Below are positions 1-64,000 of a stretch of DNA of 64,000 nucleotides, piece after piece. Under the pieces are notes generated by a model, which had not been told where the DNA came from, searched no databases, and was given only the letters and a program-made list of their open reading frames with translations. Made by a program: the position numbers and the translations under genes. Every line of letters starts with the position of its first letter. Position 1 is the stretch's first letter. This DNA is from Planctomycetota bacterium (GTDB taxonomy: Bacteria > Planctomycetota > Phycisphaerae > Phycisphaerales > UBA5793), in the NCBI GenBank assembly GCA_963205185.1, contig CAUJHZ010000072.1:1-64000 (forward strand). Direction: 5' to 3'.

Positions 1-75
1 TTTTCGCCGTGGTTTGACGGGAATGATGGGCTCGATCAGGTTCCACAGTTCATCATCGAGAAGCGGCTTGGCCAT
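1..75 (-). CDS. IS5-family transposase, N-terminal fragment (cut by window edge)
   Basis: Only the first 25 codons are inside the window. They read MAKPLLDDELW, then a hydrophobic IEPIIPVKP stretch, which is the usual start of the short N-terminal domain of IS5-family transposases (helix-turn-helix region before the DDE domain). The ATG at 75 is preceded by an AAGGAGG ribosome binding site at about 8 bases, so the start is well supported. The catalytic domain lies to the left, so I cannot tell whether the element is intact or whether expression needs a frameshift between orfA and orfB. Confidence 0.72.
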   Translation of the reverse strand, partial: MAKPLLDDELWNLIEPIIPVKPRRK

Positions 76-136
76 GTGCGTGCCTCCTTGCACTGCACGG
101 CACTTAGCAAGCCGCGTGCCATTGTGTTAGGGGCTC
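1..136 (-). mobile_element. End of an IS5-like insertion sequence
   Basis: The transposase start is preceded by about 60 untranslated bases. Read on the minus strand, the stretch from 136 down to 119 starts GAGCCCCTAACACAATGG, which has the look of an IS terminal inverted repeat next to a TAA/TTA target. Only this end is visible, so the tip position and any target duplication are inference. Confidence 0.4.
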
Positions 137-286
137 TAAGGGCGAACACTGCTCTCCTGTTCATTGCTTTACTTCTTTCCGGATGATGTGGGGCCGACCG
201 TTTGGAACCGCACCAACTGCCGCCAGCCCAGCAGGAGAGACTCGCCATCGGCGCGGGAAGTGGACAAAGAAAATGCCCGCGCAACG

Positions 287-307
287 AAAAATCTCCCGCC
301 GGGGAGA
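287..307 (-). terminator. Rho-independent terminator after the phosphatase gene
   Basis: On the minus strand a 6-bp perfect stem (TCTCCC/GGGAGA, loop of 4) is followed directly by a run of five T. It sits 30 bases past the stop codon of the SpoIIE-type phosphatase and is oriented to end that transcript. Confidence 0.65.
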
Positions 308-336
308 ATGGCTCCCAGCGACCGTTCGCCGCTCAT

Positions 337-1272
337 TCAGGCGTCTTTGGAGATACCGGTGCGGCGGTTGAAGCGGCTGAGAAGCGCCCCGCCGATGGCC
401 GCGACGCTCCACTCCGGCCAGGGAGCGCCGCCTTCACCCGAAACGAGCGAACGCGCCGACGCCCGGAGAATGCGCAGCGGCGCGAGCAGACGATCCCTGA
501 GCGGCACGCTCGGAGCCATGCCGTTTGGCCGGAACAGCAACACCGTCACGTCGTCCTCGTCGAGGTTTCCGTCGTGCTGCCGCTGCACGGCTTCGAGCAG
601 GGCATGAATGAATTCAGTCGGAGCGGTCATTTCGATGCCGCCGGCGATTCTGAGCAGCCCTGTCACTCCCAGCAGCGCGCCGGCCCGGTCGCGCGATTCG
701 ATGAGCGAATCGGTGTAGCACACGACGAGATCGCCCACGCCCAGGCGCACGCCGAACTGGTCGTAGTCGCCGATATCGAGAATCCCCAGCGGGATGTTGG
801 CGATGTTCGTCGAGTCGCGTCCTGATGATTCCAGCAGCGACCACTTCTTCGTCCTGGCGTTGTAATGCAGAGGCGGCGGATGTCCGGCGTTGCACAGCGC
901 CAGTTCATTGGTCGGCGCGAAGAAAGTCGTGACCAGCGCCGTGGCAAATCGACCCTTGCGCGACAAGGCGCTGAACTGCCCGTTCATCTCCCTGACGAAC
1001 GCCTGCTGGTCGATGTAGTTGATGAACCGCCGCATCAACCGCCGCAGGTTTGTCGCCACTTCCGCGACTTCCGCCCCGTGTCCGCTCACGTCGGCAACGA
1101 GCAGCCGGGTGATGCGTCCCGTGGCGCACGATGAGACGTAGTGGACGTCGCCGCCGCTTTCGGATTGTCCGAAGGGCCGGCTGAAGATCCACGCGTCCAG
1201 GCCGGCCATGATGACGCCGCTGTCCACGACGCCGTTGCCGCCCCAGACCTCCATGCACTGCATCGTTTCCAT
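337..1272 (-). CDS. SpoIIE/PP2C-type serine phosphatase
   Basis: Likely a cytoplasmic metal-dependent Ser/Thr phosphatase of the SpoIIE/RsbU family, which acts in partner-switching control of sigma factors or second-messenger output. From the ATG used here the protein has 311 residues. GGDVHY (about 40-45), VADVSGHG (59-66), NAGHPP (128-133), YTDSLIE (186-192) and DDVTVLLF near 240 carry the acidic metal ligands of the fold. No N-terminal sensor domain is visible, so this is a stand-alone catalytic domain. The frame stays open upstream to 1461, but that part is arginine/serine-rich and unlike the family, so I start at METMQCMEVW. No anti-sigma or antagonist gene is adjacent. A terminator follows. 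Confidence 0.85.
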   Translation of the reverse strand: METMQCMEVWGGNGVVDSGVIMAGLDAWIFSRPFGQSESGGDVHYVSSCATGRITRLLVADVSGHGAEVAEVATNLRRLMRRFINYIDQQAFVREMNGQFSALSRKGRFATALVTTFFAPTNELALCNAGHPPPLHYNARTKKWSLLESSGRDSTNIANIPLGILDIGDYDQFGVRLGVGDLVVCYTDSLIESRDRAGALLGVTGLLRIAGGIEMTAPTEFIHALLEAVQRQHDGNLDEDDVTVLLFRPNGMAPSVPLRDRLLAPLRILRASARSLVSGEGGAPWPEWSVAAIGGALLSRFNRRTGISKDA

Positions 1273-1479
1273 GGCATCGGCTCCAGCCAGCTTGCTGGGA
1301 ATGCTACGAGTGGCGACGCCGGAAGATCGCGCCAGCGGTTCAACGGGGCAGGCAATCCGGTACGAATCGGCAGTGGAAGCGGCAACCGGCAGAACGCTTT
1401 GATGCGGCCGGCGCCCGCGGGGACACTTCAGGCCTGAACAGGAATCCAGGCAACCCCGCATGCACGTGGGGAGCGGCGT

Positions 1480-2601
1480 TCACGGCCGCTGATTACGCTC
1501 GCCGACTGCCGGCGCCACGATGTCCTCGAGGTCTTCTTTGATCTCGTCTTTGAGTTCATCCTTCGTCTGGTCCTGCGGCTGGGCGACTTCGAGCCGGCCG
1601 ATGAGATAGATGCAGCCGACCAGGCCGAACAGGGCCGCGAGCCAGGCGCCGACGGCGGCGCGCGTGGCGCGGCGGGCGCGAGCGGCTTCGTACCACGCGC
1701 GCGGCCGGATGCCGCGCAGGGCGAACGTGGCCACGCAGGCCAGGTTCACGCAGATGACATTGACGACCACGAGCAGGCCAGCGCCCAGCGCGAGGCTCCA
1801 GTGCGCGTTGGCGACGTGGAGCATGGCGACCACCAGCGGCGGCAGCAGGGCCACGGCGACCATGACGCCGATGAGCATCGTCGGCGCGCGGCTGGTCATG
1901 GCGATCGCCCCGGCTGCGCCTGCGGCCAGCGCCAACGCGATATCGCCCGCGCCCACGGCGCTGCGCTGCGCGATCGCCGGCAGCTCCGGATCGATCTTGA
2001 AAACGAGCCCCACGCCGAGCGACACGAGTGCCGCCAGGGCGATGCCGACGGCATTGGTGCGCAGAGCGCGGCGGGCCAGCGCCGCATCGCCAAGCGTCGT
2101 CGCCAGCCCGAGCGAGACATTGGGCTTGAGCAGCGGCGCGATCACCATCGCGCCGATGATGATCGCCACGTCATTGCGAAGCAGTCCGATCGCGGCAACC
2201 AGGGCCGAGAGAACGACGGTGATGATGTACACACCGTCCACATCCGTGCCGGTGGAGAGGTCCTGATAGAGTTCCTCGCGGCTGATCCGAGCGGCGTTCG
2301 AGGCGGCCTGCTTCCTCGCTTCCGCCGAGTCCTCGGCCGGTCTTGCCTCCTGCTCGATCTTCGGCAAGGTCGCTTCGATGGGCACGAGCACGACGCGGAA
2401 GCCCTCGCTGCGGCCGAAGCGCTCATCGAGCGCATCGAGCAGTTCCTGCGTCCGGTCCGCGGTGACCAGCACGCGCCACCAGCACCGCTCGTCCGCCGAG
2501 TCGCCGCCCCACATCGCGACGGGTTCGCGCTCCGATACGAGTTGGCGCACCGCCTCGCGATCCGATTGGTGGATGACGATGTCAATCGCGTGCAGTTGCA
2601 C
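1480..2601 (-). CDS. DUF389 (TIGR00341-type) membrane protein
   Basis: A 373-residue protein with a soluble N-terminal part of about 125 residues and a membrane part of six or so hydrophobic helices rich in Ala/Gly/Val (from about VYIITVVLSALVAAIGLL onward). The segments RNDVAIIIGAMVIAPLLKP and ALLPPLVV are typical of the DUF389 family, whose transport or signalling role is unknown. The charged, Glu/Asp-rich C-terminus is cytoplasmic in character. The start is a GTG that overlaps the last 20 bases of the zinc-ribbon gene upstream, which suggests translational coupling with that tandem set. Confidence 0.85.
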   Translation of the reverse strand: MQLHAIDIVIHQSDREAVRQLVSEREPVAMWGGDSADERCWWRVLVTADRTQELLDALDERFGRSEGFRVVLVPIEATLPKIEQEARPAEDSAEARKQAASNAARISREELYQDLSTGTDVDGVYIITVVLSALVAAIGLLRNDVAIIIGAMVIAPLLKPNVSLGLATTLGDAALARRALRTNAVGIALAALVSLGVGLVFKIDPELPAIAQRSAVGAGDIALALAAGAAGAIAMTSRAPTMLIGVMVAVALLPPLVVAMLHVANAHWSLALGAGLLVVVNVICVNLACVATFALRGIRPRAWYEAARARRATRAAVGAWLAALFGLVGCIYLIGRLEVAQPQDQTKDELKDEIKEDLEDIVAPAVGERNQRP

Positions 2602-3193
2602 CGGCGGTATCCCCGGGCTGCGTGGAAGGGACCGGTGACTCTACGGCGAGGCCGCACTCCGGGCAGCGCGTGCAGTTGGGGATTTCGGCGAGACTGTAGC
2701 CGCAGGCAAAGCAGACCTGAGCTTCGATGGCTGCAATGCGCAGGCGGTGCTGCACGATTCTGCTGCCCAGCCAGGCATAGCCGACGGAGATGATGACGCT
2801 CGGCGGCCACCAGAGGCCCGGCCATTCGCGCGTGTCGAGCCGCGCCCCGCGCAGCCAGTCGAGGAACGGGCTGATGAACTGAGAGCCGGGAAGGATCGTG
2901 ATGAGCGCTGCGGGCAGCCAAAGAAGCACCGCGATGTACAGGCGCTTGCGCCACATCGGCACGCCGTCGGTCGAAGCGGGCGTAGCCGACCAGAGGAACG
3001 GCAGCACGAAGAAAGCCCAGATCAACACAAAGATCACGGTGATCGCGAGAGCCCATGAGACGGCCTGCGTCAACTCTTCCAATCCGAGAACTTCGAGAAA
3101 TGGAAGCGAGACTGTGAGCAGCAACGTCGCCACGACCGCGATGCTGCTGACTGACATCCACAGCGGCATCTCACTGAGTCGCGCGTGCTTCAC
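2582..3193 (-). CDS. Small membrane protein with C-terminal zinc ribbon (copy 1 of 4)
   Basis: A 203-residue protein with about four hydrophobic segments (near residues 15-35, 40-62, 85-105 and 130-150) and a C-terminal four-cysteine zinc ribbon (CFACGYSLAEIPNC, then CPECG). This architecture is frequent in planctomycetes, but its function is unknown. The start is a GTG whose bases overlap the stop of the next gene upstream (GTGA), which decides the start: the frame stays open to 3577, but that longer reading runs through the neighbour's coding sequence. It lies in a minus-strand run of related genes that probably forms one operon ending with the DUF389 gene. Confidence 0.75.
   Translation of the reverse strand: MKHARLSEMPLWMSVSSIAVVATLLLTVSLPFLEVLGLEELTQAVSWALAITVIFVLIWAFFVLPFLWSATPASTDGVPMWRKRLYIAVLLWLPAALITILPGSQFISPFLDWLRGARLDTREWPGLWWPPSVIISVGYAWLGSRIVQHRLRIAAIEAQVCFACGYSLAEIPNCTRCPECGLAVESPVPSTQPGDTAGATARD
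2652..2704. repeat. Zinc-ribbon coding block, copy 1
   Basis: A 53-base block differing from the copy at 3209-3261 at only two positions. It encodes the end of the C-terminal zinc ribbon. Confidence 0.7.
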
Positions 3194-3801
3194 GCGGCGA
3201 CCTCCGTTCCGCACTCCGGGCAGCGCGTGCAGTTGGGGATTTCCGCGAGCCTGTAGCCGCACTGGTAACAGAGACGGGCGCGAGAGACGGTTGTCCGCAA
3301 TCTTCGCTGAAGCAGCCGGCCGAACCACCAGCCATGCGCTGCGAGTAAGACGATTGGAATGGCGAGCCACCACGAGAGGATGAAGTGCGGTTCCCACTTC
3401 TTGTTCAAGAGCCAGTCGCCCAGTGATTCGGCGAGTGGCACGATGCCAACAAACAGAGCCAGGAAGAAGGGAATCCATGCATTGAAGCTCAGATGCCTCG
3501 ATCTCATCACCGGGGAAACCAAGTCGCTGAACCTCGGGTTTCCGGCATCGAGCCAGGCGCTCACGATGGACACCCATACGAACAGCATCACCAACATCGC
3601 GATTTCAGTGCCGATCGTGATGCGCACCAAGCGCCCGAGCGCGTCGAACGAGATATTGGTCGGATTCGCGGCCCCGCGTCTGGCCATGGGGATGACGATT
3701 CCGTACATCATCGCAAGATACACAAGCGGAGTCGCAACCGTGAAGACAAGCGTGACCTTGTGCCACCATGTCAGCTGGACCTTCCACTCGCGCCACTTCA
3801 T
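3190..3801 (-). CDS. Small membrane protein with C-terminal zinc ribbon (copy 2 of 4)
   Basis: A 203-residue protein starting MKWREWKVQL, with hydrophobic helices near residues 17-38, 62-85, 108-128 and 145-165, and a terminal zinc ribbon (CYQCGYRLAEIPNC, CPECG). The ATG overlaps the stop of the upstream gene by four bases and its own stop overlaps the GTG of the downstream paralogue, so three genes in a row are coupled. The membrane parts of the paralogues do not resemble each other by eye, while the ribbon ends are nearly identical. Function unknown; a structural metal site and membrane anchoring are all that can be inferred. Confidence 0.78.
   Translation of the reverse strand: MKWREWKVQLTWWHKVTLVFTVATPLVYLAMMYGIVIPMARRGAANPTNISFDALGRLVRITIGTEIAMLVMLFVWVSIVSAWLDAGNPRFSDLVSPVMRSRHLSFNAWIPFFLALFVGIVPLAESLGDWLLNKKWEPHFILSWWLAIPIVLLAAHGWWFGRLLQRRLRTTVSRARLCYQCGYRLAEIPNCTRCPECGTEVAA
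3209..3261. repeat. Zinc-ribbon coding block, copy 2
   Basis: Two mismatches to copy 1 and four to copy 3 over 53 bases. It encodes the same cysteine motif in the same reading frame of its gene. Confidence 0.7.
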
Positions 3802-4382
3802 CGTGAGCCACCCGCCTCGCGGTTCGGTTCAAAGGCCTCCGTACCGCACTCCGGACAGCGCATGCAGTTGGGGATCTCCGCGAGGCTGTAGCCGCAGTGA
3901 AGACACAGGCCTTCGCGCCGGGCCACTTCCTCAATCCGGCGATTCACCACGGCGGAGTAGATCATGGCGTACGCGAGCGAAATCAGAATGCCTGCCGGCA
4001 GCCCCCACGCGCGGAGCAACCGCTCGGTCTGCGCGTCTTCCACGAGCCCGATCTCCGAGAGTCGGCCCGAGAGCACCAGCCCTTCCACGGTCACGAGAAT
4101 GATCGACGGCAGCCAGACGGCGCCGATGATGCCGTTTCGAAGCCGGCGCGGCGACCGCCCCGCGGTGAGGCTGCCGTGACCTGATTCGACGATGGGCAGG
4201 ACGAACAGGATGAAGCACAGCGGCAGGCTGACGGAAAGGAGAATCAGCACGCCGCCGAGCGCGCTGGGCGGCATGATGTCGCCGGTTCGAGACACCATTC
4301 CGACCATTGAGGCAAAGCCGAGCAGCAACATCGCGATCGCTGCCAGGTTGCACCAGTAGTAGGCTTTGCGGCGCTCTTTCAT
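3798..4382 (-). CDS. Small membrane protein with C-terminal zinc ribbon (copy 3 of 4)
   Basis: A 194-residue protein starting MKERRKAYYW, with four hydrophobic segments (about 12-30, 42-64, 88-106 and 128-150) and the terminal ribbon CLHCGYSLAEIPNC/CPECG followed by a short Glu/Arg tail. The ATG lies directly after the stop of the fourth, damaged paralogue and its own end overlaps the next gene by four bases. The family has no assigned function. Tandem duplication followed by divergence of the membrane part is the simplest reading. Confidence 0.78.
   Translation of the reverse strand: MKERRKAYYWCNLAAIAMLLLGFASMVGMVSRTGDIMPPSALGGVLILLSVSLPLCFILFVLPIVESGHGSLTAGRSPRRLRNGIIGAVWLPSIILVTVEGLVLSGRLSEIGLVEDAQTERLLRAWGLPAGILISLAYAMIYSAVVNRRIEEVARREGLCLHCGYSLAEIPNCMRCPECGTEAFEPNREAGGSR
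3844..3896. repeat. Zinc-ribbon coding block, copy 3
   Basis: A 53-base block with four mismatches to copy 2, coding the ribbon of the third paralogue. Confidence 0.65.
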
Positions 4383-4857
4383 TCAACGGCTCGGCGCATC
4401 TGAGATCTCCGTACCGCACTCAGGACAGCGCTGCGACCGCAGCGCGGTCAGGTCGTAGCCGCATTCGTCGCAGCGGCCCTTGAGCCGGCCGCTCGCGATG
4501 AGCAGGCGAATGAGCGCGGATGCGACCAGCGCGCCCGCGACCGTGGATACGCCGGACCATACGACGGCGGCCGCATCCCAGTTCCATTGCACATGCGGCT
4601 CGGCGCCGGCCGCGCGCGCCGGTCGGATCGACCGAGTCGCGGTCGATGGTGAGATAGCTGAACATGCCAAACACGGTCGTCTTGCGGCCGAGGTTGCTCT
4701 GCATCATCGGCGCGCTGCCCAGCAGGGGAATCTCGCTGTAGGCGAGCCAGGACTGCCGCGACACGCCCCAGAGCCCGGCGAGAAAGCAGAGGTAGAGCAG
4801 CCAGATAAGCCCGCCGTAGATGCGCCGGCGCCGCGGCCTGGTCCAGAGATACGGCAT
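4383..4857 (-). pseudogene. Fourth zinc-ribbon membrane gene, frameshifted
   Basis: The first half reads MPYLWTRPRRRRIYGG, followed by a clear membrane helix, from the ATG at 4857. The second half, in another frame, has the hydrophobic segment VSTVAGALVASALIRLL and the zinc ribbon CDECGYDL...CPECG, ending at 4383. The two halves make one sensible protein only if the reading frame changes near 4600-4625, inside a run of alternating G/C. This is either a real decay event or a single-base assembly error in GC-rich sequence, and I cannot separate the two from one sequence. Its ribbon spacing differs from the other three (RSQRCPECG instead of IPNC.RCPECG), so it is the most diverged copy. Confidence 0.6.
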
Positions 4858-4980
4858 GTGGAAGTCTAGCGGAGTGGGATTCGGGGTGAGATTCTCGAAA
4901 ATGCCAAAGTGCCGGGAAGCGGGGCGTCTGATGTCTGGCGCCATCCTGTACAATGAATCATCCCAACTGCGGAGGGGAAC

Positions 4981-7122
4981 ATGATAACTATTCGCACAGG
5001 CGGTCGAATGAGGAACGCATCGGCGTTGGCAGTCGCGGGACTGCTCAGCGCGCTCGTGGCGACGAATGCACCCGCACAGGATTGCCGATGGGTGAACGTC
5101 GCGCCCGAGGGCGGGCCGGTGCTATGGTCAGATCACGCCATGGTCTACGACAGCGCTCGCGAGGAGACGATCCTCAGGGGCGGGAGCGGGACGTGGTCAT
5201 GGAGAGGAGATATCTGGCGAGTGCTCTCGTCAGGGTACCCGGATTTCCGCATCGGCCGCAGCATGGCCTATGACAGCGACCGGCAGGTGACGGTCGAATA
5301 CGGGGGCGACCGCGGGTCTCCCAGGGAGGTATTCGAGTGGGACGGGTCTAGCTGGAATCGAATACTCGCCGATCCTCCGGTCGAAGTGCGCCGCGATGCG
5401 GCGATGGCCTATCACGCGCCGACGGCGCTTTCGGTGCTCTTCGGCGGCGACGGGGTGTACGGTCCGATGTACGGCGACACATGGGGGTGGAACGGAGTCC
5501 AGTGGACGCTACTTAGCGAGCAAGGACCCGCGCCCCGAAGCGGTCACGCCTTGGTGTACGACCCCGCGCGGCAGGTGCTCACGCTCTTTGGCGGAATCGA
5601 CGAGGACGAGGATCGACTTGGCGATACATGGGAGTGGAACGGGTTCGACTGGCGGCAAGTTGCTTCCGACGGCCCGTCGCCGCGCAACGGCCACGCTATG
5701 GCGTACGACGCGGCACGCGGCGTCACCCTCCTCTTCGGCGGCAGCATCGGCCCGGGAATCGACCCCGCTGAAACATGGGCGTGGGATGGTGTGCGGTGGT
5801 CGCTCCTCTCTCGAGAGGGTCCCTCACATCGAAACGGTCATGCGATGTCGTTCGATACTCTCCGGTCGGTCGCGGTGCTCTATGGCGGTGACGACGGCAC
5901 GCCTGCCTCAGGGGACGAACTCTGGGAGTGGGATGGGCGGCAGTGGACGCGCATCGATCTCGCGCCGCGCCGTCGCACCAACCACGCGATGGCCTACGAC
6001 TGGGCCCGAGGCGTATCGGTTTTCTACGGTGGGGGAACGTACTACACGCCCAACGACACCTGGGAGTGGGACGGCCAGCAATGGAGATTGCTCGAACTCG
6101 AGTTGCCGCCGCAACGTGAGAAGCCGGCCATGGCCTACGACGGAGCGCGCGGCCTGAGTGTGATGTTCGGCGGAGGCGAGAGCGGCCACAACGAGAACGA
6201 CACCTGGGGTTGGGACGGCGCAGAATGGACGTTGCTCGATCCAGTGGGTCCGCCGGCGCGCACCAATCACGCCCTCGCCTATGACGCCGCTCGAGAGGTC
6301 GTCGTACTCTTTGGCGGCTACGACGGAGACAGGGCGTTTCGCGACACTTGGGAATGGAACGGGCAATTCTGGTCAGGCCGGAGCAATTCCGGTCCCGATC
6401 GGCGCCACAACCACGCCATGGCCTACGACTCGCTCCACGGCGTCACCGTGCTCTTCGGCGGCGACGTCGGCGGAACTCTTGTGAACGACACTTGGGAATG
6501 GGACGGCTCGACGTGGACCAAAGTTGCCGAGGATGGTCCACCTGCGCGCGAGAAGCACGCGATGGCTTACGACCGCGACCGTGGCGTGGTCGTCGTGTTC
6601 GGCGGCTGGGGCACGAACTATCCACCCGTTATGAGTGACCTGTGGGAGTGGGACGGGCGCAGTTGGAAGATGGCCACCGGCTATGGGACGCCCGGCCCGC
6701 GCTACGACCATGCCATGTGCTACGACACGCGCCGCGGCGCGCTGCTTCTCTTCGGCGGATACGACGGTTCAGACTGGCTTGGCGACACCTGGGAACTCAC
6801 CTGCGAACGCCGACTGCGACTCCTGCCGCCCGTCGGCGCCTGTCCCGGTCCGATGAAAGCGCGCATCACAGGCGCCACGCCGCACGGGCGCGTCGCAGTG
6901 GTCTTTGGCGCTCGCGACGGTGAAACGCCCGTACCCGGAGGCCCGTGTCCGGGGGTCGTTCTTCCGCTCAGTGGAAGGATGCAACTGCTCGGCACCCCGA
7001 GGGCTGACGAGGAAGGCGTCGTCGATCTCACCGGCATGGTCCCGGTCGAAGCGTGCGGCGGAAGGTTGGCGGCGGTGGACGTCACGGCGTGTGAAGTGAG
7101 CAACCCGATCATCATCGAGTAA
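4981..7122 (+). CDS. Secreted kelch-repeat beta-propeller protein with shared C-terminal module
   Basis: A 713-residue protein with a signal peptide (hydrophobic SALAVAGLLSALVATNAPAQ, cleavage near AQ-DC). I count 12 kelch-like repeats, each with an HAMAYD-type strand, an LFGG turn and a DTWEWDG..W strand. That is enough for two beta-propellers, or one large one, probably for protein or glycan binding outside the cytoplasm. From about residue 608 there is a separate cysteine-containing C-terminal module with ACPG, TPHGRVA and ACGGR, also present in the secreted protein at 47131. GGAGGGGAAC lies just before the ATG, which fixes the start; an internal ATG at 5008 would still leave the signal peptide. 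No partner genes are adjacent. Confidence 0.85.
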   Translation: MITIRTGGRMRNASALAVAGLLSALVATNAPAQDCRWVNVAPEGGPVLWSDHAMVYDSAREETILRGGSGTWSWRGDIWRVLSSGYPDFRIGRSMAYDSDRQVTVEYGGDRGSPREVFEWDGSSWNRILADPPVEVRRDAAMAYHAPTALSVLFGGDGVYGPMYGDTWGWNGVQWTLLSEQGPAPRSGHALVYDPARQVLTLFGGIDEDEDRLGDTWEWNGFDWRQVASDGPSPRNGHAMAYDAARGVTLLFGGSIGPGIDPAETWAWDGVRWSLLSREGPSHRNGHAMSFDTLRSVAVLYGGDDGTPASGDELWEWDGRQWTRIDLAPRRRTNHAMAYDWARGVSVFYGGGTYYTPNDTWEWDGQQWRLLELELPPQREKPAMAYDGARGLSVMFGGGESGHNENDTWGWDGAEWTLLDPVGPPARTNHALAYDAAREVVVLFGGYDGDRAFRDTWEWNGQFWSGRSNSGPDRRHNHAMAYDSLHGVTVLFGGDVGGTLVNDTWEWDGSTWTKVAEDGPPAREKHAMAYDRDRGVVVVFGGWGTNYPPVMSDLWEWDGRSWKMATGYGTPGPRYDHAMCYDTRRGALLLFGGYDGSDWLGDTWELTCERRLRLLPPVGACPGPMKARITGATPHGRVAVVFGARDGETPVPGGPCPGVVLPLSGRMQLLGTPRADEEGVVDLTGMVPVEACGGRLAAVDVTACEVSNPIIIE

Positions 7123-7134
7123 TGTGCCGGCCGC

Positions 7135-7866
7135 TCACTTCGCCAGCGCGACGATGCGGTCGAGCAGCAGATCGATGCGGTTGAATGCGGCGGACAGGTC
7201 CCAGTGCTGGCGAAGGCGGTCGCCGCAGGTGTTGCTGATCACGCGGACTTCGGCGCAGCGGTGCACGCCCATGCGGTGGGCGGCGAGCAGTACGGCCGCG
7301 CCTTCCATGGCTTCGGCCCGAGCGCCAGTCTGGCTGGCGATGGCTGCGGCGGCGCGATCGGCGCCGCTGCAGCGCGCCACGGTGGCGATTGCGCCGCGCT
7401 CCACGCCGTGACCGATCGAGTCGGCAAGCACATCGAGAAGTTGGCCATCCGGCCGCACGCGGTTGCCCTCGCACCAGGGCGCTGCGCCGAGCGGGAAGCC
7501 GAGCGCATTAACGTCCGCCGGCCCTTCAGGGAGGTCGATGCCTTCCTCGGCAAAGACGGATTCGGTGGCGAGCACGACGTCGCCAACGGAGAGGCCGCTG
7601 CCGTGCAACGCGCCAGCCACGCCGACGTTGAGCACCGCCGCGTAGCGCCGCAGCGTCAGGGCCTGGACGGTCGCACCCGATGCGTTGCTTCGGCCGATGC
7701 CGCTGAGCGCTACGGTCACCTTGGGGCTGATGGAAACGATCGGCCAGCCGATGCGCGATTCGCTGGTGGGCTGTTCGGTCGAACCGGGAAGCAGGCAGCG
7801 CACCTCCTCGCGCACGGCCGCGACGATGAGCAGTGGGGCCAGCGAGTTGGGCGAGTCTGAAGTCAT
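7135..7866 (-). CDS. mqnB: Futalosine hydrolase (menaquinone biosynthesis)
   Basis: A 243-residue nucleoside-phosphorylase-fold enzyme that should cleave futalosine to dehypoxanthine futalosine and hypoxanthine in the alternative (futalosine) menaquinone pathway. Diagnostic segments are the N-terminal LIVAAVREE, GIGRSNAS, NVGVAGAL, VGDVVLATESVFAEEG and the late AEAMEGAAVLLAA, where the Glu after Met contacts the ribose in this fold. MTA/SAH nucleosidases share the fold, but the GVAGAL/ATESVFAEEG spacing fits MqnB better. The ATG overlaps the stop of prfA by four bases, so the two are co-translated. No other mqn gene is in the window. Confidence 0.82.
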   Translation of the reverse strand: MTSDSPNSLAPLLIVAAVREEVRCLLPGSTEQPTSESRIGWPIVSISPKVTVALSGIGRSNASGATVQALTLRRYAAVLNVGVAGALHGSGLSVGDVVLATESVFAEEGIDLPEGPADVNALGFPLGAAPWCEGNRVRPDGQLLDVLADSIGHGVERGAIATVARCSGADRAAAAIASQTGARAEAMEGAAVLLAAHRMGVHRCAEVRVISNTCGDRLRQHWDLSAAFNRIDLLLDRIVALAK

Positions 7867-8963
7867 CGTGCTTTCCCCAGGCTGGCCAGCCGCTGGGCCA
7901 TGTCGTTCTCGATCAGCGCCGCCACGACCGGTTCGAGATCGCCCTGCAGCACCCGGCCGAGGTTGAAACTCTCGTTGATGCGATGATCGACGACCAGGTT
8001 CTCTTTGTATCGGTAGGTCCGGATCTTCTCTGCACGTCCGCCCGAGCCGATCATCGCCACGCGCTGCTCGTCGCGCTGCTTGCGGGCCTCTTCGAGTTTG
8101 CGCTCGTAGAGGCGGGCGCGGAGCAGTTTCCAGGCCTTCTCGCGGTTCTGCTGCTGGCTCTTGGATTCCTGCATGCGCACCTCGATGCCGGTGGGCAGGT
8201 GGATGAGGTGCACGGCGGTGGCCACCTTGTTGACGTTCTGCCCGCCGGGCCCCTGCGCCGTGGTGATCGACACCTTGACCTCCTCGGGATCGATCTCGAG
8301 TTCGATCTCTTCCGGCTCGGGCAGCACGGCGACGGTCGCAGTGGAGGTATGCACGCGGCCCTGGGCTTCGGTGGCGGGCACGCGCTTGACCTGGTGCGTG
8401 CCGCCTTCGTAACCCAGGTGGGCCCAGACGCCTTCGCCGGAAATATTGAGCACCACATTGCGATAGCCGCCCGCGTCCCCGGGAGAGAAGTCCATGTCGT
8501 CGACCTTCCAGCCCTTGTTCTGTGCGTAGCGGCGGTACATGTCGAGCAGGTCGCCGACCCAGAGGCTTGCCTCGTCGCCGCCCACGCCGGCGCGAAGTTC
8601 GAGGATGACCGAGCCGACGGCGCGATCTTCGGAAGAGACGAGATCGCGCCGCAGCGCCTGCCAGAGTTCGTCGAGTTGCGATTCAAGTTGTGGCAGTTCT
8701 TCGCGAGCGAGCGCGGCGAGTTCATCATCAGCGCCGCCCGCGGCCAGCGAAGCCGCTTCGTCATGCTGGGCGCGCAACGTCCGATACCGGCGATAGCGCT
8801 CGCAGGTCGGCGCCAGAGCCGCCCGCTCGACGCTCAGTTCGCGCACGCGGCGGTAGTCGGAGTTGACCTCCGGATCGGCCAGCTGGGCGTCGAGTTGGGC
8901 GACGCGGCCGGCCATCTCGTCGAGTCGGGCGGCCAGGGCGGCGTCGATGTCAGAGCCGTGCAT
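7863..8963 (-). CDS. prfA: Peptide chain release factor 1
   Basis: Class I release factor for UAA/UAG stop codons. The protein has 366 residues from the ATG used here, which is normal for RF1. It has the PAT tripeptide near residue 190 (the RF1 stop-codon anticodon, in RVPATEAQGRVHT) and the catalytic GGQ near 240-242 inside GPGGQNVN, whose Gln is the target of PrmC methylation. The typical C-terminal RTYRYKEN and DHRI segments follow. A TTG two codons upstream is also open, but it has no better ribosome binding site. It precedes mqnB on the same strand and overlaps it; prmC is not next to it here. Confidence 0.95.
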   Translation of the reverse strand: MHGSDIDAALAARLDEMAGRVAQLDAQLADPEVNSDYRRVRELSVERAALAPTCERYRRYRTLRAQHDEAASLAAGGADDELAALAREELPQLESQLDELWQALRRDLVSSEDRAVGSVILELRAGVGGDEASLWVGDLLDMYRRYAQNKGWKVDDMDFSPGDAGGYRNVVLNISGEGVWAHLGYEGGTHQVKRVPATEAQGRVHTSTATVAVLPEPEEIELEIDPEEVKVSITTAQGPGGQNVNKVATAVHLIHLPTGIEVRMQESKSQQQNREKAWKLLRARLYERKLEEARKQRDEQRVAMIGSGGRAEKIRTYRYKENLVVDHRINESFNLGRVLQGDLEPVVAALIENDMAQRLASLGKAR

Positions 8964-9004
8964 GGGCAAGGGTAGGGCGGGCGCTGCAGACGGTCGGCGG
9001 GGCG

Positions 9005-9274
9005 TCAGCGCTGCGATCGCACGTAGAAGTCCACGTTGAGGTCAATGTACTTCCGCCACTCGGCGGGCAGATCATCCTGGGCGTAAATGGCCTGGACGGG
9101 GCACTCGACGACGCACAGACCGCAGTCGATGCAGGTGGCGGGGTCGATGTAGAGCTGGGGTTCGGTCTCGAAGGCGGGCTCGTCCTTGGTGGGGTGGATG
9201 CAATCGACAGGGCAGACCGTAACGCAGGCGGTGTCCTTGGTGTTGATGCATGGTTCGGCGATGATGTGTGTCAC
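9005..9274 (-). CDS. 7Fe ferredoxin ([3Fe-4S][4Fe-4S])
   Basis: An 89-residue electron carrier. Cysteines at 9, 17, 21 and 25 and at 48, 51, 54 and 58 match the Azotobacter FdI layout, in which the first, second and last hold the 3Fe cluster and the others the 4Fe cluster. The residue three after the first Cys is Thr (CINT) instead of the usual non-ligand Cys, which does not remove a ligand. The start is a GTG. The gene stands alone between prfA and the lysine-rich gene, so its redox partners cannot be named from context. Confidence 0.88.
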   Translation of the reverse strand: MTHIIAEPCINTKDTACVTVCPVDCIHPTKDEPAFETEPQLYIDPATCIDCGLCVVECPVQAIYAQDDLPAEWRKYIDLNVDFYVRSQR

Positions 9275-9330
9275 GAGGCGTTTCCGGGTGTGCGGCGGGT
9301 GCGTTGAGCAGGATCATACGCGCCGGAAAA

Positions 9331-9361
9331 ACAACCGAGGACGCCTCAGCGGGCGTCCTCG
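9331..9361 (-). terminator. Rho-independent terminator of the lysine-rich gene
   Basis: A 10-bp perfect stem (9336-9345 with 9352-9361) with a 6-base loop. On the minus strand it is followed by GTTGTTTTTCC, a T-rich tail. It lies about 100 bases past the stop of the 51-residue basic protein and upstream of the ferredoxin gene, so it separates the two transcripts. Confidence 0.8.
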
Positions 9362-9462
9362 ACTGCGATTCGCGAATGGTTTGAGGCACCGACGGTTCAA
9401 GCGTTTGCGGCTGGAGGTCGCAGGATTGCGAGGTCGCAGCCGCGAGTGAGAGGCATTGGGCG

Positions 9463-9618
9463 TCAGCCCATCTTCTTGGTGGCCTTCTTGCGACGGGCCT
9501 TCTTCTTGGTCTTCTTCTTTGCGGTCTTCTTCTTGCCAGCCTTCTTCTTGGCTCGCTTCTTTCCGGTCTTCTTGGCAGTCTTCTTCTTGGTCTTCTTCTT
9601 GGTTCTCTTTTTCGCCAT
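9463..9618 (-). CDS. Lysine-rich histone H1-like protein (51 aa)
   Basis: A very short, extremely basic protein beginning MAKKRTKKKT and made almost wholly of KKKT, AKK and KKKA units, with a single acid-free composition of K, R, T, A and G. It resembles the histone H1-like or AAKK-repeat proteins of planctomycetes and chlamydiae, which bind DNA non-specifically. RNA or ribosome binding is an alternative. AGGAGA stands seven bases before the ATG, and a strong terminator follows, so this is a real monocistronic gene. Codons alternate AAG and AAA, and the repeats make it prone to length change. Confidence 0.82.
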   Translation of the reverse strand: MAKKRTKKKTKKKTAKKTGKKRAKKKAGKKKTAKKKTKKKARRKKATKKMG

Positions 9619-9840
9619 CTGAGTTCTCCTTGGATGGAGGTGTCGGAGCAGAACGCGAATCAGATCGGTCGGTGCCTGGGGCTCGCACGTTGATGAGCCA
9701 CCGCATAATTTGTACCACTATCGGACGCGTTCTACTACCCCCTTGAAACAAAAATTCAACCACGCGGTTGTCGGGACCGGTTGCGCACCGGCGCGCGACG
9801 CCGCGTTGACCGCCGTCGCGCCGCATCGAATGATGCTTCG

Positions 9841-11082
9841 ATGTCATCTCATTGCGAGGCGAGCGCTGAGGTCGTGATCATCGGAGCCGGCGTCGCCGGA
9901 CTCTGGCTGATGCGCAGGCTCGCGGCGCAAGGCCGCAGCGTCGTCGTGCTCGAATCACGCAAAATTGGCTGCGGACAGACGGTTGCATCGCAGGGCATCA
10001 TCCATGGCGGAACCAAGTACGCGCTGACGAATCGGCTCACCGGCGCGTCCGAATCCATCCGTGAGATGCCGGCCCGATGGAGCGCGGCGCTGCGCGGTGA
10101 GGGGGAGATCGATCTCTCCGGCGCGCGGGTGCTGGCCGACCACCAGTACCTCTGGTCGCAGCGCAGCCTGCCTTCGCGAATGACAACTTTTTTTGCCGCG
10201 TCGGTCATGCAAACGCGCGTGAGAGCGCTCGATCGAGCGCACCACCCGACTCTTCTCGCGCACGAGGGGTTTTCGGGTTCGGTGTATCGCGTCGAGGAAA
10301 TGGTGCTCGATGCGCCGTCGCTGCTGGCCGAGTTGGCGGCGGCGCCGGGCGCCGCGGTGCTCAGGATTGACGAGTCGCAACTCAAACTCGAGAGCGCCGC
10401 CGGGCACGATTCGGGCGACGGAGTGACGGTGCATTTCAGCGACGGCGCCGGCCGGCGGGCGGCATTGCGAGCCGGAGCGGTCGTCTGCACGGCCGGGGCC
10501 GGCAACGGCGCGCTGCTCGCGCAGTCCGGGTCCAAGCCCCAGGCGATGCAGCGCCGGCCGCTGCACATGGTGCTTGTCCGCGGCCCGCTCGAACACCGCA
10601 TCTATGGCCACTGTCTCGAAGCCGGCTCCCGGCCGCGCCTGACCATCAGTTCGCACGACTGGGATGGCCAGGCAGAACGGCGCGTGTGGTACCTCGGCGG
10701 CGAACTTGCCGAGCAGGGCGTGCGGCGCTCGCGCATCGAACAGATCGAGTGGGCCCGGCGGGAGATCGCATCCCTGTTGCCCTGGGTCGATCCAGCAAGG
10801 CTCGAGTGGGACGCGTTTCTCATCGACCGCGTCGAAGGCGCCCAGGCAAAGCGCGCCCGGCCGGACGAGCCGGTCATCGTCGAGTCTCCGGCGGCGCTCT
10901 TCGCCTGGCCGACCAAACTCGCCTTCGCGCCGCTGCTGGCCGACCGGCTCATTGCGCGCGTCAACGAGCGGGTGGCGCGCACCGCCGCGGGCGAACTCGA
11001 GTCACTCGCGCATTGGCCCCGGCCGGAGGTTGCGCAGCCGCCGTGGAAGGAGCAGCGCCAGTGGCACACCTTCGAGCGCTAG
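9841..11082 (+). CDS. FAD-dependent oxidoreductase (DAO-like)
   Basis: A 413-residue flavoprotein. The dinucleotide-binding motif VVIIGAGVAGLWLMRRL starts near residue 11, followed by an acidic residue (VVLESRKIG) at the end of strand 2. SQGIIHGGTKY and a C-terminal AWPTKLAFAP segment fit the glycine/D-amino-acid oxidase superfamily, but the substrate cannot be assigned. The frame is open upstream to a TTG at 9781. I chose the ATG at 9841 because the glycine motif then sits at the usual distance. The last 22 bases overlap the aldo/keto reductase gene, implying a two-gene unit. Confidence 0.75.
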   Translation: MSSHCEASAEVVIIGAGVAGLWLMRRLAAQGRSVVVLESRKIGCGQTVASQGIIHGGTKYALTNRLTGASESIREMPARWSAALRGEGEIDLSGARVLADHQYLWSQRSLPSRMTTFFAASVMQTRVRALDRAHHPTLLAHEGFSGSVYRVEEMVLDAPSLLAELAAAPGAAVLRIDESQLKLESAAGHDSGDGVTVHFSDGAGRRAALRAGAVVCTAGAGNGALLAQSGSKPQAMQRRPLHMVLVRGPLEHRIYGHCLEAGSRPRLTISSHDWDGQAERRVWYLGGELAEQGVRRSRIEQIEWARREIASLLPWVDPARLEWDAFLIDRVEGAQAKRARPDEPVIVESPAALFAWPTKLAFAPLLADRLIARVNERVARTAAGELESLAHWPRPEVAQPPWKEQRQWHTFER

Positions 11083-11870
11083 GTCGCACGGGGCTGACCG
11101 TCTCGCCGATCGGGCTGGGGACGGTGAAGATCGGCCGCAACCAAGGCGTGCGCTATCCGCGCCCCTTCGATCTGCCCGATGACGACGCCGTGCGGACGCT
11201 GCTGCGTGCAGCGATGGATCTCGGCGTAAACGTCATCGACACGGCGCCGGCTTACGGCACGAGCGAAGAGCGCCTCGGGCGGCTGCTGCCCGGCCGCCGC
11301 GATCAATGGGTGGTCGTCACGAAGTGTGGCGAGGAGTATGCGCTGGGGCAGTCGTCATTTGACTTCTCGCCCGGCGCCGTCACTCGAAGCGTGGAACGCA
11401 GCCTCTCGCGCCTGCGCATGGACTATCTCGACGTCGTGCTCATTCACTCGGACGGGCGCGATGAACAGATCCTGCGCGAGAGCGGCGCCGTCGAGGCGCT
11501 GGAAGATCTCCGGCAGCGCGGGCTCATTCGAGCCGTGGGCATCTCAACCAAGACTGTTTCCGGCGGTCTGCTCGCGGCAGAACGCTGCGACGTCGTGATG
11601 ATCACGCTCAATCCCTTCGCGCCCGCTGACGCGGCCGTGGCGCGGGCCGCGCTTCAGAGCGGCGCCGGGATTCTCGTCAAGAAAGCGCTCGCGAGCGGGC
11701 ATCTGGGCGATGCGCGGCTCGGCGGCGATCCGGTGGCCACTTGTCTCTCGTATGTGCTGCGCTCCGAAGGTGTGCACTGCGCGATCGTCGGCACCCTGAA
11801 TCCGCAACACCTGGCCGCAGCGGTGGCGGCGGCGGATGGCGCCCTGCGCGATGAGGCCGGAAGCGGCTGA
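11061..11870 (+). CDS. Aldo/keto reductase
   Basis: A 269-residue NADPH-dependent reductase of the AKR superfamily. It starts RALGRTGLTVSPIGLGT and continues with VIDTAPAYGTSEERLG (the active-site Asp and Tyr) and VVVTKCGEEY (the catalytic Lys). DYLDVVLIHSDG occupies the position of the usual LLHxPD segment with His kept, and VGTLNPQHL gives the late cofactor loop. The GTG start is fixed by AAGGAG eight bases before it, inside the end of the FAD oxidoreductase gene. A much longer open frame exists upstream, but it is only an alternative reading of that gene. The pairing suggests both act on one metabolite, which is unknown. Confidence 0.85.
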   Translation: MAHLRALGRTGLTVSPIGLGTVKIGRNQGVRYPRPFDLPDDDAVRTLLRAAMDLGVNVIDTAPAYGTSEERLGRLLPGRRDQWVVVTKCGEEYALGQSSFDFSPGAVTRSVERSLSRLRMDYLDVVLIHSDGRDEQILRESGAVEALEDLRQRGLIRAVGISTKTVSGGLLAAERCDVVMITLNPFAPADAAVARAALQSGAGILVKKALASGHLGDARLGGDPVATCLSYVLRSEGVHCAIVGTLNPQHLAAAVAAADGALRDEAGSG

Positions 11871-11875
11871 GAAGC

Positions 11876-12538
11876 CTACTTGCCCGTTTCGCTCGTCGTC
11901 TGGCGTGAATGAGCAGTGATGCGCCCGCTGACCCAGACTGAGTTGTGCCCCTCGTAGAAGCCGGATGTGTTGGGCGACGTGATCGGGTCGGGGGTGAGTT
12001 CCGCGGGGCCCAGCGACTGTTCATTCTCTTGCAGCAAGAGGTGGAACGGACCGCGGTCGGCGAGCAGCGGGTACTCGGGGCCGAGTTCGTCAAGCCGGAT
12101 TCGCCGACGGGCGACCTGCATGTAGCGGCCGGGCGGGTAGACCCGGCTGCCCCAGCGGTCGATGACGACACGCGGTCTGGGGTCGGCGGGGCAGATCCAG
12201 AAGGTCATGTCGCCCACGCCGTATTCGGCCAGAGTTTTGTTAAGAGGCGGCGTATTGGTGTCGCGCAGACAGTCGTAGCCCGCCAGGGGCATGGCGTCGT
12301 TGGAAGCGTTCAGGTAAAGCACCAGCGCCTGGTGCAACTGCCTGATATTCGCCGAGCAGCGCACCAGCGGAGCGCTGTAGCGCATGGTCCGGTGCAATGC
12401 CGGGAGCATGATGGAGATGAGTACCGCGAGCACGAGCATGGCCACGATGACTTCGATGAGTGAAAAACCGCTTCGGCGCGGCATTCCGTTCGAACCGGAA
12501 TCCCCTTTGCTCGCGCCGCCGGCGATCCGTGCACACAT
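11876..12538 (-). CDS. Type IV pilin-like/type II secretion prepilin
   Basis: A 220-residue protein with a prepilin leader and cleavage site: RRSG-FSLIEVIVAMLVLAVLISI, where cleavage by prepilin peptidase would be before Phe and the Glu at +5 is present. The C-terminal domain has two cysteines, and a tail resembling the DUF1559/H-X9-DG group (EGHNSVWVSGR). Such pseudopilins are abundant in planctomycetes. The ATG at 12538 has a GGGGAG site nine bases upstream; an internal ATG at 12484 would shorten the leader to a more usual length. It converges with the aldo/keto reductase, leaving only five bases between them. Confidence 0.8.
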   Translation of the reverse strand: MCARIAGGASKGDSGSNGMPRRSGFSLIEVIVAMLVLAVLISIMLPALHRTMRYSAPLVRCSANIRQLHQALVLYLNASNDAMPLAGYDCLRDTNTPPLNKTLAEYGVGDMTFWICPADPRPRVVIDRWGSRVYPPGRYMQVARRRIRLDELGPEYPLLADRGPFHLLLQENEQSLGPAELTPDPITSPNTSGFYEGHNSVWVSGRITAHSRQTTSETGK

Positions 12539-12893
12539 AAGACCCTACTCCCCCCCCGGAGCGACAGGCACACCGCAGAATCAGTCGAACCGGAGCATCT
12601 CCGGCGATCCCTGCAACCGCGAATGCGGCGGAGGCACGAAGTGCCCCAGAAGAATCCTGGAACGGCAACTCCCCGCGCCGCCCTGTCAGAAGTCTACCAC
12701 AGATGCGGCAGATTCCAAAGAAAAGATGCAAGAAAACGACCGCAATTGATCGGCCGGACCGCCCGTCGTCGGATGTCCGGGAGTGCGGTCCGGATGACCG
12801 GCCCCACGCCTGCCGGGTACACTATCCGTCTCCTCGGTCGCGGCTGGAGCGGCCGAATCAGATGGCAACGACATCCTCGCAAGGGAGTTGAAG
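12539..12893. other. 355-base intergenic region between divergent genes
   Basis: It must hold promoters for the prepilin gene (minus) and the EF-G2 gene (plus), but I see no convincing -35/-10 pair. It contains a run of eight C at about 12550 and a small CCGGAG/CTCCGG hairpin. I found no RNA gene and no supported reading frame in it. Confidence 0.5.
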
Positions 12894-14957
12894 ATGGCGG
12901 ACTACACGACGCGGGACATCCGCAACATTGTGCTGGTCGGTCATGCCGCGTCCGGCAAGACCACGCTCGTCGAGCGGATCCTCGAATCGACCAAGACCAT
13001 CGGACGAATGGGCAGCGTGGAGGACGGCAACACGGTGTGCGATTACGAGCCCGAGGAGAAGGCGCACCAGCACAGTCTCAACTCGGCCGTGGTTCACGTC
13101 AACTTCAACGGCTGCCGCATCAACCTCATCGACACGCCGGGCTATCCCGATTTTGTCGGGCAGGCCAACGCGGCGCTGGCCGCCGCGGATGCGGTGGGGC
13201 TGGTCGTGGACGCCTCGCGCGGCATTGAGAACATGACTCGCCGCATGATGCGCCTCGCCGCCGACGAGGGTCTGCCGCGCTTCATCTGCATCAACAAGAT
13301 GCAGTTGGGCAAGGACAACCTCGAAGAACTCGTCGAGCAATTGCGCGAGACGTTCGGCCGCGAATGTCTGCCGATCAATCTTCCAGCCGGCGGCGCGTCA
13401 AACATCGCGCGCTGCTTCTATCGCTCGGCGGAAGGGCCGGCGCCGGATTTCAGCAGCGTCGAGGACGCCCACCAGGCGCTGATCGACCAGGTCGTCGAAA
13501 TCGACGAACAACTCATGGAGCGGTACCTCGTCGGCGAAGAACTCTCGCCCGAGGAACTCGCCACGGCGTTCAAGAAAGCCATGTGCCAGGCCCACCTCGT
13601 GCCGATCCTGTTTACGAGCGGCAAACAGGGAACGGGCGTCGATGTGATGCTCGATGTCATCACGCGCCTGTGCCCGAACCCGGCGGAAGCCAATCCGCGG
13701 CCGTTCCTGGTTCGCAAGAATGACGGGGGCGAGGAGGAGCAGTGGCTGCCGCAGGCCGATCCGGCCAAGCCGCTGGTGGGGCACGTGTTCCGCATCGCCG
13801 CCGACCCGTTCGTGGGCAAACTCGCCGCGTTCCGCATCCACCAGGGCACGCTCAAGAGCGGCGACTCGGTGACCATCGGCGAGCATCGCAAGGCGGTGCG
13901 CCTGGCGCATATCTTCCAGTTGCAGGGCAAGGACCACGTCGAGTGCCACTCGGCGACCCCCGGCGACATCGTGGCCGTGGCCAAGATCGACGAGATGCAC
14001 TACGACGCCGTCGTGCACGGCGATCTCGGCTTCGAGAGCATCCGCGCCAAGTCGATCCCGCAGCCCACGCCGATGTTCGGCCTGGCCGTCACGGCGGTGA
14101 AGCGCGGCGAAGAAGGCAAAATCAGCCAGGCCCTCATCCGGCTCGCCGAGGAAGACCCGACGTTCAAGTTCGAGCGCGATTCGACGACGCATGAGATGGT
14201 GATGCGCGGCATCGGCGAACTGCACCTGCGCGTGGTCATCGAGCGCCTCAAGAGCCGCTTCAACCTCGAAGTGAACACCGCGCCTCCCAAGATCGCCTAC
14301 AAGGAAACCATCAGCACCAAGGCCGAAGGCCATCACCGGCACAAGAAGCAGACCGGCGGCGCCGGGCAGTTCGGCGAGGTGTACCTGCGCGTCGAACCGC
14401 TGCCCCAGGACGCCGAAGACACGTTTGAATTCGTCGATGACACCTTCGGCGGCTCGGTGCCCAAGCAGTTCATGCCCGCGATCGAAAAAGGCGTGCGGCA
14501 GGTGCTGCAACTGGGCTGCGTCGCCGGATATCCCATGCAGGGAATCCGCGTGGCGGTCTACGACGGCAAGTACCACCCCGTGGACTCGAAGGAAGTCGCG
14601 TTCATCACCGCGGGCAAGCGAGCGTTCATGGACGCGATCAGCAAGGCCAAGCCGCGCCTGCTCGAACCGTTTGTGACCCTCGAGGTGGCGACGCCTTCGG
14701 ATTACATGGGCGACATCACCAGCGACATCATGGGTCGGCGCGGCCGCATCCAGGGAACGGACATGCTCGCGGGCGGGATGGCGATCATCACCGCCGAAGC
14801 GCCGCTGGCCGAAGTCATGTCCTACGCCGCGTCGCTCAAGGCCATGACGCAGGGCACCGGCTCATACACCATGGAGTACAGCCACGACGAGCCGACCCCG
14901 GCGCACATCCAGGCCGAAGTCGTCGCCGCCTACAAGCCCCGGGAAGAGGAAGACTGA
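12894..14957 (+). CDS. Elongation factor G-like translational GTPase (EF-G2 type)
   Basis: A 687-residue, five-domain EF-G relative. The P-loop GHAASGKT is at 16-23 and DTPGYPDFVG at 80-89. The usual RGITI switch-I segment is absent, replaced by EKAHQHSLNS, as in EF-G2/FusA2 paralogues. The guanine-specificity motif NKxD reads NKMQ (134-137). Domains II-V are complete, including the GQFGEV-type loop in domain IV and a final STEYSHDE-like end. Such paralogues act beside the main EF-G, often with weak or no GTPase-driven translocation; the canonical fusA must be elsewhere. GGGAG six bases upstream selects this ATG over a TTG two codons before it. Confidence 0.88.
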   Translation: MADYTTRDIRNIVLVGHAASGKTTLVERILESTKTIGRMGSVEDGNTVCDYEPEEKAHQHSLNSAVVHVNFNGCRINLIDTPGYPDFVGQANAALAAADAVGLVVDASRGIENMTRRMMRLAADEGLPRFICINKMQLGKDNLEELVEQLRETFGRECLPINLPAGGASNIARCFYRSAEGPAPDFSSVEDAHQALIDQVVEIDEQLMERYLVGEELSPEELATAFKKAMCQAHLVPILFTSGKQGTGVDVMLDVITRLCPNPAEANPRPFLVRKNDGGEEEQWLPQADPAKPLVGHVFRIAADPFVGKLAAFRIHQGTLKSGDSVTIGEHRKAVRLAHIFQLQGKDHVECHSATPGDIVAVAKIDEMHYDAVVHGDLGFESIRAKSIPQPTPMFGLAVTAVKRGEEGKISQALIRLAEEDPTFKFERDSTTHEMVMRGIGELHLRVVIERLKSRFNLEVNTAPPKIAYKETISTKAEGHHRHKKQTGGAGQFGEVYLRVEPLPQDAEDTFEFVDDTFGGSVPKQFMPAIEKGVRQVLQLGCVAGYPMQGIRVAVYDGKYHPVDSKEVAFITAGKRAFMDAISKAKPRLLEPFVTLEVATPSDYMGDITSDIMGRRGRIQGTDMLAGGMAIITAEAPLAEVMSYAASLKAMTQGTGSYTMEYSHDEPTPAHIQAEVVAAYKPREEED

Positions 14958-14982
14958 TCGAGACGGTTGCCTCGGACCCCAC

Positions 14983-15011
14983 CAGCGCCCACGTTTCGAA
15001 CGCGGGCGCTG
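14983..15011. terminator. Hairpin between convergent genes
   Basis: An inverted repeat (AGCGCCCACGTT/AACGCGGGCGCT, one mismatch, tight loop) fills the gap between the stops of the EF-G2 gene and the CPBP gene. There is no T-run on either side, so a shared terminator is likely but not certain. Confidence 0.5.
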
Positions 15012-15938
15012 TTACGCGCTGCTGGCGGTCATGAGCGGGAGCAAAACGATCACCAGAGCGTCGTACGCGGCGTGCGTGCCGACGACCACGCCAAAGCCGC
15101 GCATGACGTAGACGCTGGCGAAGAACAGTCCGGAGACGAAGTAGAACGCGATGCGCTGGGGCTGCACGACGCCGCCCACGGATACGTCGTGGTAGAAGGT
15201 GAAGGCGATGGCAGAGATGACCAGGGCGATGATCGCGCCCCGGGTGGATTTCATCTTGCCAAAGTCCACGAGCAGCATGTGCAGCAGCGCGATGATGATC
15301 ATGCGGAACACGAGTTCTTCGTAGATGCCCGCGCCGACGCTGAGCGTCAGCCGCGCCTGCCACGAGAGTGATTCAACCGGCGGCGCGCTGAGCAGCGCCA
15401 AGGCCGGGCCGGGCGCGCCGGCGAAGAGGCGGTTGATGAGTTGATCGAGCACGAGCAGGGGGACGGCCAGCAGCAGCGATTCGGCGAGCATGACCAGCGG
15501 CACGCCGAGATGCACCTCCCACGGATCGCGCGCGAAGATGTGCCAGAGCAGCAGCACGGTGATGAGCGCAGCACCGGGCAGGTAGAGCCCGCCGACGCCG
15601 AAGGCGCCGAAGAAGTCGTTGAGCAGTTTGTAGGCACTGATGGTGATGGACTCGTTGCCGCCCGCGCCGATCGCGGCGCCGCTGGCGTAGAGCCAGGTGC
15701 CGATCTCATAGAGCGCCACGAGCGGCAGCAGGAAGATGAGAATCTGCAGCGGGCGCTGCGAGAGTTCGAGGTACCAGCCCAGGCCGGGCCCGCCGCCGCC
15801 GCTTCGGCGGGCATGGCGCAATAAAGCGCCGGTCGGATCAGGTCCGCCCGGCGTGCGTGATCGCTTTGATGTGCTGCGGCGCGAAGCGTTGGCGGAAGGC
15901 GCCTTGGTGCGGCGGCTGGTGCTGCTTGATCGAGCCAT
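15012..15938 (-). CDS. CPBP-family intramembrane protease
   Basis: A 308-residue polytopic membrane protein with about seven helices. It carries the ABI/CPBP motifs: GIYEELVFRM (the double Glu and Arg), then AFTFYHD and HAAYD supplying the metal or catalytic histidines and acid. The family includes CAAX-type proteases and bacteriocin-immunity or maturation proteins; no substrate is suggested by the neighbours. The first 45 residues are Ser/Arg-rich and may not all be translated, since no good ribosome binding site marks the ATG used here. Confidence 0.8.
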   Translation of the reverse strand: MARSSSTSRRTKAPSANASRRSTSKRSRTPGGPDPTGALLRHARRSGGGGPGLGWYLELSQRPLQILIFLLPLVALYEIGTWLYASGAAIGAGGNESITISAYKLLNDFFGAFGVGGLYLPGAALITVLLLWHIFARDPWEVHLGVPLVMLAESLLLAVPLLVLDQLINRLFAGAPGPALALLSAPPVESLSWQARLTLSVGAGIYEELVFRMIIIALLHMLLVDFGKMKSTRGAIIALVISAIAFTFYHDVSVGGVVQPQRIAFYFVSGLFFASVYVMRGFGVVVGTHAAYDALVIVLLPLMTASSA

Positions 15939-16007
15939 CCATCCACCCCGGCTCCGGGCGCCTCGGATGAGGCCGGCGGGCGCCCGCGCTGCGCCTGCGC
16001 CCTGCGT

Positions 16008-16280
16008 TCAGCCCTGCTTGAGCGTCGCCAGCTTTTTCGCCATGCGGCTCTTCTTGCGTGCCGCCTTGTTGCGGTGAATGCTGCCCTTGCCCGCCACGCG
16101 ATCGAGAACCGCGGAAGCGTCGCGGAAGGCCTTCTCGGCGTCGGAATACGAGCCGTGGTGGCCGATCAGATCGTCAAACGCCTTGACGGCGGACTGAATG
16201 CGGCGCTTGCGCCAGCGGTTTCGGGCGTTGTGGGCCTGGTTCTGGCGGACGCGCTTGCGGGACGAAATCGTATGAGCCAT
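16008..16280 (-). CDS. rpsT: 30S ribosomal protein S20
   Basis: A 90-residue basic protein starting MAHTISSRKRVRQN, with the S20 pattern of three helices (A.NR.RK...RSAVKAF, then D..A.KG.IH.NKAARKKSRM). It is a primary 16S rRNA binder at the bottom of the small subunit. Length and ends are normal for the family. It stands alone on the minus strand between the CPBP gene and the ABC permease, as is common for rpsT. Confidence 0.96.
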   Translation of the reverse strand: MAHTISSRKRVRQNQAHNARNRWRKRRIQSAVKAFDDLIGHHGSYSDAEKAFRDASAVLDRVAGKGSIHRNKAARKKSRMAKKLATLKQG

Positions 16281-16420
16281 GTCGGATCAACCTCTTGAAT
16301 CACTTGCGATGCCCTGCGACGCAAACCGCCGCAGCCGGACCCGAAGGCAGCGCGATCGCGCCGGACCATCGGGAACGCTGATTATCGCAGGCAACCGGCT
16401 CCGGGCAACTGGGCGCCATT

Positions 16421-18988
16421 CTACTCCGCCCGGCGGGCGAGCAGTTCGCAGGGGGTGCGGCGGGCCAGGCGCATGGCCGTGGGCAGGGCGGCCGCCAGGG
16501 CGAACACCAGCACGAGCCCGTAGCCCCACATCGCCGGCCAGGGTAAGGCCAGGCCGAAATCCACACCTGCCAGACGTCGCAGCAGGTAGGTGCCGTTGGA
16601 GGCGTCCCACAGACCCAGGCCCGTGCCGGTGATCCACGAGGCCATGCCGATGAGCAGCGCCTCGGCGACGATGAGCCGCCCGACCACGCCCGCCGAGCCG
16701 CCGATCGACCGCAGAACGCCGAATTCAAACTTACGGGCTGCGACGTTGGCCGCGATCACGTTGGCCATGCCCAGCGCCGCGACGGTCAGCGACGCAAACG
16801 CGATGACATTGGTCATGCGCATGAGGCGCTCGGCGAGCGAGCGCAGGGCTTCCTTGATGAGCCGGCCCGAGCCGAAGAACACGGGGCCCAGGCCCGCTTC
16901 GAGGCGCTCGCTGATCTGCTCGTCGGTCAGGCTGTCGTCGAGGACTTCAAACTGGAAGAGGCGCACCGAGTTGTTGTCGAAGATGCGCAGCGCGTCGGCG
17001 CGCGTGCCGAAGACGCTCGAGACGGCCTGTTGCTGGAACTGCCCTTCGATGCCGAAGATCTCGGTGGCGATGTCGAGCCCGGGCGATGAGACGACGCCGA
17101 CGATCTCGAATTCGTGCTTCGTCGGGCCGGCGCTGAGTTTGAGGCGGTCGCCCACGCCGATGCCGCGCGCCGTGAGAAACTCGCGCGCCACGAGGATGGC
17201 GTCTCCCTGCGCCAGGCGCTTACGCGCCTCGGTTTCGTCGCCCTGCACCCATTCGATGTGCGTCATGGCGAAGAACGGCTCGGGCTCGAATGAGATGTAG
17301 TACACGCTCTGGGGCGCGATGCCCTTGACGCCGAAGAGGTGCTGATCTTCGACATCGAGTTTGAACAGACCGATGGGCGACACGTGCCCGACCCACGGCT
17401 GCGCGGCGACCCAGTCCTGGTGCTCTTGCGGCACGCCGCCCTGCCTGGTGATGAAGGCGTCGGGAAAGCGGATCGGATCGATCCAGTTGCCGAGCAATCC
17501 CCCGCCGGCGGCGCGCACGGCGATCATGATCGCGAGGCCAAGCATCAGCGCGCCCGCGGTGAAGCCGTTGCGGTAGGGCGTGGCGAGCACCGACGAACGC
17601 AGCAGGCCCTTTGGCAGGCGAAGCAGGCGCGAGAGCAGGCCGGCGGCCAGCCATGTTACGAGAAGCAGCGACGGCACGCTGAGCGCGAACCACGCGGCGA
17701 CCATGACGGGCGCGCCAAAGAACAGGTGCCCCCAGAACGCGGCCTGTTCGTTCTCAGGCAGGCGCAGGCTCAGTTGCTGAATGAGCAGCGCCGCCGCGCC
17801 TCCGACCACGACCAGCCAGACGCGACCGAGGTGGTATGGACGCGAGCGCACGCGCAGCGCCGCCAGCGGCGTGATGCGGGCGCACGACCAGGCCGGCAAC
17901 AGCGCGCCCGCCAGGCCAGCGAGAATCGCCGCGCCCAGCGCGATAGCCAGCGGACCCATGCCGATCACCAGCCCGGCGCGGAGGTACGAGTTGAAGATAA
18001 GTGAGAACAACAGCGACCACAGCAAGCCCAGTGGCAGGCCGAGCAGTCCGCCGATGGCCCCGATGGCGGCGCCGACGAGCAGTTGCGAGCAGAAGATCGT
18101 CCCTCGCGCGGCGCCGATGCACCGGAGCGTCGCCAGTTCGGTGATGCGCTGCGTGATGGCCGTTGTCAGGCCCGTGAGCACGATGAACGTGCAGCACAGG
18201 AACGCAAAGAGCACGGCGATGTAGCGCAGAATCTCCATGCCGCGCAGATTGCGATCGAGCCCGGCGCGTGCGATGTCCGAAGGCGTGAGTTCGGCCGGCG
18301 CCTTGATCGAGGAGCCGCGCAGGCGGATGACGTCGTCGATCACCTCGCCGGGCTTGAGGACGATGTCCACCGACGTGATGCGCTCGGGATACCCGGCGAT
18401 GTCCTGAAACGCGTGAATGTCCAGGCGAAACTGCGGGTTCTGCAGCACGGCGAGGTTGACGCGCTTGTGGATGCCCACCAGCGTGAGATCGCGTTCGCGG
18501 CCCCAGTCGCCGATGCGAATAGTGTCGCCGACCTCGGCCTCGAGCAGATCGGCCACGCGCGGGTCGAAGATGACCTCGTCGGGCGATTGCGCCATGCGGC
18601 CGGCGACGAATTCGAGCGGGCGCACGTCGTTCTCGCGCTGCAGATCGATGCCGATGCCTTCAAAGAGGCCGTCCATCTCGTTGCGCAGATTCTGCACTGC
18701 AACGGTGGAGACGAGTTGCGGCGTGGCGAATGCGACTTCGGGCCACGCCGCGGCCTGCTCGACCATGATCTCGGGTAAGCGCCCGCCGGACTGGTGGCGC
18801 ACGTACATGTCGGCGCTGCCGAGCATGTCTTCCATGGCGTCGCGCAGCGAAGCAGAGAGCGAGTCGAGCGACGTGGAGACGACCACGACCAGGCTCGTGG
18901 CCAGCGCGACGGCGAGCAGCAGCAGCGTGGTGCGCCCGGGCCTGGCCCAGAGACTGTTGATGCCGATTTGCCAGGAGGCCCGGAGCAT
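16421..18988 (-). CDS. ABC transporter permease with two FtsX domains
   Basis: An 855-residue permease of the MacB/LolCE superfamily. Helix 1 (TTLLLLAVALATSLVVVVS) is followed by a large extracytoplasmic domain. Then come three helices of the first FtsX unit (near 270-400, with a TTAITQRITELATLRCIGA coupling helix), a second extracytoplasmic domain, and a second FtsX unit at the C-terminus (FEFGVLRSIGGSAG). Whether it exports substrate or does mechanotransmission for lipoprotein or peptidase partners is open. GAGG five bases upstream supports the ATG. The ATPase gene precedes it on the same strand, 39 bases away, with gcvH in front. Confidence 0.87.
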   Translation of the reverse strand: MLRASWQIGINSLWARPGRTTLLLLAVALATSLVVVVSTSLDSLSASLRDAMEDMLGSADMYVRHQSGGRLPEIMVEQAAAWPEVAFATPQLVSTVAVQNLRNEMDGLFEGIGIDLQRENDVRPLEFVAGRMAQSPDEVIFDPRVADLLEAEVGDTIRIGDWGRERDLTLVGIHKRVNLAVLQNPQFRLDIHAFQDIAGYPERITSVDIVLKPGEVIDDVIRLRGSSIKAPAELTPSDIARAGLDRNLRGMEILRYIAVLFAFLCCTFIVLTGLTTAITQRITELATLRCIGAARGTIFCSQLLVGAAIGAIGGLLGLPLGLLWSLLFSLIFNSYLRAGLVIGMGPLAIALGAAILAGLAGALLPAWSCARITPLAALRVRSRPYHLGRVWLVVVGGAAALLIQQLSLRLPENEQAAFWGHLFFGAPVMVAAWFALSVPSLLLVTWLAAGLLSRLLRLPKGLLRSSVLATPYRNGFTAGALMLGLAIMIAVRAAGGGLLGNWIDPIRFPDAFITRQGGVPQEHQDWVAAQPWVGHVSPIGLFKLDVEDQHLFGVKGIAPQSVYYISFEPEPFFAMTHIEWVQGDETEARKRLAQGDAILVAREFLTARGIGVGDRLKLSAGPTKHEFEIVGVVSSPGLDIATEIFGIEGQFQQQAVSSVFGTRADALRIFDNNSVRLFQFEVLDDSLTDEQISERLEAGLGPVFFGSGRLIKEALRSLAERLMRMTNVIAFASLTVAALGMANVIAANVAARKFEFGVLRSIGGSAGVVGRLIVAEALLIGMASWITGTGLGLWDASNGTYLLRRLAGVDFGLALPWPAMWGYGLVLVFALAAALPTAMRLARRTPCELLARRAE

Positions 18989-19027
18989 GATCGCCTCGAA
19001 CAAACGTACCTGTCCCGTTTCTTGGAT

Positions 19028-19804
19028 TCAGTGATCGCCGTGATCGACGATCTGCTGGTAGCGCGCCGCCAGCCAGGCTGAGTCGTGTTGGCCGACGTCG
19101 ATCTCGTCGGTCACCCGTCCGTCGCCGATGATGAACACGCGATGGCAATGCGCCGCGGCGGCCGGTTCGTGCGTGACCATCAGGATCGTGAGATCGCGCG
19201 TGCGCGCCATGGTTGCGAGCATCTCCCAGATGCGGCGGCTGGAGGTTGAATCGAGATTGCCGGTCGGCTCATCGGCAAAGAGTACGCGCGGCTCGAAGAG
19301 CAGGGCCCGGGCGATGGCGACGCGCTGCTGCTCGCCGCCGCTGAGCGCATCGGGCCGGTGGTTCATGCGCCCGCCCAGGCCGAGCGATTCGAGCAGTTCG
19401 CCAGCCCGTTGGCGCAGCCACGCCTCGGGCCGGCCGTCGAGCACGCCAGGCAGCATGACGTTGTCCAGCGCCGTCATCGTGCCCAGCAGGTTGAACTGCT
19501 GAAAGATGATGCCGATGCGCTGCCGGCGATACGAGGTGAGTTGGGCTTCGGACATGGCGTGCACCGCCTGCCCATCGATGAAGATCTCGCCCGCCGTCGG
19601 CCGGTCGAGCCCGGCGAGCAGGTGCAGCAACGTGCTCTTCCCCGAGCCGCTCGGGCCCATGATGCCGACGAACCCGCCGCCGCGTATCGACAGGCTCACA
19701 TCCGCGAGCGCTTCAACGCGCTCGGCGCCGGAGTTGTAGACCTTGCGCAAGCCGCGCACGTCGATGAGCGCGGGCGCCTCGATCGCGGCCGGAGCCGGGT
19801 TCAC
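19028..19804 (-). CDS. ABC transporter ATP-binding protein (LolD/MacB-like)
   Basis: A 258-residue ATPase with Walker A GPSGSGKST (50-58), the Q-loop in IIFQQFNLL, signature LSGGEQQRVAIARAL, Walker B VLFADEPTGNLDS and an H-loop His in MVTHE. GNLDS after the acidic pair is typical of the LolD/FtsE/MacB group and fits the FtsX-type permease that follows. The GTG start overlaps the gcvH stop (GTGA), so translation is coupled to it. Confidence 0.92.
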   Translation of the reverse strand: MNPAPAAIEAPALIDVRGLRKVYNSGAERVEALADVSLSIRGGGFVGIMGPSGSGKSTLLHLLAGLDRPTAGEIFIDGQAVHAMSEAQLTSYRRQRIGIIFQQFNLLGTMTALDNVMLPGVLDGRPEAWLRQRAGELLESLGLGGRMNHRPDALSGGEQQRVAIARALLFEPRVLFADEPTGNLDSTSSRRIWEMLATMARTRDLTILMVTHEPAAAAHCHRVFIIGDGRVTDEIDVGQHDSAWLAARYQQIVDHGDH

Positions 19805-20181
19805 GAGGGGTTCTTCTTGTCGTACTCGGCCTGCTCCATCAGCGATTTGAGCGGCGCGGCGTCGCTGACCTTGATGCGGCAGAGCCAGCCCGCTTCGTAG
19901 GGGTCGCGGTTGAGAATCGCCGGATCATCGGCCAGCGCCGCGTTGATTTCGACGATCTCGCCACCCACGGCAGAGTAAATCTCGCTGGTGGCCTTGACGG
20001 ATTCGACCTCGCCGATGGTGTCGCCAGCCTTGAGGGCCGTGCCGACAGGTTTGACTTCGACGTACGTGACGTCGGTGAGTTCATCGACCGCGAATTTTGA
20101 GATGCCGAGAGTGACGACATCGCCATCGAGTTTGTGCCACTCGTGCGATTCGCTGTAACGGCGGTCGGCGGGACTGGACAT
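19801..20181 (-). CDS. gcvH: Glycine cleavage system H protein
   Basis: A 126-residue lipoyl carrier. The lipoylated lysine is K63 in EVESVKATSEIYS, with the preceding ESHEWHKLDGD and later PYEAGWLCRIK segments matching GcvH over its full length. It shuttles the aminomethyl group between the P, T and L proteins. The P and T genes are not here; a lipoamide dehydrogenase (possible L protein) lies 30 kb away. It is the first gene of a unit with the ABC ATPase and permease, an unexpected grouping that may only reflect shared transcription. No glycine riboswitch is visible upstream. Confidence 0.95.
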   Translation of the reverse strand: MSSPADRRYSESHEWHKLDGDVVTLGISKFAVDELTDVTYVEVKPVGTALKAGDTIGEVESVKATSEIYSAVGGEIVEINAALADDPAILNRDPYEAGWLCRIKVSDAAPLKSLMEQAEYDKKNPS

Positions 20182-20418
20182 GGTGGGCGGATCTCCTCAA
20201 TCGTCATTCGCCGGGGGGCGTGCCGCCGGATCCGGGGCTTGGCTGTTGAGTTGGGCGGACGCCGGGTTCGGCCGGAATTCGAAAGACGTGATGGTAGCGC
20301 GGCGGCCCTGGGTTGGCCTGTGACATCGAAAAACCCGGTTTTCCACAACAATTGACTACCGAAAGTGGTGAATTAGCCGCAGGTTATGTGATAAGATGGG
20401 AAAAATCGGCGAGAACGG

Positions 20419-20446
20419 TTGTCAATCCGTTTGGTTGCCGTATACT
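20419..20446 (+). promoter_or_regulatory. Strong sigma-70-type promoter
   Basis: TTGTCA and TATACT are separated by 16 bases, in a region with no coding frame. Transcription should start near 20453. Together with the terminators just downstream it defines a short transcription unit. Confidence 0.65.
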
Positions 20447-20452
20447 ACGGAT

Positions 20453-20546
20453 GATTCAGGCTCAGCCCCTTTGGCGGGCTGGTTTTACCCAATTCGATCT
20501 TTCTCCCCTCCGCGCGTAGCCGGCTCTGTTTGGCTACGCGTTTTTT
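20453..20546 (+). ncRNA. Candidate small RNA or attenuated leader
   Basis: About 94 bases between a good promoter and a perfect 9-bp terminator. It holds two hairpins. The first (CAGCCC/GGGCTG, 20463-20481) is followed by TTTT, and the second is the terminator. No start codon with a ribosome binding site leads to a frame. It does not carry the conserved loop of SRP RNA and is too short for 6S RNA or tmRNA. It is either a free small RNA or a leader that attenuates the gene starting at 20655. Confidence 0.45.
20513..20546 (+). terminator. Rho-independent terminator
   Basis: A perfect 9-bp stem (20513-20521 with 20532-20540), a 10-base loop and six T immediately after: textbook form. It lies 109 bases before the next start codon. 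Confidence 0.88.
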
Positions 20547-20654
20547 ATTCGAAACCGGCGCTGAGCGGTTCCGATCGCGCCTCGGCAATGGCGGCCGCCG
20601 CGGTGGCACGGGCGGTGGAGGCGGCTAGACTGCCGCCCCACAAGCCCTGCACTC

Positions 20655-21581
20655 ATGCTCCTGACGCTCACTGCCCGATCCCTCGCTGCCCGTCTGAAAG
20701 CCCGCGGTCCTGCTGCGCTGCCGATGAGCGGATTGCCGAAATTCGCATTTCAGCAGACCGGCCTGCGGGGGCTGGTGCTCGACACGGTGCTGTTCAAGGG
20801 TTGGGGGCTCGACGAACTCGATGCGCTGCGCACCCAGGCCGACCAGGCCGGCTGTCCGTGCCTGCTGCTGCGTGAATCCGAGCCCACGCTGACGGGGGTG
20901 CCCGAAGGAGCCCTGTTTTCGGCGGCGCTCAAGCGGATCGACCTCGTGGCGCGGGCGGCGAATCGGCTGGGCTGCAACGCCCTGGCCATCCAGCCGCGCT
21001 GCACCAAGACCGCCGCCGACGAGCGTGAATTCGACCTGCACACACTGTTCTTCCGCCGCGTGCTTGAACGCGTGGACCGGCTCGAACTCAACGTGCTCAT
21101 CGAGCCGTCCAAGGACTGGATTGGCGAGCCCTCCTGGCTCATCGAACTCGTCAAGAAGGTCGGCGGGTTCCGCATCGGCACGCTGCCGAGCTTTGAAGCC
21201 GCCTGCCGAACGCAGGACTGCGTGGCGACGCTTCGCCAAACGGCGCCCTATGCGGGCGCGGTGCTGGCCAGTTTTGGCGATCACGACGTGGAGGCCCTCG
21301 GACCGCTTGCCGATGAGCCCGAACCGCCGCCGGCGGACGATCAGGAAGAAGGCCCGGAGCCCGCGCCTCGCAAGACGACGAAGAAAACCACCCGCAAGAA
21401 GACGTCGAAGAAGAAGCCGGGGGCAGAGAGCGAGCCTTCGCGACTGCCCGAGTGCATCGCTGCGTTGCGAGCCGTGGGCTACGAGCAGATACTTGCGTTG
21501 GATTACCAGGGCGCAGGAGATGCGGTTCATGCCATCAACGCGGCGCGCCGGGGCATCGAAGCCATGCTGGAGACTGCCTGA
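20655..21581 (+). CDS. TIM-barrel protein (sugar isomerase/endonuclease IV-like) with lysine-rich insert
   Basis: A 308-residue protein whose strands (LRGLVLDTV, NALAIQP, LNVLIEPSKDW, GFRIGTLPSFEAA, GAVLASFGDH, EQILALDYQGAGD) follow the xylose-isomerase-like TIM barrel of sugar phosphate isomerases/epimerases. The reaction cannot be assigned. Between strands 7 and 8, about residues 219-260, there is an acidic Glu/Pro stretch and then a run of KTT/KKTT/RKK/SKKK repeats, foreign to the family. It lies just after the candidate small RNA and 51 bases before cmk, so it probably heads that unit. Confidence 0.65.
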   Translation: MLLTLTARSLAARLKARGPAALPMSGLPKFAFQQTGLRGLVLDTVLFKGWGLDELDALRTQADQAGCPCLLLRESEPTLTGVPEGALFSAALKRIDLVARAANRLGCNALAIQPRCTKTAADEREFDLHTLFFRRVLERVDRLELNVLIEPSKDWIGEPSWLIELVKKVGGFRIGTLPSFEAACRTQDCVATLRQTAPYAGAVLASFGDHDVEALGPLADEPEPPPADDQEEGPEPAPRKTTKKTTRKKTSKKKPGAESEPSRLPECIAALRAVGYEQILALDYQGAGDAVHAINAARRGIEAMLETA

Positions 21582-21632
21582 GCGCCTCCTGCCGTTGCGA
21601 ATGCAACGGTGCACTACCGGGCGCGAAGCGTG

Positions 21633-22355
21633 ATGGTCATGTCAATGCCCGAGCACGTCATCATCACCATCGACGGTCCGGCCGGGACGGGCAAATCGAC
21701 GACCGCGCGGCTGCTGGCGAGCCGGCTCGAGCTGGAGTTCCTCGACACCGGCGCGATGTACCGCGCCGCGGCGGTGGTGGCGCTTGATCGCGGCGTGGAC
21801 TTCGGCGACGGTCCGGGCGTGGCGCGAGCCGTGCACCAGGCCATGCTGCGCTTCGACTGGGCCGCCGACCCGCCGCGACTGCTCATCACCAGCCCGCATG
21901 AGCGCGACATCACCGAGCGGCTGCGCGATGCGGACATCACGCTGGGCTCCTCGATCGTGGCGCGCAGCCCGGAGGTCCGCGCGGTGCTGGTCGAGCAGCA
22001 GCGGCACATCGCTCAGGCGCATCCGAGGCTGGTGAGCGAAGGGCGCGACCAGGGGTCGGTTGTGTTTCCCGATGCGGCGGTGAAGTTCTTTCTTGATGCG
22101 TCGCCCGAAGCGCGGGCCCAGCGACGCGCGGATCAACTCCGCTCGGCAGGGCAGGAGGTCGATGAAGCGCGCCTGCTGCGGGAGATCATCGAGCGCGACG
22201 CCGCCGACCGCAACCGCGAGACCGGGCCGCTCATCATTCCCGACGACGCGATTGTCGTGGATACGACGCACCTGTCGCACGATCAGGTGCTGGCGCAGCT
22301 CGAGCAGCAGGTGCGGCAGCGCCTGGGGTCTCTGAACCGGGGGGTGGGCGGCTGA
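21633..22355 (+). CDS. cmk: Cytidylate kinase
   Basis: Phosphorylates CMP and dCMP for nucleotide recycling. About 240 residues from the ATG chosen. DGPAGTGKSTTARLLA is the P-loop, DTGAMYRAAA binds the base, and GSSIVARSPEVR, EGRDQGSVVFPDA and RNRETGPLI are the other conserved blocks. Three ATGs (21633, 21639, 21645) are in frame with no decisive ribosome binding site; all leave the P-loop intact. The stop overlaps the ATG of the acyltransferase (TGATG), a common cmk-plsC arrangement. Confidence 0.95.
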   Translation: MVMSMPEHVIITIDGPAGTGKSTTARLLASRLELEFLDTGAMYRAAAVVALDRGVDFGDGPGVARAVHQAMLRFDWAADPPRLLITSPHERDITERLRDADITLGSSIVARSPEVRAVLVEQQRHIAQAHPRLVSEGRDQGSVVFPDAAVKFFLDASPEARAQRRADQLRSAGQEVDEARLLREIIERDAADRNRETGPLIIPDDAIVVDTTHLSHDQVLAQLEQQVRQRLGSLNRGVGG

Positions 22356-23119
22356 TGTCGCTGCTGGAGCGGTATCGAATGCGCGACCCCGGCGTGCCAC
22401 TGCCGCGCGTGGTGGCGTACGACATCTGCTGGTATGGCATTCGCACGTTTTTCACGCTGCTCTACGGCATGCGCGTATCGGGGCGCGAGCACATTCCGCC
22501 ACGCGGCGGGGTGCTGGTGGTCGCCAATCACCAGACGAACTTCGACCCGCCATTCATGGCCGTCGGCAGCCGCCGGCACTTTCACTTCGTCGCCAAGGTG
22601 CCGCTGTTCACGAACCCGGTGTTCGGCTGGCTCATCCGCACGTTCAACGCAATTCCCATCGATCAGAACAAGCCCGATGCGTCGTCGATCAAGACGACGA
22701 TTGAGCATCTCCGTGCGGGGCGGATGGTGCTTATCTACCCGGAGGGCAGTCGCACGCACGACGGCGCGATGAACCCGTTCAAGTCGGGCGCTGCGCTGCT
22801 CATCCGGCGCGCCAAGGTGCCGGTGCTGCCGATGGCGATCGAAGGCGCCTACGACGCCTGGCCGCGCGGCGCTTCGCCGAAGTGGCGCGGCCACATCCGC
22901 ATCAAGTTCGGACCGGTCGTGTCCTATGAAGAGCTTGCGGCGGCTGGTGGTTCGGGCATGCTCGATCTGCTCAGGATGCGCATCGACGCAATGCGCCTGC
23001 AATTGCGCCACGAGATCCGCGTCGCTTCGCGAGGCCGCTGCCCGGCGCCGGGTCCGGGCGACTATGCATGCGATGATCCGATTCTTATGCGGATCCGCCA
23101 GCCCGATCCGGATCCCTGA
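22355..23119 (+). CDS. plsC: 1-acyl-sn-glycerol-3-phosphate acyltransferase
   Basis: A 254-residue membrane-associated acyltransferase that makes phosphatidic acid. It has the catalytic NHQTNFD (the HX4D motif), the substrate-binding IYPEGSRTHDG (block III) and the later VLPMAIEGAYDAWPRG. A hydrophobic segment near the N-terminus would anchor it to the membrane. It is translationally coupled to cmk by a one-base stop/start overlap. The C-terminus is slightly longer than the core family and ends in an Arg/Pro-rich tail. Confidence 0.9.
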   Translation: MSLLERYRMRDPGVPLPRVVAYDICWYGIRTFFTLLYGMRVSGREHIPPRGGVLVVANHQTNFDPPFMAVGSRRHFHFVAKVPLFTNPVFGWLIRTFNAIPIDQNKPDASSIKTTIEHLRAGRMVLIYPEGSRTHDGAMNPFKSGAALLIRRAKVPVLPMAIEGAYDAWPRGASPKWRGHIRIKFGPVVSYEELAAAGGSGMLDLLRMRIDAMRLQLRHEIRVASRGRCPAPGPGDYACDDPILMRIRQPDPDP

Positions 23120-23140
23120 GACATCGCACCGCTGGACCCC

Positions 23141-24118
23141 TCATGCCGCGCGGCCGCGGCGTTTGCGCGGCTCGGGTGCGGCGGGTTCGGCGATGGCCTG
23201 CGAGAGTTGGGTTTCCGCTTGCCGCTGAATCTGCTCGTAGGTCAGCGTCGGGCCGATCTTGACTACCAGCATGCCCGCGATCTCCTGCACGCGCGTGGCC
23301 ACGGCGTCGAGCACCTGCTCGAGCAGGTCGCGGTCGATACCGGTCAGTTGAATGCACCGCGTGCGGCACTGCTCGATGTCGGCGACCGTCGCATCGCCGG
23401 CGAAGAGATCGGCGATGCACGCGCCTGCGGCGATCAGGTGCGGCAGATCGGGCGTCGTGAACGTGCCCACGGGAAGCGGCTGAGCATCGAGGTATTGGCG
23501 CACCGCGCCGCTGAGAGCCTCCGGCAGGCCCCAGACGGCGAGCAGTTCGGCGGTGAGCACTGCGTGCGTCGCGCCCAGCACTTCCAACTCATCCTCGATC
23601 GTCCACCAGCCGGACTTTCGGCTCCGATCGAGCAGTGGCTGGAAAAGGTCAGGCGCGGTGAGGTAGCCGGCCACGACGCCGATGTTGTGCAGCAGGCCGG
23701 CGACGAATGCATCTTCGCACAGCGGCCGGGCGGTCTTGGTCGCCAGCAGCCGGGCGGCGACCGCGGCCGTCAGCGCCTGGCGCCAGTACACGTCGTAGTT
23801 GAAGCAGCCGTCGCCTTGCGGCCGGCGGATCGCCTGCACGATGGAAAAACTCAGGGCCATAATGCGCAGTTTACGCATGCCCAGAAGTGTCGAGGCTTGC
23901 TTGATGGAGGTGATGCCCTTGGCGACGCCGAACAGCGGCGAGTTGATGACCTTGAGAATGCGCGCGGTGATTGCCGGGTCGTTCTGAATGACGTTGGCGA
24001 GTTGTTCGATGGTGCAGTCGGGTTGCTCAGTGAGCGAGAGCACTTCGAGAGCGACGCCGGGAAGCGACGGCAGGTTCTCGTTGGCTCGAAATCGATCAAT
24101 GATGGCGCGATGCGGCAT
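23141..24118 (-). CDS. HDOD-domain protein
   Basis: A 325-residue putative signalling protein. The HDOD core starts with LPSLPGVALEVLSL and continues through VIQNDPAITARILKVINSP, SIKQASTLLGMRKLRIMAL, EDAFVAGLLHNIG and THAVLTAELLAVWGLP, so some of the HD-like metal residues are present, but the family normally lacks hydrolase activity. The last 60 residues are unassigned and end in an Arg/Ala-rich tail. AGGAG six bases upstream of the ATG at 24118 fixes the start; the open frame extending to 24241 is not used. No partner domain is fused to it. Confidence 0.85.
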   Translation of the reverse strand: MPHRAIIDRFRANENLPSLPGVALEVLSLTEQPDCTIEQLANVIQNDPAITARILKVINSPLFGVAKGITSIKQASTLLGMRKLRIMALSFSIVQAIRRPQGDGCFNYDVYWRQALTAAVAARLLATKTARPLCEDAFVAGLLHNIGVVAGYLTAPDLFQPLLDRSRKSGWWTIEDELEVLGATHAVLTAELLAVWGLPEALSGAVRQYLDAQPLPVGTFTTPDLPHLIAAGACIADLFAGDATVADIEQCRTRCIQLTGIDRDLLEQVLDAVATRVQEIAGMLVVKIGPTLTYEQIQRQAETQLSQAIAEPAAPEPRKRRGRAA

Positions 24119-24403
24119 GATCCACTCCTGTGCCTGCGTGTGCGGACCGGCCGCTGGCGACGGCGCGACTGCTCCAACTCGTATCGGCAGCCCACGCCCG
24201 CTGCTGAACGTCCGCGCAGCGGCCGGCGGCAACTTTGCCAATGGCTGCTTCTTAACCGGCCGCGTCCGCTGGGGCGTCCGATAGGGCCGGCAGGAGGCGG
24301 TGGTAGGGGAGCGGCGACGCCGGGCTGAAAAGTGCCGATTTGCCCCTCGGCTAGCCGCAAATCATTGATTGATTGCGGGGGGATGCTTACCGTCCCTCTT
24401 CGC

Positions 24404-24476
24404 GGTCGCGTAGCTCAGTTGGTAGAGCATCGGACTTTTAATCCGCAGGTCCTGGGTTCGAGTCCCAGCGCGACCA
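24404..24476 (+). tRNA. tRNA-Lys (anticodon TTT)
   Basis: A complete cloverleaf of 73 bases: acceptor stem GGTCGCG/CGCGACC, D-arm GCTCAGTTGGTAGAGC, anticodon loop CTTTTAA with TTT at 24437-24439, and T-arm CTGGG TTCGAGT CCCAG. The discriminator base is A and CCA is not encoded. The 27-43 position at the top of the anticodon stem is a T.C mismatch. Confidence 0.97.
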
Positions 24477-24541
24477 TTGGCGACCAGTCCCGGCCGGGCA
24501 CAACTCCGGGGCAGAGCGGCGAAGGGAGTCACGCCGGTTTC

Positions 24542-27500
24542 ATGTTGATTATCCACGCCAACTGGTCCGCGCATCGACTGGCGTTCTGGGCGGAATCCAC
24601 CGAAGCGGTTCGGGAAGCGCCGCCGCTGTCCAATGGCGCAGCCGCGCCGGCAGCCGGCGACGGCCATGCGCCGACGCATCCCTATTCACCTCTCCCACTC
24701 GCACTCGAAGAAGCGCTGGCCGAACTCGGGGTGGACCGCTCGTCGCTGGCGCCGTGCATCCTGCGCCTCCAACTGCCTTCGCTGGGCGCTTCCCCGGCCC
24801 CCAGCCCGTTGGCGCTGACCGAGGCGGGGCTCGATGCGTCGGCCGTGGCTGCCGAGTCGCTAAGCGTATGGGAGACGCCGGCGGTGGCCGTGCAGGCCGA
24901 GCGCGTGCTGCAGGCGCTCAGCGCGCTGGACCGCGCCGGCGATGACCTGCCCGATTCGATCCGACTGGGCAGTTCGATCGAGTACTGGATCCGCGTCGGG
25001 CGCTTCATTGCCGAACTGCTCGTGGCCCAACGGTTCATTCCGACGCTTGAGCAGGACCTGGGCGGGATGCTCCGCGGGCACTGGCGGCTGTGGGTCGGCG
25101 ACGAGGATGTGGCCGGGCGGATCGGCACGCTGGTGCGGCATATGCCCGCGATCGCGCGCTGCACCGTAGATGAGGCTGCCGGCGATTCGTGGACGATCAT
25201 CGACGACATGACCAACGGGGTGGCCGACGCCGAGATACGGCGCCTTTTTGCCCAAGACGGCATCCCCGAGGCGATCGAAGAGAGCGACCCGCTCAGCGAC
25301 CAGCACGTCGCCTGGCTCACCAGCCTGCTGGGGCGCGAGTCGCAGATGAAACTGCCCGTCTCCAACGCCGTGCAGCTGATGCGCGGCGTGAGGCAGTGGC
25401 TGGGGCGACTTTACGACGTCGGGCAGGGACGCGCGTTCCGCCTGTGCTTCGAACTCGAAGAGCCGGGCGAACTCAAGGACGACGGCGAGTTGTACGCGCC
25501 CGACCGGGGCGTGCTCTGGCCGCTCACGCTGCACCTGCAGTCGGCAGATGAGCCGGGCGTGCGCATCGCCGCGGCGGAGGTCTGGTCGTTCACCGGCGAC
25601 GTGCAGGTGGTGGAGGGTCTGCGCATCGATCAACCGCACGACCTGCTTCTGGGCGAACTGAAACGCGCATCGAAACTTTTCGCGCCGCTCGAGCCCGCGC
25701 TGGTCGAGGCGCATCCGGTCAGCGTCGAACTGACCACCGACCAGGCGTATCTCTTTCTGCGCGAGGCGCGGCGTGTTCTGGAGGAATCAGGTTTCGGCGT
25801 GGTCGTGCCGGGCTGGTGGGACCGGCCCGAGGCGCGCCTGTCGGCGCGGCTCAAGGTGCACAGCGCCGACGTCGATCTCTCGCCGGGCGCATCGCGCGTG
25901 AACGGAACGCGGTCGGCCATCGGGCTCGATTCGATCGTGCAGTACCAGTGGCAGGTGGCCATCGGCAATCACATCCTCACGCGCGATGAGTTCGAGCGGC
26001 TGGCGCAGCAGCGCTCGCCGCTGGTTCGCCTGCACGGCGAGTGGGTGGAGATCAGGCCGCGCGACCTCGCCGGGGCGCAGACGTTCTACGAGCAGGCGGA
26101 AGAGGGGGAGATCACCCTTCGCGAGGCGCTGCGCATGGCGTACGGCACGACGCCCGAGTCGGCCGGGCTGCCGGTGCTGGGCATGGATGCCGACGGCTGG
26201 GTGGGCCAGCTCTTCGGCACGAGCGCCGCGGGGGCGGATGCGCGGGCGATGCCGATCCTGCCCCAGCCCGATGACTTTGTCGGCAATCTCCGGCCGTACC
26301 AGGTCAAAGGCCTCAGTTGGCTGGCGTTCCTCGACCGCTTCGGCCTTGGCGCCTGCCTCGCTGACGACATGGGTCTTGGCAAGACGATCCAACTCATCGC
26401 CCTGCTGCAGGCCGAGCGCGAGCCGGATGCGAGCGGCAACGGGTCCGCGGGGCCGACGCTGCTGGTGGTGCCCACGTCGGTCGTGGGCAACTGGGTGCGC
26501 GAGCTGCGACGATTTTCGCCTGAGCTGCGCGTGCTCGTGCACCACGGCATCACGCGGGCGACGGGCGAGGAAATGATCCAGAACGCGCAGCAGCACGACG
26601 TGGTCATCACCACTTACGCGCTCGTGCACCGTGATCGCGAGACGCTCGGGCGCATCCGCTGGTGGCGCGTGTGTCTTGATGAAGCGCAGAACATCAAGAA
26701 TCCCACGGCCAAGCAGTCGATGGCGATCCGCGACCTGCAGGCCGACCGGCGGATTGCACTCACCGGCACGCCGGTCGAGAACCGTCTGAGCGAACTGTGG
26801 TCGATCATGGATTTTCTCAACAGCGGGTACCTGGGGACGTCGCACGAGTTCCGCAGGCAGTTCGCGCTGGGCATCGAGCGCTACCGCGACCAGCGGCGCA
26901 TCGAGCAGTTGCGGCATCTCATCCAGCCGTTTGTATTGAGGCGATTGAAGACCGACCCCAATGTCATCGCCGACCTGCCCGACAAACTCGAGTACAAGAT
27001 CTACTGCTCGCTCACGCCCGAGCAGGCGCGGCTGTACGAAGCGACGGTGCAGACGATGCTCCAGCAGGCCGATGCGAGCGAAGGCATTCAGCGGCGCGGG
27101 CTCGTGCTGGCGACGCTGGTGAAACTCAAGCAGATCTGCAACCACCCGGCTCATTTCCTGCGTGATGGCGAAGAGGGAAGGGGCGCGATTGTCAGGCCCG
27201 GCCGCAGCGGCAAGACGGCGCGCCTCGTCGAGATGCTCGAAGAAGTTGTCGCCGAGGGCGACGCCGCTCTCGTGTTCACCCAGTTCCGCGAGATGGGCCA
27301 CCTCCTCGCGTCGATGGTTCGCAAGGAACTCGGCGTGGAGGTGCTCTTCCTGCACGGCGGCACGCCCGTGGGCAAGCGCGAGGAGATGATCGATCGCTTC
27401 CAGAAGCGCGACGGCACGTGCCCCGTGTTCGTCCTGTCGCTCAAGGCCGGCGGATTCGGCCTCAATCTCACCGCAGCGAACCACGTCTTCCATTTCGATC

Positions 27501-27790
27501 GATGGTGGAACCCGGCCGTCGAGAACCAGGCGACGGACCGCGCGTTCCGCATCGGCCAGACGCGGGCCGTGCAGGTGCACAAGTTCGTGTGCTCGGGTAC
27601 GCTCGAAGAGCGCATCGACGAGATGATCGAACAGAAGACGGAACTGGCCGAGAATGTCGTGGGCAGTGGCGAGCAGTGGCTGACCGAGCTGAGCACCGAC
27701 CAGCTGCGCGAGGTGCTGGCGCTGCGCTACGAAGATGTGCCCGGCGGCGAGGAGTTGGATGATGCGGCCATCGAGGAGACGACGCCGTGA
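24542..27790 (+). CDS. SNF2-family DEAD/DEAH-like helicase
   Basis: A 1082-residue protein of the bacterial SNF2 (HepA/SWI2-like) ATPases. The first 580 residues are the bacterial SNF2-associated region. Motif I DDMGLGKT starts at about residue 608, motif II is DEAQ at about 713, and motif III reads ALTGTPVENRL. Motif V (GGFGLNLTAANHVFHFDRWWNP) and motif VI (DRAFRIGQ) lie in the C-terminal RecA domain. It should translocate on DNA and remodel nucleoprotein complexes. The stop overlaps the SWIM-domain gene by GTGA, the standard bacterial pairing. The frame is open upstream through the tRNA gene, so I use the first ATG after the tRNA; no strong ribosome binding site marks it. Confidence 0.92.
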   Translation: MLIIHANWSAHRLAFWAESTEAVREAPPLSNGAAAPAAGDGHAPTHPYSPLPLALEEALAELGVDRSSLAPCILRLQLPSLGASPAPSPLALTEAGLDASAVAAESLSVWETPAVAVQAERVLQALSALDRAGDDLPDSIRLGSSIEYWIRVGRFIAELLVAQRFIPTLEQDLGGMLRGHWRLWVGDEDVAGRIGTLVRHMPAIARCTVDEAAGDSWTIIDDMTNGVADAEIRRLFAQDGIPEAIEESDPLSDQHVAWLTSLLGRESQMKLPVSNAVQLMRGVRQWLGRLYDVGQGRAFRLCFELEEPGELKDDGELYAPDRGVLWPLTLHLQSADEPGVRIAAAEVWSFTGDVQVVEGLRIDQPHDLLLGELKRASKLFAPLEPALVEAHPVSVELTTDQAYLFLREARRVLEESGFGVVVPGWWDRPEARLSARLKVHSADVDLSPGASRVNGTRSAIGLDSIVQYQWQVAIGNHILTRDEFERLAQQRSPLVRLHGEWVEIRPRDLAGAQTFYEQAEEGEITLREALRMAYGTTPESAGLPVLGMDADGWVGQLFGTSAAGADARAMPILPQPDDFVGNLRPYQVKGLSWLAFLDRFGLGACLADDMGLGKTIQLIALLQAEREPDASGNGSAGPTLLVVPTSVVGNWVRELRRFSPELRVLVHHGITRATGEEMIQNAQQHDVVITTYALVHRDRETLGRIRWWRVCLDEAQNIKNPTAKQSMAIRDLQADRRIALTGTPVENRLSELWSIMDFLNSGYLGTSHEFRRQFALGIERYRDQRRIEQLRHLIQPFVLRRLKTDPNVIADLPDKLEYKIYCSLTPEQARLYEATVQTMLQQADASEGIQRRGLVLATLVKLKQICNHPAHFLRDGEEGRGAIVRPGRSGKTARLVEMLEEVVAEGDAALVFTQFREMGHLLASMVRKELGVEVLFLHGGTPVGKREEMIDRFQKRDGTCPVFVLSLKAGGFGLNLTAANHVFHFDRWWNPAVENQATDRAFRIGQTRAVQVHKFVCSGTLEERIDEMIEQKTELAENVVGSGEQWLTELSTDQLREVLALRYEDVPGGEELDDAAIEETTP

Positions 27791-28713
27791 GCACTTCGCC
27801 TTCCAGCCGATTCCCGCATCGCCTGCCCGACAAGCCGCGACGGGTGCGCCGCGGCCTGAAACTCAACGTCAAGGCGGACCGGCTCGGGTCGAACCGGCTG
27901 TCGCGGCAGTGGCTCGACTTCGCCCGGGCGTCGGTGGGCGATGCGGCGAAATTCGAAGAGGGCATGAACTACGCGCGGCTGGGGCAGATTGTCAGCCTCG
28001 ACATCCTGCCCGGCCGCATCGAAGCCGCGGTGCAGGGCCGCCACGCCAAGGCCTACCGCTGGGCGCTCAGCCTGCCTCGCTTCGACCACGACACCATCGA
28101 GCGGCTCATCCACGCGCTGGCCGGCGAGGCGCGCCTGGCGCACGGGCTGGCCGAGGGCGAGGTGAGCGACGAACTGCTCGCCGTGCTCGAGTCGCTTCAC
28201 CTGGGCCTGCTTCCCAGGCCCGGCGACGCGGTCGAGCCGCCCACCTGCACCTGCCCAACGATCCGCGATGCCGGCGGCAGCGGCTGGTGCAAGCACGGCG
28301 CAGCCGCGGCGCACCTGCTCACCGAGCGGCTCGACGGCAACCCGGCCACGGCGTGGACGGTGCGCGGCATCGACCCCATCGAACTGGCCGAGCGCATCCG
28401 CCTCAAGCGCACCATCGATTCGGGCGCCGGCCCGGCCACGGCGCACCAGCCGCCCGACCGCTCGATCGCCGCCGAGCCCGTGGCCCTCGATCGCGCGATC
28501 GACTCTTTCTACGATCTGCGGCCGGAAATTCTGAACTTCGAAACGCGCCTGGCCCGGCCGGAAGTGTCGCACGTTCTGGTGCGGCGCCTGGGCCCGTCGC
28601 CGTTCCCTGACAGCCGCTTCCGCATCCTCGGCCTGCTCGCCACGTGCTATGACCTGGTGAGTCAGCAGGTGATCGAGGAGACGGTGGATGGGGCCGACGA
28701 TCAGGTCAGATAG
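27787..28713 (+). CDS. SWIM zinc-finger protein, partner of the SNF2 helicase
   Basis: A 308-residue protein with a SWIM finger CxCx(n)CxH: Cys 154 and 156, Cys 168 and His 170. The segments around it match the partner proteins that sit beside bacterial SNF2 genes. It probably binds DNA or the helicase and targets its action. The GTG start overlaps the helicase stop. The remaining 130 C-terminal residues are not recognisable. Its end overlaps the convergent thioesterase gene by 13 bases. Confidence 0.85.
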   Translation: MSTSPSSRFPHRLPDKPRRVRRGLKLNVKADRLGSNRLSRQWLDFARASVGDAAKFEEGMNYARLGQIVSLDILPGRIEAAVQGRHAKAYRWALSLPRFDHDTIERLIHALAGEARLAHGLAEGEVSDELLAVLESLHLGLLPRPGDAVEPPTCTCPTIRDAGGSGWCKHGAAAAHLLTERLDGNPATAWTVRGIDPIELAERIRLKRTIDSGAGPATAHQPPDRSIAAEPVALDRAIDSFYDLRPEILNFETRLARPEVSHVLVRRLGPSPFPDSRFRILGLLATCYDLVSQQVIEETVDGADDQVR

Positions 28714-29189
28714 CGCTGCGCCATCTTCGGGTCGATGCGCTGCGGCTTGCTGGCGCTGCGCGAGACGAGCACCCAGATCGTCATGGCGCGGCACACGACT
28801 CTGTCATCGCTCGGGCGGTAGATGAGGTAGCGGCGCGGCGAACTCGTTTTGTTGAATCCCTCCACCCACGTTGCCATGAGCAGATCGTCACCGAGCACCA
28901 CTTCGGCCAGGTAGTCGATCTCGTGTCTCCGGACGAACCAGATCAGGTCGCGCTCGATGTGCCACCGATCGCTGTAGCCCAGCGATTCGCTGTGGGCGAC
29001 GGCCATCGATTCAAGCCACTGCACAAACAGCGTGTTGGGCACGTGCGGGATGATGCGGCTGATGTGCTCCGGCCCGATGCGCAGGCGCAGCGTGTATGGA
29101 TCCGGCCGTGGGCAGCCCAGGCGCAGCCAATCGACGCCGGTCGCTCCCGCCGGCGCGGGAAGCGGCGCTTCGCAGGCGCGATCGGTCAT
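28701..29189 (-). CDS. Hotdog-fold acyl-CoA thioesterase
   Basis: A 162-residue single hotdog domain of the 4-hydroxybenzoyl-CoA thioesterase/YbgC type. PHVPNTLFVQWLESMAVAHS stands where the family has the helix with the catalytic Asp; here Asn-Thr replaces the usual Asp-X, so activity is less certain. WFVRRHEIDYLAEVVLGDDLL is the central strand pair. The substrate acyl-CoA is unknown. The stop-side overlap with the SWIM gene is convergent. The start overlaps the DUF971 gene by four bases. Confidence 0.75.
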   Translation of the reverse strand: MTDRACEAPLPAPAGATGVDWLRLGCPRPDPYTLRLRIGPEHISRIIPHVPNTLFVQWLESMAVAHSESLGYSDRWHIERDLIWFVRRHEIDYLAEVVLGDDLLMATWVEGFNKTSSPRRYLIYRPSDDRVVCRAMTIWVLVSRSASKPQRIDPKMAQRYLT

Positions 29190-29539
29190 CCCTGACTCTC
29201 GCGCGGCGGCTCAGTTCTACGGTTGGCGGGATCGATCTCGCGCAGGTAGTCCCACGAGTAAAGACCGGTGTCGTGGCCGTCGGAGAAGTGAATCTTGATC
29301 GCGTAGTGGCCCACGAATTCGGCATCGACGATCGTGAGCGGCTTGCCGTCTGACATCGCCGACTTGGGCAGCACGGCGAGCGGGTTGCGGGCCAACTGGT
29401 CGCGCAGCTCGCGGGCTTCGGCCGAGGGAGACCACTTGCGCAGGTAGGCGACGGAGTAAAAAGACGTGGTGCCGTCGGCCCACTCCACGGTCAGGCCGCG
29501 ATCGCGCTTGATGTCAAGATGTTGAGGTTTGGTGAGCAT
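29186..29539 (-). CDS. DUF971 (GBBH-like N-terminal domain) protein
   Basis: A 117-residue protein from the ATG at 29539, matching the DUF971 domain that also forms the N-terminus of gamma-butyrobetaine hydroxylases: LTVEWADGTTSFYSVAYLRKWSPSAE at the front and the late HFSDGHDTGLYSWDYLREI. Stand-alone DUF971 proteins are often near Fe-S cluster genes, but none is here. Its stop overlaps the start of the thioesterase, so the two are one unit. The frame extends 13 codons further upstream without a usable start signal. Confidence 0.85.
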   Translation of the reverse strand: MLTKPQHLDIKRDRGLTVEWADGTTSFYSVAYLRKWSPSAEARELRDQLARNPLAVLPKSAMSDGKPLTIVDAEFVGHYAIKIHFSDGHDTGLYSWDYLREIDPANRRTEPPRESQG

Positions 29540-29631
29540 GGCGGGACGCGCTGGCGATTGCCGCGCCGGATTGCGCAATGGTAGCGCGGCGGCGGCCTAA
29601 ACTCGTGCGTCCAGGTCATCGGAGCGAGCAC

Positions 29632-30531
29632 GTGGAGCACTTTTCAGACCGGCTGCTGAACGCGATCGGCCGCAAGGGCGCGCCCGTGTGCGTGGGCATC
29701 GACCCGGTGCACGAGCGCCTGCCGGGCGAGTTGAGGCGGCGCATCGACGGGCCGCGCTCGGCGCTGGCGGCGATCAGCGAATACTGTTCGACGGTGCTCG
29801 ATGCCGTCGCCGACGCCGTGCCGGCCGTCAAGTTCCAGAGCGCGTGTTTCGAGCGCTACCGCGATGAAGGCGTCGAGACGCTCTACAGCCTGATTGCCGA
29901 CGCGAGCGACCTGGGCCTGGTGGTCATCCTCGACGCCAAGCGCGGCGACATCGGCATCTCCGCCGATCATTACGCCGCAGGGATGTTCGAGCCGTGGGTT
30001 GATCGCGATGAACTGGCGCCGCGCCTCGCCGTGCCGGATGCGGTGACGATCAATGGCTATCTCGGCGGCGACGGTATCGAGCCGTTCTGCAAGGGCGGCC
30101 GCGGCGCCTTCGTGCTCGTGCGCACGAGCAACCCCGGCGGCGATGCGATCCAGCAGGCGCGACTCGAAAGCGGACTCAGCGTCGCCGAGCACGTGGCTGG
30201 CGTGGTCAATGAACTCGCGCGTGAGCACATGGGCACGCTCGGATACAGCGATCTCGGCGCCGTGGTCGGCGCCACCAAGCGCGATGAGATCGCTTCGTTG
30301 CGGTCGCTCATGCCGCGCTGCATCTTCCTCGTGCCCGGCTACGGCGCGCAGGGCGGCGGCGCCGAGGACGTGAAGGCGTGCTTCAACAAAGACGGCCGCG
30401 GCGCGATCATCACCGCCAGCCGCAGCGTGATCTATGCCTACGAAGAGGACGACTCCCAGCCGTGGGCGGACGCCGTGGCGGAGGCGGCGCAGGTCTTTGC
30501 GGGCGAAGTGGGGGAGATTGCGCCGGTGTGA
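29632..30531 (+). CDS. pyrF: Orotidine 5'-phosphate decarboxylase (type 2)
   Basis: The last step of UMP synthesis. A 299-residue protein of the longer type 2 class. CVGIDP near the start, VKFQSACFERY, the catalytic DAKRGD at 101-106, and RTSNPG and LVPGYGAQGG around the phosphate site are all present. GGAG eight bases before the GTG at 29632 fixes the start; the upstream 18 codons are unlikely to be translated. It is followed 35 bases later by the solute-binding protein gene, but no other pyr gene is present. Confidence 0.95.
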   Translation: MEHFSDRLLNAIGRKGAPVCVGIDPVHERLPGELRRRIDGPRSALAAISEYCSTVLDAVADAVPAVKFQSACFERYRDEGVETLYSLIADASDLGLVVILDAKRGDIGISADHYAAGMFEPWVDRDELAPRLAVPDAVTINGYLGGDGIEPFCKGGRGAFVLVRTSNPGGDAIQQARLESGLSVAEHVAGVVNELAREHMGTLGYSDLGAVVGATKRDEIASLRSLMPRCIFLVPGYGAQGGGAEDVKACFNKDGRGAIITASRSVIYAYEEDDSQPWADAVAEAAQVFAGEVGEIAPV

Positions 30532-30566
30532 GCGCCATGGCGAGTCGGGGTTCTGGAGACTGATCG

Positions 30567-32093
30567 GTGCGCGTGGACTGGCTCAAGTGGAGTTTTCTGC
30601 CGGCGCTGCTCGTCGTGCTCGGCGTGCCGTTTCTGTTTCGGCCGCGAGTGGCGGCGGTCGACGGCGATGCGCTGCGGCTGGTCATCATCACGCCGCACAA
30701 CGAGCAGATCCGGACCGAGTTCTCGCTGGGTTTCGATCGCTGGCACCGGGCTCACTACGGCGGGCGCGGCGTGGTCATCGACTGGCGCACTCCCGGGGGC
30801 ACATCGGAGATCCGCCGCCAACTCTTCGCCGAATACGAAGCGGCGCTGCGGCGCGGCCCGATCCAGCCGGGCTCGATGAGTTATGACCTGCTCTTCGGCG
30901 GCGGCAGTTACGAGCACAACCAGATGATGAAGCCCATCACCGCCACCGGACCCGACGGGCAGCCGAACTCCGCGACGGTGAGCATCGCCGTCGAGTTCAG
31001 CGCCGAACAGTTGTACGAGTGGTACGGCGAAAACCAGATCGGACGCAACGTGCTCTATGAGCCCGGCCTGCACTGGTTCGGCACGGCGGTGTCGGGCTTT
31101 GGCATCGTCTACAACATCGACGTGCTCGATCGACTCGGCGTCAGCCGGCCGCAGACTTGGGAAGACATGACCGATCCGCGGCTGGTGGGCTGGGTGGCGC
31201 TGGCCGATCCGGGACAATCAGGCTCCATCGCCACGGCGCTGGAGGTCATTCTCCAGCGGCTTGGCTGGCGGGAGGGCTGGCGCATCCTGCGCGAGTCGGC
31301 CGCCAACACGCGCTACTTCGCCGACTCGTCGAGCAAGATCCCCATTGACGTCAGCCTCGGCGAGGCGGCGATGGGCATGTGCATCGACTTCTACGGCCGC
31401 ACGCAGGCGCAATTCATCCGCAACGCTGACGGCAGCGAGCGCGTCGGCTATGTCGATCCGCCGCGCCTGTCGGACATCGATCCCGATCCAATCAGTCTGC
31501 TCAACGGCGGGCCGCATCCCGAACTGGCCATCCGCTTCATCGAATACTGCCTGACGATCGAGGGTCAGGCGCTGTGGGATTTTCCAATTGCGCAAAGCGA
31601 GGGCGATCTCGGGCCGCGGCAGTTTGAGCTGCGCCGCCTGCCCGCGCGTCGCATCATGTACGAACAGTACTTCGATCGTTTGATCGACGAAGTGAACCCG
31701 TTCGAACTCGCCGAGCCGATCGACTCGTGGAATCCCGACATGCGCAGCTTCGTCGCGCCGCTGCTGGGCGCGATGGCGATCGATAACCTCGATGAACTGC
31801 AGGCCGCGTGGAAGGCGATTCACGCGCTGCCGGCTGGTGACGCGCGGCTCGCCGAAATGCGGCGGCTGCTTAATGCCATGCCGGCAGTCACGCTGCTCGA
31901 CGGCACGGTGGTGTCGCTGGATTCCGCGGAGCATCTGGCCGCAATTCGCGCTGACTGGAAAATGGCCCGCTCGGCCGAGGGTCTGGCCCGCGGGGCCGAC
32001 CCGCTCAAGGCCGAGCATGACCGCATCGCCTGGGCGGAGTTCTTCCGCTCAAACTACGCGGCGATCGTAGAGTTGGGTGAATCGAGCCGATAA
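30567..32093 (+). CDS. Extracellular solute-binding protein, orphan
   Basis: A 508-residue protein with a single N-terminal hydrophobic segment (SFLPALLVVLGVPFLF), a signal anchor without a lipobox cysteine. The rest resembles iron(III)/thiamine-type periplasmic binding proteins (LVIITPHNEQI, GFGIVYNIDVLDRLG, TWEDMTDPRLVGWVALADPGQSGS). About 130 C-terminal residues extend beyond the core. No permease or ATPase gene adjoins it: pyrF is upstream and pyk downstream. It may serve transporter subunits encoded elsewhere or act as a membrane-bound sensor. The start is GTG. Confidence 0.75.
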   Translation: MRVDWLKWSFLPALLVVLGVPFLFRPRVAAVDGDALRLVIITPHNEQIRTEFSLGFDRWHRAHYGGRGVVIDWRTPGGTSEIRRQLFAEYEAALRRGPIQPGSMSYDLLFGGGSYEHNQMMKPITATGPDGQPNSATVSIAVEFSAEQLYEWYGENQIGRNVLYEPGLHWFGTAVSGFGIVYNIDVLDRLGVSRPQTWEDMTDPRLVGWVALADPGQSGSIATALEVILQRLGWREGWRILRESAANTRYFADSSSKIPIDVSLGEAAMGMCIDFYGRTQAQFIRNADGSERVGYVDPPRLSDIDPDPISLLNGGPHPELAIRFIEYCLTIEGQALWDFPIAQSEGDLGPRQFELRRLPARRIMYEQYFDRLIDEVNPFELAEPIDSWNPDMRSFVAPLLGAMAIDNLDELQAAWKAIHALPAGDARLAEMRRLLNAMPAVTLLDGTVVSLDSAEHLAAIRADWKMARSAEGLARGADPLKAEHDRIAWAEFFRSNYAAIVELGESSR

Positions 32094-32104
32094 GAGTCCG
32101 ATCC

Positions 32105-33595
32105 ATGTGGCGAAGCCGCAACACTCTCACCAAGATCGTCGCGACGCTGGGCAAGGCGAGCAGCGATGCCGCGACGATTCGCAAACTCGTCGAAGCCGGG
32201 GCTTCGGTCTTTCGGCTCAACTTCTCGCACGGCAGCCTCGACGATCACCTGCAGGTGTTGCGCAACGTGCGACAGGTGGAAGCCGAACTCGGGTACCCGA
32301 TCGGGGTGCTTGGCGACCTGTCGGGCCCGAAGATTCGCGTGGGGCAGGTCATCGAAGGCGGCGTGCACGTTGAGGCGGGTCAGGACGTGGTGTTTCAGCG
32401 CGAGCCGCTCGTTGCCACGGGGCCGCGCTTCTCTTCGACTTATCTCGGGCTGGTCAGCGACGTGGCGACGGGGCAGAAGCTGCTGATCAACGACGGCGCC
32501 ATCCGCATGCTCGTCGTCGAACTCAAGCCCGATGAGATCGTCTGCCGCGTCACCACCGGCGGGCTGATCACCAGCGGCAAAGGCATCAACTTGCCCAACA
32601 CCCAGGTGAAATTACCCTGCGTGACTGAGAAGGACTATGTCTGTCTCGAGTGGGCGATCCGCAACGAACTCGACTTCATCGCCATGAGTTTCGTGCGCGA
32701 GGCGTCGGATGTCGAGCTGCTGCACCGGCGCATTCTCGAGATGATGAAAGGCAGCGGGCGGCGTTCGCTGCCGATTATTGCCAAGATCGAGCGGCCCGAG
32801 GCGCTGCACAACATCGATGCGATTCTCGATGCGGCCGAGGTGATCATGGTCGCCCGCGGCGATCTCGGCGTGGAGATGGATCTCGCCGAGGTGCCGGCGA
32901 TCCAGAAGCGTCTCGTCGATGCCGCTCAGCGGCGCGGCAAGCCGTGCATCGTCGCCACGCAGATGCTCGAGACGATGATTTCCAATGCCTCGCCGACGCG
33001 CGCCGAGGCCAGCGATGTCGCCAACGCCATCCTCGACGGCGCGGATGCGGTCATGCTCTCGGGCGAAACGGCCGTGGGCGCGTATCCCGTGCTGGCGGTG
33101 GACACGATGAGCCGCATCGCCGCGGCCACCGAAGAGTATGTGCGCAGCACGCCGCATCGGCCGCCGCCGATGACCACCGAGCGCATGAAGGGGCATTGGA
33201 CCGCCGCCATCGCGCACGGCGCGTGGATGATCGCGCAGGACGTGCGGGCGAAGGTGATTGTGGCGGCCACCGAGTCTGGCCTGACGGCGCTGCACCTGAG
33301 CCAGAACAACTTTCGCATTCCCATCGTCATCGGCTCGGATGATCTTTCGACGTTGCGGCGCATCACGGTGCTCAACGGCGTGACGCCGGTGGCCATCACC
33401 ATGCCGCCCGATCTCGACCAGTTCACCGAACTGTTCGATGAACTGCTGCTCAGCCGTGGGTGGGTCAATCGCGGCGAGCCGGTCGTCATTCTCGCGGGAC
33501 ATCCGAGCGGCCGGGTGGGCTCGACGAATTCGCTGGCGGTGCACTACGTGGGCGACCCATCGACGGGGTATCGCGGCCGCGCGGGTCAGCGGTGA
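32105..33595 (+). CDS. pyk: Pyruvate kinase
   Basis: The last step of glycolysis, making ATP and pyruvate from phosphoenolpyruvate. A 496-residue protein. TKIVATLGKAS and the FRLNFSHG segment near the start, the catalytic IIAKIERPEAL, MVARGDLGVEM, and ATQMLETMISNASPTRAEASDVANAI are the full set of active-site blocks. A B domain and a C-terminal allosteric domain follow. Its ATG lies 11 bases after the stop of the solute-binding protein gene, so they may share a transcript. Confidence 0.96.
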   Translation: MWRSRNTLTKIVATLGKASSDAATIRKLVEAGASVFRLNFSHGSLDDHLQVLRNVRQVEAELGYPIGVLGDLSGPKIRVGQVIEGGVHVEAGQDVVFQREPLVATGPRFSSTYLGLVSDVATGQKLLINDGAIRMLVVELKPDEIVCRVTTGGLITSGKGINLPNTQVKLPCVTEKDYVCLEWAIRNELDFIAMSFVREASDVELLHRRILEMMKGSGRRSLPIIAKIERPEALHNIDAILDAAEVIMVARGDLGVEMDLAEVPAIQKRLVDAAQRRGKPCIVATQMLETMISNASPTRAEASDVANAILDGADAVMLSGETAVGAYPVLAVDTMSRIAAATEEYVRSTPHRPPPMTTERMKGHWTAAIAHGAWMIAQDVRAKVIVAATESGLTALHLSQNNFRIPIVIGSDDLSTLRRITVLNGVTPVAITMPPDLDQFTELFDELLLSRGWVNRGEPVVILAGHPSGRVGSTNSLAVHYVGDPSTGYRGRAGQR

Positions 33596-33653
33596 ACGCC
33601 GATCAGGGTGAATGCCTCAACCGGCCGCGCGGCCGGGCTGATAGTATTGCCGC

Positions 33654-34964
33654 ATGAGCGCAATCACGGCCGGCATTCTCACCATCGGCGATGAACTCAC
33701 CAGCGGCGATCGCGTCGACACCAACAGCACCTGGCTGAGCGAGCAGCTGCTCGGCCTCGGGATCGAGACGGCGTTTCACCTCGCGCTGCCCGATGATCGC
33801 AAGTCCATCGCCGACTCCATCGCGGAGTCATCCAGGCGCGTGCAGGTCCTGCTCATCACCGGCGGCCTCGGACCGACTGAAGACGATCTGACGCGGCAGG
33901 CGCTGGCCGACGCCATGGGTGAGAGCCTCGAAACGGACGACCGTGCCCTGGCGCTGCTCAAGGCGCGCTTCGAGAAGCGCGGTATGGAAATGCCCCGCCG
34001 CAACGTGCAGCAGGTGCAGCGGCCGACGTCGGCCGCCATGATCCCCAACGCGCTGGGCACCGCGCCCGGCCTGCGCGCAGCGATCAACGACGCCGCCATC
34101 TTCATCATGCCCGGCGTGCCCGGCGAGATGAAGCACATGTGGGCCGAGCACGTCGAGCCGGCGCTGCGACAACTCAACGATGGCGCTCAGCGCTGCCTCA
34201 CCACCTGGATCCACAGCGTGAGCCTCGCCGAGAGCAAAGTCGGTGAACTGCTCGAAGATCTCATGCAGCGCGACGCCCAGCCCGTCGTCGGCACCCTGGT
34301 GCGCGATTTTGTCGTCAGCGTGCGCATCCGCGCCGCCGGGTCGGGGCCGGACGTCGAAGACCTCGTCGTGACCGCGGCCCGCACCGTGCGCGATCGCCTG
34401 GGCGTCTACGCCTTCGGCAGGGACGACGACACGCTCGCGAGCGTGATCGTGCGCCAACTGGTTGCGCGCAGCGCCAGCCTCACGACTGCCGAATCGTGCA
34501 CCGGCGGGCTGCTGGGTTCGATGCTGACCGAGGCGCCCGGCGTCAGCGGCGTCTACCGCGGCGGCTGGGTGACTTACAGCAACGAGTTCAAGATCGACCT
34601 GCTCGACGTCGCGCCCGAGACCATCGAGCAGCACGGCGCCGTCTCGGGTCTTACGGCGGACCAGATGGCGGTAGGCGCGCTGGCCCAGAGCGGCGCGAGT
34701 TTCGCACTGGCCATCACCGGCATCGCCGGCCCCGAAGGCGGCAGCAGCGCCAAGCCCGTCGGCACCGTCTTTATCGCGCTCGCGTTCATCGATGAAGACG
34801 GCGAGCCGAGTTCGCACGTCCGCCGCTTCATGTTCCCGGGAAGTCGCGACATGATCCGCCAGCGCGCGGCGATCACCGCCCTGGCGATGCTCCACTTCCA
34901 CCTGGCCAACGACGGCATCCTCCCCGAGATGCTCGGCGAGTACCGGCCGCGCGTGGAAGTGTGA
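33654..34964 (+). CDS. cinA: CinA family protein (nicotinamide-nucleotide amidase)
   Basis: A 436-residue two-domain protein. The N-terminal molybdopterin-binding-like domain has ILTIGDELTSGDRVDTN, LLITGGLGPTEDDLTRQA and IIMPGVPGEMKHMW. The C-terminal amidase has TTAESCTGGLLGSMLTE (the catalytic Ser is expected here), VSGLTADQMAVGAL and ITGIAGPEGGSSAKPVGTVFIA. It hydrolyses NMN to nicotinate mononucleotide in NAD salvage and ADP-ribose in some members. The start is the ATG after a 58-base gap from pyk. Confidence 0.94.
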   Translation: MSAITAGILTIGDELTSGDRVDTNSTWLSEQLLGLGIETAFHLALPDDRKSIADSIAESSRRVQVLLITGGLGPTEDDLTRQALADAMGESLETDDRALALLKARFEKRGMEMPRRNVQQVQRPTSAAMIPNALGTAPGLRAAINDAAIFIMPGVPGEMKHMWAEHVEPALRQLNDGAQRCLTTWIHSVSLAESKVGELLEDLMQRDAQPVVGTLVRDFVVSVRIRAAGSGPDVEDLVVTAARTVRDRLGVYAFGRDDDTLASVIVRQLVARSASLTTAESCTGGLLGSMLTEAPGVSGVYRGGWVTYSNEFKIDLLDVAPETIEQHGAVSGLTADQMAVGALAQSGASFALAITGIAGPEGGSSAKPVGTVFIALAFIDEDGEPSSHVRRFMFPGSRDMIRQRAAITALAMLHFHLANDGILPEMLGEYRPRVEV

Positions 34965-35029
34965 GCTGGCCAACGGCAAAACCCAATGCCCGCAGCGGGC
35001 CAGCGTTCGCAGCGCAAACCGTGTAGAGA

Positions 35030-36697
35030 TCAGAAGTAGACGAGCACGGTGTAACTGTACTCAAGCACCTTCTCTTCTCCGGGCTGGAGCGTAAGCGTCC
35101 ATGTCAATTCCTGTCGTGGATTGATGGAGTAGACGCCTTCTTCACGAAGTTCCTTGCGCGGTTCCCCGTCTGCTTCAACGAACTCTCCAGAGAACTGGCG
35201 GCGAATGACGATCTTGATGGCTTCATTGCGATGATTGCCGACCGCTAATCGCCCGCTGGCGAGTGTGCGCCTGAATCGCTGACCACCGATCTCCGTGATT
35301 TCGCGCTCGCCTGGCGCCTCGTTTTCCGCAACGTGGGTGCGCACACTCAGTGCGGGAGTGATCTGCAATGTGGTCAGCTCACCCGGGTTGACCCAGTGGC
35401 TCGTGCGCTGACCGTTGAATCGTCCGTTCGCAATCATGATCGCCGGAGCAGTGGTCATCGGGAAGTCGAACGGGTTGCGGAACTGCACCGCATCCCAAGT
35501 ATCCTCGACGTCTGGTTCGGCGGACCAATCGCCGATCGGGCGGCCGTAGGCATCGCGAGAATCGGGAACCGTCCACTCGACGACACGCTCATACGCCACC
35601 TGGTCCGAGGCAACGCCGAGCATCAGCGATTCGCCTTCGAGCAGTGTTCGCGGTCCGATGGAGTGGTAGTGAACGTCGACTCCTTCCCCGCTCGGGACGA
35701 TCGATTGCTCCGGCCAGCGGGCGGAAGCTGATGCGGAGTTGGACGTGATCATTTGCTGGCTCACGACGCCATCGGACCACTGCCCCCGCTGGTTCAACTG
35801 GCTCAGTTGGAAAAAGAAGCCCTGCAGGGTGGTCTCGAGCGAGAGAGGCGACAGTACGTCGGCAAACTCGATGCTCGGAAAGCCGGAGATGAGATCGATA
35901 TGCACGTCCTGCAGATCTTCGAGTTCGTTCTTGATCACCGCCTCCTGCGCGATGTTCAGAGTGGATGGATGCGTCATGTCGACCCGGTAACTCGGGGCCC
36001 ATGCGAGTCCCTTCGTAAGGTACGAAATCACGGCAGTGGCCGGCTGCGCTCCGATGCCGCGGGCGGTGATCAGCAATACGGGCCGTCGCACGCGCACGCT
36101 CATTCCCGCCTGATCAACGTGAAGCGAGGAGATCGCCGAGGAGTCCACATAGTCGAGCCCGCTCGCGGATTCCAGCACGAGGAATCGAGCCGGCGCGCGC
36201 ACCGCCTCCGTCATTGGCGGGGCGTAAGCCGACCAACGGCTCCACTCGGGCGTGCTGTGAGCATACGAGCGGTTCCAGTCGACATCGCGCCCCTCCGCGT
36301 GGGCATCGACGACGCGGCCAGTGATCGGCAGTCTGCCCGGGTCGCGGAACTGGATCGTCACCGTGCGGCCGGCGAAATGCTCCTGAAGATCAGTCGATTC
36401 GCGCACGCGCAACGGCGCCTCGTACTCCCGTATCGCCATCCGTGTTTCGATCGTGGCGTTGCATTCGATCCAGAATGTCCCATGCACGGGCTCGGGAACA
36501 TCGGTGATCTCGTACACTCCGTCGGCTGGAATCGTCAATTCACGACGGACCACCGCCAACCCGTTCTTGAAGAGGCCGACGGAGGTGATCCGGCTCCGCG
36601 CCGGCATTGGATCGGGGTCTTCGCCGACAGCCTGCACGCGTGTGACGACCGCAAGCAGAACGGTGGTGATCATTGTCGAGATTCTCGGGCGATTCAT
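35030..36697 (-). CDS. Secreted DUF4139-domain protein
   Basis: A 555-residue protein with a signal peptide (MITTVLLAVVTRVQA, predicted cleavage after ...VQA). VGLFKNGLAVVRRELTIPADG is the N-terminal DUF4140-like strand pattern, and LAWAPSYRVDMT, EAVIKNELEDLQDVHIDLISG and the late LTWTLTLQPGEEKVLEYSYTVLVYF form the DUF4139 domain. Function unknown; the family is thought to be surface or periplasmic. AAAGGAG six bases before the ATG fixes the start, while an open frame continuing to 37657 crosses the neighbouring plus-strand gene. The gene converges with cinA and is less GC-rich than its surroundings. Confidence 0.85.
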   Translation of the reverse strand: MNRPRISTMITTVLLAVVTRVQAVGEDPDPMPARSRITSVGLFKNGLAVVRRELTIPADGVYEITDVPEPVHGTFWIECNATIETRMAIREYEAPLRVRESTDLQEHFAGRTVTIQFRDPGRLPITGRVVDAHAEGRDVDWNRSYAHSTPEWSRWSAYAPPMTEAVRAPARFLVLESASGLDYVDSSAISSLHVDQAGMSVRVRRPVLLITARGIGAQPATAVISYLTKGLAWAPSYRVDMTHPSTLNIAQEAVIKNELEDLQDVHIDLISGFPSIEFADVLSPLSLETTLQGFFFQLSQLNQRGQWSDGVVSQQMITSNSASASARWPEQSIVPSGEGVDVHYHSIGPRTLLEGESLMLGVASDQVAYERVVEWTVPDSRDAYGRPIGDWSAEPDVEDTWDAVQFRNPFDFPMTTAPAIMIANGRFNGQRTSHWVNPGELTTLQITPALSVRTHVAENEAPGEREITEIGGQRFRRTLASGRLAVGNHRNEAIKIVIRRQFSGEFVEADGEPRKELREEGVYSINPRQELTWTLTLQPGEEKVLEYSYTVLVYF

Positions 36698-36884
36698 GAC
36701 GGGCTCCTTTCTGGTCCGGTCGCGCGGTGGGCGCCGGACTTGTGCGGCAGGAATGTATTCGCGACACATGCATCTTAATATTGGATCGGCCACTTCGCGC
36801 AACGGCCGCGCAACAACCGGGTCTTCCTGACTGCTCCGAAACGCGAGAAGGTGCGGCGAAAACTCTGGGAGCGCCCGCCACGCG

Positions 36885-36946
36885 ACAGGGCGATCGACGG
36901 GCAGACTGAACGAAGCACTTGTCGCGCCCGCGTGGTCTTGCGGGCG
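36885..36946 (+). repeat. 62-base direct repeat, copy A
   Basis: Identical to the copy at 38189-38250 except for one base (GGGCAGACT against GGGCCGACT). It contains a hairpin CGCCCGC/GCGGGCG (36925-36931 with 36940-36946). It lies 45 bases before the ATG of the small membrane gene at 36992. Confidence 0.85.
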
Positions 36947-36991
36947 GAATGCCGCGCTCGAGCCCGGCGATCTGCTATCCTTTGCAACGCG

Positions 36992-37573
36992 ATGCAGCAA
37001 TCCGCATTTTCCAGACATCTGGGCCTGATCGGCTTGCTGGTGTGCGCCGTGTGCGCTTTGCTGAGTCGACTTGCCGTGTTCGCCCCGTGCCCGTTCATCG
37101 TCGTCATACCGACCGCCCTGGTCGGAATGGTGTTCTGCGTCGCCTCGCTGTTTACGCGACGTCGATTTTCGGGAGTTCTGGGCCTCCTTGTTATGGTAAC
37201 CTGCATCGGGAACTGGGGCGCTTTTGCAGGGCAACTGACTGTTACCGTTCGCCGCCCGCTCCAGAAGTATGACGTGTCGTTGGCGCAATACACGCAACTG
37301 CTCTGGGATTCCCAGGAGATGGTGAACGCCGTTGAGGCACATCGGAAGCGAAGGGGCGCGCTGCCTCCATCTCTGGCGATTCCGGCGCTGGATCCGCAAT
37401 TCACCACCGACCCATGGAATCGCTCCTATACCTACACGATTGACGAATCGTCGCCGTGGGGATACAAAATCGTGACGTGCGGAGAGGATGGTCAGCTGCA
37501 GACCACCGATGACATCGATGTCCTCGCCATGGATCGAAACGACATGTTCAGCATCGGCCAACCTCCGCGCTAG
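36992..37573 (+). CDS. Membrane protein with pseudopilin-like C-terminal domain
   Basis: A 193-residue protein. Three hydrophobic segments (about residues 10-27, 31-52 and 62-80) are followed by a soluble domain with AHRKRRGALPPSL, DPWNRSYTYTID and YKIVTCGEDGQLQTTDDI. That is the pattern of the C-terminal part of GspG-type pseudopilins (DPWG..Y.Y...S.G.DG..GTDDD). There is no prepilin leader, so the domain is fused to an ordinary membrane part. Function unknown. Together with the next gene it lies between two direct repeats. Confidence 0.65.
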   Translation: MQQSAFSRHLGLIGLLVCAVCALLSRLAVFAPCPFIVVIPTALVGMVFCVASLFTRRRFSGVLGLLVMVTCIGNWGAFAGQLTVTVRRPLQKYDVSLAQYTQLLWDSQEMVNAVEAHRKRRGALPPSLAIPALDPQFTTDPWNRSYTYTIDESSPWGYKIVTCGEDGQLQTTDDIDVLAMDRNDMFSIGQPPR

Positions 37574-37642
37574 GCTCACCTGTCTGGCGTGTGTCGTGGC
37601 GCACACCGCTGAGTTCAATACCGATTCAGGGAGGCAGACCAC

Positions 37643-38125
37643 TTGACGGATTCTCATCAGCCCGGAATGGAAAGCGCTGCCGGCGATCTCAACGGGAACG
37701 GAAACCCGCTGACCGCACGACGGTGGGTTCTTTCAACGGTACTTGCGATAGCGTTCTGCATCGTCTCATTCGCCGCAGGCATCCTGTGGCAATTGAGTGG
37801 CAATTCCGGATCGGACAATCTGTCAGTCGCGGGCCTGATCGACAAGTTGCGCTCCGGCGAAGTCAAGTCAGGAACCGAGCTGGGGGTGGTGCTTCCGTAC
37901 CTGCCCGGCGGTAATGCGCAGACGCACAAGAGCACCGATCCCGACGGCGAGTTCTGGATCGGTGTGTATGCACTCGAGGATGGCCTGCTCACGCTGCACG
38001 CGTTCAACAGCAGACTATTTGCCGCTCAGTACATTCGACCGCTGTCCGGAGAGAGCGAGTACTATTTTTCAGACCGGAAACTCATGCAGGCGTTCAACGA
38101 CGTCACACTCGCACCTCGGCAGTAG
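37643..38125 (+). CDS. Hypothetical single-pass membrane protein
   Basis: A 160-residue protein with one strong hydrophobic segment near residues 28-50 (WVLSTVLAIAFCIVSFAAGIL); the rest is soluble and outside. There is no recognised domain. I chose the TTG start because GGGAGG lies eight bases before it; an ATG at 37667 would also keep the membrane segment. The gene follows the pseudopilin-like gene by 69 bases, in the same direction, inside the direct-repeat bracket. Confidence 0.55.
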   Translation: MTDSHQPGMESAAGDLNGNGNPLTARRWVLSTVLAIAFCIVSFAAGILWQLSGNSGSDNLSVAGLIDKLRSGEVKSGTELGVVLPYLPGGNAQTHKSTDPDGEFWIGVYALEDGLLTLHAFNSRLFAAQYIRPLSGESEYYFSDRKLMQAFNDVTLAPRQ

Positions 38126-38188
38126 CGTTGAGATCGATAAGCCGGGTGCCGTGGATTGACCGATATCCCTGCGAGGACGGGCCGTGCC

Positions 38189-38250
38189 ACAGGGCGATCG
38201 ACGGGCCGACTGAACGAAGCACTTGTCGCGCCCGCGTGGTCTTGCGGGCG
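38189..38250 (+). repeat. 62-base direct repeat, copy B
   Basis: A 61/62 match to copy A, in the same orientation, with the same internal hairpin. It lies 63 bases after the stop of the 160-residue gene and about 30 bases past the hairpin that ends rnpB. Confidence 0.85.
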
Positions 38251-38282
38251 CAAAGCAGCCCTTCAAACCACGCGCGCACCGA

Positions 38283-38311
38283 CACACGCGTTGAGTTCCT
38301 CAACGCGTGTG
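38283..38311 (-). terminator. Hairpin after rnpB
   Basis: A 13-bp perfect stem with a TTC loop (38283-38295 with 38299-38311), just past the 3' end of the RNase P RNA on the minus strand. There is no T-run after it, so it may be a processing or stability hairpin rather than a classic terminator. Confidence 0.55.
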
Positions 38312-38590
38312 CAGTGAACGGTCGGCAGCGGATCGTAAGCCGAGTTCTGTTCCGCGCTGGCCTGCTCCTTGACGGGGGCTCGTGGCCGGCGCGGGACGAT
38401 CATTTCTCTGCCCGGCGCGTTGCCGCGACGGGGCGTGAAAGCGCCGAAGCGCCCTCACGCAGCGGTCTACCCGTTCCCATCGGCCGGACCAGCCGGGAAC
38501 TGTGCGACCTTGCACGCGGTGGGGTTTGCCGTGCCCCGATTGTCACCAATCGGGCGGTGCGCTCTTACCGCACCTTTTCACCCTTGCCTC

Positions 38591-38659
38591 CCCCGCCACT
38601 AAACCGACTCGCTGCGCCAATCAGGCTGATTGTGCCACCGGGTCGGTTTAGTGGCGGGG
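38591..38659. repeat. Palindromic element 1 inside rnpB
   Basis: An 18-bp perfect stem (38591-38608 with 38642-38659) with a nested hairpin CAATCA/TGATTG in its loop. It shares the outer ten bases (CCGCCACTAAA), the CGA, and the TCGCTGC loop start with element 2. It sits where the apex of helix P12 is expected. Confidence 0.8.
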
Positions 38660-38706
38660 TCGGCGGTGTATTTTCTGTGGCACTGTCCCTGGCCCGCGAC
38701 CGTCTC

Positions 38707-38771
38707 CCGCCACTAAATCGATTCGCTGCATTGCCGAGGCTGCCAGCGCCAACGGATCGATTTAGTGGCGG
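38707..38771. repeat. Palindromic element 2 inside rnpB
   Basis: A 16-bp perfect stem (38707-38722 with 38756-38771). Compared with element 1, two bases differ in the left arm and both are matched by changes in the right arm, so pairing is preserved. It sits near the expected P9 helix. Confidence 0.8.
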
Positions 38772-38944
38772 AACTTGTTCGAGCCGGTGGGTGTTACCCA
38801 TCACCGTGTCCTGCCGTGCTCGGACTTTCCTCCCCGGAAGCGTGCTCCCGGAGCGATCGTCGCATCCGCGGCGACATGAGATAATAGTCGCTCCGCGCTG
38901 CGCTGGTTCGCAGCAGCCGCGCCCTGGCCTCGATACACTGTGGC

Positions 38945-39955
38945 ATGGCTGAAGTGTCCAAAGTCGATGGTGACGGCGTTGCCGCAGCGCCGACGGGCCG
39001 GCGGGCCATCATCTGGTGCGAGGCGGAGCACGCCGATCTCATCGATGAATGGCGCCAGGCGACCCGACTGGACCTCGCGGCCGTCGGCGCGCCCAACCCC
39101 GCTGCGGCCGCCGAACTCTCAACGCGCTTCCAGGCCGAGAAGACCGATGACCTGCGCCAAGCCGTGCACCACATCCCGCACGATGTCCTGGTGCTGCTCA
39201 CGCTGGGCGGAATTGTGCGCGATGAGCGCAAGACCATTTTCGACAAGGCGAGCGCGACGCTGACGCTCGAGCCGATTGCCGACGGCATCTCCGACGCAGC
39301 GCTCGAAGGAGTGAAGTCGACGGTGTGGCTTGCGCCGGCCATGCGCCACAGCGCGCCGATGCGCCTGTTTGACGATCTTCGCGAGAACCTGGGCGCGATC
39401 CGATCGGTGAACGTGATGATGCGCTGCCGGGGCTCACGCGGCTCGCTCTATGCGCGGCTCACCGACGCGGTCGATACCGTCGAGCGGCTCTGCGGACCCA
39501 TCGAACTGCTCGACGCCGCCATGAGCGGACCGACCTCGAACCAGCCCGAGACGCTTCGCGAACTGCACGGCCACATCACCGTCAACGCCCGCTTTGCGCA
39601 GAACTGCTGCGCGAGCATCCACGTGAGCGACTGCGGCGGGACCTGGGCGCGGGGCGTCACGGTCCTGGCCGAGAACGGCTGCGTCCGGATGACCGATCAC
39701 GATCTGGAGTGGGTCGATCCGGCGGGCGCGGTGATGGAGCAGAACCGCTTCGAGCGCCCGGAGCCGCGGGGCGCCGCGGCCGCCCCGGCGGACCTGCTGG
39801 CCGACGAGATCGACGCGATCCTCGACCCCCGCCGCGTGCCGCGCGAACCCTACCCCCAACCGTCCACACTGGCGGTGTGCGAGGCGGTGCGGCTGAGCAT
39901 CCGCACGGGCCAGGGCGAGTCGCCGCGCAAACTCCAGCAGTTGATCCGGGCGTAG
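38945..39955 (+). CDS. Hypothetical protein, Gfo/Idh/MocA-like C-terminal part
   Basis: A 336-residue protein. The middle (VNVMMRCRGSRGSLYARLTDAVDTVERLCG, then VNARFAQNCCASIHVSDCGGTWARGVTVLAENG) and the end (PSTLAVCEAVRLSIRTGQGESPRKLQQLI) look like the C-terminal domain of Gfo/Idh/MocA oxidoreductases. The N-terminal 110 residues lack a recognisable glycine-rich NAD motif, so it may be a non-catalytic relative. The ATG lies close to the start of the divergent rnpB gene, and the two promoters must overlap. No functional neighbours. Confidence 0.6.
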   Translation: MAEVSKVDGDGVAAAPTGRRAIIWCEAEHADLIDEWRQATRLDLAAVGAPNPAAAAELSTRFQAEKTDDLRQAVHHIPHDVLVLLTLGGIVRDERKTIFDKASATLTLEPIADGISDAALEGVKSTVWLAPAMRHSAPMRLFDDLRENLGAIRSVNVMMRCRGSRGSLYARLTDAVDTVERLCGPIELLDAAMSGPTSNQPETLRELHGHITVNARFAQNCCASIHVSDCGGTWARGVTVLAENGCVRMTDHDLEWVDPAGAVMEQNRFERPEPRGAAAAPADLLADEIDAILDPRRVPREPYPQPSTLAVCEAVRLSIRTGQGESPRKLQQLIRA

Positions 39956-39995
39956 CGCAAGGGCGCCGGCGGCCGGTTCACCGATCCCGGCCACG

Positions 39996-40029
39996 AAAAA
40001 CCCCGTTGCCACACAAGGCGGCAACGGGG
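39996..40029 (-). terminator. Rho-independent terminator
   Basis: A 10-bp perfect stem (40001-40010 with 40020-40029), a 9-base loop and, on the minus strand, five T. It ends the argF'-cobB-bioA-glycosyltransferase run, although it lies 172 bases past the last stop codon. I see no other gene in the stretch between. Confidence 0.82.
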
Positions 40030-40200
40030 CGGAGGGGAGAAAGATGATCATTCCAAAAATCGGACAAACTTGAGCCTACGCAACACGAAAAACAAGGTGT
40101 ATGCCGATTGACAATTCATAACTGGCGCGGCCATCTCAATTTACAGCCTTAAAGTTTTTCCGCCGCCGATGCCCGCGCCAGGCCGCTCGGGGTGGGCCTT

Positions 40201-41274
40201 TCAAGCCGAAAGGGTCACATTGCCGCCGGTGACCATGCGCTCATAGGTGGCGCAGAGCAGATCACTCTGGGCGCTCATGGAGTGGCGCTGAGCAATGATG
40301 CGACGCGCACTTTCCGCGCGTTCGCGGGCGGCGTCCGGGCTTGAGAGCAGCCTCCGCAGCGCCGTGGCCCACGCGGCGGGCTCCACGTGTTCGAGTATGG
40401 TTGCGGCGTCCGAGCCGTTGAGCACGTCGATGTACGGGTCGGGCACGGCGATCGTGGCCATCGGCGCCGCCATCGCCTGCAGCAGAAAACTGGTGTTGCG
40501 CCCGGTGGCGAAGGGCACGGCGAGCACGCTGGCTGAGAGCACCAGTTCGCGGTGCTCGAGCACATCGGGAATGAGGCTGAACTGGTCGCGCACCGACCGG
40601 TCGCCGGCTCGGCGCCAGGCGCGGCCCTTGACGGGTTCGTCGAGATCGGCAAACACCGTCACCTGGCGAAAGTCCGGGGCGACCATCGCAAAGCCGTCGA
40701 TCAGCACTTCGATGGCGCTGTAGGGCGCGCCGCGGCCGGCGAGGATCACGGCAACGCTGAATTCGACCTGCGCCAGGATGCGGTGCGGTTCGGGTGCGAC
40801 GTACACGCCGATCGGCACGACCTGGATCAGTTCGCGCGGCACGCCGCGGCCGCAGAGGCGCGCCAGCGACTCGCCGGCCGGCAGCACAGCGCCGAGGTGC
40901 GCCGATGATGCATGCCGCTGCGCCGCGCGCGCCTGCTCGCGCGACCAGACGGACAGAGCCACCGGGCAATCGAGCAGCCCGGCCAGCGTCAGCGCTCCGC
41001 GCCACGCGCCCGAGCCGATCGCGTGAATGACATCGGGCTTTGGCGATTGCAGCGACTCGGCCAGCTGGCGGATCGAGGCGCTGAGCGTCCATGGCAGCCC
41101 CGAAGCGCGGTACGCCACGCGCGGCGTCAGCGCCACACGCGGATCGTCGGGCATCGTGTCCGGCAGCAGGCGCACGACGCGCTGCCGCGCAGAGATCAGC
41201 CCGACAACCGTGCGGTTAAACCAGTCGCGCTCGCAGCGGCCGATCTCTTCGTCGATCATGAGGGCGACGAGCAT
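40201..41274 (-). CDS. Glycosyltransferase (GT4-like)
   Basis: A 357-residue protein resembling GT-B glycosyltransferases. The N-terminal half has DVIHAIGSGAWRGALTLAGLL and SVWSREQARAAQ, the linker VVPIGVYVAPEP, and the C-terminal half RELVLSASVLAVPFATGRNTSFLLQAMAAPMATIAVPD, in the place of the nucleotide-sugar motif, with the usual EX7E glutamates not clear. Donor and acceptor are unknown. It starts 21 bases after the bioA stop and is the last gene of the minus-strand run. Confidence 0.7.
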   Translation of the reverse strand: MLVALMIDEEIGRCERDWFNRTVVGLISARQRVVRLLPDTMPDDPRVALTPRVAYRASGLPWTLSASIRQLAESLQSPKPDVIHAIGSGAWRGALTLAGLLDCPVALSVWSREQARAAQRHASSAHLGAVLPAGESLARLCGRGVPRELIQVVPIGVYVAPEPHRILAQVEFSVAVILAGRGAPYSAIEVLIDGFAMVAPDFRQVTVFADLDEPVKGRAWRRAGDRSVRDQFSLIPDVLEHRELVLSASVLAVPFATGRNTSFLLQAMAAPMATIAVPDPYIDVLNGSDAATILEHVEPAAWATALRRLLSSPDAARERAESARRIIAQRHSMSAQSDLLCATYERMVTGGNVTLSA

Positions 41275-41295
41275 GAAGATCTCCGGGCGCCGCGG

Positions 41296-42750
41296 TCAGC
41301 CCGCCGGGGCGGCAAAGTCGAAATCGCGAATCGTGTCGATGACGATCCGCATCATCCTCTCAAGTGTATCGGCCTTCATGCCCGGCATGGGGTTGAGAAT
41401 GAGCGTGTCGCCCAGCGGCCGGATGATCAGGCCGCGCGGCCTGGCCGCGGCGCAGACCGCATGACCCGTGCGGGCGCGGGGATTCAGCGGAGTGCGCGGC
41501 CTGCGCGAGGCGACGAGATCGATGCCAACCATGACGCCACACTGCCGCGCGTCGCCCACGTTCGGGTGATCGCGCAGTTGCTCCAGGGCCCGGCTCATGC
41601 TCGCCGCGTTGCGCTGCACGTTGGCGCAGGTGTCGCGCTGCTCGATGAGATCGAGATTCGCCAGCGCCGCAGCGCAGCCGAGCGCATTGCCGGTGTACGT
41701 GTGCCCGTGGTAGAGCGTCTTGTGCTCCCACGGCTCGCCGCAGAACGCCTGCTCGATCTCATCGGTGCACAGCGTCGCAGCCAGCGGCAGGTAGCCGCCG
41801 CTGATGCCCTTGGCCAGGCAGAGAATGTCGGGAACGACGCCCTCGCGCTCGCAGGCGAAGAGTGTGCCCGTGCGGCAGAAGCCCACGGCCACTTCATCGG
41901 CGATGAGCGGTATGCGGCGGCGTTCGCAGCGCTGCGCCACGCCGGCGAGAAATCCCTCGGGATGCGTGACGATCCCCGCAGCACCCTGGACGAGCGGCTC
42001 AATCATCACGGCCGCGATGGAGTCGGCATGGTGGTCGAGGATTTCATCGAGCTGCGCGAGGCAGCGGTCGCGCACCATCATGCGAAGCGACTCGTCGTGC
42101 CATGGCCAGTCGATCTCTTTTGCCTCGGGAGCGTTGGTCACATCCGGCGCCGGGGCAAACACGGTGCGGAAGGTGAGCGACTCGAACGGCCGGTGGAAGG
42201 TCTCGCTGTAGCCCACGCTCATGGCGCCGACCGTGTCGCCGTGATACGCGCCGCTGAAGGCAATGATGGTTTTGCGCTCGGGCTGGCCGGTGTGGTGCTG
42301 GTATCCCACGGCCATCTTGATGGCCAGTTCCGTGGCGGTGGCGCCGGCATCGGAGTAGAAGACCTTGTTCAGCGGATCGCGCGGCGGGAGATCGCGCTGC
42401 TTTCGTGCTGCGTTGAGACGCTTGCCGGCATCAACGAGACGCGCCGCGAGTTCAATGGATGGCGTCGAGGCGAGGCCGAGCATAGTGCTGTGGGCCACGC
42501 GATCGAGTTGAGCGCGGATGGCGGCGTCGATCTCGGGAACGCGGTGGCCGTGCATGTTGCACCAGAGCGAACTCACGCCGTCGATGTAACGACGACCCTG
42601 CGTGTCGATGAGTTCATCGCCTTCAGCTGCGTCGATGATGGTCGGCTCGGCCTGCCGCCATTGCTTCATTGGCGTGAAGGGGTGCCAGACGTGGGCGTGA
42701 TCGAGCTGCGCGAGGCGCGAGGTTCTGGATTCGGCGGTCATGGGGTGCAT
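41296..42750 (-). CDS. bioA: Adenosylmethionine-8-amino-7-oxononanoate aminotransferase
   Basis: A PLP-dependent enzyme that makes 7,8-diaminopelargonate in biotin synthesis, with S-adenosylmethionine as amino donor. 484 residues. HVWHPFTPMKQW near the start, SSLWCNMHGH, YHGDTVGAMSVG, IADEVAVGFCRTG and CLAKGISGGYLPLAAT (the PLP lysine) are the BioA blocks. Two ATGs, at 42750 and 42741, are possible and neither has a clear ribosome binding site. No other bio gene is next to it; it shares a unit with cobB and argF'. The frame extends upstream to 43194, across the cobB gene, and is not used. Confidence 0.93.
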   Translation of the reverse strand: MHPMTAESRTSRLAQLDHAHVWHPFTPMKQWRQAEPTIIDAAEGDELIDTQGRRYIDGVSSLWCNMHGHRVPEIDAAIRAQLDRVAHSTMLGLASTPSIELAARLVDAGKRLNAARKQRDLPPRDPLNKVFYSDAGATATELAIKMAVGYQHHTGQPERKTIIAFSGAYHGDTVGAMSVGYSETFHRPFESLTFRTVFAPAPDVTNAPEAKEIDWPWHDESLRMMVRDRCLAQLDEILDHHADSIAAVMIEPLVQGAAGIVTHPEGFLAGVAQRCERRRIPLIADEVAVGFCRTGTLFACEREGVVPDILCLAKGISGGYLPLAATLCTDEIEQAFCGEPWEHKTLYHGHTYTGNALGCAAALANLDLIEQRDTCANVQRNAASMSRALEQLRDHPNVGDARQCGVMVGIDLVASRRPRTPLNPRARTGHAVCAAARPRGLIIRPLGDTLILNPMPGMKADTLERMMRIVIDTIRDFDFAAPAG

Positions 42751-42802
42751 GGTACGTCCGCGGCGCAGTGTGGATTCCCTCGGTAAGAGGCAATGGCGGG
42801 AA

Positions 42803-43555
42803 TCACCCCAGCGCTTGCAGCAGAGCCGGGAGGATTTCGCCGGCCTTGCCGAGCATGGAGTAATCCGCGACGTCGGTCGCCGGCGTGGGGTCGCGATTGA
42901 TCTCGGCAGTGACCGCACCCGACGACTTGGCAAGGTGGAGGTAGCCGGCGGCGGGGTAGACGAGCCCGCTCGTGCCGATCGAGATGAACACATCGCAGAA
43001 CCCGGCGGCGTGCTCGGCGGCGCGGGCCGCCTCTTCGGGCAGCGCCTCGCCGAACCACACGACGTTGGGTCGCAGCAGCCCGCCGGCATCCGAGCGAGGC
43101 GGATACTGCGGAAACGGACCGCCGCGACACTCCTGCAGGCGCTGGGTGATGAGGCAGCGCCATTCGATGAGTGAGCCGTGGATCTCGATGACATCGGTGC
43201 TCCCAGCCGCCTGGTGGAGTCGATCGACGTTCTGCGTGATGAGCGTGAAGGTGCGGCCGCCTGCCGCGCATGAACGCTGCCACTGCGCCAGCGCGCGGTG
43301 GGCCGGATTGGGTTCGCACTTGAGCACGTTCAGGCGGCGCTGGTCGTACCAGCGCGTGACGGTTTCCGGATCGCGCGAGAACGCTTCGGGCGTGGCCAGT
43401 TGCATCGGATCGTATTTCGCCCACAGGCCGGTCAGCGCATCGCGAAATGTCGGCACGCCGCTCTCGGCGCTGACGCCCGCGCCGGTCAGGATGGCGATGT
43501 GGTTTGCCTCACGCAGCGCGCTGAGAAAGTCGGATTTGATCTCGATCGGGGTCAC
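42803..43555 (-). CDS. cobB: Sirtuin-family NAD-dependent protein deacylase
   Basis: A 250-residue class III sirtuin. TGAGVSAESGVPTFRDALTGLWAKY binds NAD, QNVDRLHQAAG and the catalytic His in IEIHGS follow, and VVWFGEALP and GTSGLVYPAAG complete the core. WYDQRR contains the YxxR pair that lets SIRT5-like enzymes take succinyl or malonyl lysine. The zinc-site cysteines are degenerate: RCLITQRLQEC replaces the first CxxC and SDAGG the second. The GTG start overlaps the argF' stop (GTGA). Confidence 0.88.
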   Translation of the reverse strand: MTPIEIKSDFLSALREANHIAILTGAGVSAESGVPTFRDALTGLWAKYDPMQLATPEAFSRDPETVTRWYDQRRLNVLKCEPNPAHRALAQWQRSCAAGGRTFTLITQNVDRLHQAAGSTDVIEIHGSLIEWRCLITQRLQECRGGPFPQYPPRSDAGGLLRPNVVWFGEALPEEAARAAEHAAGFCDVFISIGTSGLVYPAAGYLHLAKSSGAVTAEINRDPTPATDVADYSMLGKAGEILPALLQALG

Positions 43556-44556
43556 TGATGATTGATCAGCTCGTCCATGATCGCCTTCTGCACATGGAGG
43601 CGGTTCTCGGCTTCTTCGATGGCGATGCAGTTGGGCGAGTTGAGCACCGCGTCGGTGACCTTCACGTTTCGCCGCACGGGCAGGCAGTGGCTGAAGACGC
43701 CATTATTGGTCAGGGCCATCTTGTGCTCATCCACGATGAAGTGTTTGTGCTTGTCGCGGATGGGCTTCTCGGGCTCCCACTTGCCAAAGTACGGCAGCGC
43801 GCCCCAACTCTTGGCATACACGATGTCGGCGCCCCGGTACGCCGTTTCGATGTCGTGGGTCATCGACAGGCTGCGGCTGTTCTCCTTCGTGAACTGCTTC
43901 GCCAGCGTCATGTAGCGCTCGTCGAGAGCGTACTCGGGCGTCGGGCACAGCAGTGTGACATCCATGCCGAATTTGCTGGCGATGAGCAGAGCAGAGTTGG
44001 CTACGGCGGTGTTGAGCGGCTTGGGGTGATACGTCCAGGTGAGGACGAACTTCTTTCCATCGCACTGGCCGCCGACGCGCTCCTGCAGCGCGAGCATCAG
44101 CGCCATCTCCTGGCAGGGGTGCGTGATCGTCTCCATGTTGATGACGGGCACGGTGGCGTAGCGCGCGAACTGGTTCACGACGCGGTCCTGCCGGTCGATC
44201 GCCCAGTCGATGAACTTCGGAAAGGCGCGCACGCCGATGCAGTCGCAATAGCGCGAAAGCACGCGCGCCACTTCGGCGATGTGCTCCTCGGGCTCCTGGT
44301 CCATCACGACGCCTTCTTCGAACTCGATCGGCCAGGCCCCCTTGCCGGGCTCGAGGACCACGGCGTGGGCGCCGAGTTGAAAGGCGCCGATCTCGAAACT
44401 GCTGCGCGTGCGCAGCGAAGGGTTGAAGAAGAGCAGGGCGATGGTTTTGTCCTTGAGGCGCGGCTGAATCGGGTCGGCCTTGAGGCGCGTGGCTTCGTCG
44501 AGGAGGCGCTGGAGGTCAGCGCGCGACCAGTCGGCAGTGGTGAGAAAATGTCGCAT
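43552..44556 (-). CDS. argF': N-acetylornithine carbamoyltransferase
   Basis: A transcarbamylase that makes N-acetylcitrulline from acetylornithine, the variant arginine route known from Xanthomonas. 334 residues. FFNPSLRTRSSFE is the carbamoyl-phosphate loop, and FQLGAHAVVLEPGKGAWPIEF is the long insert typical of AOTCase rather than ordinary OTCase. INMETITHPCQE, FVLTWTYHPKPLNTAVANS and NGVFSHCLPVRRNVK also match the AOTCase form. The Glu of the EEH segment that goes with acetyl rather than succinyl substrates is kept. It heads the run argF'-cobB-bioA-glycosyltransferase. Confidence 0.9.
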   Translation of the reverse strand: MRHFLTTADWSRADLQRLLDEATRLKADPIQPRLKDKTIALLFFNPSLRTRSSFEIGAFQLGAHAVVLEPGKGAWPIEFEEGVVMDQEPEEHIAEVARVLSRYCDCIGVRAFPKFIDWAIDRQDRVVNQFARYATVPVINMETITHPCQEMALMLALQERVGGQCDGKKFVLTWTYHPKPLNTAVANSALLIASKFGMDVTLLCPTPEYALDERYMTLAKQFTKENSRSLSMTHDIETAYRGADIVYAKSWGALPYFGKWEPEKPIRDKHKHFIVDEHKMALTNNGVFSHCLPVRRNVKVTDAVLNSPNCIAIEEAENRLHVQKAIMDELINHQ

Positions 44557-44597
44557 GGACCATGCTAGGCGGATTCAGCAGGCCGCAAACCAGGCCC

Positions 44598-44613
44598 GCC
44601 GCAAAGAGGCACA
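44598..44613 (+). repeat. Inverted repeat, left copy
   Basis: The 16-base sequence GCCGCAAAGAGGCACA recurs exactly, inverted, at 44957-44972; similarity continues for about ten further bases. The pair flanks the small membrane gene. Confidence 0.65.
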
Positions 44614-44642
44614 AGAGGCGCAGAGGACTCAGGATCGCTTGG

Positions 44643-44930
44643 TCAGAGGCGCTCCTCGATGAACCGGAACGCATAGGTCAAGGCGGTAGCAATGCCGACT
44701 GCAACGCCCAGCCCGATGAGCAACGCTATCGTCGCGTGCATTCCCACCAGGATTTGGAAGGCGAGCCACGCGGCAAGGCCCGCGATGATGCCGATGCCGA
44801 TCGCTGATTCCGCCACAAAACCGGCGAAGAGTCTCCCAATTCGGCGCAGCCAGGAGGCGCTGCGCCATCGCTCGTTCCTCTGCCGCTGCGCAATCGACAC
44901 AAGAGGATCTTGCTCGCGCCTCCATTTCAT
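44643..44930 (-). CDS. Small two-helix membrane protein
   Basis: A 95-residue protein starting MKWRREQDPL. After a basic region of about 35 residues come two hydrophobic segments (FVAESAIGIGIIAGLAAWLA and IALLIGLGVAVGIATALTYAF) and a short charged end. No known domain. The ATG has only a weak site (AAGAGGG) very close upstream, and the gene lies inside an inverted repeat, so a spurious call is possible, though the two clean helices argue for a real gene. Confidence 0.55.
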   Translation of the reverse strand: MKWRREQDPLVSIAQRQRNERWRSASWLRRIGRLFAGFVAESAIGIGIIAGLAAWLAFQILVGMHATIALLIGLGVAVGIATALTYAFRFIEERL

Positions 44931-44956
44931 CCCTCTTGTCTCATCTTTGTGCCTTC

Positions 44957-44972
44957 TGTGCCTCTTTGCGGC
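44957..44972 (-). repeat. Inverted repeat, right copy
   Basis: Exact inverted copy of 44598-44613, between the small membrane gene and the arsM stop codon. Confidence 0.65.
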
Positions 44973-45001
44973 TGAACTTCCTGCCTCTTCGAGGCTGTTC
45001 T

Positions 45002-45865
45002 TCAGGCCTTGCGGGCGTACACGCTGATGCTCGCGACTTTGCCTGCAGCGCGCGTGGCCATCTGGGCGACTTCCACATTGCCCACGCCGCTGCAGCCGCA
45101 CCCGCAGCCGCCCTTGCGCTCGCCCGGCTCGACGATCTCGCTCTCGATGAGGCCCTCGAGTTGCACATCGTCGTAGACGTGGCGCTTGCGGACCTGGACA
45201 TCGGTCAGTCCTGCCCGGCGCAAGCCCGCAAGGTAGTCCGCCTCGCTGATGGCGCCGGAGATGCACGAGTTGTAAAGACTCTGGTTGCGGCGGAGTTCTT
45301 CAGGCAGCCCGTCCACAACGATGTCGGACACCAGCATGCGGCCGCCGGGCTTGAGCACGCGGGCAATCTCGGCAAAAACTCTGTCTTTCTCAGGCGACAG
45401 ATTGATGACGCAGTTGGAGATGACCCAGTCCACCGTGCCGGTTTCGACGGGCATGTCTTCGATGAGTCCCTTGCGGACCTCGACGTAGCCGCTCACGCCG
45501 GCCGCGGCGATGTTGGCGGTCGCGCGGTCGATCATGGCGTCGGTCATGTCGATGCCGATGACGCGGCCGGTCGGGCCGGTCTTCTTCGCGGCGATGAGCA
45601 GATCGATGCCCGCGCCGCTGCCGAGGTCGATTACCGTGTCGCCGGGTTTGACTTCGCTGAAGGCGAGCGGGTTGCCGCAACCGAAGGAGTTTTCCACGGC
45701 GTCGGCGGGCAGGTCGGCAAGATCGTCGGCATAGCCGGCACACTTGACCGCGACGCCCTTCTGCTCGGGCTGCATGCCGCCGCAGCAACTGCCGCCGGGA
45801 GTGTTAACGGCCTTGGTGTAGGCCTTGGAGACGTGTTCGCGGATTTCGCTTTCGCGCGTGGTCAT
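45002..45865 (-). CDS. arsM: Arsenite S-adenosylmethionine methyltransferase
   Basis: Methylates As(III) to volatile or less toxic species. A 287-residue protein. [16 protein letters not shown] binds SAM. The three catalytic cysteines of the family are all present, in [17 protein letters not shown] and [21 protein letters not shown] motif near the N-terminus and a GGCGCGCSG run near the C-terminus add further thiols. It overlaps the arsR stop by four bases, so the two form an arsRM operon controlled by the promoter upstream of arsR. No arsenite pump or reductase is nearby. Confidence 0.93.
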
Positions 45866-46329
45866 GATGACTTTCTCTTTCGGGAAGTGGTTCGGGTTCG
45901 TGGACGGGTGGGTCGCCCGGCGGGCGGGCCCGGCGCGGCGGCACTCTCGATAGCGCTGAAGCAGCACGAGTTGGTGTCGCACTGACAGGACTCGAGGGCC
46001 CCGGCGATGCCGCGCATCAGCGGCACGAGGCGCTCGAAGTTCACACGGTAATAGACCTCCTTGCCACGCTTGGTCGACTCGAGCGCCTCGGCTTCGCGGA
46101 GGATGGCCAGGTGGCGCGACACGACGGAGAGATCAACCGGGCAGCAGGAGTTGAGTTCGCCGACCGTGCACGGCTTGCCGCATGCGGCCAGGCGCATGAA
46201 CAGGCTCAGACGGTTGGCGTCGGCCAAGGCACGGAAGAGCCTGGGATCGAGCAGGTCGCCGAGATTCGGGCAGCAGCGGCTGGCGCGGGGGCGGCTCGGG
46301 GCCGCTTTGTTCTTGCGTACTTGCGTCAT
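45862..46329 (-). CDS. arsR: ArsR-family metalloregulator
   Basis: A 155-residue winged-helix repressor. LFRALADANRLSLFMRLAACG, the recognition helix VDLSVVSRHLAILREAEAL and the wing KRGKEVYYRV are the ArsR core. Several cysteines could bind As(III): CC near residue 20, CCPVDLS just before the recognition helix, and CQCDTNSCC past the wing. The C-terminus adds an Arg/Pro-rich tail. It probably represses its own promoter and arsM. The likely start site of transcription coincides with the ATG, so its mRNA may be leaderless. Confidence 0.92.
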   Translation of the reverse strand: MTQVRKNKAAPSRPRASRCCPNLGDLLDPRLFRALADANRLSLFMRLAACGKPCTVGELNSCCPVDLSVVSRHLAILREAEALESTKRGKEVYYRVNFERLVPLMRGIAGALESCQCDTNSCCFSAIESAAAPGPPAGRPTRPRTRTTSRKRKSS

Positions 46330-46336
46330 CGTGCAA

Positions 46337-46364
46337 ATAATAGCACCGGGCCGGACGCTGTCAA
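46337..46364 (-). promoter_or_regulatory. arsRM promoter
   Basis: On the minus strand, a perfect TTGACA and a TATTAT separated by 16 bases. The -10 lies in an imperfect palindrome (TGCTATTATTTGCA) that could be the ArsR operator. The predicted start is within about one base of the ATG at 46329. Confidence 0.7.
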
Positions 46365-46484
46365 GCGCCCGGCGACGGAATCTGTGCGGCGTCGTCGCCT
46401 GCCGTCGCGCGCATTGGGGCTCCGGCCCCGCTTGACGGCGGGCCCGGCGCGTCGATGATGGCCTTTCCCGACAAGGAGCGAGAC

Positions 46485-46964
46485 ATGGCGACGGCGATCA
46501 AGGCGGACGAGCGCGCGTTCTTCGACTTCGGCGGCCTGGGCGTGCGCTGGAAGATCGACGCGGCCGAGGCGGGGCGGCGGTTTGCCGTCGTTCACCACCC
46601 CATGGCGCCGCGCGCTCTGGCCGCGCCGCTCCACCGGCACACAAACGAGGATGAGTACTCCTACGTCCTCCGCGGCCGGCTGGGAGCCCTGCTGGGCGAT
46701 GAAGTCGTCACGGCTGAGCCGGGCACGTGGGTCTTCAAGCCGCGAGGCCAGTGGCACACCTTCTGGAATGCCGGCGATGAGCCTTGCGAGATTATCGAGA
46801 TTATCAGCCCGGGTGGGTTTGAGGATTTCTTTCGCGAAGTCGCCGCCGCATGGGGGGATGTCGAACAGTTCACCGCCATCGCCACCAAGTACAAGCTCGA
46901 GATGGATCTGGGCAGCATCCCGGGGTTGTGCGAGCGCTTCGGGCTCACGTTCCCGGAGCTGTAG
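46485..46964 (+). CDS. Cupin-domain protein
   Basis: A 159-residue single-cupin protein. Motif 1 is LHRHTNEDEYSYVLRGRLG (the metal-binding His pair and Glu) and motif 2 is PRGQWHTFWNAGDEP, so a metal site is complete. The last 40 residues form a helical tail. Role unknown: a dioxygenase or isomerase is possible, as is a sensor. AAGGAG six bases before the ATG at 46485 fixes the start over ATGs further upstream. It is divergent from arsR, which lies 155 bases away. Confidence 0.82.
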   Translation: MATAIKADERAFFDFGGLGVRWKIDAAEAGRRFAVVHHPMAPRALAAPLHRHTNEDEYSYVLRGRLGALLGDEVVTAEPGTWVFKPRGQWHTFWNAGDEPCEIIEIISPGGFEDFFREVAAAWGDVEQFTAIATKYKLEMDLGSIPGLCERFGLTFPEL

Positions 46965-47130
46965 CCGGTTTGGATCTGGATCACTTTCCCCGCAGTTCGC
47001 TCGAGCCGGCGGGGTTTTCTGTTGCACTCGGACGCAATATCCGGTACGCTATGCGTTCCGGCGACGGGGCCGGAGTGGTCCGCCGCGCCGCAGCGACGGC
47101 TTCAACCAGGTGTGGGGCGGGGAGAATGAG

Positions 47131-48867
47131 ATGCATACATCGCGCCGTTTGATTGCGTGCTCGGCTGGCGTTGCACTTGGCCTGCTCAGCGCCGGGGCTG
47201 TGGCACAGCATTGCACCGAGCCGACTGACCTCATCATCGCCGACCTGGCCGGCGACGAAATCCAGCCCAAGTCAGCGGCGGCGGATGGCGATGTGGACGG
47301 CCGCGACTTTCTCGTCTGGCAGCGCAACATCGGCCACGGCTACGACATCGCGCTGCAGCTCATCGATGCACACGGCAACGAAACCTTCCCCCACAACGGC
47401 CTGGTCATTGCCGACCGCAGTTTCTCTTCGACGCAGGACTACGGACTGGATGTCGATCGCAGCGGCTTTGCGCTTTTGGCGTTTCGCGATGACCGCTTCG
47501 GCGGCACGAAGATCACCGCCCAGCGCGTCGGCAAGGACGGCTCGTTGCCGTGGGGCGCCAACGGCGCGCAGTTCAGCGACGGCAACGCGTTCGTCGCCTC
47601 GCCCAAGATCGCCGGCACCAGCGACGGCCAGTGCGTCGTCGCCTGGACGCAGGAGAAGAATGTGCACCTGCAGCGCCTCGATGCCGATGGCAATCTCCTC
47701 TGGAGCGCCGAGACGGTGCTGACCGATCCGAATGGCGCTTCGCTCTCGCTCGCCGACCTGCATCCGAGCGTGAACGGCGACGTGATCGTCTCGTGGGTGC
47801 AGTCCACGAGTTTCAACGCGCCCAAGCATCTCTACGCGCAGCGCATCAGCACCACCGGCGCGGTCCAGTGGTCCGGCGGGCACGTCAGGGTGTTCGACGG
47901 CGGGTCGCTGCAGTTCGGCAATTTCCCGCCGTTTGTCGAAGACGGCTCGGGTGGTGGCGTGTTCGCGTGGTACAACACCAGCGGCGCACTGCAGTGCTAC
48001 GTGCAGCACGTTGACGCGGATGGCACTGAACTCTTTGCGCACAATGGCGTGCCGGTTTCGATCAACAGCCTGCAGGATCGCGTTTCACCCTCCGCCGCGT
48101 ATGACCCGGCCACGGACAGCATCTACGTCTTCTGGATGGAGCAGAGCAACGCGCAGGCGAACCGCGGCGTCTACGGCCAGCGCATCGACGGCTCGGGCAG
48201 CCGGCTCTGGGGAGACAGCGGCATCGTCGTGCGGCCGGTCAGCTCTGGAACAGACTACCGCTCGATCAACACCATCTTCGCCGACGGCAAGGCGACGGTG
48301 TGTTTCATCGAGAGCGCCGGCTTTGACAATGACACCGTGCGCGCGGCCGGGGTGACGGACGCGGGCATCCTGCGATGGATGCCCGGGATCGTGTCGCTTA
48401 CGCCGGGCGGAACCGGGCGATCGCGCCTCACGGCCAATGCCATCTCGATCACCAACAGCGCGCTGCTGGTGTGGGAGCACGGCGGCACGGGACAGAGCGA
48501 CATCCACGCACAGCGGCTGCGGACGAACACCGGCACCATCGGCACGGTGCCGATCGATCTCACCGTCGCTGGCGCCTGCCCGGGTACGCTGGCCATCCGC
48601 GCCTTTGACTGCACGCCGGTGGGCCGCGTCGCGTTTGTGTACGCCCGGTCCGCTGGCGGATTCACGATTCCCAACAACATGCCCTGCGCCGGTACGCGCC
48701 TGTGCCTGGGCAGCCCGGTGACGCTGGCGCGAACGGTGACCGCCGACGGCGCGGGCATCGCGCTGCTGAGCGCCAATGCGCCCAACGTCGCCTGCGGCGG
48801 GCGCATCCTCATTCAGGCGATCGATCTCTCGACGTGCGCGACCAGCCGCGCCGTGCCGACGCCGTAG
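47131..48867 (+). CDS. Secreted repeat protein with shared C-terminal module
   Basis: A 578-residue protein with a signal peptide (LIACSAGVALGLLSAGAVAQ, cleavage near AQ-HC). The body is made of repeats of about 50 residues with the pattern YAQRI.A.G...W...G (at least six copies, e.g. ITAQRVGKDG, YAQRISTTG, YGQRIDGSG), which predicts a beta-propeller or similar. From residue 481 it carries the cysteine-rich module shared with the kelch protein at 4981 (ACPG, TPVGRVA, ACGGR, SxC). GGGGAG is seven bases before the ATG. Function unknown; probably exposed on the cell surface or periplasmic. Confidence 0.8.
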   Translation: MHTSRRLIACSAGVALGLLSAGAVAQHCTEPTDLIIADLAGDEIQPKSAAADGDVDGRDFLVWQRNIGHGYDIALQLIDAHGNETFPHNGLVIADRSFSSTQDYGLDVDRSGFALLAFRDDRFGGTKITAQRVGKDGSLPWGANGAQFSDGNAFVASPKIAGTSDGQCVVAWTQEKNVHLQRLDADGNLLWSAETVLTDPNGASLSLADLHPSVNGDVIVSWVQSTSFNAPKHLYAQRISTTGAVQWSGGHVRVFDGGSLQFGNFPPFVEDGSGGGVFAWYNTSGALQCYVQHVDADGTELFAHNGVPVSINSLQDRVSPSAAYDPATDSIYVFWMEQSNAQANRGVYGQRIDGSGSRLWGDSGIVVRPVSSGTDYRSINTIFADGKATVCFIESAGFDNDTVRAAGVTDAGILRWMPGIVSLTPGGTGRSRLTANAISITNSALLVWEHGGTGQSDIHAQRLRTNTGTIGTVPIDLTVAGACPGTLAIRAFDCTPVGRVAFVYARSAGGFTIPNNMPCAGTRLCLGSPVTLARTVTADGAGIALLSANAPNVACGGRILIQAIDLSTCATSRAVPTP

Positions 48868-48991
48868 GTCGAGGGATTTATGACACGGCCGTTGCCTGGA
48901 GGGGAGTGCTTTTGTACGACCCTACGCACTGCTGTACGACCGGGTAAGAGCGCTCGTCGGATAGGATCAGATTCGCGATAGTCGGGCCGAT

Positions 48992-50059
48992 ATGATCGAC
49001 CCGATGGACGAGTGCATCACAAATCCGCCCACCAGCATTGAATTGCCATTTGTGCGAGTGTTACCGTGTACTTCCGCGGAAGACCTTCTCTGTGAACTCC
49101 GGCCATCACATGTACGCTGGCGCTCTGACCCTTTCAATGCGACATGGCTCTTTCGGGGGCAAGGGGTCACCGATGCACCGAAGGCGACGCTTTGGCGCGC
49201 CGAGTCATGCTCGATCGTGGGCCAGATGATGGCGGCCGTTCGCGCTGAAATAGAGCGGCGCTGCCCTGATCCGCTTGCCAGCCTGGGTTCCTGTGCATTT
49301 GAGATTGGACCGTCGAAATCACGCCGCACATTTGAACAACTGCCTGCGGACGCGCGGCGAGCCAGAGAGCGTTCATTCGCGTTTGACGTTCTCACAGAGA
49401 TATCTCTTCTGCGCCGATTCTGGGAAGTGGCGGAGCGTGCGGGTCACGCAGTGGCTCGGCCGGACTGGCTGCAAGGCTCAGCCATCATGAATGACGAGCG
49501 TTTGCAGGTCATCCTCGACGCTCAGCAAGGGCATCGTGAAGAGATGTTTGAACAGCCGCTGGTCGCAATTGCCCGCCATCACGAGCTGCCGGCAAGACTG
49601 ATTGACTGGACAACCAATCCCCTCTTCGCAGCTTATTTCGCTTGTCAGGGGCCGGTTTCAAGCGACGGTGGAATCTCGATCTGGGCCATTCCACGAGAAT
49701 GGATGGTTCGGCTTGGCAACTGCCCGCTACGGGAGTACCGGCCACCACGGCACCTTCTCCCTCGTCTCGCGAATCAGGAGGGTCGGTTCTTGTGGCAACC
49801 CAACGCCCACGAGTTTTACGCCATTCAGGGCCGGTGGCCCTCAATGATAGACTCGCTCGAAGAAGCTTGGAGGAGAGCAGGCACCTTGCAACCCAGCTTG
49901 CGGCCGCTCATGAAGTTAACCCTTCCAATGCACGAACGCCATCGGTTGCTCGAGTTACTTTGGCATGAAAGAGTCTTCGGAGCGAAGTTGATGGACGACT
50001 TGGATCAGATTGCACCGACGATTTACGAGCTGATGTCAGTCGACAGACTTCACTCGTGA
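48992..50059 (+). CDS. FRG-domain protein
   Basis: A 355-residue protein with the FRG domain: WLFRGQG near residue 52, ARHHELPARLIDWTTNPLFAAYFAC near 193-218 (the His-Leu-Pro-Thr/Ala-Arg-Leu-Asp block), and a late helical segment. FRG domains are found in proteins of accessory and defence regions, but their reaction is not established. The GC content is visibly lower than that of the neighbours and the start has no strong ribosome binding site. It faces the DUF5677 gene, 71 bases away. Confidence 0.8.
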   Translation: MIDPMDECITNPPTSIELPFVRVLPCTSAEDLLCELRPSHVRWRSDPFNATWLFRGQGVTDAPKATLWRAESCSIVGQMMAAVRAEIERRCPDPLASLGSCAFEIGPSKSRRTFEQLPADARRARERSFAFDVLTEISLLRRFWEVAERAGHAVARPDWLQGSAIMNDERLQVILDAQQGHREEMFEQPLVAIARHHELPARLIDWTTNPLFAAYFACQGPVSSDGGISIWAIPREWMVRLGNCPLREYRPPRHLLPRLANQEGRFLWQPNAHEFYAIQGRWPSMIDSLEEAWRRAGTLQPSLRPLMKLTLPMHERHRLLELLWHERVFGAKLMDDLDQIAPTIYELMSVDRLHS

Positions 50060-50130
50060 ATCGCGCAGCGCGGCAGCCGCTCAAGGCTCCAACGAGCTGC
50101 TTCATCTCTCTATCGAACACCATCAGAGCT

Positions 50131-50889
50131 CTATGTGGATTTGGCGGACCGCTTCCTTGCCGAGTCCAAGATCACATTCTGGATGTCTGGCGGGAACAAG
50201 AGTACGCATCTCTGATGCATGTCCAGATAGGGTACTTGTGCCGATCGGTACGCTGCCATGAGCAGTATAATGACAGCCTCAGCGGCGCTCGTAGTTGCCA
50301 TGCCAGCAGCATCACTGGGTGCTGTGTTTAGCTGAAGAACGCGTCCATGCGAATATCGCGACAACATTCCATATGTGATGTCGTATTGGAAGCTATCACT
50401 GCCGATTGGAGATACTCGCTGCCCTTCGTCGGCTTCAAGCGTGATTATCTCCTCCAAAAGCATCTTGAAACTTGAGGGGCGGGGATCGACTCTCCTGCTT
50501 TTGAACGCATCGGCATACTCGTCTACCCATGCCGGAAGTTCGGGCAGGTTTCCAATGTGCCGCCGATAGCCCGCCTGGTCTTTCCGTAAGTCAGCACACT
50601 CTTGACAGAACAACCGAATCCAGCCATTTGTGGCTAGAGAAGCCCATCGGAGTTGGCACGCTGTCTCGAACAGCGATCTCGACAGGATCGCCATTTGAAA
50701 TCCTAGGTTACCCTTGAGCAGCATGAGCAGGGCATCGATTGTCTGGTGCGCAAATGCGAATCCAGAACTAACCGGCGTCAATGCGTTTGTGTCTGTAATC
50801 TTCGGCTCTATGCGGCCCCGCTCTTCGTTCAGAAACGTCTGTAGGCGCTCCAGCCGATCAAGAATCGAACTGGTAGGTTCCTCACCCAT
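50131..50889 (-). CDS. DUF5677-type protein
   Basis: A 252-residue, mainly helical protein with the conserved LSRSLFETACQLRWA segment, near residues 69-83, and a later YGMLSRYSHG, which place it in the DUF5677 group of unknown function, common in accessory regions. It is AT-richer than its surroundings. The ATG lies inside the end of the lpdA gene and overlaps its last eight bases, so it could be translated from that transcript. There is no toxin-like or nuclease motif that I can see. Confidence 0.72.
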   Translation of the reverse strand: MGEEPTSSILDRLERLQTFLNEERGRIEPKITDTNALTPVSSGFAFAHQTIDALLMLLKGNLGFQMAILSRSLFETACQLRWASLATNGWIRLFCQECADLRKDQAGYRRHIGNLPELPAWVDEYADAFKSRRVDPRPSSFKMLLEEIITLEADEGQRVSPIGSDSFQYDITYGMLSRYSHGRVLQLNTAPSDAAGMATTSAAEAVIILLMAAYRSAQVPYLDMHQRCVLLFPPDIQNVILDSARKRSAKST

Positions 50890-52345
50890 GAATCATCCGG
50901 CCTTCGCTGGCCAGGGCGGCTTCGTGGATCGCTTCGTTCATCGTCGGGTGCGCGTGCACGGTGTTGATGATGTCCTCGGCGGTTGCTTCGACGCTGCGCG
51001 CGAGGGCGAATTCGGCAATGAGTTCCGTCGCTTCGGCGCCGATGAGGTGCGCGCCGAGAATCTCGCCGTGTGGGATGCTCGTGAGCAGTTTCACCATGCC
51101 CACGTTCTCGCCTTCCGCGATCGCCTTGCCGTGCGCCTTGAGCCCATAGTTGCCGACGTTGTAGTCCTTGCCGGCGACCAGTCCTTCTTCTTTGAGAGCG
51201 CGTTCGGTCTTGCCGATGCTCGCCACCTGCGGGTGGCAGTAGGTGCAGCCGGGGATCGAGTCGTAATCGACGCCGACGCAGTCGTGGCCGTTCATGCGTT
51301 CGACGCAGGCGACGGCCTCTTCGCTGGCGACGTGGGCGAGCCAGGGCGGGCCGATGACGTCGCCGATGGCGTAGATGCCCGGGGCGCTGGTCTGGTAGGT
51401 CGGATCCTCGACGCCGCGATAGGCGACCTTGATGTGGTCCTTGAACGTCTCGATGCCCAGCGCCGGATCGAACAGGCCGTCGTAGCGGCCGCGCACGCCG
51501 ATGGCCACGAGCACCACGTCCGTCTCGATCGTCTCGGTCTTGCTCTCGTCGCCGGTGGCGGCGATGGTCACGGCCAGGCCGCTGCGCGTCTTGTCGATCT
51601 TCTTGGTGATGTGGCTCGTGCGGATGTTGATGCCTGACTTCTTGAACTCGCGCTCGAGCACCTTGCTCACGTCATCATCTTCGATGGGCAGCAAACGGTC
51701 AAGCATTTCGACGATCGTCACCTCGGTGCCGAACGCGTTGTAGAAGTAGGCAAACTCGACGCCGATCGCCCCCGCGCCGACGATGAGCATGCGCTTGGGC
51801 TGTACGGCCAGGGTCATCGCCTCTTTCGCGCCGATGATCGTCTTGCCGTCGAAGGGGGCAAAGGGCAATTCGCGCGGCACGGCGCCGGTGGCGATGAGCA
51901 CCCTGGGCGCGGTGAGGGTGTGCTGTTTTGTGCCGCCGGGCTTGTCGAAGACCTGCACTTCGCAAGGCAGCGTCGCCTTGGCCGAGCGGGTGATCTTCGC
52001 GTGCCCGTCGAAGTGGGTGATGTTGTTCTTCTTGAAGAGGTAGTGGATGCCCTTGTTGAGCGTGTCGGCCACGCCTCGGCTGCGTCCGATGACCCTCTCC
52101 CAGTTGTGCGTCAGGCGCTCGTATTCAAAGCCCCAGTCCTTGCCGTGCTTGGCGACTTCCTGGTAGAGATAGGCGCTCTTGAGCAGGGCCTTGGTCGGGA
52201 TGCAACCCCAGTTGAGGCACACCCCGCCGAGCCGGTCGCGCTCGATGCAGGCGACTTTCATGCCCAGCTGAGCGGCGCGGATCGCGCCGACATAGCCGCC
52301 GGGCCCGCCGCCGATGACAATGAGATCGAACTGAGAATCGGCCAT
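50882..52345 (-). CDS. lpdA: Dihydrolipoyl dehydrogenase
   Basis: The E3 flavoprotein of 2-oxoacid dehydrogenases and of the glycine cleavage system (L protein). 487 residues from the ATG at 52345. IGGGPGGYVGAIRAAQLG binds FAD, GGVCLNWGCIPTKALL holds the redox disulfide, IVGAGAIGVEFAYFYNAFG is the NAD site, and the C-terminal HAHPTMNEAIHEA has the catalytic His-Glu pair. Start support is only GGA at nine bases. No E1/E2 genes adjoin, so it probably serves several complexes. The frame is open upstream to 52465. Confidence 0.95.
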   Translation of the reverse strand: MADSQFDLIVIGGGPGGYVGAIRAAQLGMKVACIERDRLGGVCLNWGCIPTKALLKSAYLYQEVAKHGKDWGFEYERLTHNWERVIGRSRGVADTLNKGIHYLFKKNNITHFDGHAKITRSAKATLPCEVQVFDKPGGTKQHTLTAPRVLIATGAVPRELPFAPFDGKTIIGAKEAMTLAVQPKRMLIVGAGAIGVEFAYFYNAFGTEVTIVEMLDRLLPIEDDDVSKVLEREFKKSGINIRTSHITKKIDKTRSGLAVTIAATGDESKTETIETDVVLVAIGVRGRYDGLFDPALGIETFKDHIKVAYRGVEDPTYQTSAPGIYAIGDVIGPPWLAHVASEEAVACVERMNGHDCVGVDYDSIPGCTYCHPQVASIGKTERALKEEGLVAGKDYNVGNYGLKAHGKAIAEGENVGMVKLLTSIPHGEILGAHLIGAEATELIAEFALARSVEATAEDIINTVHAHPTMNEAIHEAALASEGRMIHG

Positions 52346-52572
52346 TGGAGAGATCCTTTGATGGGTGCGCCGATCGAGCCCGGCGGGAGGCCGGCCCCAC
52401 CGCCGATTTGGTTGTGAGGCGGGTCGGTCGGCGAAATGAACCCGATCGTAGCGTGGAAATGGCATTGGGCTTGCGGCTCGCCGCGATTGACGGTTTGCCC
52501 GGATCCCAATAGGATCGGGAACCGGTTTGCCGCTCCGGCGACCGGCATTTTTGTTAGCGGTGGAGCCAACCC

Positions 52573-53337
52573 TTGCGCCTCGCGGTCATCTCAGACATCC
52601 ATGGCAATGCCGAGGCGCTCCGGGCGGTGCTCGCGCACGTTGAAACCCAGAACGTCGAGGGGATCGTCTGCCTGGGCGACATCGTCGGCTACGGCCCCGA
52701 GCCGCTCGAATGCGTCGATCTCGTCGAAGCCCGGTGCCAGTGGTCGCTGCTGGGCAACCACGATTTCGGGGTTCTCTACGAGCCGACCAACTTCAATCCA
52801 GGAGCCGAGCAAGCGGCCTACTGGACGCGGGCCCAGTTTGAGAACGAGCAGGATGAGGCCGCCCGGACCCGCCGCTGGGCGTTTCTGAGCCAGTTGCGCG
52901 TGCGGGTAAAGTTCGGCAGCGAGCACCAGATCATCGCGGTGCACGGCTCGCCGCGCCGGCCGATCAACGAATATGTCTTTCCCGACGATGCAATCAACGG
53001 CACGCTGAAAATTCAACAGATCTTCGAGCGCATCGACAAGTGTGCCGTGGTCGGGCACACCCATGTGCCGGGCGTCTTTACGGATGAACCGGACTTTTAC
53101 GGCCCGGCGGAATTGAAGAACAAGTTCACGTTCCAGGATGGCGAGAAGTCCATGATCAACGTCGGGTCCGTCGGCCAGCCGCGCGACAACGACCCGCGTG
53201 CAAGTTACGTGGTTCTGGAAGACGGCTCGGTCGAGTTTCACCGGGTCGGCTATGACATCGATACCGTGGCGCGGAAGATCAAGGCCATTCCGCAGTTGAA
53301 CGACTGGCTCGCTGACCGCCTGTACGAGGGCCGGTGA
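52573..53337 (+). CDS. Calcineurin-like metallophosphoesterase
   Basis: A 254-residue protein of the YfcE/DR1281-like metallophosphoesterases. SDIHGN, LGDIVGYGP, GNHDF and VVGHTHVP supply the di-metal ligands, and SVGQPRDNDPRASY is typical of the group with nucleotide or phospho-sugar substrates. The start is a TTG directly before ARLAVISDIHGN-type sequence. It stands alone between lpdA and yidC on the plus strand. Confidence 0.87.
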   Translation: MRLAVISDIHGNAEALRAVLAHVETQNVEGIVCLGDIVGYGPEPLECVDLVEARCQWSLLGNHDFGVLYEPTNFNPGAEQAAYWTRAQFENEQDEAARTRRWAFLSQLRVRVKFGSEHQIIAVHGSPRRPINEYVFPDDAINGTLKIQQIFERIDKCAVVGHTHVPGVFTDEPDFYGPAELKNKFTFQDGEKSMINVGSVGQPRDNDPRASYVVLEDGSVEFHRVGYDIDTVARKIKAIPQLNDWLADRLYEGR

Positions 53338-53423
53338 GCCGGACGCCGCGTGCGCGGCGGCACCGAGGTCCGCAGCCGCGGCGCTGTCGGCGATGAACGA
53401 TCTGCATCGACGAGTCCCATTCA

Positions 53424-55643
53424 ATGTCACCGCGATTCAAGCGATTTCTCATCACGTCTCTGGTCATCCTGGTCGGACTGGCCATCGTCGCCGTGCTCAT
53501 CCGCGGCGTGGGCCAGTCGAAGCAGCAGCCGGCCCCGGCCGCGCCGGCCGTGCAACCCGAGACCCAGCCGCAGATTCAGCCCCCGGCTGAAGGCGAGACC
53601 GACGATCAGGCGATGCTCGACCGCGGCGCCGAGGAGCAGCCCGAAGGCGAGGGGGCCGAACCGGCGCCGGACCAGATCGGCCCGCCTGGTGATGCGCAGC
53701 CGCCCGCAGCCGCTTCGACGGGCCTGCACTTCCAGCCGCAGGAATCCGGGCCGCTGGCGCCGCTGGGCGATCTGGACTCTCCCGACAACGCATCGCGACT
53801 GATGCTTGAGTTCAGTCCGTACGGCGCGGGCCTCTCGCAGGTGACGCTGGCTGACTTTTATAAAAGTCGCGAGCGGCTGCCCGAGAATCGATACACGCTG
53901 CTCGACGGCCAGCCTGACAGCCGGCCCGCGCTGGGCATGCGGCGAATCTACATCAATGGCGAACGCGTCGATGCATTCGACGATCCGCGCTGGTTCCGGC
54001 AGATCGCGCCCGGTGAATTCGAGGCGGTGATTGTGGATGCGCAGGACCGGCCGGTGCTGACGGTGTCGCGCCGCTATGAACTGGGCGACTCCGAAGGCGA
54101 GATCACGCTCCACCAGTCGCTGCGCAATGAGACGAGCGAAGCGATGACGGTGAGTCTCGAGCAGTGGGGCCCGGGCGATCTGCCCTATTCGCAGAACGGC
54201 TACGGCGACTTCCGGCGCGTCCGCTTTGGCTATCTCGATCCGCGCAGCGCATCGGATGTGCTCGCCAACGAGAGCGACTTCCTGCTGCGCCGCCACACCG
54301 TGATTAAGGACGCCATCGAGCGGGCCCGGGAATCGGGCGATGCGCCCGAGAGCCAGTTCATCTGGCCCAACGCGACGAGCCTGCAGCGCAACTACACGCT
54401 CGCCTGGGTGGCGACCACCAACCGCTACTTCGGCTTTGCGGTGCATCGGGCCGTCGAGGACCCCGCGGCGAACCTGACGAGGTCGCTCGACCGGGACGGT
54501 CGCGTCGAGATGTGGGTGGATTCGCCGGCGCCGCGGCTGAGCGACATCGACGACAAAGTCGCCGACACGCTCTACATGAATCTGAAACTGGTGGGCAGCG
54601 GCATGCAGCTTGCGGCCGGCCAGTCGCGGAGCCTCGACCTGGGCGTGTACGCCGGGCCGCTGCGCAGTTCGCTGCTCGCCGCCGAGCAGCCGTACCAGGC
54701 GTTCAACCTCAAGGAACTCGTCGTTTACCAGTTGACTTGTGCGTGGTGCACGTTCCAGTGGCTGACGCACTTTCTACTGTGGTTCCTGCGGCTCATCGAA
54801 GGCGACGTGATCCGCATCGCCGGCGTGGGCATTGGCGTGCACGACTGGGCGGTGGCGATCATTATTCTCGTGCTGTTCGTGCGCGTGCTGCTTCATCCGC
54901 TGACCAAAAAGGGCCAGGTTTCGATGCAGCGCATGAGCCGGGGCATGGCCAAACTGCAGCCGGAGATGAAGAAGCTCCAGGAGAAGTACAAAGACAACCC
55001 CAAGAAACTGCAGCAGGAGCAGATGGCGCTCTACCGCGAGCACAACATCAACCCGGCCGGGTGCCTGGGCATGCTGCCGATGCTGCTGCAATCGCCCATC
55101 TGGATCGCGCTCTACGCCATGCTCTATTTCGCCATCGAGTTGCGCCAGCAGCCGGCGTTCTACGGCGTGTTTCAGATGTTCGGCAACTGGGCGTTCCTGG
55201 CCGACCTGTCGCAGCCGGACCACTTCATTTCCATCGGGCACTCGATCCTCGGCAGCATCCCGACGATCGGGTCGTATCTTGAGAAGATTCCGCTGGTCGG
55301 CTCGGTGTCGAGCATCAACCTGCTGCCCATTCTCATGGGCGTGATCTTCTACCTGCAGCAGAAGTACATGACCCCGCCGAACCCCAACATGACGCCCGAG
55401 CAGGAACAGCAGCAGAAGATCATGAAGATCGTCTTCCCGCTCGTGTTCCCGATCATGCTCTACACCGCTCCCAGCGGCCTCACGCTGTACATCATGACTT
55501 CGAGCACCGTGGGCATCCTCGAGAGCCGCTACATCCGCTCGCACATCGACTCGCTCGATCTCGACAAGGACAGCAAACCAGTCGCGGCGCGACCGAGCAA
55601 GAAGGTGCCCAACCGCGCCCAGCGATCCGGCCGGTCGCGCTGA
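53424..55643 (+). CDS. yidC: Membrane protein insertase YidC
   Basis: Inserts and folds inner-membrane proteins, alone or with SecYEG. 739 residues. An N-terminal membrane anchor (RFLITSLVILVGLAIVAVLI) is followed by a Pro/Glu-rich linker and a large extracytoplasmic beta domain (to about residue 440). The conserved five-helix core has LLHPLTKKGQVSMQRM with the hydrophilic groove arginine region, LGMLPMLLQSPIWIALY and FPLVFPIMLYTAPSGLTLYIMTSS. The tail is Lys/Arg-rich, able to touch ribosomes. mnmE follows 41 bases later, a classic pair. rnpA and rpmH are not here. Confidence 0.96.
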   Translation: MSPRFKRFLITSLVILVGLAIVAVLIRGVGQSKQQPAPAAPAVQPETQPQIQPPAEGETDDQAMLDRGAEEQPEGEGAEPAPDQIGPPGDAQPPAAASTGLHFQPQESGPLAPLGDLDSPDNASRLMLEFSPYGAGLSQVTLADFYKSRERLPENRYTLLDGQPDSRPALGMRRIYINGERVDAFDDPRWFRQIAPGEFEAVIVDAQDRPVLTVSRRYELGDSEGEITLHQSLRNETSEAMTVSLEQWGPGDLPYSQNGYGDFRRVRFGYLDPRSASDVLANESDFLLRRHTVIKDAIERARESGDAPESQFIWPNATSLQRNYTLAWVATTNRYFGFAVHRAVEDPAANLTRSLDRDGRVEMWVDSPAPRLSDIDDKVADTLYMNLKLVGSGMQLAAGQSRSLDLGVYAGPLRSSLLAAEQPYQAFNLKELVVYQLTCAWCTFQWLTHFLLWFLRLIEGDVIRIAGVGIGVHDWAVAIIILVLFVRVLLHPLTKKGQVSMQRMSRGMAKLQPEMKKLQEKYKDNPKKLQQEQMALYREHNINPAGCLGMLPMLLQSPIWIALYAMLYFAIELRQQPAFYGVFQMFGNWAFLADLSQPDHFISIGHSILGSIPTIGSYLEKIPLVGSVSSINLLPILMGVIFYLQQKYMTPPNPNMTPEQEQQQKIMKIVFPLVFPIMLYTAPSGLTLYIMTSSTVGILESRYIRSHIDSLDLDKDSKPVAARPSKKVPNRAQRSGRSR

Positions 55644-55684
55644 GTGGACCTGCAGCGAACGGGCGGCGATAGACTCTGGCGCCG

Positions 55685-57097
55685 ATGAATCTCGCAGATA
55701 CCATCGTGGCGCGCGCCTCGGCTGCGGGCCCTTCGCGGCGCGGCTTGATCCGCGTCTCGGGGCCACAGGCGTGGAGCGTTGTTGCATCAATCAGCGCCGA
55801 ATCCCACCTGCCGATCGAGCGGGGGCGCGGCGTTCGGACGCATCGACTCGGTGGCGCCTGCCCGTGCCTGCTGCTGTGCTTCCCCGGACCGAACAGTTAC
55901 ACCGGCGAAGACACCATCGAGATCGCACTGCCCGGAAACCCGACGCTGATCGATCGCGTGGTCAGCGCGGCCATCGACGCCGGCGCGCGGCACGCCGAGC
56001 CGGGCGAATTCACCGCCCGCGCCTGGCTCAACGGCCGCCTCACGCTCACGCAGGCTGAGGGCGTCGCGGCGCTGATCGCGGCAGCCTCCGACGCCCAGTT
56101 GCGTGCGGCCCAGGCGCTGAGCGGCAATCGGCTCGGCCGCGTCGCCGCCGATCTGTGCCAGCGCCTCGCCGCGGCGCTGGCGCTGGTCGAAGCGGGCATC
56201 GACTTCACTGACCAAGAGGATGTCGTGCCCATCGCGCCCCAGGACCTGGACGATCGGCTCAGGGCAATCATCGACGAAATCGATCAGACGCTGGCGCGCG
56301 CTGTGGGCAGTGAAGCGCTCAGCGCGCTTCCGACGGTTGTGCTCGTCGGCGCGCCCAACGCCGGCAAGTCCACGCTCTACAACGCGCTGCTCGGCCGCCG
56401 ACGCGCGGTGGTGAGCGCCGAGCGCGGCACGACGCGCGATGCGCTCGTCGAACCGATGCACCTCGATCCGGCCGATTCGCATTCGCCGGAGGTGCTGCTG
56501 GTGGACGTGGCGGGGCTTGATGAGTCGCCGGCGGGGCTGAACCCGCAGATGCAGGCCGCGGCGCGGCGCGCCATCGAACAGGCGGATTTGCTCGTCCAGC
56601 TCGTCTCTTCAGATGGCCGCGGCGATGACGCACATCGGTCGCCGGCCGCGGCGCTGGTCGAGCAATCCCGTGCGACGAAGATCGTGGTGCGGTCAAAGTC
56701 GGATCTCGCGCCCGACCGACAGGGCTCGCCGCCGCCGGGCGCGCTGCGTTTGAGCGCGGTCACCGGAGAGGGGCTGGGTGAGTTGCGGCGGCGCATCGGC
56801 GAGGCGCTGGCGGATCATGTCGCGTCGCTGGGCGCGGACACCCTGGCGCTGCTGCCGCGCCACGAGCAGTGCCTGCGCGAAGCGGGTGATGGGTTGCGCG
56901 AAGCGTGCGCGCTGATGGAAACGGGACTGTCCCGTTCTGATGAGCAGTCGAAGTCGCGCCGCAGTCCTCTAAGCGACCCGGAACTGATCGCCGCGTCGAT
57001 GCGAGCGGCGCTCGATGCGCTCGGCCGACTCGCGGGCTCGGTTTCGCCTGATGATGTGCTCGGCCGCATCTTCGCCGGCTTCTGCATCGGAAAATAA
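55685..57097 (+). CDS. mnmE: tRNA modification GTPase MnmE
   Basis: Works with MnmG to modify the wobble uridine of tRNAs to cmnm5U. 470 residues. DTIVARASAAG and GLIRVSG begin the folate-binding domain, EPGEFTARAWLNGRLTLTQAEGVAALI follows, and the G domain has GAPNAGKST at about 222, a DVAGL switch II and RSKSDLAP in place of NKxD. The protein ends with the conserved CIGK, whose Cys is required for activity. The NKxD Asp is kept (KSD). Confidence 0.95.
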   Translation: MNLADTIVARASAAGPSRRGLIRVSGPQAWSVVASISAESHLPIERGRGVRTHRLGGACPCLLLCFPGPNSYTGEDTIEIALPGNPTLIDRVVSAAIDAGARHAEPGEFTARAWLNGRLTLTQAEGVAALIAAASDAQLRAAQALSGNRLGRVAADLCQRLAAALALVEAGIDFTDQEDVVPIAPQDLDDRLRAIIDEIDQTLARAVGSEALSALPTVVLVGAPNAGKSTLYNALLGRRRAVVSAERGTTRDALVEPMHLDPADSHSPEVLLVDVAGLDESPAGLNPQMQAAARRAIEQADLLVQLVSSDGRGDDAHRSPAAALVEQSRATKIVVRSKSDLAPDRQGSPPPGALRLSAVTGEGLGELRRRIGEALADHVASLGADTLALLPRHEQCLREAGDGLREACALMETGLSRSDEQSKSRRSPLSDPELIAASMRAALDALGRLAGSVSPDDVLGRIFAGFCIGK

Positions 57098-57098
57098 A

Positions 57099-57140
57099 AA
57101 GGTGCCAGGCGCCTTTTCTGGAAAAGGCGCCTGGCACCTT
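57099..57140. repeat. Perfect palindrome between mnmE and a convergent gene
   Basis: Arms of 20 bases (57099-57118 and 57121-57140) around a 2-base centre, with the core GGTGCCAGGCGCC. It probably acts as a two-way transcription stop and resembles dispersed GGTGCC..GGCACC palindromes that occur in many environmental bacteria. Confidence 0.75.
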
Positions 57141-57162
57141 AATTCGGGCGAAGTTGGGTGGA

Positions 57163-58341
57163 TCAGACGCCGCCCTTGCTGAGCAGGTCTTCGATCACCT
57201 TGACGAGATTCTTCTCGCCTTCGGGGTCGTAGCCGACGTTGACGTAGGCCACCTTGCCTTCCTGATCGACGACGAAGAACGTCGGGATGCCGCGCACCTT
57301 GTACGCCGCGGCAACCTCATCACCTTCGACGAGCAGGCCGTAGGTGAAGCCTTGATCCTTCATGTACTTGATGGGATCGTTGACCTTGTCACCGTTCTCC
57401 CACGTGCTGATGCCGAGCACCTTGACCTTCTTGTCCTTGAAGTGCTCGTGAACTTCCTGCACGCCGGGCATGGCCATCTTGCACGGGCCGCACCAGGTCG
57501 CCCAGAAGTCGATGAGTACGACGTTGCCGCGCAGGTCCTTCAGGCGGACCGTCTTGCCTTCGCCGGACTGGAGTTCGAAGTCAGGCGCTTCCACGCCGAC
57601 GGCCAGCGGCTTCGGCGCTTGCGGGCGCTCGTATTCGGTCGTGGTAAAGCCTTCGGGTGCTTCGAGGGCGAATTCATCGGCCTTGAGCTTGACCTTCGGG
57701 TTCACGTGATCGAGTTCGACGGAGTAGCCGCCGCTGAGGCGCTCCACGCGGTGCGGCAGATGGTCTTTCTGACCGAAGTACCAGCGCGCTTCGCCCATCG
57801 ATTCGGCGTAGACGACGTGGACCACGTCGCATTCGACGCCGTTGATCTCTTTCGTGCCCTCGAGCTTGAGCGATTCGCCGTTGAGTTCATCCGAGAACGG
57901 CGTCGGATGGACGAATTCGATCATCATGTAGCGCGGCGCGACGCCCATGAGATCTTCGCCGCCGTCTTCTGCCGCCGCCCAGCGCAGCGTCTTCTTCTCG
58001 TAGTCAAGTTCGTAGAACTTCTCGCCGTCAAACGAGATGATCCTGATGGGATTCGAGCCGATCGGCCCGTCCGTGTTCGGATTGTCGATCTCGAGCCAGA
58101 ACGGGCTCGCTTCCATCGAGTCGGCCATGATCGCCTTGACCTGGCCGGAGGCGGACTGGATCGACGGCGGGGCGCCTTCGAGCGGCTGGAAGCGGAAGTC
58201 GTAGGTGATCTGCTCGCACTTGAGCGTCGTCTCGTCCACCTGGCGGACGATTTGCGTGACGTCTTTGCCCGCAGGAGGCGGGCCGGCAAGAGTGGTAGAG
58301 GCAACCAGCAGCGCGCTGGCGGTGGCAATGACTGCTTTCAT
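57163..58341 (-). CDS. Secreted thioredoxin-like (TlpA-type) protein with N-terminal lipoprotein-like domain
   Basis: A 392-residue protein. The signal peptide (VIATASALLVASTTLA) is followed by about 220 residues resembling DUF2092/LolA-like beta-sheet proteins (VDETTLKCEQITYDF, LPHRVERL). From about residue 250 there is a thioredoxin/TlpA domain with FWATWCGPCKM (the redox disulfide near 285) and the cis-proline in VRGIPTFFVVDQ. It probably exchanges disulfides or has a peroxiredoxin-like role in the periplasm. AAAGGAGAG seven bases before the ATG confirms the start. It converges with mnmE through the palindrome. Confidence 0.88.
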   Translation of the reverse strand: MKAVIATASALLVASTTLAGPPPAGKDVTQIVRQVDETTLKCEQITYDFRFQPLEGAPPSIQSASGQVKAIMADSMEASPFWLEIDNPNTDGPIGSNPIRIISFDGEKFYELDYEKKTLRWAAAEDGGEDLMGVAPRYMMIEFVHPTPFSDELNGESLKLEGTKEINGVECDVVHVVYAESMGEARWYFGQKDHLPHRVERLSGGYSVELDHVNPKVKLKADEFALEAPEGFTTTEYERPQAPKPLAVGVEAPDFELQSGEGKTVRLKDLRGNVVLIDFWATWCGPCKMAMPGVQEVHEHFKDKKVKVLGISTWENGDKVNDPIKYMKDQGFTYGLLVEGDEVAAAYKVRGIPTFFVVDQEGKVAYVNVGYDPEGEKNLVKVIEDLLSKGGV

Positions 58342-58484
58342 CTGAATCTCTCCTTTGGTTAGTCGCCAGTGAAGGATGGCCGTTTCGCAGGCGCGGCCGA
58401 TGCAGGCGGGAGCGGCGGGCGCGCGCCGGGCAGGCTTGACTTTATTGGCCTTGCCCGGCGGATGATTCTACCACAAACTGTAGT

Positions 58485-59057
58485 TCAAGAGGCGGTTGCG
58501 GCTGGATTTGCCAACGCTTCGGCCACAAGTGCAATGTTTCCAACAGGTTCCCGAGAATCGCCGCCGTCGAATTCCAGTTCCCAGAACCCCACGTCGTGCC
58601 ACTGATTGAACTTCCAGCCCACCCGGAACATCGTGCCCACGTGCCGGAAGCCGAAGTGCTCGTGCAGGCTCACGCTCGCCGGATTGGGCAGGGTGATCCC
58701 GCCGATCGCCTTGCGATAGCCCTGGCGCTGACTGATCGAGAGCACGCGTTCATAGAGGTCGCGGCCGATTCCCCGGCCGTGCCAGCCCGCGCGGAGATAC
58801 ACCGTGGTTTCGATCGTCCAGAGGTAGGCGCAGCGCGCGCGAAACGGTGACGCCTTGGCGAACCCCACAATCCCCGAGCCGGGCTCCTCGGCGACGAACC
58901 ATGCGTACCGCACGCGCTGCTGGCGCCAGGCGTCGATCCACATTGATACCGGCTCGGGGACGACGGCGAAGTTGGCCGGCGTGTTGGCGGCGTACCAGTT
59001 GGCAATGTCCACGATCGCCGGGATGTCCGATTCAGTCGTCAGACGCAGGTGCACCAT
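58485..59057 (-). CDS. GNAT-family N-acetyltransferase (phosphinothricin-type)
   Basis: A 190-residue GNAT enzyme similar to the Pat/Bar/YncA group. It begins LRLTTESDIPAIVDIANWYAANTPA, has the acetyl-CoA loop GWHGRGIGRDLYERV and the later LPNPASVSLHEHFGFRHVGTMFRVGWKFN typical of the subfamily. The substrate is unknown: L-amino acids or methionine sulfoximine are known for relatives. It stands alone on the minus strand with a 54-base gap to the FAD oxidase upstream. Confidence 0.85.
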   Translation of the reverse strand: MVHLRLTTESDIPAIVDIANWYAANTPANFAVVPEPVSMWIDAWRQQRVRYAWFVAEEPGSGIVGFAKASPFRARCAYLWTIETTVYLRAGWHGRGIGRDLYERVLSISQRQGYRKAIGGITLPNPASVSLHEHFGFRHVGTMFRVGWKFNQWHDVGFWELEFDGGDSREPVGNIALVAEALANPAATAS

Positions 59058-59111
59058 GGCAGGCTCCGCTGGGGCGCGAGATGGTACCGTGCGGCGGAGG
59101 CGCGGGCGAGG

Positions 59112-60398
59112 TCAGCGGTCGAAGCCGAACAAATCTTCCCGGGCATCGGCCGCCCCGGCGATGCCGTGGCTGATGATCTGAGCCGCGATGAGGCTGAATG
59201 TAATTCCGTTGCCGCCGTAGCCGAGCGCGAAGTGCACGTCGGGCCAGTTCCGATGTCGGCCAATCCAAGGCAGCCCGTCTTCGGTCTGGCCAAAAGTGCC
59301 GGCCCACTCAAAGGCCGGTCGCGGCTCGATTCCCGGAGCCAGGTCGCACAACTGGTCAAGCAATTGGTGCGACTTGGTCCTAATGAGCGCATCGCGCGGG
59401 CCCGCGGCGGTGAAGACCTCGTCGCCGCCGCCGACGAGCACGCGGCCGTCGGAAGTCGTCCGGGCATAGAGGTAAGGGTCGCCGGTGTCCCACAGCAGGG
59501 CGCGCTGCGGCCAGGGATCACCCGCAAGCGGTTCGGTGGCGACGACGTAGGTGCTGCGCAGCTGCACGCGGCGGGCGACCTGGGCGAATTCATCGGGTGT
59601 CTCATAGCCGGTTGCGATGACGACGTGGCGGGCCGTCACTTCGCCCCCGCCGGCCAGGCGCAATCGAAACGGTCGGGCGCTCTCGACCAGAGCGGACGTG
59701 TCCACGCTGCCGCGCGGCAGCAGGGCGGCGCCGGCGCGCAGAGCCGATCGGAGCAGCGCCACCGTCAGCCGCAGCGGATCGATTTCGAACGCATCGGCAC
59801 TGAGCAGTGCGCCCGGCCGGCTGATGCCAAACCGCTCACGCAACTCGCGCTGGCCGAGCACTTCAACGGCGATGCCCAGTTCACTGCGGGCCTTCGCTTC
59901 GGCCTTCAGGCGGCGCATGTCGCGACGACGTACCGCCAGGTTCACGCTCGGGCGCGCGATCAGATCGGCGTCGTCATCAAGACCGGCGACGAGGCGCTGC
60001 ATGTCGCCCAGCGCCCGCCATGAAGCGAGGTACGCTTCCGACGCGGCGATCGAGCCGATGCGCAAGCAGAGTTCGGTAAGTGGAGTGTCGAGTTCGTAGA
60101 GGATCAGCGCGGTGCTGGCGGGCGTGCTGCCGCGCCCCACGCCGCGCGCATCCAGGATGCCGACACGGAGACCCGTCCGGGCCAGCGCGTGAGCCACGAA
60201 GGCGCCCGTGATCCCCGCGCCGAGGACAAGCACGTCGAGCGCAGCGGGCGTGGGAATGGTCGGCGTCATCCGCACAGGCCCGCTGCGCGTCGGCCAGTAG
60301 AGCCGGCCGGAGTGCAGATCATCGCGGCCGGCCGCAGTTGGCAGCGCCTCGGGCCGATCTCGATCTGCGTCGATGGAGAGTTCGCCTGTCACGTCCAA
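59112..60398 (-). CDS. FAD-dependent oxidoreductase (DAO family)
   Basis: A 428-residue flavoprotein. VLVLGAGITGAFVAHALARTGLRVGILD is the FAD motif, and YVVATEPLAG and the late FALGYGGNGITFSLIAAQII are the typical end of glycine/D-amino-acid oxidases. The substrate is unknown. The start is uncertain: the TTG used here keeps a LHSGRLYWP segment before the FAD motif, as many relatives have, while an ATG at 60269 would start just before the motif. It is the first of a small minus-strand pair with the acetyltransferase. Confidence 0.75.
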   Translation of the reverse strand: MDVTGELSIDADRDRPEALPTAAGRDDLHSGRLYWPTRSGPVRMTPTIPTPAALDVLVLGAGITGAFVAHALARTGLRVGILDARGVGRGSTPASTALILYELDTPLTELCLRIGSIAASEAYLASWRALGDMQRLVAGLDDDADLIARPSVNLAVRRRDMRRLKAEAKARSELGIAVEVLGQRELRERFGISRPGALLSADAFEIDPLRLTVALLRSALRAGAALLPRGSVDTSALVESARPFRLRLAGGGEVTARHVVIATGYETPDEFAQVARRVQLRSTYVVATEPLAGDPWPQRALLWDTGDPYLYARTTSDGRVLVGGGDEVFTAAGPRDALIRTKSHQLLDQLCDLAPGIEPRPAFEWAGTFGQTEDGLPWIGRHRNWPDVHFALGYGGNGITFSLIAAQIISHGIAGAADAREDLFGFDR

Positions 60399-60603
60399 CG
60401 AGCCTACTTGCCGCGCACCCGTCGGGCGCTAGGCAAACGGAACTGATGCTGCCGAGGTAGACGGGGAAACGACCCCGTATGAGCATGATTTCATCACGAT
60501 TTCACCGATCGATCAGGAGCGATCGGTATGGTTTTGGCGTTGTTGTTGAGGCAGGTCCGATCGGGCCGGCCGCAGCGACTCATCCGACGAGAGGAGCTAC
60601 ATC

Positions 60604-60774
60604 ATGCCCAAGAAATCCTGGACGAAGAAGGACGAACGCCAGTACGAGCACGTGAAGGAGAGCGAACGTGAACAAGGTCGCAGCAAGGACCGGGCCAAGG
60701 AAATCGCTGCCCGCACGGTCAACAAGCAGAGGAGCAAGGAAGGCCGCACCAAGTCGAAGTCGAAATCGAAGTGA
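60604..60774 (+). CDS. Small charged protein (56 aa)
   Basis: Starts MPKKSWTKKDERQYEHVK and ends in repeated SK pairs. The central ERQYEHVKESE, RAKEIAARTVNKQR pattern is that of a small, widespread bacterial family often annotated as plasmid stabilisation protein, without proven function. GAGGAG eight bases before the ATG is a clear ribosome binding site. The next small gene starts eight bases after its stop, so the two are probably co-transcribed. Confidence 0.72.
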   Translation: MPKKSWTKKDERQYEHVKESEREQGRSKDRAKEIAARTVNKQRSKEGRTKSKSKSK

Positions 60775-60781
60775 TGCGGAC

Positions 60782-60976
60782 ATGAGGAAGCAGACTGAGG
60801 CTTCACCGCCGCGGTCGTTCGAATCGATCGCGCAGGTGCTCAGCGACCGCTATGGTTCGGAAGTCAGTCCGGCTGAGGTCGAGCAGGTCTGCATCCGCGC
60901 GCAGCGCAAGATCCTTCGAGCGCTGCTTTCAGATCCTGAACTTCGACAGGCCGTGATCGGCGCTGATGCCGCTTGA
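60782..60976 (+). CDS. Small hypothetical protein (64 aa)
   Basis: Starts MRKQTEASPPRSFESIAQV and continues with a helical segment, EVSPAEVEQVCIRAQRKILRALLSDPELRQAV, that is reminiscent of sigma-factor or RNA polymerase-associated helices, but too short to assign. It directly follows the 56-residue gene. The ATG at 60782 was preferred because the earlier in-frame region is the neighbour's sequence in another frame. Confidence 0.6.
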   Translation: MRKQTEASPPRSFESIAQVLSDRYGSEVSPAEVEQVCIRAQRKILRALLSDPELRQAVIGADAA

Positions 60977-60994
60977 CGCTCGGCCGAAACCAGA

Positions 60995-61552
60995 TCACAA
61001 GCCGAGGCGCTCCGCCTCGGCTGCGATCGCGTCGATGCAGCGCTGGATGTGCGCGTCGCGATCGACCTGCATCCCTTCAATTCCCTGCTCGATGTCGTGG
61101 CGACTCACCGCGGCTGCGAAGGCTTTGTCCTTCAACTTCTTCTTCACGCTCCTGGCTTCGAGATCGGCCAGCCCGTTGGGCCGGACTTTGGCGCACGCCA
61201 CGATGAACCCCGCCAACTCGTCCACGGCAAAGAGCGCCTTGGCCATCGGCGTCTGGCGCGGCACTCCGCTGTAGTCGGCGTGGCCGAGTATCGCGGTGCG
61301 GATTTCGTCGTCGACGCCGAGAGACTCAAGGTGAGCGACACCGACAAACGGGTGCTCTTGGCGCGACGGGTGCTTTTCGTAGTCAAAATCGTGCAGCAGC
61401 CCGGTGACGACCCAGCGGTCCACCTGGGCAGGCTCAAGTTCTCGGGCGTACGAGGCCATGCACGCAGCCACGCACTCCATGTGAACGCGCAGGGCAGGGC
61501 TGCTCACCCACTCGTGCATCAGGTTTCGAGCCGCATCGGGCGTCATGGGCAT
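60995..61552 (-). CDS. HD-domain hydrolase
   Basis: A 185-residue HD phosphohydrolase. The motif WVVTGLLHDFDYEKHP provides the His-Asp pair, HMECVAACMASYAREL the first His, and AILGHADYSGVPR and AVDELAGFIVACAKVRP the remaining metal ligands. It resembles the HDIG group of small nucleotidases or tRNA/phosphonate-type hydrolases. The substrate is unknown. It converges with the small gene pair on the other strand. Confidence 0.85.
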   Translation of the reverse strand: MPMTPDAARNLMHEWVSSPALRVHMECVAACMASYARELEPAQVDRWVVTGLLHDFDYEKHPSRQEHPFVGVAHLESLGVDDEIRTAILGHADYSGVPRQTPMAKALFAVDELAGFIVACAKVRPNGLADLEARSVKKKLKDKAFAAAVSRHDIEQGIEGMQVDRDAHIQRCIDAIAAEAERLGL

Positions 61553-61704
61553 CTGGGGGCCTTTCTTATCCGGAACGCGAAAGCCATTCTATATGTGCGG
61601 CGAATCCGGACCGGCAGCTCGTTGCGGCGAGACCACGTGCGGGATCTTGCCGATGACAGAGCAGCGAGTTCGGTGCATTCTCGTTTGCGAGGGAACGGGC
61701 TGAC

Positions 61705-62130
61705 ATGAGTCCCGCGACACGTTCCAAGGCGGATGACGGCGCGGCCCCTGAGGCCGGGGCCGGAAAACGCCGTCACGACCGCTTCGACTGGAAGACCCGC
61801 GTGCAGGTGCTCTGGCTCGATGAGCATGGCCGCGGGACGCTGGTGATGCTGCGCACGCAGGATCTCAGCGCGGGTGGCGTGGCGCTGCTCTCGTCGCCGT
61901 GGATCCACTCCGGTCGCTGCGGAGCCGTGCTCCTCTCGGAGGGTTCTGCCGGGCACACGGTGCGATGGATCGAAGTGCTGCACGGCCGCTACGTGCCCGA
62001 GCGCAAGGCGCACGTTATCGGCTGTCGCTGGATCGCTCCGCCCGAGAACGCCCCGAGCGTCAAAGTCCTGCAGACTCCCTCGGGCATGCGACTTGAGTTC
62101 GACTCGGACCTGCCCCCGCGCATGATCTGA
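61705..62130 (+). CDS. PilZ-domain protein 1
   Basis: A 141-residue protein. RRHDRFDW gives the N-terminal arginines and DLSAGGVALLS the D/NxSxxG motif of PilZ domains, which bind cyclic di-GMP. The strands VQVLWLDEHGRGTLVML, GAVLLSEG and KAHVIGCRWI complete the barrel. It is the first of three PilZ genes in a row. Confidence 0.8.
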   Translation: MSPATRSKADDGAAPEAGAGKRRHDRFDWKTRVQVLWLDEHGRGTLVMLRTQDLSAGGVALLSSPWIHSGRCGAVLLSEGSAGHTVRWIEVLHGRYVPERKAHVIGCRWIAPPENAPSVKVLQTPSGMRLEFDSDLPPRMI

Positions 62131-62293
62131 GCGAAAACAGGTCAACTCTATCGGATGATGCGAGCATCGTGGCCGCTGTCGAGCGGTTTGGCTCGCGAGC
62201 ATCAAAGCGAACCCCCGGTTGGTGCGAAATGACTGTTGGCGGCGGCAATCTCGCCATGCCGTGCGAGCGGATGGCCGCCTCGGAGGGGGACTC

Positions 62294-62764
62294 GTGGAGA
62301 AATGGTGGAGTTCAAAGCCTCTCGTCCCGTCGGGGGCCTCCGCGTGCGACCGGGTTCATGATCGCTACGAGTGGCGCCATTGGGTGCACGTCTCGTGGGT
62401 TCGTGACTCGATGATCGGCCGGCCCGTCGTGGTTGGCACGACAGACCTCAGCGCGGGCGGGGTCGGTCTGATCTGCCCGAACATGATCCATCCGGGCTCG
62501 ATCGGCCTGGTCATGTTCGTCGGCGCCGATCGGCAGTTGAAACTGCATTACGCCAAGGTGGTCCACTGCCGCTATCTCATGGGATCGATGTCCCACCTGA
62601 TCGGCGCCAAGTGGATCGGCGAGCCGGCCGGGCTGCCGGAGGTCAGAGCGGAGATGACGCCGGATGGACCACGGCTGATTGTCGGCCTGCTGCGGGCGCG
62701 GCGCGACATCTGCCGCCTTGGCCGGCCTCCGGAACTGGTGGAAGACAGATTCAGGTCTCGCTGA
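62294..62764 (+). CDS. PilZ-domain protein 2
   Basis: A 156-residue protein from a GTG with GGAGGGGG eight bases before it. RVHDRYEWRHWVHVSW and TDLSAGGVGLICP match the first PilZ copy. GLVMFVGADRQLKLHYAKVVHC is followed by SHLIGAKWIG. The arginine block is weaker (R.HDRYEW), so cyclic di-GMP binding is likely but less certain. An open frame starts at 62219, but the upstream part is unlike the family. Confidence 0.72.
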   Translation: MEKWWSSKPLVPSGASACDRVHDRYEWRHWVHVSWVRDSMIGRPVVVGTTDLSAGGVGLICPNMIHPGSIGLVMFVGADRQLKLHYAKVVHCRYLMGSMSHLIGAKWIGEPAGLPEVRAEMTPDGPRLIVGLLRARRDICRLGRPPELVEDRFRSR

Positions 62765-62778
62765 GGTGGAGGACGGCC

Positions 62779-63222
62779 ATGAACGCCGGCGAAGGGGTCC
62801 AGAGTAATCCGCTGCAATGCGGTGAGCCGCAGGGGCGCATCAACCGCGCGCACGAGCGCTTCGACTGGAATGATCAGTGCCAGGTCTGCTGGTTCCCGCA
62901 GGGTACGCCCATGGAGCCGGTCTCGATCAAGTGCTGCGATCTCGGGCTGGGGGGAATCGGACTGATCTGCGAGACCGCCGTGGCCGTCGGCACGCGCGGC
63001 GCCGTGCTGCTGCAATGCGACGGCAGCAGCGGGAGGATTCGCGACATCGAGGCGGTGCACTGCCGCTTCGATCCCTCCATTGGTGCTCACATCGTCGGGG
63101 CGAAGTGGCTCGCGGATTCAGGTTGCGGCGACGCGCTGCTGGTCATGCGAACCCGATCCGGGCCGCAACTGGCGCTTCGGCCGGGACAGATTCCGACCGC
63201 ACAAGAGCGCGGCGTCGCGTAG
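62779..63222 (+). CDS. PilZ-domain protein 3
   Basis: A 147-residue protein. RAHERFDWNDQCQVCWF and CDLGLGGIGLIC are the PilZ motifs, with Gly in place of the usual Ser in D.S..G. VRDIEAVHCRF and AHIVGAKWLADS end the barrel. GGAGG lies eight bases before the ATG, and the gap to the second copy is only 14 bases. The motif change may weaken cyclic di-GMP binding. Confidence 0.72.
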   Translation: MNAGEGVQSNPLQCGEPQGRINRAHERFDWNDQCQVCWFPQGTPMEPVSIKCCDLGLGGIGLICETAVAVGTRGAVLLQCDGSSGRIRDIEAVHCRFDPSIGAHIVGAKWLADSGCGDALLVMRTRSGPQLALRPGQIPTAQERGVA

Positions 63223-63512
63223 GCGGATCGATCGATTTCGCGCAGCCGGGAACCCAAGGGCGCGCCATGCCACGCGCGCTCGTATGCCGGAGTCCGTCAT
63301 TCCTGCGCAGAGCCCGCCCCTGCGAAGGCTGGTGTTCGGCGAGCGCCACTTGCGCGGTATTGAGCGCGTGCGCGCGGCAAGCGCACGAAGTCATCATGCG
63401 CTCGCATCGTCTGCCGACTTCGCGCGTGGCATGGCCTTGCGCATTGCATGGCTATGCCGGCGTTCGTTGAAGTACATTCCCGCCTGTGCGCGGGGCGTTG
63501 CGACAGACGCCA
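63223..63512. other. Intergenic stretch without identified gene
   Basis: About 290 bases between the third PilZ gene and the TPR gene (convergent). I see no hairpin with a T-run, no repeat and no supported frame in it. Confidence 0.5.
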
Positions 63513-64000
63513 TCAGTTGTGGCTGGCGCCCAGGCCGAGTCGCTGCTCGATGAGGCGCCTCAGCCCGCGGCCCATGCCGTGCACGAGCCAGAGCGTCTGA
63601 AAGCGGACTGCCAGACGGCGGATTGTCGGATCGTGCGGGGCGGCCTTCTGGGCCCGGCGCAGCATGACCCGGGCTCGGCTGAAGCGGCTGGAGCGGATAT
63701 AGGCCAGCAGCAGATTGTGGTTGGCGCGCTCGTGCGAGGCGTCGATGCGCAGGGCCCGACGAGTCGCGTCGATCCCGCCTTCGTAGTCGCCTGCTTTGAG
63801 CATGAGCACGCCCATGCGGTGCCAGCCCTCGGCCGAATCGGGTTCGCGATCCACCAGCAGGCGCAGCGCGACCAGTGCCTGGTCGTTGAGCCCAACCTTG
63901 TGCAGCAGGTCCGCCAGGCCGAGCAGATCGGGTTCGTCGGCGGTCAGCGTCTCCATCACCGAGTTGAGATGGCGCCGAGCCAGGTCGTGACGGCCCGTGT
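63513..64000 (-). CDS. TPR protein, 5' end outside the window
   Basis: The frame runs off the right edge; the sequence before the internal ATG at 63959 (GRHDLARRHLNSV) is still protein-like, so translation starts further right. The visible part has three to four tetratricopeptide repeats (GLADLLHKVGLNDQALVALRLLVDREPDSAEGWHRMGVLML, then two more of the same pattern). It probably acts as a scaffold, and the C-terminal 40 residues are helical and basic. No partner can be named. Confidence 0.8.
   Translation of the reverse strand, partial: TGRHDLARRHLNSVMETLTADEPDLLGLADLLHKVGLNDQALVALRLLVDREPDSAEGWHRMGVLMLKAGDYEGGIDATRRALRIDASHERANHNLLLAYIRSSRFSRARVMLRRAQKAAPHDPTIRRLAVRFQTLWLVHGMGRGLRRLIEQRLGLGASHN

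Follow-up and report, generated by a model that had tools for sequence, protein, structure and literature searches.

Two palindromic hairpins in a planctomycete RNase P RNA as probable members of a mobile element family found in several structured RNAs

Introduction

The RNase P RNA gene (rnpB) of a Planctomycetota genome carries two long, perfectly paired hairpins that resemble each other, which raises the question of whether they are ordinary extensions of P RNA helices or copies of a palindromic element that spreads between sites. The gene lies in a 64,000-nucleotide stretch of contig CAUJHZ010000072.1 (hereafter the window), and its initial annotation, made from the sequence alone, left both readings open. 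Two kinds of hairpin insertion in bacterial RNA genes offer precedents. Rickettsia palindromic elements (RPEs), as two reviews (PMC2229807, PMC10969869) describe them, are small palindromic elements (Ogata 2000, 2002), and they are reported in Rickettsia tmRNA and RNase P RNA (Delihas, PMC2229807, citing Ogata 2002). Intervening sequences of 23S rRNA occupy helices 9, 25, and 45, where a long stem replaces a small tetraloop hairpin; known examples are excised by RNase III, leaving an rRNA that is fragmented but working (PMC4990558).

Results

The window rnpB has the core of a class A RNase P RNA, covering model positions 1–367 of 367 in RF00010 (E 7.7e-58; Table 1). The RNA is enlarged, as annotated, with a measured 554 nt rather than the approximately 580 nt first estimated. 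Alignment to RF00010 places element E1 (69 nt) as an insertion in P12 and E2 in P9, the two sites predicted at the outset, and coordinates and folds bear out the two perfect stems of 16–18 bp. Both elements share one architecture, a perfect outer stem enclosing a smaller inner hairpin, which in E1 is centred on CAATCA GCC TGATTG; in E2, a U.G and a U-A pair flank the 16-bp stem on the outside. Folded singly on the rnpB strand, E1 reaches -51.7 kcal/mol (z -9.2) and E2 -39.9 kcal/mol (z -6.3), values that no shuffled sequence equalled, and both hairpins are present in the fold of the whole P RNA.

Table 1. Positions of the RNase P RNA gene and its elements in the window
Feature	Position	Strand	Details
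rnpB, class A RNase P RNA, 554 nt	38320..38873	-	RF00010 184 bits
E1 (P12)	38591..38659	-	arms 38591-38608 and 38642-38659; 18 bp perfect outer stem
Inter-element P RNA, part of P10/P11 region, AGTGCCACAGAAAA	38660..38706	-	conserved with congeners (alignment)
E2 (P9)	38707..38771	-	arms 38707-38722 and 38756-38771; 16 bp perfect outer stem

Aligned without gaps over 65 nt in the same orientation, E1 and E2 differ at 16 of 65 positions and are identical at 49 (75%). Four of the differences lie in the arms and form two compensated pairs, as had been noticed from the sequence; the interiors agree at 21 of 33 positions, likewise in the same orientation (shuffle p 1e-5). The P RNA that separates them is conserved with congeners; E1 and E2 are separate units and not a single insert. 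The peptide reading PPLNR ... RFSGG mentioned in the initial annotation corresponds to an existing ORF, but this runs antisense to rnpB and is not a gene; in that same frame, two copies elsewhere sit in genuine reading frames.

Comparison with related rnpB loci indicates that both hairpins are additions. Whereas the P RNA of four congeners measures 446–450 nt and that of the other genus of the taxonomic family 513 nt, the window RNA exceeds both. In the four congeners, P9 is a short UUCG hairpin (GGCGC-UUCG-GCGCC or close), and the P12 region between fixed anchors spans 29 nt, versus 76 nt in the window. The alignment shows the old P9 and P12 hairpins replaced, not split, by E2 and E1. Outside the elements, the window P RNA is identical to that of its nearest congener at 417 of 426 positions (98%). 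On this comparison, both E1 and E2 arrived on the branch of this species, probably separately and as different family members. Across the order, P12 varies from 13 to 89 nt between the anchors; the upper value belongs to the rnpB of genome G013 (L020), whose long P12 is of unrelated sequence and gives no match to the family model.

The two hairpins belong to a family with arms CCGCCACTAAAYCGR / YCGRTTTAGTGGCGG and a usual span of 62–100 bp, bordered by at least two more base pairs that differ between sites. When 85,000 species genomes were scanned with the pattern CGCCACTAAA N35-60 TTTAGTGGCG (allowed span 55–80), 17 stretches matched, against about six expected by chance on our own estimate. 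Eleven lie in Candidatus Muproteobacteria RBG_16_65_34 (G562), two in the Planctomycetota MAGs B28T1B8 and B3D1T2, and one in a MAG submitted as Vicinamibacteraceae PLA1. These matches share features that the pattern did not demand, namely an extra outer C/G pair, a Y-C-G-R continuation, and a span of 62 bp (63 in the window). Stretches in Spirosoma (L064), Muribaculaceae (L061), and Pseudoalteromonas (L070) are left uncounted; they score 18–25 bits with the model described below and may be chance matches, and two of them nonetheless have spans of 61–62 bp.

A covariance model built from the Candidatus Muproteobacteria copies only (R3) recovered both held-out window elements, E1 with 53.6 bits (E 1.3e-11) and E2 with 45.5 bits (E 2.1e-9). 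Since R3 was built without the window elements, the link between the window and the Muproteobacterium is independent of model training. R3 also found the further copies described below in genome G003, in 23S rRNA, and in P12 and P3 of other rnpB genes, and it gave no match in 35 further rnpB loci from the order. A model termed R1 matched in five of 400 genomes of the window's order, and family matches occurred in four of 194 genomes around the Muproteobacterium. Across copies the outer 11 bp are nearly invariant and the inner pairs variable, and the arms of L131, L134, L138, and L153 have drifted with compensation. Changes on both sides were seen in seven of 18 stem pairs, a count reached by none of 500 shuffles; as the sequences were chosen for pairing arms, this count speaks for compensated variation rather than as proof of the structure.

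Within the window's own genome, exact searches with the arm pair returned only the two rnpB elements, and the idea of a feature peculiar to rnpB was dropped when the covariance model found a third, diverged copy in 23S rRNA (G000:C53:150428-150500, L153). In three species of another genus of the order (L055, L069, L129), a copy lies at the same place near the 23S 5' end; by comparison with the E. coli sequence, we take this site, including that of L153, to be helix 9. In one of these species (G642), a further relative of the family forms 23S helix 45 (L055 2544-2630, arms CCGCTACTAAA). At E <= 1, all three copies of the window genome lie in RNA genes and none elsewhere; genomes G001, G002, G004, and G005 gave no copy at that threshold, although rRNA genes may be missing from MAGs.

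Two copies in the congener G003 fall within coding sequence. One (L131) lies in frame within a large ORF with a methyltransferase domain, where it encodes the peptide PPLN...HSVAG. The other (L125) covers the stretch where a phage portal gene and a capsid/protease gene overlap, and IMG/VR relatives of the portal protein (92% and 82% identical) have the same junction without the element, about 10 nt in place of about 70. This junction directly documents the site both with and without the element, and places one copy on a phage-like contig. An exact-pattern scan of IMG/VR found no record with the element, and a single plasmid search and a single phage search for it returned nothing relevant. The contig that carries L125 together with the portal and capsid/protease genes comprises 8455 bases (WYBR01000005.1). 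It comes from the MAG submitted as Vicinamibacteraceae PLA1, whose genome-based placement is the window's genus; name and placement thus disagree, and the order of that placement also holds MAGs submitted as Planctomycetota. A third phylum, apparently represented by the Vicinamibacteraceae match (L067), was dropped on this account, because the match lies on the same contig as G003:C18.

Candidatus Muproteobacteria RBG_16_65_34 holds about 20 copies, most of them 62 bp long and mainly intergenic. Four are longer (94–100 bp): one forms the P3 helix of rnpB, two make up P2 in each of the two aptamers of a tandem glycine riboswitch (L119, Rfam), and the fourth adjoins the 5' end of a tRNA gene. 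Among genomes fetched as relatives of this organism, G770 also has an rnpB P3 copy (the P3 loci confirmed by Rfam are L120 and L138), and G910 has a copy in rnpB P12 (L134, Rfam) and one in a SAH riboswitch (L139, Rfam), the latter with a weak element score of 27.7 bits. The P3 element is thus present in G562 and G770 and not in G910, and the P12 element in G910 and not in the other two. Because G910 has an ordinary P3 helix and G562 an ordinary P12 helix, presence varies between related genomes. These searches of the window's own and related genomes, which the initial annotation had proposed, favour its suggestion of a spreading palindromic element, with copies in 23S rRNA, in the Muproteobacterium, and in relatives of both organisms. 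They speak against its other suggestion, an ordinary P RNA extension, for which there should have been no further copies in the genome and the same two helices in all relatives; neither is the case.

Several details of these copies deserve mention. Two adjoin tRNA genes: L118 1005-1104 immediately precedes a 5' end, and L135 1501-1556 immediately follows a 3' end. A 42-nt copy in G770:C191 (L133 1501-1542), with a 4-nt loop (CCCCGCTACTAAATCGG CTTG CCGATTTAGTAGCGGGG), resembles a minimal form of the family. Many of the 62-bp copies of the Muproteobacterium (L057, L059, L062, L065, L066, L068) lie within a longer repeat with palindromic flanks cgtcc/ggacg and look as if carried inside another repeat, and a 13-bp host palindrome (gtcgggttacgcc/ggcgtaacccgac) has L054 in its loop.

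Discussion

We consider it likely that E1 and E2 both belong to a non-autonomous family of palindromic mobile elements that are moved in trans and survive as dispensable outer hairpins. An enzyme supplied in trans would move the elements between sites, with the nearly invariant outer 11 bp as its putative recognition part, while the pairs further in and at the very outside, variable but still matched, would preserve the hairpin. The scattered distribution and the one phage-borne copy suggest transfer between lineages, perhaps by phages. In the gene of a structured RNA, an element may survive where it replaces a dispensable outer hairpin, because the transcript then forms one long helix and the catalytic or ligand-binding core is untouched. 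In this species, one element would have become P9 and one P12, displacing the short hairpins still present in the four congeners. Their perfect stems are plausible RNase III substrates, as in 23S intervening sequences, so that the core may hold together a mature P RNA that is nicked or fragmented.

A purely local origin, in which P9 and P12 lengthened within rnpB and gene conversion or template switching copied one onto the other without any mobile element, would explain the resemblance and shared orientation of E1 and E2; it would also suit the variable length of P12 in the order, and template switching can generate perfect palindromes. The recovery of E1 and E2 by the held-out R3 model already makes such growth hard to hold. 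Other species, a proteobacterial lineage among them, have these 11-bp arms in intergenic DNA, in proteins, and in RNAs other than RNase P RNA, and both elements are absent from four congeners. Moreover, E1 and E2 are 25% apart while the rest of the gene is 2% from its nearest relative, which makes a recent in-place duplication unlikely; we regard local helix growth as very improbable. We give about as little room to a conserved functional hairpin, whose arms would bind a host protein or RNase linking RNase P, ribosomes, and riboswitches and which would have spread by selection, not selfishly. The nearly invariant outer pairs and the many copies in structured RNAs would fit such a role, but the occurrence is patchy in both sets of genomes, the arms drift with compensation, and this explanation has no place for copies in a phage gene, a methyltransferase gene, or intergenic DNA. 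A self-cleaving ribozyme (twister) was considered and dropped, as the arms are fully complementary.

Mobility itself could be that of an internally deleted version (MITE) of an ordinary DD(E/D) transposon that has CCGCCACTAAAYCG as its inverted ends and inserts anywhere, being over-represented in RNA genes only because hairpins are tolerated there. The constant inverted ends, the two size classes, the multiple copies in G562, and the phage-borne copy with its empty site all accord with this, but neither a transposase with ends of this kind nor a target duplication of constant length was found, and the inner stem pairs co-vary, which a MITE would not need. We judge this version improbable; it is a special case of the explanation preferred here and does not contradict it. 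Searches for a transposase or autonomous partner found none: arm matches in G562, itself a MAG, form pairs 62–100 bp apart, singles at contig ends, and weak singles, with no pair of transposase size. Nor was a consistent target-site duplication seen by eye at about 16 sites and the one empty site; with palindromic flanks, such duplications are hard to score.

Besides the lack of a partner, of a target-site duplication, and of matches in the IMG/VR, plasmid, and phage searches, two observations count against a mobile family. With all three own-genome copies in RNA genes, random insertion would need strong purging, and the alignment shows no clean insertion in rnpB, where the hairpin is replaced and not interrupted. 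The enrichment in RNA genes could reflect targeting or survival. A bolder reading, which we put forward only tentatively and think rather unlikely in full, is a transmissible "helix cassette": one palindromic family would preferentially take the place of hairpins on the outside of structured RNAs, namely 23S helices 9 and 45, P3, P9, and P12 of RNase P RNA, and riboswitch P2, targeting hairpins as such. The 23S intervening sequences and the palindromic elements of RNase P RNA would then be the same process, and the RNase P RNA studied here would be cut into three pieces by RNase III.

Compared with known systems, the mobile family proposed here is most readily set beside RPEs and 23S intervening sequences. 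Its members are palindromes forming long stem-loops and, like RPEs as described in the reviews cited above, occur in intergenic DNA, in frame in protein genes (L131, L125), and in RNA genes (rnpB, 23S rRNA, riboswitches); this likeness is one of kind, the comparison being by description. They differ from RPEs in being mostly 62–100 bp against about 105–150 bp and in having hosts other than Rickettsia, and also in occupying structured RNAs of several kinds, 23S rRNA and riboswitches among them, where they replace a whole hairpin. With 23S intervening sequences the family shares the sites in helices 9 and 45, the long hairpin in place of a small tetraloop hairpin, and the patchy distribution. 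An extended stem-loop at one of the classical helices is found for the family (L153; L055, L069, and L129; helix 45 of L055) and not for E1 and E2, and the family is not confined to 23S rRNA. At mostly 62–100 nt its members are too short for an S23 protein ORF, unlike the 428-nt sequence of Coxiella (PMC4990558). MITEs such as RUP, ERIC, and Correia elements (PMC2229807, PMC10969869) are similarly short, non-autonomous, and multicopy per genome, with inverted-repeat ends, and differ in the mobilising transposase and constant target duplication that were not found here. The family also recalls the small palindromic repeats of REP/RAYT (REPIN) systems. The hairpins of RAYT-linked REPs are intergenic and carry a conserved GTAG, a motif that is not seen in the family arms.

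In the open-licence literature, the arm sequence appeared in no relevant paper among the matches listed, and a search for palindromic element insertion in RNase P RNA returned only a paper on fungal mitochondria; the family thus appears to be undescribed in that literature. What is new is that a single family takes up 23S intervening-sequence helices, three RNase P RNA helices, riboswitch hairpins, and sites in protein genes in two distant lineages. RPEs and 23S intervening sequences have so far been treated as separate oddities, and here one family spans both types of site and a phage gene. Its conserved arms, covariance model, and empty site provide a handle on the way in which essential RNAs acquire hairpin insertions. 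The family also leads to the prediction of a bacterial RNase P RNA that may function in fragments.

The window contains a further repeated sequence near rnpB. A 102-nt direct repeat occurs at 36857-36958 and 38161-38262, in intergenic DNA before and after two small ORFs upstream of the gene. The two copies are 84% identical with an identical 41-nt core and contain the inverted repeat CGCCCGCGTGGTCTTGCGGGCG, possibly representing another repeat family of this genome.
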